This document shows, piece after piece, positions 1 through 64,000 of a stretch of DNA of 64,000 nucleotides (position 1 is the stretch's first letter; every line of letters starts with the position of its first letter). The DNA is from Neelides folsomi (taxonomy: Eukaryota > Arthropoda > Collembola > Neelipleona > Neelidae): assembly GCA_034687125.1 (NCBI GenBank), contig JAQGBZ010000331.1, positions 1 through 64,000 of the forward strand, in the 5' to 3' direction. The notes beneath the pieces are model-generated. The model was not told the origin of the DNA. It ran no database searches and worked only from the letters and a program-made list of their open reading frames with translations. Made by a program: the position numbers and the translations under genes.

Positions 1-1159
1 TGGTTCGGGCTTTATCCTGTTATTGCTCGAAAAATCTCAAATTTTTTGCCGTTTCTATAATTTCATGCCAATCTTTACATACGTAGAGATATACAGTATG
101 TATAAACTATCTACTGCAAAGTCATAAGGTTAAAAGTCATAACATATTTGATTCACTTAATTGGTTGAAAAAATTAATAGTGAATAGAGAATATTGGGGA
201 GAGAAAAACTAAATAAAAAGTAATATTTATAGAGAGAGATATTTCATATTGCTTTTAGCTTCATTCATTCATAAATCAATTTGTTCTAATTTCAGGTGAG
301 CAATTCTTTTTGTCAATTTTTAGCTCACATTTTTAATGAATTCTTCTTACTATAAATGAAAGGAAAAGCTCCACTTTTGTTTCACACCAGAGAAGTTGAA
401 AAGTGTGAACTTTTAACTTTTTTTATTTCATTTTCATGCTAACTTAAGATGACTCAACCGAACCAAATTAACCCAAATAAAGGAGGGAAAGAATTTTTGT
501 TTCATCAGAAGATGAAAGACGGGAAAGACCGAATGAAGGAAGATGGAATTAATAAACCTTTATCTCATTTTCATACATGCACACATTTCATACAGTAGGA
601 AAATCGTCATGAAAATTAATTAAGAGACCTCCATTATTGAGAGAGCTCGAATAATTAAAATTGAAATTATTGAAGCAAATGCAAAAGACCTCGAAGAACC
701 TTTCAATGTTTCAGTGCTTGAATCTCTAATCCAAACCTTACTCTTATTAATTAAATCGTAAATTTCGCGCCTGAAAACCGCTAGCTTTTAAAACCGTCGA
801 CCCGGAAAATTCAAATAAATCTACCGGTGAGTTGTTATTACGAAGGTTAAAATTGTCAAAATGTATTTTTTTACAAAATATTTACTAATGTTCAATTCAA
901 ACCCAATAAACTTCTGAGAATCTCAATCCTAAAAAACTCTTTATCGATATTGAGCTATAGCATCAAAGCATAACAATTAAATGAAAAAAGTAATTTTAGC
1001 TTAAACTTTAAAGGAATGTTTGTTTATTAGTTTTTAATTATAAATGAATTTGTTTATAGTTTTGATTGCTTTACTTCGTTAAATTATAAATTTCTGTCAT
1101 CATGTTTCCAGGGACTAGTGCATTTTATGGAAATAATTTGAGCTACGAGGCTTAAAAAG
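1..1159. other. Left-edge non-coding stretch
   Basis: I see no convincing gene here. Two good GT donor-like sites (near 295 and 831) could end untranslated exons of the membrane-protein gene that follows. A 49-codon reading frame at 449-598 has a polar, lysine-rich translation but no family resemblance and no splice site at its end, so I do not call it. Confidence 0.4.
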
Positions 1160-2249
1160 TGTTTCGGCTGCTTACGCGATTGTACTAAAATAGGATCAAT
1201 CTTCGCCGTCGTTTATACAATCATTACAGTAATACATTAACAAAGAATTGTGATGGATTATTATTATTTATTCAATTAAAACCTGAGCTTTACAATTTTA
1301 AAGTCTAATTATAATTATAATCTTTTTAAAATTATCAGTCGTTAGGTGGAATGGTTCTAGGTATTTACTTTAATCTCGCTGATTTGGATCAAGTTTTCCC
1401 AAGCAAAAACAATACTGATAATAAAAATGATTTGACCACAGAAGATAAAATCAATCTCAAATATTTTTCCCTTGGTAGGTTAATAAATTAAATAAATCAA
1501 GTATTATAATTGATCTTTAATTTAACATGTTCATCAAGTTTCATTATTAATTTTAAACTTTTAAAGGGCTTGCAATCTTATGTGGAGTTTGCCTCCTATC
1601 TGGAGTTCTTTTGCTGGTTGCAGCATTAATTGTAAGAAAACTCTTTGACATCTTTGAAATCGAGTTATTCAAACAATTAGCATTTATTCTTATGAGTTGA
1701 AGAATCTTAATAAATACATTTGTACCAGATTTATATTTAAATTGATTAACATGCGTTCAATATTTTGCTTCTAATGCAAACGTTTATTTCAGTTTAAAAA
1801 ATGGCGCTTTCCTTTGACTATTCCTTTCATCGTGATTCAAGGCCTAGTTTGTATAACTTTTTTAGGTTTAAATTTACCTTTAATATGACTAATTTACTAA
1901 TCAAAAAAATCTCAACATATTCCAGATATGTTTGATAACTTGATTAATGTGATTATTAAACAAAAATTACAGTTACAGTGGTATGCTACTGTTGGATTAT
2001 CCTCCACGCTATCTTATTACTTTAGCCATCCAGCTCGCTGTGGAATTGAAGGGGAATAAAACCAGAGTGGATTTTGAAGTTCCGCCATCATCGAAAAGAG
2101 AACCAAATGAAACCAATAACGATTTGTATGATAAGAACAAAGACGCATCTCATACTCTAATTGACGAATCTAAAGAAAGCCCTGCCAGCGATACAAATAT
2201 ACAAAAAGCAGATCCTTTAAGCTCATCAAAGAAGCCCGATTCTAAGTAA
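1160..2249 (+). CDS. Small multi-span membrane protein, multi-exon, start and C-terminal frame unresolved
   Basis: Exons with good splice sites and matching phase are 1160-1228 (KCFGCLRDCTKIG then a hydrophobic stretch), 1339-1474, 1567-1631 and 1793 to about 1850 or 1865. They give three hydrophobic segments, a Cys-rich N-terminus and one polar loop (SKNNTDNKND), the plan of small arthropod four-helix membrane proteins. The last exon starts about 1973 and ends at a stop at 2249. In one frame it reads VVCYCWIILHAILLL, a good fourth helix, but hits TAG; in another it continues as LAIQLAVELKG and a long acidic, Ser-rich tail. A single extra base near 2022 would join them, so this is either a frameshift or a sequence error. 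No ATG is in frame with the first exon (a TGA lies 18 bases upstream), so the start must lie in an upstream exon I cannot place. The function is unknown; I infer only that it sits in a membrane. Confidence 0.5.
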
Positions 2250-4766
2250 TTATGAATATAGACTAAATTACCAATATTATGTTATGCATAATATAATTCG
2301 CAATTAAATATTTGCATAACTTTTTAATCACGGAATTCATAAATATCAAGTATATAAATGCAAAATAAATAATCAAAATTGTAAAATTTTATATAAAATT
2401 CTTTTATATTAATAAAAGATTATCAATCGGAGATTAAACATTAAATTTTAACACTAAAATGATTTATTTTCTTATTTTTGGAATTAATTGACAATTTAAA
2501 ATAATGAATCAACATTATGGCATAACTTCATACTACATATAAGAAATACCCCAATAATTTGCATTTGTCCTCCTTTTAAGTTTTATGCCAAAGCCGAGCC
2601 GAGCGTATATTTGATTGTCCAATTTCCCCGCTAATTTTCTCATAAATATTCATAAAAGGAAGAATGGGATTACATCTTGTAATTCAGAATATATGAATTT
2701 TCATAAGAGAAATATTAAATACGTGGACATATGGTACATACAGAGAATTCATCTCTACAGATTACGTGTTTCGTAATAATTCCCTTATCACTTTTTATAC
2801 GAGAGATGAGGAACAAATATTTAAAATGGAGGTATGAGCTATGCCTACGTATTTAAACTGCATCTTTCCATTCCCACAATAATGAAAATTTGGCCAGAAT
2901 TCTCATATAATACAATATGAGGAATATGAGAAAGAAGTGCGATCGTGTAAAATGTAAAAAATCCAATTCAGTCTTTCATTACTCAACAACACATAAATAG
3001 AACCGAAGCTTCGCGAAGAACAAAATGGTCAAATGAGTTCATTTCACGAACTCACGAAAAATACTTGGGAAATGAATCATCAATATTTTCTTCATTGTTT
3101 CCGTTTATTTACTCAAAAATTTTAAGATTCATTTATTCATTTTAAAATATATTATAATTTTTATATGTCCTAATTAAATTGACTTAATTTTTTTAAGTTT
3201 AATAAAATTATTATAACTACTAAATTCTTACATCTGCTATTGCGGCATTTGGAATTGAGTTTTAAAAAGAAAGAGAAGTGTAAAATTGGTTCACACTCTT
3301 TTTCTGACTCTCCAATTGCAGAGCTAAGGACGAAGGAGAAATAATAATGGAAAGTGGTGGCCGATTTCTTTGGCTCGACCTTTCATGTAATGAATCTTCT
3401 CCTCGAGGTTGGAACGAAAATAGCAGACTTAAAATCCCACCTTCCTCTGCATCGCCAACAGAAAGAGGATCTTATAATTAAACAGAGGAAATTGCACCCT
3501 ATTATTCTTTCTAGGACTTGGGAGAAGAAATGCCGAGGCGACTTAAAGTTAGTCTTCAAATACTTGCTAAATTGCAATATAAGAACAAACCAAAAACCGC
3601 AATGTAAAAACCTCATATAAAATACCATACACCATAAATTACTAAATAAATAGCCCAATGTAGCATATGTGAATTTTCAATTTGTATTTTATATCTATGC
3701 TACTTATGGTAGACCTAGACCTAAATGTATTTCATTTCGAAGCCAGTGTTTTTGATGTTTGGTGTTATTTTATTAAAGAAAAGATCTGCTTTACGCCGTT
3801 AGATGTATTTAGGTATCTGTATAAAAGGGATTTGTTTTAATTAAAAACTAAGAGCTAGTATTAAGATAAATGAAGCAAGAAAGATGTTAAAGGGAAGTTC
3901 TTACCAAAAATTAAAGTTAAGCAGTCAGCCACGGCAAGATTAAAAAGATCTGAAAGATGGAAGTTAAATTAATGAAAACAATAAACCACGATAACTATAC
4001 TTTAAATTAGACCAAATTAAAGATTATACCTATATAATGTATATAACTATACCGCATTATAAATAATATCTACATAATACTCACTCATTGCCAGTCAATG
4101 GTGTAATATTGTAATTTACGCGGTAAATTCGTATAGTGGAACACAAAACTCTCAAAGGTTATTTAATGACAAATTGATATAGCAAAAGATATAAAAAGGT
4201 ACAAATCCATATAGAATACATTTCGAGAAAGATTCTTAAGGATTTTCACATAGCGTTAAAGTTCATCTAATATGAACGTAAATTTGTCAACCAACTCTCC
4301 CGCTAAGTCATTAAAGGTAGAAATTGGTAATTTGTGCATTTGGGAATTAACTCATAAGGGTTTCCAAAGGTTTTCAAGGTTCCAATTTCAGAGAAAGTCT
4401 CAAGTTCCTCAAGTTCATTAAAACATTATCAGATGAGGTTTTTGGGAAACGTCGTCCTTAGTAATTATTAAATTGCTAATCACCGAGACTTCATGTTTCA
4501 TCTACTGATTAACTTACATAATAACTACCACATAATAATGCATTAACTATCTACAGGTATAGAGGTATTAAAGTTGTAATAATATTATAGTTCCATAATT
4601 TAAACTTAATGTCCTAAATGAAAATGAATGAACATTTATATGAGAACTTTAATATTAATAAATTAATAGTATTTAGTATATGAAAATAATAATAATTTAA
4701 ATGTTGAATACTCGAATATAATAATGGTCAATTTAAATAATTAAATTAATTATTATAAATGCATAC
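2250..4766. other. AT-rich non-coding stretch
   Basis: I searched here for the missing downstream exons of the minus-strand receptor that starts at 5034 and found none. The open frames present (for example around 3354-3658 on both strands) are short, mutually overlapping and have no recognisable domain. The stretch is probably a large intron of that receptor and a 3' flank of the small membrane-protein gene. Confidence 0.4.
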
Positions 4767-5034
4767 AATAGTTAGTAGACGTCCTCATATATTGTGTTTT
4801 TGAGATGACGATGCAAGTACTGAAGTTCCCAATGACCCCCGCGAGGAAAATGATCGCGTAGACGAAAGTTATTGGGACGAGGGACTCAAGGGGCAACTGC
4901 TTAGGGCCCAAATACATCTCAAGGTAATCCTGCATCGAGATGTTGAGCGTCGCATTGGGGAATTTCGGATTCTCGTCGCGTTCATGTTGGAGAATGGAAT
5001 GTTCAAAATATTCGTAGTCCAATGTCAGGGCCAT
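4767..5034 (-). CDS. First coding exon of a pyrokinin/CAPA (PRXamide)-type neuropeptide GPCR
   Basis: The exon encodes 89 residues from an ATG at 5034. An extracellular N-terminus with two N-glycosylation sequons (NAT, NIS) is followed by YLGPKQLPLESLVPIT and a first transmembrane helix ending in GVIGNFSTCIVI, with the class-A GPCR helix-1 Asn. It ends MRTSTNY plus one base at a good donor (minus-strand gtatgc, intron from 4766), exactly where pyrokinin, CAPA and neuromedin-U receptors continue into helix 2 (TNYYLFSLA). The Y-L-G-P pattern before helix 1 and M-x-T-x-TNY after it are typical of that receptor group. Ligands of the family are PRXamide peptides acting through Gq; that is family knowledge. 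Remaining exons should lie at lower coordinates or beyond the left edge. Which member (pyrokinin-1, pyrokinin-2 or CAPA receptor) cannot be told from one exon. Confidence 0.7.
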
Positions 5035-8000
5035 TTTATCGAATCAATTAATTGAGATTTATATAAATTTGATATTTAAAACACCACCGGCGATATACGT
5101 TCTTTTTGTAATAAAGATAAAAAGTTTATTTTATGGATTGTTAAAAACACCTCCACGTACGCAAACCTTTATTATTTTTACACCTTGGGGCAAAAACAAA
5201 AATATTTTTTCCTTCCGTTGTTGTTCTTATTTTTTCTTCTTAATTGGCAAATATGAAACTTTTATCAACTTCAACAAGAAGGGAGAGATCACTTTCCCAA
5301 CAATTTTCCCAGAATGCTTTTATTTTTTTCAACTCGAGGAATTTATACATGTAATAACAAGGTAATTAAGTTAAATATATTTTCTTCATATTTGAATAGT
5401 CCCGCACTTTGTTTACATATCAAGTTTGGTTATGGGGTTAATATTTCAACGGGGTTAATTTACCGTTTTAATAAGCTAATAATGTCACTATAACTTTTAC
5501 TTTTTAGAGATGAAACTTTTCTAATACTTATACAAGTATATTCCGTATATTTATATTGTTTGGAACTTGATATAACGTTTCGAGTTTCTTTGTTTTGACT
5601 CTTTACACACACAATTTGGAAAACGAGGTAAAATGGAGAAATTGCACAAAAAATCTCAAATTACAAAGATTTTTTTATAAGGGCAGGGTCAAAATTTTCC
5701 TTTGGGATCTCACTGTTGATATTCTCTGTTAAGCATCCTAATTCCTGATAGCGTGTGTTGGAAGGATTTCGGGTAAAAATTCCCGGGTCCAGTTCGGTTT
5801 GGCCGGAAGAGGAAGAATGAATAAGGTTGGAATGAGAATAGGGAACATCATGCTTCCTCCAAGTGGAATTTCCATAGAGAGACCCATGCGCGAATTATCC
5901 CATTCAATTTCCCTGTTGAGTTTCTTCATCTGATCAAAAGATTTTTCCTCGACGTGTCTTCTCCCTTTTCTCCTCTTTCTTATATTCAATTTGCCTTTCT
6001 TCTTCATAATACGTATTTGAAGATTTTCTTTTGAATTTCTCAAATGCCGCTTGGTCGCGTTTTTAATCCTTATATCCACCTAATATTTATCAGCCGAAAA
6101 ATATAAAGATTCCTTTGTTTGACTCTCTATATTAAAAAAAGATTTGTGAGGAGAAATTCCCCGTTTTATATAAAAATAGTTATCTTGGAATTTATATAAA
6201 AAGATCTTATATAACCTAACTATCTGTATTATCAATTTTCACTTAAAAATGAGAAAAGGTATTTCATAAAATTTTTTAAAGATTTATTGGTGTTGTATGG
6301 GGATATGCGATAAGTATAAAATAAAGTGGTATGTAATATGTAGGCATCCTATGTGGTATGATATGAATGTATGAAGTTAGGTTCATATTGGAAAAGACTG
6401 CATTGTATTGGGAGAATTTTACCTTTAATAGTCAACCTTCACTTTCAAATTTTCATTCAACTTTTCGTTCCCTTTGATCTCGCCCTGACCTTCATTCACT
6501 CCAACTCTAACAGAATGGACGACTTTCATTTCATAATTTAAAATTTAATTGAATAAAATGCGGTTTCGAGAGTGTCTGAGTGTCGGTGTTGTTAATTCCT
6601 ATCCTAGCTTATTAATAACTTTTATATTTTTAATGAGTTCTCGAATTTTAATACTCAAAATGTTTGAAAAGTTTGATTTGAATATGCAAAACCCAACCCA
6701 ATTAAAATTTCTCTTTTACATAAATTCTAATTTATGGTGAATTGAAAAGGTTTGATAATTAAAGGATTAATAATTCTTTATTTTTCACCAAAGATTTAAT
6801 TAAAGAAAATTATCCATATTTAGATTGAAATGACATTCAACTTGACTTTCAAATTTTTCTCAATGTTTGTTCAATGTGATTTGACTTTACCATAAAAGTA
6901 AGCGAGTTAAATTCAAGTCATTTTATTCTTTAATTCCACCAATAGCATCAATTTTATTTATTTAAAATTAATTATTTCCCATTGAAATGCTGAAATCGCC
7001 GCGCTCACTCCAACAAATTACTTTCCCCTCCAATTTACCAAATTTACTGGGAGAAAAACACTTTCCTTCATTGCCTTACTTGCATAAAAAATATACATCT
7101 TTAAATGAATTGGATCGTTGCATGTGGGCGAACGTGGGAGTTGAAGAAATCGAAGAACCGCAACACAAATATAGTATATAGAAAAATATAACAGAATTAC
7201 TAAAGAAAGATTACTAATATATGTAATATACCACAAATAAAGGCAATGTGAGCAAAGTGCCAACATGAATATCTGTTACCCAATAAAAAATTTATTATTG
7301 TAATTTAAAAATTAAAATATTATCCTTTAATAATGACCCAATGACATGAAAAGGAACAATAATTCCGATTTGGCGCTTTGTAAGAATTTATTCTAAAATG
7401 TCATTTTATTGAATTGTCGTTTCATTTTCTTCACATTTAACAATATAAAAGTGTCAAATGCCAGGAAAGGGAAATGTCAGGAAGTGGAGAGCTGAAAGGA
7501 AAAACTTTAAATTCTTTTCTGGCTCGTCGATTTAACACTCAACACTATTTGCAGTATAAGTTTATCTTTTAGTATTTAGCCAAAAATGTATTGGAAAACC
7601 TTCTGTTGGATCGAATTCTCACTCAGTCAGAGTCAGTGAGTTTGACGCGTTTGGTAAAAGATAGGAAAAGTGTTGCGGGGGTCAGTAAAAAGGAAAACAA
7701 AGGGAAGTCATGATGTTGTCAAAGTGCAATCCATCATTTTCAGAAAGGAGATTCTCTCCCGAGAGAGGACCAGATGGAGAAAAGGGAGATTCTCTTATGT
7801 TTTTTTCCTCTACATTGATCCAGAATGGAAGAGTGGCTTTTTGCCAACAGTAGGATTGATGTGTACCAAGAATACGAACATATAAAAACCCTATATTCAT
7901 TCCTCTTATATTTAGGTTTGTATGATAAGAAAATAGTAGGTATGTATCAGTGCGTAAAATACTACCTATATTATATTATCAATGCTAGATGCAAGTTAAC

Positions 8001-10339
8001 ATTAAAATGTCCAATTTTTTCCAAAAAATATCAGCACGCTTTGCAATATTCGCCCATTCCCTAAATGTTCAAAGATTGCCGTCGAAAAATTTACGCGAAC
8101 GCCACCCTCTAAATCCCAAATTTAATTTTTCTAAGCAACAACGAAAAATTTTAACTCCTTTGGCTACACATTATATTAATTATGGACTCAATGAAATGAA
8201 TAATTAGATTTCTTACCTAAACTTCATCCATTTGCAATATAAAATACGGATTTAGTATTTTTGAGTTTTTAATTAATCTGTATGTCAATTAAGCAAAGTT
8301 TAATAAGAAATCAAAATTCTTATGGTTATGGGACACTTTATCCTTCCGTACTAGGTATAAGCGGAAGATGTATAGTGGTACAATTGTCATATTTCTGACT
8401 ATATTTTAACTTTACTATATTTATTCTCACCATATTTTGCCGAGATTATTAAATTTCTCACTGTTTTTTCCACTTTATTTTTTCGTCAACGGTGAGGATA
8501 ATGTATTGTGGTACAATTGTATGTATAGTTAGAACTTTGTTCGCCTCATTTAATTAATTGATATCTTATACATCTCTTGACATTCTTTGAAGTTGTGTAT
8601 AAAGAAAATGTGGAAGTAAATCCATTCATTTTCAAATAGTAAACATTTACATACAAGGATAAATTGTAATAAATGAAGTAATTTTTATAATGGTATGTTT
8701 AGTACTACGGCCATGGAGTAAGAACTTAGGAATAATGATGAGTAAACCGAGATCGGTGTTCTTTTTACACTTTCACTTTATCTTATCTTTATCAACATCA
8801 TTTAAATCTAGATAGGAAAAGTTATTGTTGAATGTATGAATTATCAATAGAACTTTATTGACTGATAATTGTATAGAAGGTAATTATCATATATAAGTCA
8901 CTATCAGTGGCTTTCAAGATATGCAAATGTTATTCAAATATATTTATTCATAGAAATTGGTAATTTAGAAATTCTTATCAATTTAATTTATAATATTAAT
9001 AAAATATGAATATTATAATAAACTGATGAATCAGTATTAGAAAATTTTTTAAAATTTTTAAAATTTTTATTGCAATTAAGATGCAACTTGCAATTTATTT
9101 TACTATTTACTATTGTAATCCTTAAAATGGAAAAGGAAGCTTAAGTTCATCCTTTAGTTGCATCAGATCGTTAAGTTAACAAAATTTGCAAATGTCTTTA
9201 AATGGCATTTAATTGAAGTTTTCTCCCATTTTATTTCTACTCTTTCTAACCAAATAAGTACATTAGACATTTAATACATATTTTCCCAACTTAACTTTCA
9301 CCCTGCGTTCTTCGCTTCAATCTTCACTTAACTCATTGCTACCCTTACTCGGAATTTGCATTTATAGTAAAAGAAAGCTTGAGGAACCCGAATTACCTTT
9401 TCCTCTCCTTGTGGAAGAGATTCAGATAATATGAATTCACCCATGTGGGCGGATTATACATACTACCTAAGACCTAAGTATTTATTGTACTATTGTAATC
9501 TACCATATACAGATGTATATAGTATACTATATTTAAACTCAATGTTTAACAATAGATCCTATAATTAATGTCTTACATAAATCATCTAATTAATATTTTA
9601 GGTATCTATACAATGTCAAATAAAGTTATATAAATACATCAATCATTTTCATTTATTAAGCTTATGATTATGATTATAAGAGTATCCGACCTTATTCGGG
9701 CACCCCTCCCAATTCGGTCCCCCCTGCCCTCCAGCCCTCTAATTTTCGAAATGGTATGGTCCAGCTTAATCCTTTAATAATAACTTCGGCTTAGGTGTTG
9801 AATGAAGTTCGGTTTCCTCAGAATGGGGAATCGCTTCCCAAAATATGAATTTGCGTTCACTTGGAATGGGAAAATAGCTACCATAAATTTATATAACTTT
9901 AAATGTAATATTAAAAAATGCCCCAGCGCAACAAAAATCAATTCATTAAACAATCCCAAATGAAGGATTTTCTATTTAATTCATTTCCCAGTCTATTGCG
10001 TTGATGATAACTCCGGCTTTGTATATAATATGTAATAATAACAATAACAAAAGGAAATGATATGTAAATGAAATTTATTAAATTAAGATTATCTAAAGTT
10101 ATACATAATGTATATATGATTTATTTTTTGTACTTGGTCTTCTTCCAACTCCTCTGAACCCTTTACTTTCATTTTTCGGTGGTTATTCCTGTTTTATTAA
10201 CATTATAAATATCACAAGCAGGATATTGGTTTGAATTGTATAATTGATATAAATTATTAAAAAAAATTATCAACATTGTCTTTGTTAAATGACCCTATTC
10301 AAACTAATAGCTTCTGGTTTTTTACAGGTTAATGTAGGG
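5035..10339. other. Gene-poor AT-rich stretch
   Basis: I see no gene. A 113-codon minus-strand frame at 5738-6079 is Lys/Arg-rich and has no domain; it could overlap a 5' untranslated exon of the receptor at 4767-5034. A short C-rich patch at about 9683-9768 stands out from the AT-rich background and may be a worn transposon end. A motif of about 18 bases (gtatagtggtacaattgt) occurs near 8370 and, with one change, near 8503 as a direct repeat. Confidence 0.4.
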
Positions 10340-10497
10340 TGCCTTTTTAAAAAACCTCGAAGCCATTTTTCTCTGATATTTTAACAAAGTGGACATTTGT
10401 AGGGTTTTTCTCCGGTGTGAATTTATGTCTTTTTTAAATGTCCCAATTAAGAAATTTGGCAAATTTGACATTTGTAGGGTTTTTCTTCGGTGTGAAC
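10340..10497 (-). pseudogene. Remnant of a C2H2 zinc-finger array
   Basis: The minus strand twice encodes the inter-finger linker and the first half of a finger: HTEEKPYKCQIC and, after a stop and a frame change, HTGEKPYKCPLC. A worn second half follows (FLKRHPTL). No continuous frame links the halves and no full finger is intact. It lies about 0.8 kb downstream of the larger zinc-finger pseudogene on the same strand and may be its detached 3' end or a separate copy. Confidence 0.6.
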
Positions 10498-11081
10498 TTT
10501 TTGTATTTATTTATTTATATTAGATTATAAAACAATTAAAATGATCCCTGTATTTAAAATATTATTTACTTATAGAAAATAATACAACACAATAATATAA
10601 ATTATAATCCTAATATTTGTAGTTTTATTTTCCTTTCTTTATGATTATGATTAGGCTAAATTTCTAATTAATTAAAGTTAGGCTTGATTTTAGAATGGAA
10701 CTTAAATAGGAAATAATTATTTAATAAGAAAAATTACCGATATTTAATTTCAAATTCCAATGTATCCTCTTCTGGCTAAGCAGCTCGTACTATCAAGTTA
10801 CATAGAGTAGATTCGTATTTTAATGATTTTAGTCCAACTTCCAACAAAATGCCCAACCCTCTAAAACTTTCACTTCTTAAAATAAATTCATCTTCATTAG
10901 AAATAACACACCTTGACCTTAACTCTTGTTAAATTCACCTTCTTCAAATATTATTATATTTAAATCATTATAAGTTTTATATAAATAATTACATAACATC
11001 AATTTATTATTAATAATAATTATGAACAATTAAACTTTTAAGTACATATTTTAAAGTATTTGATATTTTTAATACTTATAA

Positions 11082-11203
11082 TACCGTTATTGTTCGAATA
11101 AGAGCCTCTGTTCGAATAATAGCCCTGCTCGAATAAGAGCCCCCCCCCCTCGAAACCTAATTTTTTAATAAGAGCCCAGGCTCTTAATCGAACAATAACG
11201 GTA
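11082..11203. repeat. Palindromic MITE, copy 1 (122 bp)
   Basis: The element begins TACCGTTATTGTTCGA and ends with the reverse complement TCGAACAATAACGGTA, so it is bounded by TA on both sides, as after Tc1/mariner-type insertion. The left half holds three near-identical units of about 18 bp (tgttcgaataagagcc and variants), then a run of ten C. A near-identical copy lies in the opposite orientation at 62489-62609. It has no coding capacity and lies just downstream of the zinc-finger pseudogene. Confidence 0.85.
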
Positions 11204-11324
11204 ATAAAATTTAATAAATTAATGCTTACAAATTTTAAGGATTAATTATTAGTTTTTAGTAAAAAAAATCAATTATGAATTGTTGCTGTATTACTTCAAA
11301 TTCTTTTCATTTATCAAATTTGAT

Positions 11325-14300
11325 TTACTTCTCTGTATTTTTGCTTGTGGGTTCTTTCATCTGTTTTATAATTTCTTCTGCACTTGATGTCTTAGGTTTA
11401 CTCTTTAATGCCTTGGCTGGATATCCTCGATCCTCAACCTTTTGATGCCAATTGAGATGGAGCTTGAGATGGGATTTGACGGCCAATTTCTTCTCACAAA
11501 GATGACAATGGAAAGGAGTGATGTTTGGATAATGAAGTGTTTCGTGAAGCTTCCGATTGGCTGATGTTCGGAAGGTTTTTTCACAAAGGTTGCATTGGTA
11601 TGACTTTTCCCCCGTGTGGATTCGATAATGCGTTTTGAGTCCTTTTGAGTAATTAAATTCTTTGTTGCATCCTGGTTCTGGGTATTTCAATTTTTTATCG
11701 GAATGAATAACCATGTGATCTTCCAATTCTGAATATTTTAAACATCCGTAAGAACAAATATCGCATTTGAATCTATACGCCTTTTCGTGTATTTGTAGTT
11801 CATGGTTTTTCATTCCAGTCTCTGTGGCCAAAATATATTTTATTTTATGAATTAGTCATTAACATATTTTTATATCCCATCCATTGATAAATAGTTTTGT
11901 AAATATAATAATTACATTTTTAAAATACCAATCTTTTGATGTTTTTAATAAAATAAAAATATGCTTACTAAGTTTTTTGGCAGTATTTACACGCAAATCT
12001 CTTCTAAATTGTCGTGAAATCTTCTCCTGTGTTCATTGAGGGCCATGTTTTGGTCGAAGGTCTTTAAATTTGGAAAGAATAATTATTGAGAAAGTAATGA
12101 TAGTAATTTAAAAAATATGTTAAATTAAATATGCTGATTTTAATTTTAATAATAATAAGACTTACTAAATCACATTCCCCACATTTAATTTGTTCTGCAT
12201 GGTGAGTTTTCATGTGTGACTTTAACCTAAAAATAAAATTCTTTACTTTAAAAAACATTTAATTAAGTATTTATTTAAGTAAGTATTTTAATAAAATCAA
12301 TTCGGACAATAACTCTTCTTATACTTCTAAAAAAACATTTAATTTATCTTTTGTAAATATTCGGTCCTTGTTAAATAAACTCACAAAAATTTCTGTTTAT
12401 ACTGAGCTTAATAATATTGACATACTATGTATTGCTGAGACTTGGCTACAACTAGGTATTAAATTACCAGATATAAGTAATTATAATAATATTAGACAAG
12501 ACATAGTTGACGGATATGGTAGCCTCATAATATTTTATAAATGTTTGAATGTCAAAATTATAGAAAACTTATCGTTTATAAATGAAGAAGACCAATATAA
12601 TTAATAACAATTTTCATCTAAGCGACCACAATGCTTTAATATTTACTTATAACAAAAGTAAAATATTAAAATTAAAATCTGAAGTCAGTTATCGTGATTA
12701 TTCAAATGCAACAAGTTGATCAGTTTATCTATGATTTTATGACTCTTGACCTGGAAGTAAAACATAATAATTGTATTGAAGATGATTGGAATAACTGGAA
12801 AACATCAGTTTTAAATCTGTTTAATTATAATTGTCCAATTAAAACAAAGAAAATACTTCAAAGACCAAGTAAATGCAATTATCATCAAATACTCAAAATC
12901 TACTAAAATTACAAGACAAAATCTATAAAAAGTATAAAAGGAGTAAAACCTTACAAAACTAAAATATAGTAGTATTAAAAAAATTACAAGAAAGGCTATT
13001 AATAGTGATATGAAGCTCAAAGTTCGAAATGATATTACTAAATTAAGAAGTCCGGTGTTACTGGTTGAATTGTGCCCCATTATATCAATAATTAAGTTAT
13101 AATAATAACATTAAATTATATTCGAATAGAGATATTAAATTATACTAAAAATAATTATATTATTTTAATTGTTAGATTTCGGAAAGAATATCTTTAATTA
13201 TTCTTAGAATTAATATAGTTATAATCAAAATATATTATTAGATAACTTACATTGGAACGGGTTTAAAACAGATTGTACAGATTTTATTTTCGGGTTTCCT
13301 CGCCGAATGCTCACTTATACAATGACGTCCCATGGATATTTTTGACGGGAACATTATTTTACAAGTTGTACAAGGAACAATTTCATTGTTATGAGCAATG
13401 AAGTTGTGATCTTTAAACTCATCTTTCTCTTTAAATATGACATCGCACAATTCACAATAATTCGTTGGTTTATTTGTCGATTTTGGAGTTTTATCAATCT
13501 TTTTTTCTTCACCGTCTTTCAATAATTCTGACTTACGTTTAGTACAATATTTCACTTGACTCTCAGAAGTGCTTAATGATTCCTTAAATATTAATATTTT
13601 GTCATTATTGTTTTCGTCGATTCCTTTTTTTGTACAACTTCTAAGTGACCTCGTCGGGTTCGATAGTACGTCAGGAATGCTAAAAAATTAAAACACGAAA
13701 TCAATACTACGAGATACAATTTATTAGAATTAGAATTAGTATAATAATTACAATCATATCAGAAATTTTACCTTCTTTCATGAGATGTTTCATCAGAATT
13801 CGTTTGTACTTCTACTTTTAATAAGTCCAACTCAACGATTTCAACTTCGTTTTCTTCGTTTCGTTTTTGCTTAATTTTCTGGGGAAATTGAACCATTTTT
13901 AAATTTTCTATGCCGTCTTCCGGAAAAGATAAATCTAAAAAATTTCCAATTATAAATAAATAAATTTTGGTTGTTTAAATAGATTACTACACGCATCGTG
14001 TATAAATACTATATATTTTCTAGTTTTTGTATATAATAAACAATATGTTAATTCATATTAAATTAAATATAAATTAGTAACCTACCTTTACAAAGTTGAG
14101 AACGAATTGCTAGAAATTTTGATCGACGTCTACCTTTAAAGATTTCCCAATTTGGTCTAAAACCTCTTGATGACTTGTTGCAATTTTACATTTTATTTCA
14201 AATCTTAAATTTTCAATTTTTTGCTTGAGTAAATTTAATTCGACGAGACAATGGGAGACGTTTATCATTTTATTGAAATACTTTGAACAAAATGGTGGCC

Positions 14301-14442
14301 ATGATGTTGACTTGAAGGATTTGAACTGTTCGAAGTAGAATGAGCCATTTAGTGTTAAAAGATTGCAAAAATCTTTTAAATATCTTTCCATTTCAAACTT
14401 TTTGAAAATATTGATTCGTCTCTTTTGAAGCAAATTAAACAA
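11325..14442 (-). pseudogene. C2H2 zinc-finger gene, multi-exon, apparently decayed
   Basis: Exons read in order: 14442-14086 (N-terminal helical domain), 13934-13772 (acidic linker), 13679-13251 (Lys-rich linker and first fingers), 12226-12166, about 12062-11955, and about 11825-11325 (four more finger units, then a basic tail). Splice sites and phases agree between the middle exons. Three breaks are seen. First, exon 1 must change frame between SHQEV and NWEIFKGRRRSK near 14170-14215, because only the second frame joins LCKD to the next exon. Second, the exon near 12000 shifts between EHRRRFHDNLE and RFACKYCQKT. Third, the junction to the last exon fits no phase. One finger in the last exon has lost its first Cys (KYPEPGC where a Cys is expected before PEPGC). 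The family binds DNA; this copy looks dead, unless the breaks are sequencing errors. Confidence 0.7.
12294..13080 (+). mobile_element. LINE (non-LTR retrotransposon) fragment: apurinic endonuclease domain
   Basis: Frames on the plus strand read FVNIRSLLNKL, then NNIDILCIAETWL, the N-terminal signature of LINE endonucleases, and further on FHLSDHNALIFTY, which carries the catalytic SDH motif. After that, DDWNNWKTSVLNLF and CPIKTKK match the linker before the reverse transcriptase. At least two in-frame stops separate these blocks, and no reverse-transcriptase core is present. The fragment is thus 5'-truncated, 3'-truncated and dead. It lies antisense in the intron between the zinc-finger exons at 12226 and 13251. 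The Jockey/CR1-like group is likely but not certain. Confidence 0.75.
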
Positions 14443-15533
14443 TTATTTGTTGAATTGAATAATTACAATGTTAAAAATGTTTTCTAGGTTTGAACGAAAC
14501 AAATGAAACAATTCATGATTGAATTGAATTGAATTAGATATTAAAATGTTTAGTTTTTAATGTGACTTTTGAGCTACAAAAATAAAAAAATCCATTTACA
14601 CCAAGTTTAATTTTTTATATAATTGTTAATTTACAATATTAAATATTTTGTAGCATTAAACCTTAATATTAAAACGTTTTAAGATTATTTATTTCTCAAA
14701 ATAAAATTTTCTCATTTTCTCCTTTCATTTAGATTTCCGTCTCCTCTCGCGCTATTGCTAAGAGCATGCGATAGTTTTAAGTGAGTATTCGGGATATTTA
14801 ATACATTCATATATTATTTTGTAAATTTATACAAACCTTGTAAATTTATTTTTAAATTTATACATTGCTATTTTTATTATTAATTAAATTTTTATATATA
14901 ATTAATTTTTATTTAGTAATAATCATTTATACTTGTAGTTTATTGGTCATATAAAGTATCATCAAAATTATTTATTATTCAATTTTCTAAATTAAATCCA
15001 ATAAGAGAATCATAACGTTGAACATTGATCCTATATGTATGCATTTCTCATTTCAAAAATTATTTTTTAAAAAAATTACATTTCATAAAAAATATCTTAA
15101 TGCTATTTCATTTTAAATAAAAATCAGTAATTAATACATTATGAATTAATCATTGAATTTTCATTAAGTAATTATAAACTCTTATTAATAATATTATTAG
15201 GTAATTATAAAATTTATCATTATATCATACATAAATTTAATATTTAGCAATATTGTGCAATGTTCAATATAATACCTATAGCATGTGTACCTGTAGTATG
15301 TGCCATGTATTTAGGTAAGGATATACATTTTGATATACATACTAAAAATTCCTTCGGCAAACTCTTCTTTATTGGTTTCAAAAAATAACATCATTTATTA
15401 ATAAAATGGAAAAAGTTACTTGAGTTATATTATGTTGATTTTAATTGAGATGATAAATTAAATTAAATTAAAATTATTATAGATTAATTAATTTTTCTTA
15501 TTAAATAAAATATTTTTAGATCTGTAATTTTAG
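14443..15533. other. AT-rich non-coding stretch
   Basis: I looked here for the missing first exons of the F-box copy that begins at 15534 and found no F-box or leucine-rich coding sequence. Nothing else is supported. Confidence 0.4.
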
Positions 15534-16110
15534 ATCTTAAATCACTTCATTTTATGTGGAACCCTACAACATTTTATCACGACAATTTGATAACATCTTC
15601 TGCAACAGATCGTCATTCTTTTCAAAGTTGTTTTCTTTTGAATTTCGGAATGCAGCTTATTTTTGCAGCAATACCAACCTTTGAGGAATTGAGATTTTCC
15701 GTGACTCCATTTATATTAAACCAATTCGATAATTATTTTCAAAATTTGGGGATTATTGATTCTTAAAATCAAAATTTACTATATCCATTATCTAAGGTAA
15801 AGGACTTTTGTGTCTATCTATAATATTTTGACTACATAACTACATAATAATATAATTCACTCTGCATCATATTTATTTGCATTAAAATATTTATATAATA
15901 ATTATCAATTAAGATAATAATGTATTCTATGTATTTATGTAGGTAACGGAAACCGAGAATTGGAGTGTTGAAACCAATTTAATACAAGAAGGACAACAAA
16001 TTTTGACAAAACGTCACATAAGAAAATTTCATTCTCGTTTAAAAAAACCAATTGCCATCGAATCTTCAAAAAGCCCCTTATCTACTGTCCAAGTAGTGAT
16101 TCTCGATTGA
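15534..16110 (+). pseudogene. Truncated copy of the downstream F-box/LRR gene (last two exons only)
   Basis: Two exons, 15534-15796 and 15943-16110, have the same phases and lengths of the same order as exons 3 and 4 of the gene at 17419-20368. The first reads LKSLHFMWNP...LGIID where the gene has LQTLNLMWNL...LGIVD; the second starts VTETENWSVET against VTTNEDMGTET. In the first exon the gene's GAT-GCT-AAA-AAC is here GAT-TCT-TAA-AAT, so a Lys codon has become a stop, although the exon stays open to a good donor. No F-box or repeat exon lies upstream. The final codons (VQVVILD and stop) lie inside the inverted repeat of a MITE that begins at 16089. This is a dead 3' duplicate. Confidence 0.75.
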
Positions 16111-16337
16111 CCTCTTTTTAAAACTACAGCTTTCCCTAGGAGATAAGATATAAAAACAATACTATAGAAATCTATTATGAAATATAGTGCATTTTGCTAA
16201 TTTTAATTTTGAGAAAACGGGGTAACGAAGGCAAATAACATGTAAGTTTTTTTAGATTAGATTGCTATGTAATCTTGTTATATTAGTTACTTGAAACCAT
16301 TTTAGAGAAAAAAGGTCAACGGAGAACCACTACTTGG
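16089..16337. repeat. MITE-like element with about 30-bp terminal inverted repeats
   Basis: The left end reads CCAAGTAGTGATTCTCGATT and continues to a T-run; the right end is its reverse complement with about three mismatches (ending CACTACTTGG). The 249-bp element has no coding sequence. Its left arm overlaps the last 22 bases of the F-box pseudogene and supplies that frame's stop codon. No clear target-site duplication is visible. Confidence 0.65.
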
Positions 16338-17418
16338 AGAGTAACTAAATAAGAAAGATATATTTAAAAGGAATGCTATGCGACGAAAGTGAAATTCTTT
16401 CCTTATTGCAAACTATTATAAAAGCTATCCCAATTTCTTATATATTATATATTGTAAAATTTGAAGCTAATATAAAATATTAATTTCTTCGACACTATAA
16501 AAGCCTGTCAATAGAAATATTTGCTAAGTGGCGTCATAATTTGAGTTTTCAATCTGCATCCAATATTATTCCTTTATACTTCAATACTTCTAATGTTATG
16601 AACAAGCTTACCTTATAAGTATAAAATAAGAATTTAGAAATATATGTAATAATTAAGAATTTACTAATTGTAATATGATATGATCTATTGTATAGTTACC
16701 TAGGTATGTTTAAAATATTAATAATTATTCTTTGTACTTGTATTGTAATTATTGCTGAAATAAAAATAAAATTTGGAATGAGTATGCTCACAATTCATTT
16801 TTGTCATGTGATATTGGCATCAAGTATTAATAGATATGAGAGCGAGAGCAAAACTGTAAGCAAAAAGAACAAAAAACTGCCGATTTCCTCTCACAAATGC
16901 ATACAAACACCTTCAAGCTTTCCTTTAGCATGTAAAAGCCAAATAAGGATTTGACCTTCACGGCTTGAGCCAACAGGCGACGTATGAAACTTCAAACTCC
17001 CTTTATTCATTCTGCTTAATCATAAACCAGCACACTTAAACAAAGCTCGTTAGGTGACAACTTTGGTTTCTGTCATTTAAAATTATCCAAAACAAAATAT
17101 TTAAATAATTAAACGTATAGTGATTTAGTAATATTGTTAGACTGGGAAATTTCCTTTTAATGTAAGTTGAGATTTTCAATTTTATAAATTAAGAATTTAA
17201 ATGCTGTTAAATACAGATATTTGTTCCTTCCTACTACTTGTATGTAAGAGTATAATGCATACAACGAACTCAAAACTACATAAACACATAGATTTAACAA
17301 GATAGTTACTAACAATAAGTTACTATTATATAGAAATAAAAGAATTATACTAAAATATAAAAATATGGTAACTTTTTAACTTTTATGAAATTGTATTTTA
17401 TTTCTCTTTCAGCTGATA
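16338..17418. other. Intergenic, promoter side of the F-box gene
   Basis: I see no gene. An acceptor-like site (ctctttcag) ends at 17412, just before the ATG at 17419, so an untranslated upstream exon is possible. Confidence 0.35.
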
Positions 17419-20368
17419 ATGGAGGATTTCCTAAAAACAAAAACAGCCAACCCGCTAAATTTATTCGATGTAAGAGATATTAATTATTCTATACCATATA
17501 TAAGAAATATGAATTTTTACTATCTTTATTTGATTTTATGTTTTTATATTGTATTTAAAAATGTTGAATATTAAATTCGATATAAAAACATTTTTAAATT
17601 TAGATTGCATACATTGTGTTGAACAATTGTGAAAAATCGCAGAAAAATTTATTTCAATTTCGAACAGTAAACAAAACATGGAGCGAAGTTGGAGCAATTT
17701 TAATGAGAAAACAAAACTCGACCAACGGAAATATTTGTCATTTTAACAATGCACATAAATACAACAGATTTCTCGAAATATTCAAAGAAAGTTCAATCGT
17801 AATAAGCGAATTTAAATTTTCCCCAGAATATCAAAGAATTTGTGAAGAAGATGAAGCTTTCATGGAATTTGTCAGAATTGCAGGGGAAGATGCAAAAACC
17901 CTCATTCTTAATCGCTACAAAGTTTCACTAACTTTAAATGAAGAATCAATCAATTTGAATGAAATTTCCACAACATCAAATAGAGAAATTTTATTGGATT
18001 TTTTGAGGAAAATAATTTATGAATATTTTCCCAATTTGAATAAAATCAAAATTCAAAATATTCATTTGCCACCAAATGAGATTAACAACATAAGCCCAAT
18101 CAAATTAAAAAATTTGATTTACTTTCAATACACTCCACTAGAAGGGAAAGAAACTCTTGCAAGAGAAATAATGAAAAATTTTAATAATCTCAAAGAAATT
18201 TCCATAAAAGAATCTTCAAACGACGCCGCCAATTTGTTCCAAGCTTTAAAAGACATTTCAGATTTAAAGTTGAAGATTAAAAAGTTCATCGTAGCAAGCA
18301 AATTTTCGATTGCGAATTTTCCTTCAATTTCTTCTTGGGACGAAAATTCAAAATTGGCCATAAACTTTAAAAGTTTAACATTGAAAATGAGAAAGGATTT
18401 CCAAGTTGAAAATTATAACGCATTTTTTTCATTCCTTTCCAAGCAAAATCTTGACGGGGCCAAATCAATTCAATCTTTGGATCTTATTCTTTGGAATGTT
18501 CAATTTGGCGAGAATTTGACGAACCAGCAAAATATTTTCGACATTCAATTTGAAAATTTGGCAAATGTGACCAAATTAACAATTACATTCAAAGACAGTC
18601 AAATTTCGGTTGCAAATGGAAAACTGGGTGAAAATCTTCGACTGAAATTTCCAAATTTGAAAATTCTGCATATTATTGGCAAACAAGAACGGTCAACGAC
18701 TGTGAAATTTAAGAACGTTTGGCCATCATTGGAAGAACTGATTTTAATCAATGCTGATTTGCATGGATTTGGAATTGGGAATGCAGACGTTTTTGAAATA
18801 TTTAAAAAATTCACAACTTTGTTGCCAAACCTCAGTAAACTCACGATTGATAGAGGAAATGGAAAAGGTCAAAAGATGAAAGTTATTGATGTAAAATTCA
18901 ATTTGTTCATTTTGGTTTGCAAAATTTATTTTTCCTGTGCCTCACAAAAATCAGAGGGAAAAAATTACAACTTTAAATTTCGTAACATTACTAATGGTTC
19001 AAGATACGAATCAGCAATTGACATTGTGCGAAATTGGAAGTTGTTTGAAATCAACAAATCAGATGTGAATTTGCTAATGGACTATAACAGATTATTTGAC
19101 TACAGAGAATTGACCAAACTCGACTTGCGTGAATTTCCTTTGAATAACCACAGCAGGGAATTTCTTTTTATGGTCATTTGCGAACTTCAGCTCAAATCTC
19201 TTTCATTGAGATATGTTGGGAATAACGCAAAGTCGAATGATTTATTTAACGATGATCACGTGAGAGAATTTCTTCATATGACTTTTATGTATTTAAAAGT
19301 TTCGCTACAACATCTTGAAATTGAATTTGATCGACCTATCAAATTTATCAATTGGGTTTTGTTTGATATCGATGATGGTCAATATTGTAAGTTGGAAAAA
19401 TACGAAACCGAAAATCAAAAGATTTTACTTCCAGAAAAATCAATTTCATACAATTCTTTGTTGAAATTTAGAAGTGAGAAAAAATCAAACGAAAATCTAA
19501 AAAATTGTTTTTCAATTTTACGACACTTTGATTAATAACTACCTATATAATACGTATATTATGTATATGATATCTGGTATATACATTAGTTAATATAATA
19601 TTAATACTGAAAATGTTTAATGGCAATATTCTTTTTAGATCTTCAAACATTGAATCTAATGTGGAATTTGAATGACTATTTCTCACATAATGAATTTTCT
19701 CAAGATGATTTTGATTATACTTATTTTCTTTCTGATATTGGAATGAATTTAATTTCCAATCACATTAAAACTTTCAAGGAGATGACATTTTCATTGTTTC
19801 CCTTTGATAAATCAATGGATTCATATAAACATTTAGGAATTGTTGATGCTAAAAACCAAATGCATCCGTTTTCTTATGTAAGCACATACTTGTTACATAA
19901 ATATACTATAAGTAGAAACGAATAACATGTGTACAATATTTACCTAATAGTCATACCCTAGATATTTAATATAACATACCTAAAGTCCATTCAGGAAATC
20001 TTTACCCATGAGTTTGAATGAACCGCTAAAATATTATTGAAAATGCTCATATGGGACTTACATGGTAACTTGCACAAGCGTTTCCTGGGCCTCACATTTT
20101 TCAATAATATTTTAGCGGTTCGTTCAAACTCATCTGTATTCGCAGCGTGAATGCATGATAGATAAAATTATTAGAAAATAAGAACATTAGTACTTTATTG
20201 TGATTTGTGATAGTATTTTTCGTATTACAATCTTTACTTTGAATAAGATTTTTTATGATTTTATTTAAATAGGTTACCACGAATGAAGATATGGGAACTG
20301 AGACTTCAATACTGGGAGACACTATACAAATTCTTTCAAAATCTCATGTTTTGTCCCGTCAAAATTAA
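17419..20368 (+). CDS. F-box / leucine-rich-repeat protein, four exons, 751 residues
   Basis: The exons are 17419-17469, 17604-19473, 19639-19877 and 20273-20368; phases agree and the sum is 752 codons with the stop. The start is the ATG at 17419, because exon 1 (MEDFLKTKTANPLNLFD) plus the start of exon 2 (IAYIVLNNC...LFQFRTVNKTWSEV) makes an F-box-like N-terminus: N-P-L, a helix, then F-R-x-V-x-x-x-W. The rest is an irregular set of leucine-rich repeats (LKSLSLRYV, LLKFRNLQTLNLMW across the exon 2-3 junction). A reading frame runs on 62 bases past the exon 2 donor to a stop at 19535; the homologous copy upstream supports splicing instead. Such proteins usually link SCF ubiquitin ligase to a target; that is family knowledge and the target is unknown. 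A MITE sits in intron 3. A poly(A) signal lies at 20534-20539. Confidence 0.75.
20008..20133. repeat. MITE-like inverted repeat in intron 3 of the F-box gene
   Basis: The left arm starts ATGAGTTTGAATGAACCGCT and the right arm is its reverse complement with one mismatch and one single-base indel. Each arm is about 38-40 bp and the centre is about 50 bp of unique sequence. It contains no frame. No target duplication is obvious. Confidence 0.7.
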
Positions 20369-20755
20369 TGAGTATGCCTAAGTTACCGTCCATGATACCT
20401 AATTCAAATGAATTTAATGAAAATTACTAAATTTCATTTATTTAATGTTCTAACTAATTTTTTAATCATTATTATGAAGCAAAAATAATAGTTTTATAAA
20501 GAACAATAAGTGTTAAAAGAAATTCCAAGTTTCAATAAAAGAAAGATAAATATTGATATTTTTAAGTTTTTTAAATTTTACCGCATTGGGTAATAATTAA
20601 ATTATATGGTCATTCATTTAATGTGAAATGAATTTTTAATTAGATAAACGAAACAGATACATACCTACCTAATTCAGTACATATTCCATCATATTAATAT
20701 ATCTTCTCATAAACATACACATGTTTTTCACTCCACTTATTTAGATTATTTGCAG

Positions 20756-22318
20756 TTAAGGTTTTTCATTTGTATGTATCCTAATGTGTGTATTTAAAGA
20801 ACTTGGTTGGTTAAAAGACATTCCACAAAATTGATACTTGTATGGTTTTTCCTTGGAGTGGATTCTTAAGTGACTCTCAAGATTTCCCCTTTGAGTGCAA
20901 CGTTTGTTGCAAAACAAGCACTGATAATGTTTTTCTCCTGTATGAATTATATAATGTCTTTTCAATCCATTAGGATGCGAAAAATCCTTATTGCACATAA
21001 TACACTTGCTCGCTTTAATTCCCTTATGTTTAAGCATATGATATTTAAAACCATTATGACTTGAAAATTTATTTTTGCAAATTTTACATTCGAATTTATA
21101 TTCTTTATTATTGTGAACTTTTAAATGCCTGTGTAAATCATTTCTAACTGGAAAAGTTTTATTGCATAATTTGCATTTGTATGGTTTTTCTCCTATGTGG
21201 GTTTGGAAATGACATTGGAAATGTTGTGGATATGCAAAATGTTTATCACAAAATGCGCATTTAAAAGGTTTTAAATTTTCATGAACAAATTTGATATGAT
21301 TGTATAAATGTGCAATTTGCATAAACAATTTAAAGCACAATTGGCACTTGAATGGTTTTTCTCTTGTGTGAAATCTCATGTGCCTTTGAAGAGAATCGCC
21401 TATTCGAAAACAATTTTCACACATTACACATTTAAATTTCTTTTGTCCGTAGTGTACTTTTTGACGATCTGAGAGAATAATAAGATTTCCCGCATAATTC
21501 ACACTTGAAAGACTTTGTTCTTTTAACATGTACAATTTTCTCATGTGATGTCAAATTGGAAGAAGTTCTAAATGGTTTTTTGCAAATTGAACAATTGTAA
21601 TGTTTTTCATTTGTATGTACACTTATATGCCGAATTAAACAGTTCTTCTGTGAAAATGTTTAGATTTTATAAGGAATCCTCCTATAAATAATTTTTATAT
21701 AGAAAGGATTATATTTATAAAAAGCTAAGATTCCGTTTAATTTTTTTCCTTTTAATATTAAAAATTAATTATTCTTAATTTGTAATTAAAAAATTGTAAT
21801 TTATTTATCTGTATTATGTAAACCAACAAATCCTTGCATATCTTGAAGCACATGGTCAGACCATGGACCCTCCAATTCTTTCCTTTCGGTCGTGCTCATC
21901 ATCATTTGCCAACAACAATTTCGAGATTGATCTAGCGAAGACTAGGTCTCATCCGACCAGTAAATTTCGTAGCCTTCTCTTCTAAATCTTCTAATTGAAC
22001 GAAGATAATTCTCCCGTTTGATTAGTGATTTTGAGCAAATAACTTGTCACATATTTTGCACTTGAATGTTTTTTCCCTTGTGTGTGTTGCTGCATGTCTA
22101 GATAATGATTGTTTAGTTGAACAATTTTTTCCACAAATGGTGCAGGTGTATGGTTTTTCATTTTGGTGAACCATCCTTCTATGTTTGGGTCCATATCCCC
22201 GAGAAAAATATTTTTTGCATTCGGGACATTTAAACAATTTTTCTTTTGTGTGACTTTCTATATGGACCTTTAAATAATATTGAGATGAAAAATTTTTATA
22301 GCAAAATGTACATTTTTT
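20756..22318 (-). pseudogene. C2H2 zinc-finger array, interrupted by a transposon and frame-broken
   Basis: The minus strand encodes about eleven further fingers after two at the 5' end, starting KKCTFCYKNF near 22317. A finger begins FKCKICDKLFAQ (ending near 22036) and its second half KNCLIRHISVH resumes near 21645. The two halves together make a finger with exact C-x2-C-x12-H-x3-H spacing, so about 390 bp of foreign DNA has been inserted. Downstream, FKCELCGKSYYSLRS changes frame to DRQKVHYGQKKFKC near 21472. The last finger has lost its first Cys (YKYQFCGMSF) and the frame stops after HTNEKP. The 5' end stops abruptly at a TTAGG-like tract. A smaller functional protein from the 262-codon downstream frame (21544-20756) is conceivable but has no clear promoter or start. 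Confidence 0.75.
21830..22036 (-). mobile_element. Fragment of a DDE-type (Tc1/mariner-like) transposase
   Basis: The minus strand reads NYLRSIRRFRREGYEIYWSDE followed by a Thr and a stop. A Y-L-x-x-I-R spacing followed by G-Y-x-I-x-W-x-DET is the first catalytic Asp region of DDE-superfamily transposases. Only about 25-60 residues survive and no second or third acidic residue is seen. The fragment lies in the DNA that splits the zinc finger above; the rest of that insertion (down to about 21655) is AT-rich and unrecognised. Confidence 0.6.
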
Positions 22319-22325
22319 GTTGGAC

Positions 22326-22347
22326 TTAGGTTAGGGGTTAGGTTAGG
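22326..22347 (+). repeat. Short telomere-like (TTAGG) tract
   Basis: Four units read TTAGG-TTAGGGG-TTAGG-TTAGG. TTAGG is the usual arthropod telomere repeat. The tract abuts the broken 5' end of the zinc-finger pseudogene. It may be a repair scar or chance. Confidence 0.5.
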
Positions 22348-23054
22348 TGTACTGTATTTCTGTTGGTAAAATAAATATAAATAAGATAAAAAATGATTTT
22401 TAAAAACGAAAATTGCTACACTAGATTTTCACTCGGACTGAGTGAAATTGAAATTGAAATTGAATGAATGAACTAAAATATTATATTTTATATGCAATTC
22501 AAATTTTTTAAGAATAAGGTACTTCTTAATTTATCATGAGCTGACAAATGATGAGATATATGAATTATAATTATTTATTCATTATTCCAAATTCAATTCA
22601 ACAATAAGATATGTTCCTTGAAACAAAAATGAGGCCTAATTTATAGGCTTCTCCCTTGAAATATAAATATACACAGATCTTAAGGCCATTGACAACTTTC
22701 ATTTCTTAAAATAAACAAAGGTGCCCTTAATAAGGGAATTACATACCTTATTTATAATAAACACAACAATATGCTATCAGTATAATGAAATCACCCATAA
22801 AATACGCAGTATACAGGTATTATTGTGTTTTATAATATTCAAGCATTGTATTAGTAAGCAAAATGATAATTTTGATCAATATTTTCCATTCAACCTTAGT
22901 GGTAATATAAAATATGTACACAAACATGAGTGCATGGCTATATCGCTATTGTGCGAAAAAAATTTATCTCAAAATTAAAATCTAACAAAGTTTTTAATTA
23001 GATATACCCTAAATGTTTGAATTATTACTTATATATTATTACATTTTAACAAGT
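22348..23054. other. AT-rich intergenic stretch
   Basis: I see no gene between the zinc-finger pseudogene and the 3' end of the syntaxin-like gene. Confidence 0.4.
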
Positions 23055-24613
23055 TTAAAGTTTGGTTATTGAAATCTCTTTCTCTTCAATACATTCCTGT
23101 GCGATTTCCTCAACTTTATCCTCCCTAGTTGGTTGAATTTGGAGTGAACCAAGCGAGTAAAGATCAGTTTCAAGTTCGCCGAACTCAACGCCTCCTTCAC
23201 TTGAAATACTCGGACGGCCTTCGACCTTCTTCACACGAGAAAATGTTTTCATGTTTTCTTCAAGATAATTCACAATGTCCTCCTAATTAAAACATTCTTT
23301 TTACATAAAAGATTTAATTTAAATAATTCCTAATTTGATAAATGATTAGACATTCGAAATTTTAATTACGTGATCTTCAATGACATAAGCCATGTCGACA
23401 AATAAATCATGAAGTGCAGATAAAGAATTTTCCAATTGCACTATTTCTTCGTGGCGGTCCTCGATAGACACAAGCATTTCTTTAGCTTGCTCTGGTTCAG
23501 CTATTATCTAACATTAAAACAATTTATTTTTCAATATATTTTTATGAACAATAAATATTTAAATTAACCCCTGCATAAAAGATTGCCCAATTTCCTTCTT
23601 TGACCATCGAGTCCACTTCTTCGTCCGTGTATTCTTTCCCACCTTTATTTAAAATTACCGTTTAAAGCACAGATAAAGTAATAAATACAATAGGATAGTG
23701 AAATTTTGTATTTGTACAAATCTCAAATTGTCGAATAATTCTGAGTCTTGAAGCTTTAATGAAATCTGTGTGACTTCTTCTGAATTCCATCATTGCATCA
23801 ATGAAAGATTTTCTCAATGCTTTCCCCTGACTTCCTTTGATTCTTAATGTTGCGGGGAAATAACCAGTTTTTTCACTTGCATCTTCACCCAGTCTCACAT
23901 TGTCTTCAATTTCTAAAAAGAAATAATTTTTGTCTTTAACTTTATAATCAATATTTATAATCAATATAACATTATAATCAAAATAACGTGGGAATAAAAT
24001 AAATATAAAAAACTTTAAATTTTTTTATTAATTTTAAATCTTACCTTTAATTGATTTTCGAATATCCTTAAATTCTTCTTGTATTCTTTCATACAAATCA
24101 TCCAAATTGGTTTTCATCACTTAAAATTTTAATTTCTTTTAGTTTGAAAAAATATATAGAATTAAATATAAAAATCTCATTCAGACCTTCCTTTGGATTT
24201 GGATGAGTCAGAATTTGACTTTGCTTTTTCTTCATTAAATCAATATCCTCGTTGACGTCGTCGATTTTTTTCCTAATTCCTTCGACCTAATTTTTAATTA
24301 AAAATTAATTAAGTTCCAATTATTATTTTTTAATTACTTGCCAAGTTTAGAAAAATTGACAATTGTTCGAGCTTGTCCACGGGTGGAACAAAGGGTAATA
24401 TAAGGGAAGGAAGAGATGTTGAAGAGGATATTCCATTTTCATTGACATCAACAACAGCTTCTTCCTTCTTTTTTTTAGTAATCATACTTTTCACACGAAC
24501 AACTTTCTAATAAATTTTCAATTCAAATAAAATGCATGATGATTTTTTTAAAAACGTTTATTTAATTTTGATCTTACTTTTCTAATTCCATTAAATCTGT
24601 CAGTCGAAATCAT
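23055..24613 (-). CDS. Syntaxin-like protein without a membrane anchor, eight exons, 336 residues
   Basis: The exons are 24613-24578, 24506-24342, 24286-24187, 24119-24045, 23912-23718, 23642-23569, 23507-23370 and 23282-23055; the phases agree. Syntaxin-1-type landmarks appear in order: Habc helix a (VEGIRKKIDDVNEDI), QSQILTHPNP, helix c (ATLRIKGSQGKALRKSFIDA), a YTDEEVDSMVKEGNWAIFYA segment, and the first half of the SNARE motif (RHEEIVQLENSLSALHDLFV). Two things are unusual. The zero-layer Gln of Q-SNAREs (VESQGEM) is His here (VIEDH, then EDI). The SNARE heptads run out about four layers later, and the last exon gives a charged, Ser- and Glu-rich tail ending EISITKL with no transmembrane helix. 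The intron after exon 2 needs a GC donor. It could be a soluble, regulatory syntaxin; this is inference. A typical syntaxin-1 has about 290 residues. Confidence 0.8.
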
Positions 24614-25331
24614 TGCAGCAATTTTTTGAAAATTCTAAATTATTCAATCTAAAATATCCTCAGTACGAGCCACACAAATTTTCATTAATGTACTTAGGTA
24701 TTAATTATTTTCGTTTATTAGTTAAAATGTAATGTGGCACAAGGCACAAGCAATCGAAGATGATTCAGAGATGAGTGTTCATTTAATGATCATTAATGAC
24801 CATTGTGTTCTCATTAAAAGCTTATACATTACATAGCTACTTATATTAAAATAAACATTACAATATATATTTTTCTCAAATTGATCATATTCATAATGAA
24901 CAATGACAAATTGTTTCTTCATATGAGATATCAGGATTAAAACCTAAAACTATAGCATGAAATTATGAGAGCAATTGAGCAACAATTTCGCTCCCATTTA
25001 ATTAAGTCTCATAAGTATGACTATAAGATTCATTAATAAGGACATGCATGTGTTTCTAATTAACCTAAAATTTACTTACAATTTCTAACAAAACACAAAC
25101 ATGATGATTTACAACTCAATACCAGGTGTCATAAAACTTAAAAAACACTAAGCTGCTGTCAAATATTTTATTAACATCCAACAGGGAGTGGTAATTAAAT
25201 TTTAATTAAACTACTACATTCATGTATGTATTAGTCAACAAATTGGGTTAGATTTAGAATGAATGCGATATAAAGAAATATGTTTGGTTTAATGGATAAT
25301 TAGACACGATATTTATTGCTGTAGATTATAA
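24614..25331. other. Intergenic between the syntaxin-like and P450 genes
   Basis: This holds the promoter side of the syntaxin-like gene and the 3' flank of the P450 gene, both on the minus strand. I see nothing else. Confidence 0.4.
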
Positions 25332-27534
25332 TTAATTTCTACGAACAAGGTTTAATTGAATGTCTCCATATTGAAAAACGAAAAGAGTTCCTTTTTTGAA
25401 ATTAATTTCCGTTTCTTTTGTTTCTTCAAATTGAAAATGTTTAAAAATGTTGCAGAGTACAATTTTGCTCAGTGAATATGCTAATTTTATTCCTATTGTA
25501 TTATAAATACATTTTAGTCATTGCATATATTTCATATTAAATTGATGCGAATAATATTATTTAACTTATTTGTTGTGTTATGTTTAAAAATATAATCTAC
25601 CTATGCAATTTTTTGGTCCATGTCCAAAAGAGTTAAAAGCATAAGGATGCAAATTTTTCTTGTTTTCTGGTAAGAATCTCTCAGGCTTGAAAAAATCTGG
25701 TTCTGGAAAATATTTAGGATTCCGATGTATTGCCCAATTGGGGAAAACGACAATTTGTCCTTTGGAAATCACAAGCCCAGTTTCCTCATCTTTCCATTGT
25801 TTCGTACAAAGACGTTCCGGACGAATGAACGGCGAATTCAAACGGAGAGATTCAGTAATTGTTGCTTCAAGATATTCCATTTCCTTAATGGATTCACCGT
25901 TTATTTCCCCATTGAATTTGTTCATGATGATTTCATCAAATTCTTGGAGAATTTTCTCTTGAGCTTCAGGATTCTTTGCCAAGTGATAGCCAACTAAAGA
26001 CAGTGTCGTACCAGTGGAATCAAACATGGTGAAGAATTGTTCAAGAATTTGAGAAATTCCAGTTTGTTTGGTGATTCCGAGTCTCTTGAATTCAGGCGTT
26101 GAGGATCGGTTGATAATGTCAACAAGGATCTCAAGAACGTCATTTTGCTTTCCCCCGCTTTTCATTCGAATGTTCACAATTTCGTCCATCATTGTTGCAA
26201 AATGGTCAATTCCATCAGTAGGAAATACTTTTGGGAAAAACGGTTTCAAAAATGGAAATACCACTGAAATAATAAATTTTTATTATTATCATATTAATTA
26301 TGTTACGATTATTCTTATATTGCATATTATTACTAACCCTTCTCAATCAAATAAAAGATAATTTATAACAAACACATGTACAATGTATGGTACATAGAGT
26401 AAAAAATTAAGAAATTAAGAAAATTTAATATTAAAACAATTAAAAGGTAAAAATAATTTTTAATAGAATCCTTAAAATCATTACGTAGTAAATTATAAGT
26501 GTAATTATATTTAACATGCTCGCAAAGAATCTTTTTGAGAAGATTGGCAAATTTGTTATTTGGATTCATTCTGTCTTCAAGTTGAATTCCGCATAAAGCT
26601 TGAGCTCCGTAATCAACCATCAAACCGACAATTCGACTATCAAAATAACAATTTTTAATTTAGTTGATTCAATTATGAATTCAACAATTCAACATAAATT
26701 ATTAAATTAATATAAAATGTAAATTTTAATATAAATAGTACTATTAACATTGATACTTATGTTTTTAACAACCTTCTATATAAAATCTTCTTGCTTTGAA
26801 CATTTTCTTGGTCAAATTCCTCAACCCATTGATCCACACATTCTTTTGCAAGGGTTCCCATTATCTCATTTAAATGTTTAATCCTACCAGTAGAAAATGC
26901 AGGAGAAAACAAATTCCTGACCATTTTCCATTTTTCCGCTTTAAAAATAATATAATTTAGGTACATAATATAAAGAATAACATACGTTTTACTACACAGA
27001 TCAATTCATTGTCAGTAATATTATTTTTAAATAAAATATTATTTCATTGATTAATTATTTACTTGGAAGATAATCCATTATTTCATTAGCAATTGGATGA
27101 CCCAAATCAATAGAAGCCCTTGCACTGAAATGTTCATAATCTTGGACCATCATTCGCTTCACCAAGTCTGCATTACAAACGTGTAAAATCGGAGTTCTCC
27201 CTTCATACACCTGGACGAATTCATTATTCATTCATTCATTAATTATTGATTAATTAAACATTTACAACAGTAAAATGAATAGTAAATTTTTAAAATTACA
27301 TTTAAGACAAAATATGTTTACCCCATATACTTCTCCAAATTTTCTGAATCTTCTAATATCTTCCTTCTGCATGATGGTGGTAGGCAATTTAGTCAAAGAA
27401 CCAAAAAGCCAATGAGATTCCACAATTGGAACTCCCATTGATTCCAAAATTCCTCTGTTCCATCGGGCGTACAAAATTAGTAGGCTGATTAAACCAATTA
27501 AAGATATTATGAAAATTTCAATCATTTCCTTCAA
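25332..27534 (-). CDS. Cytochrome P450, CYP3-clan-like, intact, 500 residues
   Basis: The exons are 27534-27322, 27210-27063, 26938-26773, 26636-26485, 26263-25601 and 25492-25332. Phases agree and the total is 501 codons with the stop, the usual P450 length. Landmarks in order: an N-terminal anchor helix (IEIFIISLIGLISLLILYA), the C-helix WKMVRN (W-x3-R), the I-helix region (FFTMFDSTGTTLS), the K-helix E-x-x-R (ESLR), PERF, and the heme loop FGHGPKNCIG with Cys446 as thiolate ligand. The CIG ending and PERFLP spacing suggest the CYP3 clan. The I-helix is divergent: where A/G-G-x-D/E-T-T is expected it has T-M-F-D-S-T, so the oxygen-relay Thr is Ser. P450s of this type are ER-bound monooxygenases, often for xenobiotics; the substrate is unknown. 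A decayed P450 lies directly upstream on the same strand but belongs to another clan. Confidence 0.85.
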
Positions 27535-28383
27535 TTCGATTCTAAATATTAAAATATCAAAGTGTTATTATGATGTTATTCCATATGTGAGTTTGAGAAT
27601 TAATTAATTATTAAACAAATCCTTGAAAGAATGAATTAATTATTATAGTCGCGAATTTATATAAATTGCTTAAATCTCATGCTAATGAATATTCAAGTTA
27701 ATATCATTGTGTGTAACATTGAAAAGATATGATAGATCAAAGTAAATTCATGCTATGAGTTATTATAGTATTATCTACCCCACTTAAAGATTCTATGCTG
27801 CTATTTATTATAGCAGATATTTGGAGCAGATTAGGCATCAGCTTCTTTTTTATTTTCTAATGCTCCAATATTGATAAATATGAAGATTTACTTTTATATG
27901 CAGAATAATATATTTACTCTTTTAGTAAATATTGACCTTGTGCAACTATCACCTTGAATTTGATAGATGATTTGTATGTTTTCATTTAGCTTTGAACCTT
28001 CCCTCACTTCATTAAAAATAAAACCTCAGCTCAGCCGTAAAAAATCAAGAAATGAGATCAAGAATTATGTAAAATGGTTTTATTCATAGGCTTTACTATT
28101 CCGATTAATATTTAATGATTTAATTTTAAAGAATAACAAACATTTAGGTAACTATTATAGCTATTATAATTGCTCTATTGGATAAGTAAAACAACATTAC
28201 GTACACAAGTTAATTATATGTACTAATACACAAATACACAATATTATTCATACTATTGTTGTATTACCTACAATACTAGCATTAAGTGTGGGTGTGTATC
28301 TTACCTATGTTTTTCATAAAAGTTTAAAATATTAGGACTTTTAAAGGACTTTAAAAAAGCTCTTGTACAACGACTGGATATTG
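27535..28383. other. Intergenic between the two P450 loci
   Basis: This is the promoter side of the intact P450 and the 3' flank of the decayed one. I see nothing coding. Confidence 0.4.
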
Positions 28384-30183
28384 TTAAGGTGTGATTACGA
28401 GTCCGTATTCTGAATAGTTAATATCAAGTTTCTTTTCTAATAAATTGGGCTTAAAAGTGAAATTCTGGACAAGTCTCATTGTAAATAAAAACATTTCATC
28501 TTTAGCAATACTTCCAGTCACACAGGATCTTTTCCCAATAAAAAACGGCATTAAGGATGAATGTTTAGAAAAATTTCCACCCTCGTCCAGAAATCTCTCA
28601 GGCACAAATTCCATTGGGTCATGCGAAGTCCACGAAGATGGATCGTGATGGATTTTCCACAAATTTTGATAAATCGCTGACCCTTTAGGAATTTCATAAC
28701 CTCCAAGTTGATCTGTTTGGGTTGCAGCGTGGAAAAATCCTAATGGGGCAATTGAGGCTTTTCTTTGGGATTCGGCAATGAACGCTTCTGCATACGGCAT
28801 CCTAAAACACAAAAAATCATTTCATACTATTTAATATCCTGAAACTTGATTAATAAACATTCTAGCATTTAAGGTTCTGAAAGGTTAGGTTTGTTAAAAG
28901 TAGGATATGTATTATATGAATAATATATGTTAGCATTTTTCTATCTGCAAGCGTTGGAAGCCGAGATTTGCCAACAACTGAATGAATTTCATTTCTTAAT
29001 TTGTCTTGAATTTCTTGATGGGCTGTAAGATAAAGAAATGTCCAAGCTATTGAAGTGCTCACAGTGTCCCATCCAGCAGTAATCATATCCACCATTATAA
29101 AGATCAAATTCTTTTCTAATTTAAAATAAAGTTTTCATTTAAATCATTTACAATTTACAATTTAGCCATTCTTTATCCCTTTTAGTGCAAATTATAAGAT
29201 TATAACAAAGCAGTATATACACATATTATCTTTTTACTTTCATGTTCCTTATAAAAAGCTGATTTAGAATTTTGGCTCATTTTCTCCATCTGGATTAAGT
29301 AATGATCGACCATGTCCCTTGGGTCATTTGAGTCAAGTTTCTTTTCATGATCTTCCACAATTTGATTTAAAAATTGGAGCAAAGGAGGGATCATTCTATT
29401 AAATGCATTTACTCCGCTTTGTTCTCCGAATATTTTAGCCAACCAAGGCATATAAAACATTATGCCCATGAAGTCTTGTCTTTCAAAGCCGCTATATTTA
29501 AACATGTAAATTTTATATTTATACTTAATTTACAATTAAATATGCCCATGCAATATCATAAATTAATCAATAAGGATAAATATTATACTCGAGGATGAGT
29601 TTGGTTATTTTCCTCAATTCCTTATCATCTTTTTCATATCGGATTCCAGTCGTGAGTTGCCATACAATTTTCAAAGCATGTAAATTAAATCTTTGGTTCA
29701 TCTGAATTGGGGAGTTCAAGTCCATTCTGTTCACGTTTTTGCAAGTTCGCGCGCAGAATTTAGATCATTGACTACAACAACGCTAATTTTAAGAAGTTTA
29801 ATGAGGATTAAACTGCATTTTATATTTTAATTTTATATTAAGAAATAATATATTGATTTATATGAATTTAGAATAAGAATTGAATTACGGGTAATTTCCA
29901 AAATGCAATCCTATAATTGGTCCATATTTTTCGCTTAGCTTGCAGATACCATGATCGACTCGATTACCAATTTGGAAAAAATTCCCAAATAAGGGCCATG
30001 GCTTTGGTCCTACAATATTTCAAACATTATCAAATAAATATTTAAACATTTGAATTTGCAATTGTTTTTCAAAAAACTAACCTGGTCGAAAATTTTTTTC
30101 CGACGTGGAGTTAACAAATAAAGCGACAACGTAAAAGTTAAAATCACAAGTAATAAAAAATACATTTTTATTTGAAAATTCAT
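28384..30183 (-). pseudogene. Cytochrome P450 pseudogene, CYP2-clan-like
   Basis: The exon remnants are 30183-30082, 30009-29889, 29782-29589, 29491-29238, 29115-28928 and 28801-28384. Recognisable parts are a hydrophobic anchor (MYFLLLVILTFTLSLYLL), GPKPWPLFGN, the I-helix AGWDTVSTS, E-S-Q-R of the K-helix, PERF and the heme region. The lesions are: a one-base loss in a run of seven A near 30095, which breaks the frame between the anchor and RPGPKPW; loss of about 80 residues including the C-helix W-x3-R, leaving a TGA (ELAKT then stop) beside RMDLNSPIQMNQRF; a donor GT changed to AT at about 28927, between the I-helix and K-helix exons; and the final Gly of the heme motif replaced (FFIGKRSCVT). 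The other splice sites still fit in phase, so the decay looks fairly recent. Confidence 0.8.
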
Positions 30184-31070
30184 TTGAAGATAAATAAGCT
30201 AACTAAGTATTACATATATCACTAATATTGTATGTCGAATTCTAGTAATATTGATTTTGAATACGATGTTTTTGTATAGGCAGAGTATCGGTGCATTTAT
30301 AAATCAAAATAAAGATAAAATACAATTATTTAATTAAACTTGTGTGTTTATTATTTTAAGATAGGGAGTTTACCTTATAGAAATCGCATTCATGGAGAAT
30401 GAAAATAAAATGATTCTATTGCAAAACATAATGACAAAGAACGAAGATAAAATCATCACTCCATCACTCACAATCAGGAATATAAATACTATTAGTAAAT
30501 GTATAAATTATAACATTGAGAATGTAAAAAAATTCATAGATAATAGAATTTATGCACAAAGCGTACAACAGCAACTACTAAGGTCAAATCAAATCTTTTG
30601 ATAATATTGAAATTCTTTTATATATAGTAAGTAATGTATTTTAAATTAATCCTATTAAAATCATATTCGAAATTCGCAAACTACATATCTCGTGTTCAAT
30701 TTCACTATTTGATGTGGAGGATAAAAACACATTATGAATTGAATCATACGTAAAATCAGCAAAAAGTGTTGATATTGATAAATATGTAGTACATCGTTAG
30801 TATTGTTGAAATATTAAATTTTTTTAATTAAGCATAAATAATAAATATGAACAAAATTACATATAAGTATTATTATTTTATTTCTTGTAAACAATTATAA
30901 AATTACAATTTAAGTCTTGACAGATTTGACCCACAATTTAATCTACAATCAGTTATTTATGTTTGAAAGCATATCAACATAGCATTAAATACATTGAGAA
31001 TTGTTTTGTCACATTTTTGAAAGCGGTATTTAATTTTAATATCATGTTTATTATTTTCATGAACTGAATG
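30184..31070. other. Intergenic stretch
   Basis: This is the promoter side of the P450 pseudogene and the 3' flank of the DPY30-domain gene. A 69-codon plus-strand frame at 30392-30601 is AT-driven and has no domain. I see nothing else. Confidence 0.4.
31047..31052 (-). other. Poly(A) signal of the DPY30-domain gene
   Basis: AATAAA on the minus strand, about 20 bases after the stop codon at 31071-31073. Confidence 0.6.
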
Positions 31071-32543
31071 TTAGTTTATTGGCATTTGTCCCTGTTGTTG
31101 CATTGGCATTTGTCCTTGTTGTTGCATTGGCATCTTCCCTTGCTGTTGCAATGATTGTCTTTGTTGCTGCATTGGCATTTGTCCTTGTTGTCCATTTTGA
31201 CCCATTTGATCCTGCTGTTGCACTCCATCTTGTTGTTGCCATTGTTGTCTATTCAATTGGCTCTCTTGGGGTTTCATTGGATCATTTCCGCCGACCATGT
31301 TCCCTTCACCAGAAACTCTCTTTCCTTGTACGGATCCCCTTTGAGAATCTTTCGAAAGTCTTTTCCCTTCTTGAGACGCTCGCTTGGTGTTTGGATTTGG
31401 AAAAGCCATCATGCCTTCACCTTCTTCTTCAGCGTATTCTTCTCCTAGTAAAATAATTTTATAGAAATAATATTTTTATTATAAATTAAACTATACCATA
31501 TAGTATATTATAATATATTCAATTTAGGATTTGTTTAATTGAGCAATTATTAAAATATACCTGCAAAGGTAACGACTTCATTTCCCTCATCTTCGTCTTC
31601 ATCTTCGTCCCATTCATTTTGAGTGAGAGGTCCGCCGTATCCTGGAGGTCCATAAGGATTATCAGGGACAAATCCTTGTCCAATCTCCGGAGGTTGTTTT
31701 GGCTCTTCAGATTCGTCTAACAATTTAATTAATCGATTAATCAGGATTTAATTAAAATTTTAAAATTATTTTCTTACCCTTTGCTCTGGCCCATTGGCGT
31801 TCTTTAATGACATCAAGTGCATTTTGCACATCTCTTCTCTTCAACTCTTCGTTGTACCTCCACCTGAGGAGCCAATGGCCAAGATATTCAATTGGATCCG
31901 CCGGTCGACGAATGCAAATTTCAGCCAAAGCTGCAACGAGAATCGGGCCCAAATTCTTCTTAAGATATTCAACTTCTTGGTAAGTTCTCTCATTAATGCT
32001 TGATCCTTTAAGAAGTCCCGACCCGGCCCCTTTGGATCCTCCTTTCTTCGATCCAGACGATTTCCGATCGGTCAAACTTCCAATTCTCGATTTGGTCGCT
32101 TCAGGTCCACTTGACAACTTTTTTCCTTGTTGGGATAAAGGTGGAATGACTCCTCTGTCGATGGCTTCGCTCTGCATCGAAGTCCTTCGAGATTGATTGG
32201 AAAGTCGTTTTTCTCCAAGTGCAGCCGATTGACCTGATTCTCGTCTGTCTCCTGGCATTGATCGACCCGAAAGACGCTTTTCCCCTCCTCCAGGAATTTC
32301 ACTTTGACCAGACATACGTTTTTCTCCTTGGAATTGACCGCCTTGGGATTGACCCGAGAGACGCTTTTCCGTTCCACCTTGACCTTGAGATTGACCCGAA
32401 AGACGTTTTTCTGTCGAGTTGGGAATTCCTTCAGGTTGGCCGGAAAGTCCTGAGAATTTTCTTTCCTCTCCCATTTCATCTTGGAGAAGGGAAGTTCGCT
32501 TTTCGCCGGAAATCCTCCGATCTCCGCTGACTTGATCCATCAC
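31071..32543 (-). CDS. DPY30-domain protein with arrays of basic-basic-x-Ser motifs, 431 residues
   Basis: The exons are 32543-31778, 31716-31561 and 31444-31071; phases agree and the sum is 432 codons with the stop. Residues about 1-130 are a low-complexity repeat around E-K-R-L-S-G-Q-S; ten units fit K/R-K/R-x-S (RRIS, KRTS, RKFS, KRLS four times, KRMS, RRES, RRTS), the consensus for protein kinase A. Residues about 192-233 are a DPY30 domain (YLKKNLGPILVAALAEI, RPADPIEYLGHWLL), followed by a charged helix (EELKRRDVQNALDVIKERQ). This layout resembles the DYDC1/2 family, linked to cilia and sperm flagella. Exon 2 is Pro-rich and then acidic (WDEDEDEDEG). Exon 3 repeats G-K-R-x-S motifs and ends in Gln-rich QMPMQQQG repeats. 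The start could be the first or second of two adjacent ATGs. Confidence 0.75.
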
Positions 32544-35500
32544 TTTGATGATTTCGGAAAGAACTTTACGGACAATACAAAAAGTTCACAATTTTGACTA
32601 AATTTTAATCAATATTTGGGGAATTTGGTGCTCAAAGACGAAAATGATTATTTGCAAAAAATTTAGAATTATGGATTTCTTTTCAAAACGGAAAATTTGC
32701 CATAAAAAATATTGACTACAAGATAGATTCTGTTTATTAAATTTGTGTCTGTGGCTACTGCTCAAAATTTTTAAAATTGCTTTCTTATGTTTATGCAAGT
32801 TGAACAAAGCAGTTATCTTGGTGAAGTTATAAAGTATTTTAATTCCATTACAATTTTTTATTCGATACTATAATATATCTTACTACGTATTATACCATAT
32901 ACGATTTTATAAGAACCCTTTTCTCTTGCTCTTAATTAAACTTTTCATAATTCCTACATTTATAATTTGAATTTGAATTAAATGTTAGCTCGAGCCGGAG
33001 GTTATTATTTTATTATAATTAATGTAACAATTTAAAACTTTAATGTCATTACGAATAAAAGTACAGATAAAAATAAATATATTTGTATCTGTACATTTGG
33101 TAAATTGCATATTGTCTAAAGTACACTTATTTCAATAAAAACGAATGGTGAGAGAAAAGATGTCGGATCTTTTAGATCTCTTCAATGGGCTATACTTAAA
33201 TTATATAGCCTGATCGACAGACTTTTAGACAAATGGAACAAATCAAAAATGAATAGTCGCTTGAACGAAGTTTGTCAAAAAAAGATCCACTCTTCCACAC
33301 TTGTCATTTTTTATCCAAATGGAAAATTTCAATCCCCTAAAAACTCCCAGGTTTTCTCTCGTCGTCACATCTTTACAAGATATTTTGAGGAGAAGCTTCT
33401 CTTGAAATTCCAGTAAATCATGTGGAAAACTTTATTTCAACCCCAAAGCCTAAACTCTAGTGGGAAACCAACGGTAAACGACTGGTAATTGATAAAAACC
33501 CACAACGACCCATAAATTTAAATCCAAATTTAACCCTTCATTTCACCAATGCTATGAATTTATTATTAAAAAAGAAATATTTCATCATTGAATTGTATTG
33601 AATTGCCTCCTGCACCTGAGATTCTTGAAACTGATGCTGTCACATGTGTTTATATTTAACAAGTTAATCTCAGAATTCCTTCCAATGCACCTGAACTTCC
33701 AATTTTCTGTCTTTTTCTCTTTCAATGAATTCAGTAAAAAAAATTTAGAACGTTGAATAGTTTTGAAATAAAAGACATTTGTTAAATTCGGATTAAGGAA
33801 CCAGCTGGATAAATAATCCTATTAAACATTTTGGAATCCTTTTTCTCTCACGAGGCTTGCAAGTTTTTTTATATAAAAAACTAACACACATAAAAGTAAC
33901 AAAAGTATTAAATAATAGTTTAGACCATTAATTTGATGAATTAATTTAATCTTCTTAAAGAATAAATGGAAAAAAAAGAAATAAACGAGGAAATTTTTGA
34001 GAAGGAAGTGATTTCGATTTCCAATTATGATCCCATCCTTTGTCACTTTCCAATCTAATAAGCTCCACTGACTTCCTTTCAATATTACTACCTTAAATGC
34101 TTGCATCTTTTCTTTCCTTTTCTACTTTCTGCACATCTCGATTTGATTTCTTGCCAAAAATAAGAGATTGTAAGATTGCCTTATAAATATAATCTTGATC
34201 CTATCGAATCCCTACATCAAAGCAAAACCTAAAATTTAATAAAATTATATTTACTAAATAAAAATTAATATTATGTTTAATATTAATATTGGTAGATACA
34301 ACAGGTAGATATACAGGGTGTTTACTATGTAGTGTTCTTTCGAGAGCTTACTAAATACTGACTAAATAGCTTTTAGTAGATTACATAGTAAATACGCTGT
34401 TCTATAGTTCATAGTAGTACTTATCATATATAAGTAAATATCATACATTTGTTTTGTACAAGCTCAAACTATTTTGAAAATAAGTTAGTTGAATGTCAAA
34501 TGTGATTAAACGATTGTCATTAACACGATTCTCAAAGTTTTTGTGCAATTTAATCCGTGTATTTTACTTAATTATATATAGTAAAGCTTTTGATGGTGAA
34601 TGGATACTCAAAGTTCAAATAATTAAACTTTGAGAGATTTGAGGTTGAAACCATTGAAGTGACATAATTATTGAAGTTGATATTTTCCAATCTTCCTTTT
34701 TTGTAATCCAATACTTAATTACGTAGTAAATTTCAAAACAAATGAAATGGAGACATTCCCTACAAAGTTTGTACAAGTTCACATTCTACGTTGAGTAATT
34801 ATAAATATTCATATTCATTATATTAAGTATTATATATCTGTTGCATATAATTATTAATTTCCATACATGATACATGTAAAGTATAGGTAAACAACATAAC
34901 ATATCATTCGTAAGTATATGCAACTAAGTTAATTAAAGAAGAATTTGATGAGCACAAGTTTTTATTTCATGACTTTCCCCGTCTGTCTAAAGTTCTTGTT
35001 TTGTTAGTTCGCCTAGTTAAATCTTCTTTAAACCAAACAAATTAACAAAGTTCGGAGTCTACATAGAACGAAAATAATTTTTAATTAAAAATACTCTATA
35101 AACCATTAATTCCCTATAGTAAACCAGCTGAATGTTGAATAATAGGTATGTGTTTAAGTGATTGCAGCCCTTTTTTAAAAAAACTAGTACATTGACATTT
35201 GATGTATATACTGCATAATACATGTTAAAATAGAGATGCGACAGTCTCTGTCTAAATAAAAAAATCAAAAGTGAGGGAGCAACCATGCAGCCTGAAATTG
35301 TTCTTTCACGCGTATGAATCGATTCCTTCTGGTAATTCAATGAAAAAGATTGGGGACGAGTGGATGCGAAGATGCGATGAAGATAAACCAAGTTAATGTT
35401 AAATGGAACTGACATCCGGCCTTCTTGGGTTAATTCAGCTTTTTTCCCAAAGATAAAATATTTACGGTTAAGTACATGTACTAATTTGGCTTGAGAAAGT

Positions 35501-38500
35501 TCGATAAGAATCTGCGGGTTCAATCTCTGTTGATCTTTGAACCTATGTATGTATTTTCTATTCGCAACTTCATCTTGAGTTCAAAAGATAAAATTGAATT
35601 ATTACATCATGACATAAGTGTATAGGTAAAGAGAAGCGAGATGAGCGGTGGAGCTAAATATGAAAATGTTGTTCGAGTTTGAGACATCTAATCATTATTT
35701 TCAATTTGCTAATGCTTACTTTATTATTCTTATTGAGAAGTAAAATGTCATTTTTTATTAATTTATTACAAATATTTGTACTAACTATATAGGTATACAT
35801 ATATTAAGTAATAGCATAGCCATGTGCTCTAGATAATCTACCTACAGATAAATCAACTTTCATAGGAGGTTTACTTGTAAGTAATTATCATGTCCTTTAC
35901 TCAGAATGCTCACGTAAAGAATTCTTTATTGTTTTTTATCTTTTTATTAAAGCAATAATACGCTCGAAAATTCTAATTTTGATTTGATCTTAAGGTGAGT
36001 TGCTTTAAATTTTTTTAAATTTTCCACTTTGACTGGAAAACAGGAAGTTGCTTTCAGCGCAGCGTCAAATACGTTAAAAGAAAATACTTTCTTTTTCATT
36101 TCCATATCATGAATATCAAAAATATTTTTAGATATTCATGATATTTAAAAGAGTAAATAATTTTCATTATGTTGATTCAGAGTTGAAATTGGAAGTTTTC
36201 ACTCGGATTAAATTAAATTCTTCAAAGTTGTTCTTTAAAGAATGTAATTTAAAACTTGTTGAGTAAATAATTTGGAACCATTTATCATATGTACATACTT
36301 TCATCATATTTATATGTATATTATAGTAACAGATTTATATTAAAATACATAATAATTTTATAATATAATATAATAAATAATAAGTTATTTATTATACTTT
36401 ACATAATAACTAATAAGTATTGTCATTTGTGTGCATACAAGACAGTATGCTTATGGTTATGGTACATATGACATAATATGGTATATGGTATAATATAGTG
36501 CATTTATTTTCATTTTTAATCTTCAATTTAATAGTAATATAATGCTTGCCGAAAATTCTAAAGGCTTTCTTTATTGGATCCTTAAGAAAAAAAATTAAAA
36601 GATGAAAAACATCAAAGATTTCTAAGAAAGTCATTACATTTTTTTTCAAAAAATCCTTTTAAAATTACTTCTGACAAGTAAAAAAATTAAATAAATTTCT
36701 TAATGAAAGATTCTTTTATTACAAGACTGCGCATTTGTCAAAACAAGCTAGTAAATTATTTATCAAACATACCTAAATATAGGATATTTATTTTTATTTA
36801 TTATAAATATATAGTAGAGTATATAATGAATTAGCCTCGATTTACTATATACATAGAGTACTCTACGAAGGATCACTTATACTTATCATGTTCATTTAAG
36901 TATACAATAGGTTATCTAAGATTAGGTCGGCAATTATGTCATATTAAATTGAACAGATTAAATACAAAAGACTTAATTAGATCAATTTGAAATCTTTTGA
37001 ACAATGATTGTTTAACTTTCTGCGTTTACGTACATAATATAAAGCAATATGCATATTATTTAAAGATGTAGGGCGTTGGGTTCCCGATCAGCGTTATGAA
37101 TGCGAAGTTGATATCTTGAGGAGGAAGATCGTCTTCGTATGGTTTGAATCCCTCGCACTGTCTCCACAAGTTTCGAGATATCGATTGAGAAAAGAAAGGC
37201 GAATCCTTGGGCCTTTTGTTGTTCTCTCAAACTCACAAACTCTCAGAAATTCGGATTTCCGACCCCTAAGCTTTCACCGGTATTTGTCAATTTTCGCTTT
37301 CATTTCCTTTCACAGTCGTTATTATTATGTACAATGTCTAGATGCTGTCGGCTCCATATTAACAGTAATGATAGATATAACATATGAGTGTGTTATTACA
37401 TAGTATACTCATAAATAAGTACATATATATATATATACTTTCAACTTTCAAGCGATAAATAGAAAAATATAAGTAAAATATAAATATACAAAACATATAG
37501 GTTTATACTCTATACATAAAATAATGTAGTATATTTAATTTATAAGTATTTATGTATTTTAAAAGAGCCACATTTACAAGCATCGCATTTAAAATTGTAA
37601 TAATGTAAGCAATTTAATCAATTTTATTTATAAAAGTATGCGAAAATATCCAACATTTTGAAATTAACATAGCTCAAAAGATTCTCATGTTAATTAGGAA
37701 TGCTTCTGGATAAACAAATTAAATGTTGTAAATGGGGATCAAAGAGGGAATTTAATCTCTTTTGACAAGATGAGCATCTCACTTTATCAATTAGTTTTGC
37801 ATGAATGGTTCAGCCAAGAGATTGTTGAGAAAACGTGTGATTCTTTATGCGAATGACTTGGAGTTTTCAAACTTCTTTGTATCATCGTTGACGTCGTTGT
37901 CTTTGAAGGTTGAATACGTAATAATATTATTACTTAAATCATGTAAGTTGGTATATTACCAACCAACCATCCAATGTCTTGTTTACTATTTTGATTATAC
38001 CTGTAAATTGTAACATATGGATAAATATATTTGGTATAGCTGTAAAAGAGTATTGTATATTTATAGTCTTACAAAGTAAACTTTACCAACTTATGACTTA
38101 TTATTAAAAGTAAATTATAAGTAAATTGTGATCAGGTAAACCACCTTCGTTGTTATTTCTATTACTCAAAGGGAACCACGAACCCTTTTGAGTCTTTGAG
38201 TGCTCGGATTTTGCCTTTTATTCATGTATTTGAACATTATTCAAAGTACTTCGATTGTGTATTTTATATGACGATCTTAGAGGTTTTCAATTGAATTCTC
38301 TTTAATAGTTATTCAATATTGACTTGCTCAATTCAATTTGCCATCGCAAACTAATGCGTAATAAAATAAGCCCTTTGTATAGTACTACGTCAATGGCCCA
38401 CCCTTTAATTTGAATTTCAAAGGATGTGGGAAATAGAGTAATTTTAAAGATGGGAAGAATTAAACTCATTATTCCGCAAAATACACTTTGCTCCTTTGTT

Positions 38501-41500
38501 AGCTCTTTCAAAAAGGCAGTTGGGGTTCTTAAGTAAATAGCTAACAAGAAAATTCTTAAACTTGGAAAAAGTTTATAATTTTATTTCTTAAACCCACTTA
38601 CAATGTACTATACGTACCAATGTTTATTTTATACAAGAGTTAATTCTTGAATTCAGTTAAGCGTATTAAGCGCCACTTCCCAATATTTCCCGAGAATGGC
38701 ATTGACGTATATTGATATATAAGTATGCATAAATTTAGAAAGTAAAGAAAATCCAAAAAAGTTTTGAGGTTTCAAAATTGATTTAGCTTGAATAATCTTT
38801 CAAAGGTGAGAAACGTTGAGTGTGGTTAAAAGGAAAAATATTCCCAAGTTTTGAAATTCTAAGAATAATATTACCAGATTTCTCTGAGATGTCTTTGAAA
38901 AGCCCTGCCCTTTCTTTTCAATAAGATTTATAATACGCACATACTTTTGAAGTTCATTGGGAATACGGGTTTAATTAAAGTGGACTGCTAATAAGAATTT
39001 CAAGCCTTTTCCCTCTTAATTAAATCGCTTTATGCACCTTTTACCAATCCCCTTGATAATTTTCAATCTTAAATTAAGTGGTGCTTTATACTTTGTCATT
39101 CCACTTCATACCCCCATGAGATCTTGGCCAAAAGACAAGTCTTTTTATATTTGGAAATTTTGATTAAAACTAAAGCTCGGAAACAAAAGGATGAAAGGAA
39201 AGAAGAAAGAACGACTGGGAAGCAAAGAAAGCCAAAGCTGCTTTTCACGCATTTCCAATTTCATCTAACATTAAGTAAGTTCCGTTCCGTTGATTTTGGC
39301 ACCATTCCTTCATAAACTAATATTAATAATGGCCCTTTGAAATCATAGAGATCTGAGAAAGTAAAGGCAGTGGAAAACCAAGAGGTTCCAATCTATCCAA
39401 CTTATAAAATAAGCATTGAACCGAATTGAAATAATGAGGTGTTGAAATGCTATCAAACTTGAATGAATTCGGATTGTAAGAAATTGTAATGCAATCGGAC
39501 ACCTGGTTCAAAATGAGAAATCTTTTAATGCATTTGAACCAAATAGAGATGAGATAGAATTTGCCGGGAATTATAGGGAAAACCGCGGTCCGGATATTGA
39601 AATTTTGAATTGTTATCGGACCGCTCTGGAAACGGATCTTCTGGTCCCGTTCTCAATATCCGGTCCCAGTCAAATAAATTGAACAGGTTAACAAAGATTT
39701 TTCTTAGACTTTTCAACGAGTCGACTCAACTTAACATTTTACATCAACTAATTTATAGTCAAGAAGTCTTTGAGAAAATGCGGCCTTGCAAAATGGGAAT
39801 TTGAAATGTGCTCTGAATTTTCTCGCCACAATAATTTTAAGTTTTGGACGTTTTTTGGTAGTGAGGAAAGGAATATCAAAAGGAATATTCATTCATTGAA
39901 CCTAACAAAACTTCGTTAAAATTATGCACTTCATTATAAATTTTGACTCTTCTTCGCTCAAGTCTCACCCAATAAACTTTATCTTAATTTCAGACTCAAC
40001 TACATGGCCATTAAATTCAGAGAACCGTAGGTCCTTAAATTCGCGAAAGTTTAAATACGTAATTAGAACTTGGAAAGACTTTGTTTATACATGTCTTACA
40101 CGTCCAAGAAATTTCCTTTGAATCATTCCATTCAATTGCCAAGTTTATTTCGCTACCAAAATTCTAATGATTGATGGACTACTAATTAAGTGAAAAGGGT
40201 AATGAAATGAGACGATAATTTAGGTTAAATAAGAAAATTATCAAGATTTTAGCGTAATGAATTGTGTTGATAAAATAAGTTAAATGGATATTATGAGTTA
40301 TAGATTTTAAGGATCAAATCTATCCTTTTCATTTGAACTTGAGTCCAAAAGTGTATGTTGGGATCATTGAAAGAATTCACTCAAGAAAGAGCCGTTAAGT
40401 GTGACATGGAAAGGAAAACGTCAGAGCGGTAAAGATTAAGGCAATGGGTCCTTCAATCATGATTTAATGCTTCTCATTCATCTCTGACTTTATATAAGAA
40501 AGTTCTAAGGACCGAAATCACTCAACCTCAAACTCTTCACCAACACATAATATAAGGAAATCTCTTAAGTCCCTTCGGGGTTCAATTCAACTACAAACTA
40601 CAGATACAAATGTAGGTATGTACCATATGTATATATCAAACTACCGAGTATTATGCATAGCTAAATATTACTACACATGGTATACATCATTATTATGTAC
40701 AAAACTACAAAACATGCGTAATTGCATAAAATACTACATACATAAATATTTATGTACATACATACCAAATATATTCTATATATATATTTGTATGTAAGTA
40801 AACTTATTTGTTATGATCATATGATGACCACATAAGTATTGTTGTATAATACCATATTAGAACTTATCTGTATGTAAAAATACAAATTTATACACTATAC
40901 TATCATATTTTATACTCTACATACATAATACAATGTATTCTATAATTTATTCCGGAATGTGTGGGTTGGAAGACCCTGGTAAACTTTCATTCAAATAAAA
41001 TCCTTTAATCTATTTCAATTTATTATAATTTAATATAGAACACTAAAAAAACTAATTTACAAACAATTTTCCAAAATACAATTTGGATCCACAAGCAAGA
41101 TTTTATCTGCTTGCTTGACAAATAAAATAGACATTTCCGACATGAAGCATATTCATTTGTCCTTTTAAGTCTCGTAAGCTTAGGTGGGCCACAGGGACAT
41201 ATTTAGTATTTTAAAAAATATTCTCCAAGGTTCAACGGCATATTTCTTGTCACCCATTTAGAAAAATACAAAAGTCCAACGGAATTCAAAGTTTTCTCAG
41301 TAAAAGCCAAGCGAAAAGAGAAAGTTGGTCGTTGACATTTCGACATGTTTGCAAAATAATTTTTCTCCGACTCATGGAGTTTTCAAGCTATGTCTGTAGC
41401 CATAAGTATTATTGTAATGTGAGATGCTGAAACTCCCCCATGGTGTCCTGTCTATTATGCTTGACTTGTTGCACTCCAGTGATTTCAACATTTCAAATTC

Positions 41501-41829
41501 ATTCAAAACCTCGACGCTCTCTTCCTCATTGAGTTGAATTGAATAGTTATAATTGAATAGTATTTAGATTATTGTGGTTACTTACGTACACGAGCTTGAA
41601 TCATCTATTCTGGCATTGCTAAATTACAAGCCTTAGCGAAGAATTCCCAGGAAGTACCGGCTTTCTAACGACCACTAATTAATAAATGGTTCTTTATTAG
41701 AGGAAGTGAAATTATTCAAAAGAGGGATGAAAGCTTTTAAGACTCTTATCAAGACGTAATTAATTGTACTGCTTCCTTGTTGCTTTGTAGTAATAAATTG
41801 AGAATTCAATGAGGCATAATTTTAGATCA
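32544..41829. other. Gene-poor AT-rich stretch, left part
   Basis: I see no supported gene. Minus-strand frames at 33822-34106 and 35059-35523 are long for AT-rich DNA but have no domain and no conserved splice context. A small perfect stem (13-bp arms, 36105-36117 and 36131-36143) is present. Between about 40600 and 40930 the sequence is a low-complexity mixture of tacata and tatgta words. Confidence 0.4.
34312..34401. repeat. Short MITE-like inverted repeat starting TACAGGG
   Basis: The left arm TACAGGGTGTTTACTATGTA pairs with the right-hand tacatagtaaatacgctgt with about two mismatches. The element is about 90 bp with an imperfect internal repeat (actaaata). Its end resembles those of the larger element at 41830-42400. 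Confidence 0.55.
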
Positions 41830-42400
41830 TACAGGGCATTCACGTTAAGTATTTAAATCTTTAAACATAATTTACACCATTAATATAACATCAAATGATT
41901 TTCTAGTATGCCATTCGTTGTTGTCAAATATCATACAATTATAGATTTTAAACAATTGGTTGTAATTTTCAAAGTGAAAAGAAGCGGCAGATGGTTTCAT
42001 CGACGATTCGACAGTTTTACTTTGCTTCTCCCTCCGTTGCTTCGCAATCCCCCGCCACGCTATCCCTCCCGTTCCCACTCCCTCCCTCCCGCCAAATCTT
42101 GTATGGTATTCATTTTCATTGACATTAGAAATTATCTCACACAGTCCATCAATAATGGAGGTGTTAATGGCAAAAATGCTCAAGAATTTTATGATATTTG
42201 TTGAGATACAATAGGGATTTTAGCATAGAAGTTGAGGGTCCATTGCGACGACGCATCGATATTTACGATGCTCAGCTTATTACTTAATTATAAGTTAACC
42301 ATTTGAGAATTATTTTTCATTTATATCAGAATATTTTATATCTTAATCTTAATAGTAATTGAGCTTTAAAGATTTAAATACTTAACGTGAATGCCCTGTA
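41830..42400. mobile_element. 571-bp TIR element (MITE) with 36-bp perfect inverted repeats
   Basis: The left arm (41830-41865) begins TACAGGGCATTCACGTTAAG. The right arm (42365-42400) is its exact reverse complement over 36 bp and ends CTGTA, so TA flanks the ends as for Tc1/mariner insertions. The interior differs from the surroundings: about 42000-42100 is C-rich with several tccctccc words. Overlapping frames of about 100 codons on both strands show no transposase motif, so the element cannot move itself. Perfect arms suggest recent insertion. Confidence 0.8.
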
Positions 42401-45400
42401 TAACATCATATTTATATTAAATAATCATCATGTTAAATAATCATTTGAATTGCGCAGATCTTAGTATTCAACAAATTATATAATTTATTGTTAAATAGTT
42501 CAATAAAACTAAAACTTAATTCAATAAAACTTATTGGCATTGAAAATTAACATACGATCAATGCCACCGTAATTGAAGAACAAATTATCATTTAATGTTA
42601 CAATTAACAATGCCTTCTATCTTAATTACTTTTCTCGTTAAATCATGGAAACTGTAACAAAGTATTTAATTATGTAGAATGTGTATTTTCTTATACGTAT
42701 ATGTATTGTATATCATTGCCCAAAACTAAAGATTATGATCCAGCATTGGTTTTAAAGCTTATTTCTATGTTTATTCCAGACTATTGGAATAAACTATAAA
42801 GTATCAATGTGAGGGAGTATAATTGTTTATTCGTGATTTTGCATAGGACCTTTACAAAATCAAACAGTCGTTTGTTTGTCAAAGATTCATCTTCAATTAA
42901 TATCTATAATGCTTCATAATCTTCCCCAACTCTGAAAATACTTACGCTCTGTGACGTTTTCATGAGATCTAAAGATAGAAACCAAACTGACACGTGTATT
43001 TAAAGTTTTTAAAGGTCTCGTCTGTACTTCACCGATTCCACGAGTCTTCGTCGGTCGTTGGTTTCAATGATCGCTTTTAACTTCAGAAGAAATTCATTTA
43101 TAAATCATGGTTTTAGTTTTAGCAGAAGATGAAGAAACGACATGAAACGGTAATGGGCTCATGATCGTCATCTGACCCTAATCGTCCCTAAAAACATTTC
43201 CCGTATTATCATAACAATAATTCATTTGAAATGGCTATGAGCTCTTACTATGCATTTTCCTTTATTACTTATGAATTACCACTCTTTTGAAAAATCGTTA
43301 AAAATCGTTGTGTTAAACTAAAAAAAGTAAAAAACAACTTTCCCCTCCTAACAACTTTTTTCATACTGTTTTTGTTAATTCGATTAAGTAGAACTTTTAT
43401 CTCATTAATTATAAAAAATATTAAAAGTTAACTTTATTTGAAAGTTCCCTCTCTATTACGTAATAATACCTAGCATAGGTATTTAGATAAAGTATGTTCA
43501 TTTAACATATTACAAAATAGAGTAAGGTAATAGATATTAAAAGGTTTGATAATAGCTTAAAGTGCATCCTTTTGTAGAGATTATCAGTGTTTAAAAAAAG
43601 GTTTGGGAAAGGAAAAAGCAGTAAAAGCTCTCCAAACAAAATCTTTCTCATATTAAGTCAGTAGTTTCTTTTTCTTGGCTGCGAGCGGCTTCCGAAGTTG
43701 AATAAGAGTGCGGGCTTCAGCCGCAAAGTTTCTTCCGGTTTTTCATCAAGATTCCACTTACACTGTCTTTCACCACATTTCTGATCATCCCAAATTTTCT
43801 GTCTACTCATGATCAGAAGTAATGGTTATCTAGGGAAAAGATCCACACGTATACTCATTTGATTTCTTATTTACATTCCTTCACTTCCAACAACAGTCAA
43901 TTGAAAACAAACTCGTCGAAATCTCATTAAAGAAAGAAAAATGGGCCTTTTATAAGCCAAGTACTATATACTAATTTATAGATAATTTGAATATTCTACA
44001 GCCTCAATTCATATTGATTATTGAATTCAATCGATTAATTTTTTATATTAATTTTTATCTTTTTCATTAAAAAATAACTTATCTGCTTAGTGAAACAATA
44101 ATTTTTTTTATTAAATTAGGTTTGAAATTAATCCTGAGCACGCGGCCCCTTTTTAATAATTCCTATTTAATTTAATTCTATCCAATGGTACTTTAACATT
44201 ACATTATTAAACATACATATTATGTAGGATTACAGTGGTACTTTTGTAGATTTGATTCACTCAGTCCATAAGCAGCTCAAATCTCAATTCTTTTATTAGA
44301 TTAAGCGAAATGAAATGTTGTCGAATAATTCTCTAAAAGATAGAATTCCTTTGTATTTTATCCATTATCTAATTATTGTTCGGATGCAAATCTCCGAATG
44401 AAAACGAACAAATGAAAAAACCTTTGAGAGTTAAAATTTTATCTTAATACAAATTTAGGTGGAGGGCTTGAAGAAGGAAAAGAATTCTCTTTTTGCTACA
44501 TATTACCTCGTATGGTGCACTTATAATAATATAAATACCTGTATATAGGTCAATATATACAGGTAGTATTTGATATATGTATACAAATTATTTTATATTC
44601 AAAATAATGAATCCTATATAAGTTTTTTCATTATTTTATAATATAATTCTTATTAAAATCATATGTTTTATAAGCTGAAATCAGCTAAACTTGCCATAAA
44701 GACTCACTCCATTGAGTGTATATACCATATATATGGTACATACTTATACCATACTAAGTGTTAGTGAACAGAAAATTGATTAGTGAAAGTAAAAAATCAA
44801 AAGAGGTAAAGCTGTAATTATAGGTAGACTTAATTTGAAATGAAGTCTAATAATGAATTCTTTGTATGCTTAAATAGGAGGTTAAATATGTACATAATAC
44901 TAATCCGAATAGATAATTAATAACTTATACTATGTTGTAAAGATTTAAGAACTTTGGAAGCAAATAAAAAAAAGGATGATGAAGCGAAGGGAGGTCACGT
45001 AGGTTGACTAATATTTGAGAAGACAATGGTTGATGGTTGATCTCTTAATCTTTTCTAAAGACGCTTGACATAAAACCCATTTTCTATTCTTACATCCCTT
45101 CTATCTCCGTATAAACATATCTTATACGTACTTAACTTAAAATGTCTAAAGGCGTCTATAGTCAATTCCTATTGATTTCCCCTTTTGAGAAGATCAAAAG
45201 CATGACATAAATGTTAAAATTTGTTATTATTCCTTTAATTATTTGAAGGTGAATAAAGGTGAATTTCAAGAAGTTTAAATTTACAAATAATCAATAAACG
45301 AACAAAATAACTGTTTATATTGATATATAGATTGGGCTTTTTTCTTGGCATTAAAAGTTATTGCTGAGATTGCTGATATAAAATGACTTGGAATTAAAAG

Positions 45401-48400
45401 CCCACTTTGTATACATATTTAATGTATATGCACATTTTTTGAATTTATCTCCAATTGGCAAAATGTACATTACATAGATTAAACCAAAAAGCTTCACTTT
45501 AAAATCAGGAAGGAAATTTCCATCATTGTAAATAAAAACATATGTACAAATATTTAAATTTTGAATGAATAAAATCATATCAAAATACATTCTTTAATCT
45601 TTATTTTAGTAGGAAGTATCGATATTATACCTTTTACAAGTTTCTTCTACATGTACATGTGTTGTTTTCCCATTTTTTGCTACCTTTGAACAACAAAAAA
45701 GAAACAAGAATTTTTAACATGCTATTTACAAAACTTTTTTGTCTACTATTGTAAGAATAGATTTTTACCAATCAACATTTTTTATTAATAAATGAAAAAA
45801 ATGAAAAATATTTTTATAGACATCCAATAAAAAGTTTTATATCGCAATATTTTATATTTATATATTCTATATTATATCATATAGATAAGAAGAGCATTTA
45901 ATATCTCATTCGATTTCTTTTTGCCTTCCTCCAGTCTCAATAAACAAGTGAAAGTTAAAAAGATTCCCTTTCCTTTGGAACTTTCCTAAAGTTTCATCAG
46001 TATTTGCCTCAACTTCCATTACAAAAGTTTTGATTGAATTCCATTTCGCAATGTTTCCAGTTTTCCAGTTTGTTTGAGGTTGAACCGAACAGGTGAACCG
46101 AAATAATCAATTTAATATCAATTAAACTTTAAACTTCATCATGAATCATTCGGAATGTAATCACGACAATGAAATATAAATTAAGAAAATTGCTCCCTAA
46201 AGGCTACTCAAGAAAATCTAATTTGGAAAATCAACAAACGACTATCTAAACATGTTGCTAATTTCAATTTCATTCAATGGTTTTCTAATATTACTTTCTA
46301 TATTTAATCTGGATAAGACAACGATAAGTATCGATGCGTTATTAAAATTTATTGATTGTTATTATTTATTCAGAAATCTTAATCCATATAGAAAATGTAT
46401 GCTTTTAGCTTCTTCTTTGTACTTACAATTCTACATATATATTTCTCTGTACAAAACAAAGTACTGATATATTTGGTCATTAGATATTTATAATATTGTG
46501 CTATACATACCAACATTTGAAGCTTTTTAATAAGTTTAATAGGTAAGTTTGTGTCTACTTTACTTCTACTTTGGAATTAAAATATTACATAAATAGTTTA
46601 CCTTGTTTGCCCTACTTCTCTTGTCAAGGTCAATGAGATCTTTGAATTTTTAATTTAAGTAGGTGAACTGTCTGTCATATATACAGACAACTATTTATTA
46701 TATTACATTCTTTATGGGCAAAGTTTAAGCATTAGAATTTTATATTAGAATCATAATACATATCTCATAGTCCTATGCTAAAATCTAATGAGATTCGTGA
46801 TAAAATGAACACCACGTGCTTTAGAACCATCTGATCATTAAATTTAATCCAAGTGGTGAATGATTTAATAATGCAAAAGTGTAAGTTTGCCCAATAAAGC
46901 GAAGAGGACTTTTAAGGCCTTCGCGGCCTCACATTAAAAAAGATTTATTAAAATTCCTATGAGATGAGGATTCTGGGAAAAAATGACATATGTTTGGGTG
47001 GCCGTGCATTTCCGTTTTCCATCTCTAGCGACTAACGACTCTGGATGAATCACATAAGTTCATAGATATTAATATAATGTATGTTAAAGTATGTTCACGT
47101 ATGTTTTCTCTTGGTTGAGCGAAGAACGGTAGGTTGATGTATATTGCATCACATTCCATATAAATCACCCTCCCGACAAAAATGATCGTTTAATAAGATC
47201 TTATACAGTGGAAAAACTTGGTTTTTTAACTCAAGAGGCGGATCGTGTCAAGTGATGAAAAGATGGCATGAAATAAGATTTATCGCTATATTATGCATAA
47301 TAATATAAATAGTACATTTTTCAAAATCATTCACAAATGGACCTTCACTCATTTTATCCATTTATAATGTTATTTATTTATAATATAAATAACTTTCCAA
47401 CGAGGTCCTTGAGGTGTGTTTCTTAACACCAAATTTACTGAATCTAAATATTACTTGCTTTATGCATTAGATCAAGTTTAAGTTTGAATGGAATATTTTA
47501 CACGTCTCTTGCAGGTCTTGCAGAACTCATGAGAACTTGAAGGGAATGGTGATGAAAATTGGAGCTATGAAGGTTATATAATAAAAGCGTATGCTTTTCC
47601 ATTTAACACGTCCACATTCTTCTTCCCTATCTTGTTATGCATGTGATTTGGAACCCCAAGGCTCCGTCGCCCATCGTTCCCTCATAAAAGGAAGTTGAGT
47701 ACATTCAAGTAAAGGTACATCGTACAATAATGCAAGGAACAAGATTTGACGAAGAAGCCTTAAATGTACTTACAATACGCTTTGGTTTTTTTTCACTTAA
47801 TCTGTGAAGAAATATATAATGTCCATTTATAAGCATAAAACAAGATGTGAGTCCATAAAGATCCTGCCGGTAGTTCCATTAGAGCCACATGGTTTTACAC
47901 AGATCACAGAATTACAATTAATTCCCAATTAAATTACAATTAAATTAAAGTTCGTATTTTTGTTCAAAGGAGTTTAAAATGAAGTTAAATGTAAGTTTGT
48001 AAAGAATGGATCGAATTAACCACGGAAATTTATTAAAAAAAATTCTATTCTTTTCATTAAATTGATCATTGTTGGAAGTTGTTGAAAGGGATGAGCGTGA
48101 TTTATTCTTAAAGTTTATGGTTTATATTGATTATTGAGGATGTGTAATTGAGACGGCGGGTTGAGGAGTTTTGCCTTCCCGGGAGCCGCCGGGAGGTTCG
48201 GGGAATGAAAGGAGATCTCCCATTCTTTTCCTTACACTCCTCCGACCACCATCTCGACTCGGGAGCTCTTGAAGTCAGTGAGTGATTAATTCGACTATTC
48301 ACCTAAGAACCCGAACCACACCGAATATATTTTTCTTCCTCTTTTGATAATACGTGTTAGGTTCTTGTTCTCAAATTATCATTCCACAAGGAGGTTCGCT

Positions 48401-49362
48401 TCCAGTTTATTATACAACGTTGAGGTTCCTTGATAAATTGAGCTAAAAACTTAGTAAAAGTTTCGTGTATTTATGAATTGGCAAAAACCTCGTTTTGAGC
48501 GTATAAAAGAACCGTGAAATATTCCAAAGAAGATCCCTGTGTTGTAAGATATAAAATAAATTATAAAATTATAGCTCTCCTATAAACTCTCTTTAATATT
48601 TCAAGTTTATGGGTGACTTTATACATTCAAGATTAAAATGAACCTTCTCTGCTTTGTCCGATAAATTACCTATAAAATTATATCTTCGTCCACCATATAT
48701 TAAACGTATATTATATATAGTGTCAAAAGTAATCTAAATATCATACATGTATATTTTTTGAAGACGTACTATAAACAACAATATTTAAAACTGACACAAT
48801 GATATGCATAAATATATAAAATATACATATACAAGATTAAACCGCAAAGAGGATTTTATGCGCTGCTGTGCGTATTGAACAATAAGTTCAATATCTATTT
48901 AAGTTTCTATTGTATAATATTAAGTTTCTATTCTATAAAACGTTGAACATCTCCTATAAGCTAATAGTGTACAAAACCTCAAATTAAGGCGATTAAATTC
49001 ATCCACACATTCTTACAGAAGACCCATTATAAATAGAATTATATAAATTGAGTGAAAATCGTCTTATGGCCCAATTCTGCCCCAGCTTAACAATTGTGCA
49101 ATAAATATGAAGTGAGTGGAAGAATCCAAAATGACGTTTTTCATTAATTCTCCCATTCCCTTCCACAAGATGATGATGGGTGTGAATGAATAAGAATGGA
49201 GGAAGAAGAAACAAGAAAAGAGGAGAGAAAACTTTCTCATTAGCACTGCTTTCTTCTTGGGATATAATTGAATTAACTCCTCCAGTGCGTCGGCTGTGTT
49301 GAGTGTGAATCGAACCCTTAAATTAAAGAGGATTAATGGGGTTCTGGTAAGAACAAAAAAGA
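42401..49362. other. Gene-poor AT-rich stretch, right part, upstream of the trissin-receptor gene
   Basis: I see no gene. A small inverted repeat around 44534-44572 (aatacctgtatata and its complement) is present. The only GC-rich island is at 48140-48300. The 3' end of the stretch holds an acceptor-like site (ctcctccag, near 49287) that may start the first trissin-receptor exon's untranslated part. Confidence 0.4.
48140..48300 (+). promoter_or_regulatory. GC-rich island, possible 5' untranslated exon of the trissin-receptor gene
   Basis: This island is far richer in GC than the 15 kb to its left and includes a self-complementary cccgggagccgccggg. On the plus strand it ends in a strong donor (gaagtca then gtgagt, near 48280), 1.1 kb before the receptor's first coding exon. 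A first untranslated exon and promoter are plausible but not shown. Confidence 0.3.
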
Positions 49363-52300
49363 ATGAATTTGATCGCTGGTTCCGCCAACGAGTCGAGTGA
49401 GATTTGGTCGGCCGGCCTTGCAACCAACATCACCTTCGATAACCTTCTCAACATCACTGCTAGTAAGAAAGTCCCAACATTTTTTTGATCTTCGTTATTT
49501 AGAGTATAGAAAGTTTTTGGGGGGGAATTAGGAGGAATTGGGTGAAGGTTCAATTCCTGCTAATTTAATTAAAATCAGACTCCATTTGTCCATTAAGGAT
49601 TTTTTTAATTGCAGTATTTCTGCATCAGCTTTTTTTACCTCCTTCATGTTTTAATCTTTTAATACTGCATGTAGCTTCTTCATGTTAGCTGAAGAAGTTT
49701 ACTGATATTTAAAATTGAGATATAAGATAAAAAGGAAAAAGTTTATTTATATCTCAAGTTCAGTGTTTATTCGATGAAAGATTTTGATCAACGAATTAAA
49801 GCCATTTATCTTTCACACTTCTCACAAATGAATAAAACAAAAGAGCAAAGTTTTTTGAACGATTGTTTTTCAATATATTTGTAATATCTGTATAGGAAAA
49901 GTTTGGATGATTATTACTGTAACTCATTTTTCAAAAGAATTGAGATGTGTTTATAAGAAAAGAGTTGAGAAAAGTTTATAATGAAATTCTTTTGTATATT
50001 TTTAGATAACTCGGAGACAAAAAATTTAGAGGATTTTTACGATGCGGATTCAGAAGGGAAGCTGTTCGACAGATGGGATGTCCGAGTTGCCGCCCTTACC
50101 ATTTATACTATCGTCTTCTGTTCCTGCTTTTTTGGTAAATTTTATTGATTTGACCTTGTGCTGTAAATGAGGATCACACATCACTCACATAAGATGATGC
50201 AACTCTTGATTTCCTTCCATCATTTATAATTACTCTATTAACATTTATAAGCTTAGCATTAGAGCTGACAAATAAGAAGCATAAGCTGACCATTAGCATA
50301 ACTACCTACATATCCATCCAGCCATCATATCAAAAATTAAATTAAAAATTAATCTTATTAAGCTTAAGCGCGCTTTAAAATATTTACATTAAAAAAAGTA
50401 ATAATGATTAATTTTATAAATTCTTTTCATTCGTTTGTTTTTAATTGAAAGTTATTTAAATCAATACTAAACAATATTTTTTTAAAAATAGGATAGAATC
50501 TAAATTTCAACTTCTATTGATTAATAAGCTTAATTTTTACTTGTATTCACAATTAAATAAATACATTTAGAATTTTTAAAATTTTCATATATAATTGTAT
50601 GCATTAGGTATACAAAACGGGGACGGAGAATTCCCCGTCTACCCCGGGGAGAAAGGCGATTCGGGGAGGCCTCTCCGGAGATAAAACATTTTCGGGGAAT
50701 TGACATCCCTAATCTTAATAATATGATTATTATTTTCTATATAAAAGAAGCTTGAAATTTTGTAAATACTCTTGATAGCAATTTGAAATAAGGTTAAATT
50801 ATTTCTTTAAGTCTTTTTAATCTCACACCTTGTAAAAACATTCGTTTACATTTCGTTTTAGCGTGAACTTTAACTTGAAATGGTTGAAATCAAATGTACA
50901 AATATTAAATATGCAGAGCACGTACACCTTTACATTTCCAAAGTAGAAAATAATTATCTCAAATATGTAAATGTGTAAATTGGAGCAAATTATCAACATC
51001 ACTAACAGTTGTATTTTTAAGATACATTTCAACATACATACATCACTAATCATTATATTTGAAACCTTAATTACCTACATATATCTATTCAAGAATGCTT
51101 AATGATAATGCTAAAAAAATTCTAAATAGCATGAATACAAAGTATGAAAGTAAGTTGGATGTGGTTTATTTATTGTTAAACAAAGGATACAGTTGATAGT
51201 AAAATAAATACATATAACTATTAAATGCAAGTAAGGTAGGTAAGTTAAATACAAAGTATGATCATCAAACATCAGTGTTAAAAGTACTACTTTTGTTTCG
51301 TACTAAGGCAGTTTGTTATGAAACAAAAACTATTTTAACAATAATCTTTATTCGACTCCTGAGGTAGTAAATGTGAGCTCACAGTCAATGAAAAAGTTCT
51401 TTATTTTTATTCGGGCATAGCGTGGGAATTGTAAAAAGAAAGCCATTGAGCTTCTAAAGAGAAAGTAATTTAGATGAAATGTGAATGCATATAAAAATAA
51501 AAGACAGAATAGTTACAGGAACTTTTTTATGATCTTCAATGGGTAGTTAAATACTATGCTAGGTCTTGGTATTCATAATGTAGAATGGAATACCAATGTT
51601 CTGCATTAAATTGCTATAAGTATTGAAAGTTATTTCTAATTCGGGAAGAAATGGTTCTTTCTTATTATTGAATTATAAAAAGGGATTCTATGAATAAATA
51701 ATTTGATGGGTTTTCAATACATTTTTAAGACATTAATTTTTAATTTACGTTCAAAGCTAAAGTATCTGTATGATGTATAATAATATTATAAAAAATATTA
51801 CCGTTTAAAATCTACTTTTGTACATTAAAGCATAAAGGTAATCAATATACTTTGTTTTTAATTAAAAATTATCAAGTTATCAATACCTAAATAACATTTA
51901 GATTTTAACAAAAAATTTCAAAAACCTTTATTATGTTAAACATTTTAGGAAACTTTGTATTCGACCTAATGGCTTTCAGGTAGGGAATACAAAGGTATAT
52001 CTATTTACATAAGTGAGCATGGATTTACATTGTAACTATTGTGTGGCTTAAAGTGTCGTTGATAAATGCTTTGAAGTTCAAAAGAGATTTTAAAGTGAAA
52101 AATAATCTGTTTACAAAGATTCAAAACACTCTTGAGAGGTTTGAGAACATGAAACAAAGTTTTATATTATATTTAAATTCTATACTGTATACATTTTAAA
52201 TTCGAATCTGATATTCTATTATATAAAAGTATATAAACTACAAAAGTAAGTACCTATAGTAAATATTTATATACAATCACTCTACATATTTTTCAAAGAT

Positions 52301-55300
52301 ATTTTCTTAACCCTTTTGTACAAAAATATATAGTTAATGTAGTGTAATAATAATGTTTAATGTAGAGGTAAATACCGCAGATATTGTAATATTTATCAAA
52401 TGCGATAAAAGTGTCATAATACATTCTTAATTCAATAAATACAATGACATTCTCTCACTTATATTTTTATTCGATTGGATACACGAAGATTTTTATCGGG
52501 AGTAATAAATATGAGCGCATCAAAAGATTGGAGGTGAAAGGATTCTTTCACCACTTTTTTTATTATATTAAAAATGTATGGTACATGTAAAAAGTATATG
52601 TAAAAAGGAATATCATTGGTATTTCTTGTACCTTGCACTAAATCATTCATATCTTTATCTTAACGAAATGAAAGAGAAGAATAATGAACTTCGATTTTTC
52701 CTATTTTGGGAATGAATGCGTGATTGCATAGGAATTATATTTAAAAATGTCTCGAGGCATTCTGGTGATAGTGATTCATTAGAAGAGAACAAAATTTATA
52801 TCTTTCGAGTTCATTCATTATTCTTGTAATGAAGTTCATAGCAATGAGTTCATGCTTCTTTATTAGAAACTATCACCGTTTTATCACGGTTCATATAACA
52901 TACATACCCCGCGTGTGAATTTGAAATTACGACCTATCTAAAATCCCCCTTACTATAACTACTGCATCATGAGTAATGACTTGTAAATTAAAGCATACAT
53001 AACTACATGCTTACATCATTTAATGTAGATGAGTATTTTGAATTTCTCTCCAATCCCCACTAATTTTAATCAGATCAGTAGATTCTACAAAATGTACTTT
53101 ACGAGTAGTATTTAATGAGAATTATAAATTAAGCCTTCTCCAATATTATAATTACGACAACTCGTCAAACTCATTCGTCTGAGGTTTTAATTATAATTGT
53201 AATAATTAATCTCGGTTAAAATGAAGACGGAGTCAGTTGAGCTTATTAATTTAATTTTGGCTGACAGATTCAACTATGAAATATAAGGGGAACCATTTCA
53301 AAATATTGGTTTATAACTCATTCATACGTAAAATATTATGCGTTAAATTGCATCTAAAAGGGTTGAGCAATTAGCCATGTTCCTATTTATTAAAATTTTT
53401 TAATATATTATAATTGTTTCGAAAGTATCCAAAGTATGCGAAGTATTAAAGGATAAATATTTATTAATGTCGAGAAACCTTCCGTTTAATGATAAGTTAT
53501 TATTATTATAGAGAAATAAGAGAAAGAAAGGGGAACTCATTCCGTTATATCGTTGTATGGAATATATGTTATTTACGATTAGTTAAATTTTGGCCAGCGG
53601 ATTTAATTGCATCTAGCTCTTTGGTACATTCTTCTTAATTTACTTAATTTGCTTTCGACATATTTTAACAATGTTAGTGCATTATTCCCTTTGATCATTT
53701 TGTCAAAATTTGAAGTTAATTGGCTGAGCGGCAAGGCAGAAGTAATTAATTATCTATCTTTCGCCCACTCTACATCAATTTAACATCTCTCCCTCAGTAT
53801 TCATAATTTTCATTAACGACCAATTTGAGCATTTATTAAATTTAGACATTCTGGTACAAAATATGAATAATACACATACCAATTTAAGTATGGATAACAT
53901 ATGGAAAATTGAAAGACCGATTTAATTAAATATTTACACATTTGCATACCAATGAAAATATTTTTACAAGGAAAAATGTTTATGAATTCAATGTTTGAAC
54001 ACGACATGATAAAAAGAAACCAAGCATCGTGTTAATAATAATCTCATTAATATGGTAAATCAAATTATTTTAATATTTATTGATAATAAATATTTATGAG
54101 TTTGGGATTGGGAGTCATACGTTCAAAATATATTGGATTATGCTCAAGAGGCTTTCTCATTCAAAGTCATGTTTTTGTTTGGCGATGTTATCATTGGCCG
54201 ATCTAATGATGATTGTTAAACAAATGTTTGTTTTATACTTATTTTAAGTAATATTCATTCATTGTATTTGCCTTTATGAATGAATTCATGGTCGATTATT
54301 AATCAAATTATGTATAATGTGTTTGTTTAATTTCTAGGCAATCTGATGGTGATTTTGGTGGTAACACTTCACTGGCGTATGCGATCAATCACAAATTTTT
54401 GTTTAGGTAAGAGTCAATTCCTTTATATTTTTCATGATCAAAATCAATTGAACTAAATGGTATAAAATATTGAATTAAATAGACCACTTAAACACGAGTT
54501 ATTGAATTGTTTGGATAAAACCCCAATTTCTCAATTCTTACCCACAATAGAATTTTTCTCTTGGAGAATGAATGATATTGATGAACTTGATGATGTTTAT
54601 AAATAATTTCAGCCAATCTCGCCATCGCAGATTTATGCGTTGGAGTTTTCTGCGTCTATCAAAATCTTGTACAGTATCTGATTAAAAAGTAAGTACCGCA
54701 GACTTGATATACTACGTATATACTATATAGGTAATGTTCATACCTACATAAATATGTTATAGTGGGAATGAAAAAAATGCAATTGGAATCCAAGGGCGTA
54801 ATTTGGAGAGGAATGAATAGTGGAGAAGTGTGCATTTAACGATGAGATTTTGTGTATTTATATACTTTTTGATTGCAGTTGGGTGTTTGGCACATTTTTT
54901 TGTAAGATGTATCATTTCATCGATCGTCTGAGCCAGACGACTTCAATCCTCATCCTTGTCGTTATTTGCGTGGAGCGATATTTGGCCATTATTCACCCGA
55001 TGAGATGCAAGCAAATGTTGACACTTGGACGTTTAAAGGTACGAATCATCCGCCCATCATCACTCAATATTTTTATTTAACATTCCTAACCAAGAATAGG
55101 GTATAATATATGCGTAAATGCATACAGAGAAATACATCAGGTTTAACCGTTTATCTTTTTAATTGTGCAATAAAAGATGCACTTTATGGAAGATTATTTT
55201 ACATTTAGTTTAATTAACGTAAATTCTGAAATGTGGTACATAAAGTGCAAGGGGCACAATAACAAATGCACCTACCTAATAAGAATAAACTACTGTACAA

Positions 55301-58300
55301 TTTATGCATGTGACCTTGTTTGATTTGTTTTATTTTTCTCTAATAAAAATATACCTATTTTATATAGCATACAGTAATGTTATATCATAAATATGTCGAA
55401 TTACTACCAACATACTACAGATATATGTATAGATATATTTGTAACTAATAGTCTAAAAGTTTAAATTGTGTACACATTTATTTGTATTTATTTGAGTTTT
55501 TGAGTAAATATTCACCGACCTCACAATTTCTTTTTGATCTTTCAATCCCTGAACTTCTCATCCTGCCTTCATCCAAAAGCAATGTGGTTGTTTCAATTTG
55601 TAATGCAAATATTGATATTTATTATAAATATTTGAACTTGAGGTTAATGGTTCTCAAATATTATTAGAGTACATTTGACAGTTTGGATATATAATTTTCA
55701 TTTTATATCTAAAGTAAAGTAAATGAAATATTATGTGAAGACTTATTGAATCAAAACCTTTTAAACTTTACCTTGTATGATGTAGTAATAAAAATATTTA
55801 TTCATTATTTATAATGATAAGTCAGTTTTGCACAAACATTTTCTGATTACTTATCTGATTCAAAAGGAATATAATACTACGCAGTAGTAAATATTTTTAT
55901 AATTTTTAAATCATTTTTTATTCTATGTAACATTTATTTACTCAACTGATTCATGTAATTATAAATTATAGATATTATGCATTCAATATTGTCAACATCC
56001 CTCAATGCAATTTAAATTAATTTAATAGGATAAAATGGAATTAAGATCTTAAGTTGGAAGATAAAATACATAGTTAAATATTACAAGACAATTAGTAGAG
56101 AACTTGGTGAATGTCTTTTGAGCTTCCACTTCATGTTAGACTTTACGAGAATGCCATTTACATAAATTAAATTAAAAGCGAGTGGTTTGAGTCTTATGAG
56201 ATTGTGGAGAAAGCAAGTCGTCACTTCACCACTACATTACTTCCCATTTAATGAGATTTCATCTTCCTATTAATGCACTCCTTAACTGTACTTAAACTTT
56301 TAATAATATATTGATTTCAATATTCCATTTTCTCCCTCATGATAAATGTTCACAAATTTTTTTAATTAATATACTTTAATCCTTCCATTCTGCTATTTGG
56401 CCCTTTTGATAATTAATTCAAATCCCTAAAACATTTAAAAGGATGTTCCTAAAGAAGGGAATTGAAAGGGATAGGAATATTTCAAACTTTAGTAGTAATA
56501 ATAAATCATGCCAATGAAAGACGTGAGAGATGATTTGGTTCTACTGACAATGAGATATGATAAATAGATTCGCTAGATCATTATTCTTATTTAATAACAA
56601 AAGTTTAAATACAAAAGGACAAGAAAGGAGAATGATTGAGCGATGGAGAAAGGTCGTAATTAAACAATCATTGTTTGTCAGTTCAACAGCCTTTCACAAA
56701 GTGCAATTAAATATTTAAGAATTAATGAAGCTAAAATGACCACCTAAATGCTTTAAATAAATCATTTACCTTTACAATACTTGAATGGAAAATGGAATGG
56801 AATCATGTTGAGGATAAATAAAATATATTTAAGTACAATTGCATTTAACATTTTCACATAATGACATATTAATTATGTATATTTATCCTAGTATACTATG
56901 ATTTATGTAGGTACTTATAAATGATAAAATATTTAATAAAGTGGTGCATTTAAGCTACGTTAAAAATTGATTACTTATTTAAACAGTATGGGGATTTCAT
57001 TTTCAGTCTTTGTCATAAGGAATTTAAATACACAAATTCTGGACTTTAAATCCTTTAAGATCCTTCCTGGGCGGAAGATAAAAAGATATAATATGCAATG
57101 TTTGTTAAAATACTTATGAATTAATTTTGAAAATGGATGAGCAAAGTGTTACGTATATGAAATTCACTGTAAATTAAGAAACCATTTACAATGAGCTTCT
57201 TCCAGTATGTAAATTTGGGACATTTTGTTCTTGGCACAAGTTCCGGCTTTCAACCATAATGTAAAATGAGCGCTTAGCCTTAGTTAGTTACTACCTACTA
57301 ATTTAGACTTCTTTTTATACTTTCGACAAATTCTCCTAATAGAAGCTCAAAACTTTGTTCATTTCAATAAGAACGAAACGACTGTTAAACTTTGGATTCT
57401 CCTTTGAAACTTTTATGAACTTTCCGCATTGTGTAAACCCAGGGATATTACAAATGCGGTTTAAATTTCATACAGATGATAGATGAATCCTCCCTGGTTC
57501 CAATGTACCATTAGCACTGTATATATATATCTGTATATCTAAATAAATACCTAGGGATCTACTATGTAATTGCTATACTCGATAAAAGTCCATATATTGA
57601 ATATATCCTTCATTTTCCTTCATTTGTATTATCACTCATTATGACTCGTTTTATACTTCTTAGATTACATGAGTCATATCTGTGCAAGAACTTGTGTTCA
57701 AATTGGATGGATCCCTTGAACAAAAGTTGCAGCACCAGGCCATGAAAATGGCAAAATGAGCCGATCAATAAGATCCATCAAACCCGACCTCATAGCAAAT
57801 AAAGTTTTACTTTGAGGAAGGGAATACTATAAGGGGATGAAGTTTTGAAGATAAATGGAACGGAGCTTCATCTTATTAGTTGACAGGTATTTCCCCGGTC
57901 CTGGACCTTATCTCCAATCCTTTATTTCTTATGCAGCCGTCTCTTTTTCTTCTTCTACATAATTTTCTAATCTTATATGCAGAATAGTGCAGCGGATGAG
58001 AAACCTTTTTTGTTTCATTTCCGCTGTTATTTGTTTGCAAGGGCCATTTGAATGGAACTTAAAAGCAAAGTAAATTCTGATTCTTTTCAAAGGTTTTTAA
58101 AAAGAGAAAGTTGAAATGAGGAAGTTTTATTTGGTGGAACTCCAAACACTTTGGAAAATGAGATTGGAAATCCAATAAGGGTATTATTCACAATGGCTCA
58201 AGGGACTTCCTTTTGAGTTCTTTTGAATCCGTAAATAATTATTCCTCCTCTAAAATCCTACTTGATTTGCTATTCCCACTTCAAGACTAAAATTTTGAGA

Positions 58301-60533
58301 TTACAAGTTGAAATTCCGACTCGAATTTTTGTAATTTATTCTTAATTCTTCAATATGTGCAGTGGAGTATAAGGACGGTACATTTAAGTACAACATAAAT
58401 ACAAATATAATTGTAAGTTTATATGCACTTAACATAAATATATTAACCAAATGGACCGAAAACATTTATCGAAAGTTGAACCAGCGGTTTTAGAATTTTC
58501 CCCTATACGAAAGCACTGGGCAAAGATTTTGCATGAGAAACGATCCCACAATACTTCACAATAATAAATTTGTTTTTCCCCAATGCATTCTTGAGTGTCA
58601 AATCGAGATTCGTCAATTGTGACAACAAATTCACCTTAAACCCACTCGTGCTGTTCTCATAGGAAATCTTGGAGTTTCCTGTGGAATTGTTATGAAAGCA
58701 GTGAAAGCAGCGTGGGTACTCTCGTCTTAGCTCACATTATTGCGGTTCCTTCTTCCATGGATAAGTTGAATATAAAAACTTATTTGGGGTTATGTGGTTC
58801 AGCCCGTTAGTCACGGACCAATTCATTTCGTTTGAAAAGAATCTGAATTGATTGTCACATGCAAACACGTATACATAAAGTGAAAGCATGGGTATCAATT
58901 TTATATGTATCTGTACATAAAGCATTTATGTACCTATTTGTAGTTATAAAATATAAATTTGTAGTAAGCTTTTTATAGTACATTAATTCTAAGCTTGATT
59001 TTCGTATATTAAATTTATCTATATGGCTATGTCAGTATATCTATATCAGTATCAGTACTACCAGAGTATTCTATATGATATTCCAGTTAATATAAATGGG
59101 ACCAATAAACTACAGAATAATATCGAATTTAATTTGGATCTCAATTTATAAATATATCGAAAAATATTTATTTACAAGTAAGCCCTGCTACGTAAATGGA
59201 TGCGGATACGACAAATCACTTAAAATTGGATATTTATTCTGTTATATACCTAATGGGAATGTCCATCACGCTGTGTTTTTTCATTGCCCGATTTTGGCAA
59301 CAAATTGTTGAAATCAGATGAAATGTTTTTATTGATTTTATATTTTATTATTTCTAGTTGACAATTCTGTGTGTTTGGATCGCGAGTGCCATTATCAACT
59401 CCCCACGTCTCTACTACATCAAAACGATTACCATAACCAATAGCTTCAATAACAACCACCCCGCTGTGGCTGAAACCATGTGCATTGCGGACCGAACTCT
59501 CTTCAATTCCAAAACATCTGATCTCATCATTTTCGCTGTCCAGTATCTCATTCCCCTGGCGATCATCACGGTGCTTTACACTCTCATTGGCGTGGCTCTC
59601 TGGAGATCCTCTCGTGCTCAAATGCCTCAAAATGAAGCATCAGGAGAGCTGAGTTCCTCAAGCTCAAACCCCGACTCGGACGGGTCGACAACAACCAGAC
59701 AATCAAAACGTAAGCGTCATTATCGAACGAACAAAAATTTCACGCGTCTCTTTGGGTGGTGTATTAGAAGAGATCGGAGTCCCGGAGAACCACCGCCACC
59801 CAACCCGGCCACTGAACAAATCGTGGTTGTTAAATTTGAGAAAAAGAGTTCGATGAAGAACAGTAATTCAAAAAAGAATTCTTGTACAATTGTCCTTGCT
59901 GTCAACAACCCGACTTTGTTGACCAATGGGAATTCTAATCACAATTTGTCATTCCATGAGAATGGGCGTCTTGAGAAAAATCCGGAGTCGCCGTGTCCAA
60001 ATAGCAGCTCAAATTGTTCAGGTCAAGGGTCAAGATTCTCCATTGATTCTCCGGACGGGAGCGAGATTATGGAGAATAAGAGCAATGTGACGTTCAATTT
60101 CAATGAGAATCTCTTAGCTGTCCCCACAGCCCCTCATGTACATCAACCGAGATTAAAGCGCATGAGGGTGATCCGCGGTTCGAAGTACGGAACGAGAGCT
60201 CTTGAGTCGAGAAGAAAGATCATAAGGATGCTCGTGGTCATCGTCTTCACCTTCGCTATATGCAATTTTCCATTTCACGCAAGGAAACTTTGGCAAATTT
60301 ACGGGAAGAGCTATTCAGGTGGATCCAACTTTGCAACCCTCCTTACCATGTTCACAAACTTGGCACTTTATGCCAATTCAGGAGTTAACCCGATCCTTTA
60401 TGCTTTCATGTCAAAGAAGTTCCGCCAAAGCTTCGTCGATTTCCTTTATTGTAAAATGAAACGGTCGTTGAGGGTTACGAGAAATGCGTCGGTTAGGTCG
60501 ACAAATGTCATTCCTTTGACATCCATGGCGTGA
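49363..60533 (+). CDS. TrissinR: Trissin-receptor-like neuropeptide GPCR, six coding exons, 569 residues
   Basis: The exons are 49363-49462, 50006-50134, 54338-54406, 54613-54688, 54879-55038 and 59358-60533. Phases 1,1,1,2,0 agree and the sum is 570 codons with the stop. The N-terminus has four N-glycosylation sequons (NES, NIT, NIT, NNS). Helix 1 ends FGNLMVILVV. Helix 2 (NLAIADLCVGVFCVYQNL), the helix 3 end (E157-R-Y in VICVERYLAIIHP), CKQMLT, helix 5 ending LYTLIGVALWRSSR, helix 6 (FAICNFPFHARKLW) and helix 7 (NSGVNPILYAF) match the insect trissin receptor better than any other class-A receptor I know. The third intracellular loop is long (about 130 residues), Ser/Asn-rich. Trissin is a disulfide-bonded arthropod peptide; Gq-type signalling is known for the fly receptor and inferred here. 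Exon 6 begins in phase 0 at a TTG, so its open frame does not start translation. A poly(A) signal is at 60559. Confidence 0.85.
50135..54337. other. Intron 2 of the trissin-receptor gene
   Basis: A 4.2-kb AT-rich intron between the exon ending C-F-F-G and the helix-1 exon. It holds the GC-rich patch at 50606-50712; I see no nested gene. Confidence 0.6.
50606..50712. repeat. GC-rich patch resembling a worn transposon end
   Basis: About 100 bp rich in cgggg and ccccg words (ggggacggagaattccccgt), ending tgacatccct. On the minus strand this begins AGGGATGTCAATTCCCCG, similar to hAT-type element ends. No partner end is found nearby. Confidence 0.35.
55039..59357. other. Intron 5 of the trissin-receptor gene
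   Basis: A 4.3-kb AT-rich intron between the helix-3 exon and the last exon. Short frames inside (for example at 55482 and 59096) have no domain. I see no nested gene. Confidence 0.6.
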
Positions 60534-60558
60534 CTTTAAAACTTTCAAAACTAGTGTA

Positions 60559-60564
60559 AATAAA
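60559..60564 (+). other. Poly(A) signal of the trissin-receptor gene
   Basis: AATAAA 26 bases after the stop codon. Another AATAAA lies near 60793; use of the second would place the hairpin at 60608-60678 inside the transcript. Confidence 0.5.
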
Positions 60565-60607
60565 TTAAGTATCTTAAATTAGGATTAGTGAGAACTCATC
60601 TTACAAG

Positions 60608-60678
60608 GGTTATTCCTTCCTATAAGTCCAACTTTAAAATAAGTTGTTTTAAAGTTGGACTTATAGGAAGGAATAACC
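60608..60678. repeat. Perfect 32-bp hairpin just after the trissin-receptor gene
   Basis: Arm 60608-60639 begins GGTTATTCCTTCCTATAAGT; arm 60647-60678 is its exact reverse complement, with a 7-base loop. The stem has no mismatch, which is unlike an animal microRNA precursor. It may be a foldback element, a replication artefact or a double-stranded RNA in a long 3' end. Confidence 0.8.
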
Positions 60679-60759
60679 TTTATATTCTTGATTGGACTCT
60701 ATTGTTAGTTTAATGCCTATTGAAGAAGAATAGACTTATTTGTTTGAAGAATTACACAT

Positions 60760-60918
60760 GTACATCAAGGCGAACGGAGGTCAAATCGCAAAATAAAGTT
60801 TACTCATTTATAGCTGAATATATTAAGAGTCTATCATTTAATTTTGATGAACATTAGTTCATAAACAAAAAAGTTATTCTTGATTAAGAAAACCGGGTAC
60901 ATAATGGGCCACCCTGTA
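60760..60918 (-). mobile_element. Mariner-like element end
   Basis: On the minus strand the sequence begins TACAGGGTGGCCCATTATGT and runs into ataacttttttgtttatgaac, a combination common at the ends of mariner-family elements. Only one end is visible and no transposase frame is present. The element lies about 80 bp beyond the hairpin. Confidence 0.5.
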
Positions 60919-62488
60919 CATGTTTAGGTGTAATTCACTCTTCTCAAAATACTATCGGTTTATATTATTTTATAAAATCGATTTCAACTACTTTTCGCTC
61001 ATTTTTATTAAACCTTATTTTTTGGTATTGTAAAATTTATTATTGTATTTTTTATATATTTATGTCATTTTTAACAAGTTAAATATAAAAATTAACATCT
61101 AGTATATGTATTTATTTATGTAAGTAGAAATAAAAAATCAATTTCTCGACGTAATTAATATAACTAGAAAAAATCTATAATTGATAACATCTTCTAACTT
61201 GTACTCTACATAAATGTAAATATAAGATATTATCCATTATAAAATCTTTAATTAAAATCTTGATGATTATTAAGCTCATAACTCTTACCTAAATTAGAAA
61301 AAGGTTACTCTAACGTGTGTATTGTAATGATGTACTATGAGCGTAAGTATTTGGTTGTTTGAATTAATATTATAACAATAACCATTTATAGTCAACTGTC
61401 AACAGTGCAGTAGGTATCTGAAATACCCACTACCCACCGCTACATTATGTATAGCATACGTTCTTTACAATTTGATAACCAATTGTTAGTCATAGAAGTC
61501 TTAAATAACTACTATAAGGAGAGTTAATGGATTTCATTTTAGGTTGTGTGTACAAAACTCCAAGTATGTCGACAATCATTTCGTGGACTTTTATTACAGC
61601 CAATTAATTAAAGTTCTTTAAATAGATTAAGCTGATTGATGTACTTAATAGAAAATCAATATCTAAATAACTGACAAAAGGATTTGTTCTTAATCGAATA
61701 TACATAATGACTACTTGTATTAGTTTTGTTCTAATTTTTTCTGTGTATAATATTTACATCTGTTCTGTATATTACATAAAGCTCAAAAAATTCACATGTA
61801 AGTACATAAGCAGATGAAGTCAAAAAATTTTAATATAAAAAAATTAATGTTATAAATAGTTTGAAAGCTACAAAACCATCTCACTCATTCTCATTCAATA
61901 CAATTATTTATCATTACAATTAATCATGTATTTCATATATTAATAGTTTTAATAGTAATATTATTAACCCATGTCAAGTCAGTTTGATCTCATTTTCTAT
62001 ACATTAAGTTTATACTATTTGTAAACTATTGTTAACTTATCATATAAGTAGGATATGATAATATGAGAGAGTTTCTCGACATTTGTAGTAAGGTTACTTG
62101 TTAAATCCGTTTAGTATTCTATGTATATTATATATAGAACACGTGCACTTGTATACTACAGATAACATTATAAATACGTAAACGTACCTTGAAACAAAAT
62201 GCAATTTATACATAAATACATAATGTTATACATACATATTAAATGTATATATGTAGAGTAATAGCTTTCCACATTTAAAGTAATAAGATAATATTTAACT
62301 CGTATTTTAGAGTTGTGTTGTAAGAAGCTCGCTAAATTGTCTTTTAACATTATACTGTATGGTTCTTGCTTGTTGTTAATTTTACTGTAGTTTAAATCTT
62401 TAGGTATTGTAAAATTATCCTATAATGATACATACTACCAACATACTTAATTACCTATTGTTAAAAAACACTCCAAAACCACCATACC
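60919..62488. other. AT-rich intergenic stretch
   Basis: I see no gene or clear repeat between the mariner-like end and the palindromic MITE. Confidence 0.4.
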
Positions 62489-62609
62489 TACCGTTATTGT
62501 TCGATTAAGAGCTTGGGCTCTTATTAAAAAATTAGGTTTTGAGGGGGGGGCTCTTATTCGAGCAGGGCTATTATTCGAACAGAGGCTATTATTTGAACAA
62601 TAACGGTAT
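62489..62609. repeat. Palindromic MITE, copy 2 (121 bp), inverted relative to copy 1
   Basis: It begins TACCGTTATTGTTCGATTAA and ends gaacaataacggta. Read on the minus strand it matches the element at 11082-11203 with only a few differences: a G/C run of 8 instead of 10 and a handful of substitutions. Both ends carry TA. Confidence 0.85.
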
Positions 62610-63800
62610 ATAAATTGTGCCAAAGAGAAGCAATATACCAAATAATTTATAATGGTTAACTTATATCATTTGCATTTACAAATATGAATGAAACACATTT
62701 GTTGAAGATACTTTTTATTACATGCATACAGATATACCTCTGTATAAATACAGATAAATTAAGAGAATTCACACTGCTGTATAGGGTACATATACATTCA
62801 TACATACTCTATATGTATGAGGTAAAATAATTGATTTGAATCCTAGTTATTGTTTATATTTTTGGTAAAAATTCTTATGTTGTACATTTGTACATAAGTA
62901 TTAAGTAGAGTAAGATTTATAAATAGTGATATCGCGATATCTAATATAGTTACTAACCTTATGATATCAAATTTTATAAATCTCAAAAATATATTTATTT
63001 CTTGTTAAAATTTTCAAACTTCTAAAAATTTGAATGTATCAAAATTAGAATTTTAATAAATAATCGATGCTGTTAAAAACTTATATTATATTTAATTATT
63101 CAATGGTTATTTTATACACTTGTAATCAATTTGACATAACAAGTAACATGATTTACTATTGTACTAAATACTATACTCTAGTGTTTTAATTAAAATAAAT
63201 TAAAAAATTGCTCTCAAAACGGCCTCTATTAAATTTCCAGAAATGTATTTATAATAAAATAATAAACATGATTGTTGGATGGCTCTATTATTTATCATTA
63301 TAGCATCACACATTGAATTGAATATTTAACATGTAATATCAGAGAGATAAAATAGCATTTTTTTCGATCATAACATTTCAAAGAAAAAATATTGAATTGA
63401 TATTTTATTGCTCTTTTCAAAATTTCTTTTTTCATTTTTATTATTGTTCATTCACTTTGAAATGAGTAAAGGAAAGAAATGTATTATGGAAACATCAAAC
63501 AATAACGAACAGATGTTGGTACAAGTAAATACAAATAAAAAGTGTAGAAGATTTGATTGATTCTTTTTTTAAGGGAAATTAATTTATAATAGAAAAAGTT
63601 TATGAACACAATGTTAGCAATTCATACACCCACTTTCAAAAGATTTCATTTCTTTTGTCGCACAAAAAAGGAAAATGAATCCATATTTATTAAATCATAA
63701 TATGGATGAGAAATATTGTGAGATGAGATGTACTGTAGTAGAAGTCCTTTAGAAGTGGAAGGAAAAGACAAAAAACTCATTTTTTTCCAAATCCCCTCAC
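62610..63800. other. AT-rich intergenic stretch
   Basis: I see no gene. The sequence is very AT-rich with scattered tacata words. Confidence 0.4.
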
Positions 63801-63833
63801 CTGAAATGATATGTATCCTGTTTCTGTCATCAT
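63801..63833 (-). CDS. Possible first coding exon of an unidentified gene at the right edge
   Basis: On the minus strand an ATG-ATG starts MMTETGYISFQ, ending at a strong donor (CAG then gtgagg). Upstream in the same frame, codons read EGLLPSAIEVAENVEIEKDLY, then one TAA, then PKTLLYDSFTQDQPV. The frame is thus open for about 54 codons apart from that stop. It may be a 5' untranslated region followed by a start, or a broken exon. No family is recognised and downstream exons would lie at lower coordinates, where none is seen. Confidence 0.25.
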
Positions 63834-64000
63834 AACCGGCTGATCCTGAGTGAAAGAGTCATATAGCAATGTCTTCGGTTAAAAGAAATATAAATCTTTC
63901 TCTATTTCGACGTTTTCAGCAACTTCAATGGCACTCGGAAGTAAACCTTCAATTCCTATAAACAAATGTCAGAACCCAAAAGTTGTTCTTATACATAAAA

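Follow-up and report, generated by a model that had tools for sequence, protein, structure and literature searches.

Soluble splice forms of syntaxin and anchorless decoy SNAREs are already known. The mammalian soluble syntaxins, syntaxin 1C and syntaxin 3D, arise by alternative splicing of a gene that also makes an anchored protein; syntaxin 3D has lost the SNARE part as well. Syntaxin 3D lacks a transmembrane helix (PMC11476516). Tomosyn, a cytoplasmic, anchorless decoy R-SNARE with WD40 propellers, forms complexes that do not lead to fusion (PMC8377282), and the i-SNAREs (syntaxin 6/Tlg1, GS15/Sft1 and rBet1/Bet1) are anchored, otherwise ordinary SNAREs that occupy a complex and block fusion when in excess or misplaced (PMC3627133). 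In the window (the 64,000-nucleotide stretch of Neelides folsomi DNA analysed here) we found a gene whose predicted product shares with the plasma-membrane Qa-SNARE syntaxin-1A (Syx1A) the Asp-Arg of the N-peptide, the Habc domain, the linker and SNARE layers -7 to +4, but differs from it in a His at layer 0, the lack of layers +5 to +8 and of the membrane-helix anchor, a polybasic N-terminus and a new acidic tail. Unlike the mammalian soluble forms it is a separate gene without an anchor exon, and unlike syntaxin 3D it keeps part of the SNARE motif; where tomosyn is an R-SNARE with propellers it is of the Qa type with Habc, although it too would be cytoplasmic and could form non-fusing complexes; and it lacks a membrane helix, where the i-SNAREs are anchored. 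A literature search at the level of titles and the starts of abstracts, with most subscription papers outside its reach, returned no arthropod gene for an anchorless syntaxin, and what is new here is a separate arthropod gene predicted to encode an anchorless Qa protein with a partial motif. We tentatively propose that it arose from the syntaxin-1-type gene of this genome by duplication at the DNA level, has diverged since, and has been retained as a soluble decoy or regulator, a reading that we favour while placing it a little short of probable.

The gene lies at 24613-23055 on the minus strand, where a sequence-only reading of the window had described an eight-exon syntaxin-like gene, correctly in both position and content. 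With exon boundaries placed manually and syntaxin as a guide, the eight exons join into one open frame of 336 amino acids. SNARE layers follow the conventional numbering on a syntaxin-1A reference, presumably from rat, and the paralogue referred to is C186, described below. The features are as follows.

24578..24613, minus strand: exon 1, N-peptide-like MISTDRFNGIRK, Asp-Arg retained (MPRDRMPALRR in the paralogue)
24342..24506, minus strand: exon 2, polybasic at its start and then leading up to Ha; the donor, GCAAGT, is of the GC type
24187..24286, minus strand: exon 3, Habc; 100 bp, as in C186
24045..24119, minus strand: exon 4, Habc; 75 bp, as in C186
23718..23912, minus strand: exon 5, Habc and start of the linker; 195 bp, as in C186
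23569..23642, minus strand: exon 6, linker, with V/D at the L165/E166 positions; 74 bp, as in C186
23370..23507, minus strand: exon 7, SNARE layers -7 to 0; 138 bp, as in C186
23370..23372, minus strand: zero-layer codon, CAC (His) against CAG (Gln) in C186, directly before an intron in both
23055..23282, minus strand: exon 8, the last; carries layers +1 to +4 and the charged tail, then the stop
23058..23240, minus strand: the unique 61-aa tail, coding-like, with a net charge of -6 and 43% GC
22993..22998, minus strand: ATTAAA, a possible polyadenylation signal slightly more than 50 nt past the stop

Intron 2 (24287-24341, minus strand) is best read as GC-AG, with the donor GCAAGT following 24342. 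On this reading the junction returns to phase 0, with LNL before it and VEGIRKK after it, matching FET and VEELRKL in the paralogue; an alternative GT donor at 24338 would require a different acceptor. The remaining six introns are GT-AG, with weak donors among them (GTCTGA, GTTAAT and GTACAA). All eight exons are open and in phase across seven splice pairs, as had been claimed, and across them we found no stops, frameshifts or lost splice sites of the kind that mark a pseudogene, although some donors are weak. We regard the anatomy of this predicted gene as established.

Searches with a 335-residue version of the product, built on an alternative exon 2/3 junction, matched the Pfam Syntaxin model (PF00804) at 84.5 bits against a cut-off of 26.7, and the best match among solved structures was syntaxin-1A (6mdm_I, E 3.5e-37, query residues 63-272). 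The SNARE model PF05739 gave no match to the product at E<=1, compared with 57.6 bits for C186. Aligned to the layer positions of rat syntaxin-1A, layers -7 to +8 of the window gene read I L L L F M I H V L M F K E S S. The Habc region and the first half of the Q-SNARE motif are thus retained, with layers -7 to +4 filled; layer 0 is His (codon CAC) in place of Gln; the heptads fade about four layers later, layers +5 to +8 being K, E, S and S; and a charged tail of 61 residues stands where those layers and the membrane helix would be. The sequence-only reading had described these features in outline, and they are borne out. A wrong base at the CAC codon is one conceivable source of the His; the residue after the zero layer has changed as well, from Gly in C186 to Glu.

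The highest hydropathy over any 19 residues of the product is 1.16, compared with 3.46 for the membrane helix of the paralogue. Splicing of the SNARE exon to another exon encoding a membrane helix had been named as the observation that would count against an anchorless product, and a splice scan in silico down to position 21700 yielded no such join. From exon 8, none of 95 joins using GT[AG] or GCAAG donors with [TC]AG acceptors reached a downstream membrane helix, nor did any of 671 joins using any GT with any NAG; the donors of exon 7 gave 0 of 69. As a control, the identical scan was run on C186 and recovered its membrane exon, in 2 of 19 joins and with a hydropathy of 3.46. The absence of a membrane helix from the predicted product is therefore established down to that position.

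The assembly comprises 75.1 Mb in 840 contigs, and its 39 matches to the chitin-binding cuticle family PF00379 indicate an arthropod. Elsewhere in it we identified one full-length syntaxin-1-type gene, at C186:5936-7678, which has nine exons and encodes 310 amino acids, with Gln at layer 0 and the membrane helix encoded by exon 9. Exons 3 to 7 are equal in length between the two genes (100, 75, 195, 74 and 138 bp) and the seven introns that they share have the same phase in both. This makes the window gene a duplicate made at the DNA level, introns included, and not a retrocopy. Exon 8 of C186 (111 bp) splices to the membrane-helix exon; exon 8 of the window gene instead extends into the tail and a stop. 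Searches of the genome in which the best 1 to 12 candidates were scored found no copy of the window gene besides its own locus and no second copy of its tail (60 of the 61 residues searched). C186, the only anchored syntaxin-1-type gene found, is itself low for the family, with 126 of 250 residues identical to syntaxin-1A.

The window gene and C186 share 86 of 209 residues, compared with 61 of 204 shared with what we take to be the human STX4 sequence. A six-row tree, three of its rows being presumed sequences and insect Syx4 left out, groups the window gene with C186 at 96/97, on a very long branch whose placement the tree program flags as unsure. We regard the paralogy of the two predicted genes as established. 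That the window gene is instead a derived orthologue of insect syntaxin-4 that has lost its anchor, and not a duplicate of the syntaxin-1-type gene, would agree with the two genes found here and with a report that insects have two genes of the syntaxin-1/4 subfamily, Stx1 and Stx4 (PMC2374702). Searches with C186 and rat syntaxin-1A, again scoring the best 1 to 12 candidates, found no canonical syntaxin-1A elsewhere in the genome, and an assembly gap, or Syx4 orthology of either the window gene or C186, is therefore possible. Both the higher identity to C186 and the tree speak against the syntaxin-4 alternative, the first with a presumed STX4 sequence and the second with an unsure long row and no insect Stx4, and we consider it very unlikely.

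To describe how the duplicate has evolved, we compared it with C186 over a gap-free block of 207 codons, in which 83 residues are identical and codon positions 1, 2 and 3 are identical at 116, 135 and 75 of 207. A pairwise codon model rejected omega=1 (2dlnL 69.3); the omega estimate itself (0.02) is unreliable, synonymous change being saturated and both branches averaged. The argument that is specific to the window gene's own branch comes from simulation. When C186 was evolved neutrally to the observed identity, it acquired a mean of 10.9 stops and none of 400 runs stayed stop-free, compared with no stops in the window gene. C186 and rat share 59 hydrophobic positions, and the window gene is still hydrophobic at 56 of them, compared with a mean of 43.9 and a maximum of 52 in the neutral runs. 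We take past constraint on the predicted product to be established. Lone changes in the 207 core columns number 51 in the window gene (where C186 equals rat) and 17 in C186; constraint on the predicted product is relaxed or altered, and given this excess its partner-binding surfaces may have changed.

We examined the tail, which occupies codons 15-75 of exon 8, separately. Its GC content is 43%, compared with 11-23% in the introns and 25-26% in the flanks. On a codon-usage score trained on 2552 codons of this genome it reaches 33.0 in its own frame, against values between 8.5 and 19.5 in the other five. Among random stop-free stretches, 0 of 3000 drawn from the background and 4 of 3000 matched for GC scored as high as 33.0. 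The score is less decisive for other exons: in exon 5 another frame scores above its own (22.2 with 4 stops against 16.7 with none), and in the short exon 1 another frame reaches 2.2 with 3 stops against 0.8. The tail could become coding only once the old 3' end had been lost, so its coding composition suggests that it has been translated since that loss. The product ends in ITKL (23055-23069, minus strand), a sequence that resembles a PDZ ligand of class I and bears a looser likeness to a peroxisomal PTS1.

With no lesions, a preserved hydrophobic core and a coding-like tail, old neutral decay of the predicted gene is rejected. The sequence-only reading had held that the gene is not simple decay, and this stands for old decay (no stops, 56 of 59 hydrophobic positions) but does not extend to a recent loss of function, which is possible because 10.5% of neutral runs at 90% identity were stop-free; of all runs at that identity, 84% kept at least 56 hydrophobic positions. 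A very young pseudogene or unexpressed relic whose lesions are still to come would fit that figure for decay over the last 10% of amino-acid change, as well as the long branch, the 51 against 17 lone changes, the loss of the anchor and four layers, and the weak donors. The eight open, in-phase exons with their seven splice pairs argue the other way, as does the composition of the tail, which would point to translation after the old 3' end was lost, and we think such a relic improbable.

The N-peptide begins with Asp-Arg in both genes (DRFNGI in the window gene, DRMPAL in C186). A polybasic stretch at residues 11-26 (24506-24578 region) is new relative to C186; net charge over residues 1-26 is +9 compared with +2 in C186, whose first 55 residues sum to -6. 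This stretch could be a nuclear or a lipid-binding signal. In the first case its KKKK run would serve as a nuclear signal and direct a soluble syntaxin to a role outside fusion. A nuclear or transcriptional role has been suggested for a truncated syntaxin-3, and the charge difference is in line with it; basic runs are frequent, however, and a purely nuclear protein would have no use for an Asp-Arg N-peptide or for SNARE layers -7 to +4, and we judge this explanation unlikely. In the second case the polybasic N-terminus, or the single cysteine of the tail (QECIEE), would substitute for the anchor, much as palmitoylation alone holds SNAP-25 (PMC8377282), and the protein would act at the membrane as a Qa-SNARE that is weak or inhibitory. 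There is no cysteine cluster, no hydrophobic stretch exceeds 1.16, and zippering toward the membrane could not be completed without layers +5 to +8, so that a peripheral, membrane-linked syntaxin also has only a small chance of being correct.

The sequence-only reading had placed much weight on the zero layer. The His is present, but that weight was too great: syntaxin mutants of C. elegans are reported to be rescued by a Q-to-R syntaxin (PMC5937789), and a His at layer 0 therefore need not by itself disable a syntaxin. The loss of the anchor and of layers +5 to +8 weighs more. We searched the genome for the partners that such a protein would meet. There are three SNAP-25-class loci (C88, C319 and C75), perhaps an expansion of the exocytic t-SNARE set, and in all three Gln is retained at the two places that align with the zero layer. 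Several VAMP-like loci are present, with ERD(Q/A)KL retained in the pieces from C139, C41 (two) and C427; eight PF00957 loci were taken, of which C180 and C197 gave no alignment match and C153 aligned solely beyond the zero layer, so that the R-SNAREs were covered in part. A rewired layer 0 with a compensating change in a partner was dropped as an explanation, no compensation being seen where the zero layer of the SNAP-25-like and VAMP-like partners aligned. Six loci match the Sec1 family. Compared with solved structures, one exon piece of C143 is near Munc18-1 and squid Sec1 (281 bits) and one of C54 represents a more diverged Munc18-class gene (184 bits); the other four were judged by eye to be of the Vps45, Vps33 and Sly1 types.

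The predicted product keeps the parts that face Munc18, namely the Asp-Arg N-peptide, Habc and the linker, together with the SNARE helix to layer +4, and has lost the membrane-helix anchor and the layers that zipper last. By a manual reading of the alignment, with rat numbering counted by hand, the linker retains R151 and I155 and has V/D for L165/E166, positions that have been singled out as important (PMC8728020). With the Munc18-facing parts kept and the zippering end lost, the product would be expected to tie up Munc18, and perhaps SNAP-25 as well, while driving no fusion itself. It may bind one of the two Munc18-class proteins in a closed or template-like state, and/or join SNAP-25 in a half-zippered t-SNARE, so that fusion partners would be taken up, perhaps only weakly, while membranes are not drawn together. 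The sign could also be the opposite, the product aiding assembly in trans; its binding, its location and the sign of its effect are things that we infer. Order in the t-SNARE is reported to extend to layer +4, and the Munc18 template complex to be stabilised in trans by the syntaxin N-terminal regulatory domain (PMC6320071). For syntaxin-4 without its anchor, Munc18c appears inhibitory to SNARE assembly, possibly as an artefact, and truncated soluble syntaxin-4 dissociates from Munc18c faster than anchored-like forms do (PMC5571939).

The diverged Munc18-class gene C54 is a possible dedicated partner of the product. In the most specific form of the proposal, the product would be a dedicated soluble Qa half-SNARE ending at layer +4 and paired with C54 as a nucleation-only regulator, making it an invertebrate decoy of the Qa type with its own gene. 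A second Munc18 is not unusual, since C. elegans has UNCP-18, for which the abstract names no such syntaxin (PMC10697816); this makes the pairing slightly less probable, and we consider it unlikely.

Experimenters cut syntaxin to its regulatory domain and a partial SNARE helix for studies of assembly; here a comparable truncation, at layer +4, seems to have arisen in evolution and to have been preserved as a gene in its own right. If expressed, the product would offer a natural test of Munc18 binding and of fusion restraint by a half-SNARE, and would place a Qa-type decoy beside tomosyn, one invertebrate decoy SNARE named in a review (PMC8377282).

Several neighbouring genes in the window were named by eye. 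Pieces of C2H2 zinc-finger genes lie around the syntaxin gene (20759-21550, 22022-22330 and 11328-13687, minus strand), and pieces of a cytochrome P450 gene adjoin it (25587-28821, minus strand). Further away, an open frame of 643 codons at 17604-19532 (plus strand) may encode an F-box/leucine-rich protein, and one of 391 codons at 59358-60530 (plus strand) resembles a GPCR of the peptide-receptor type.
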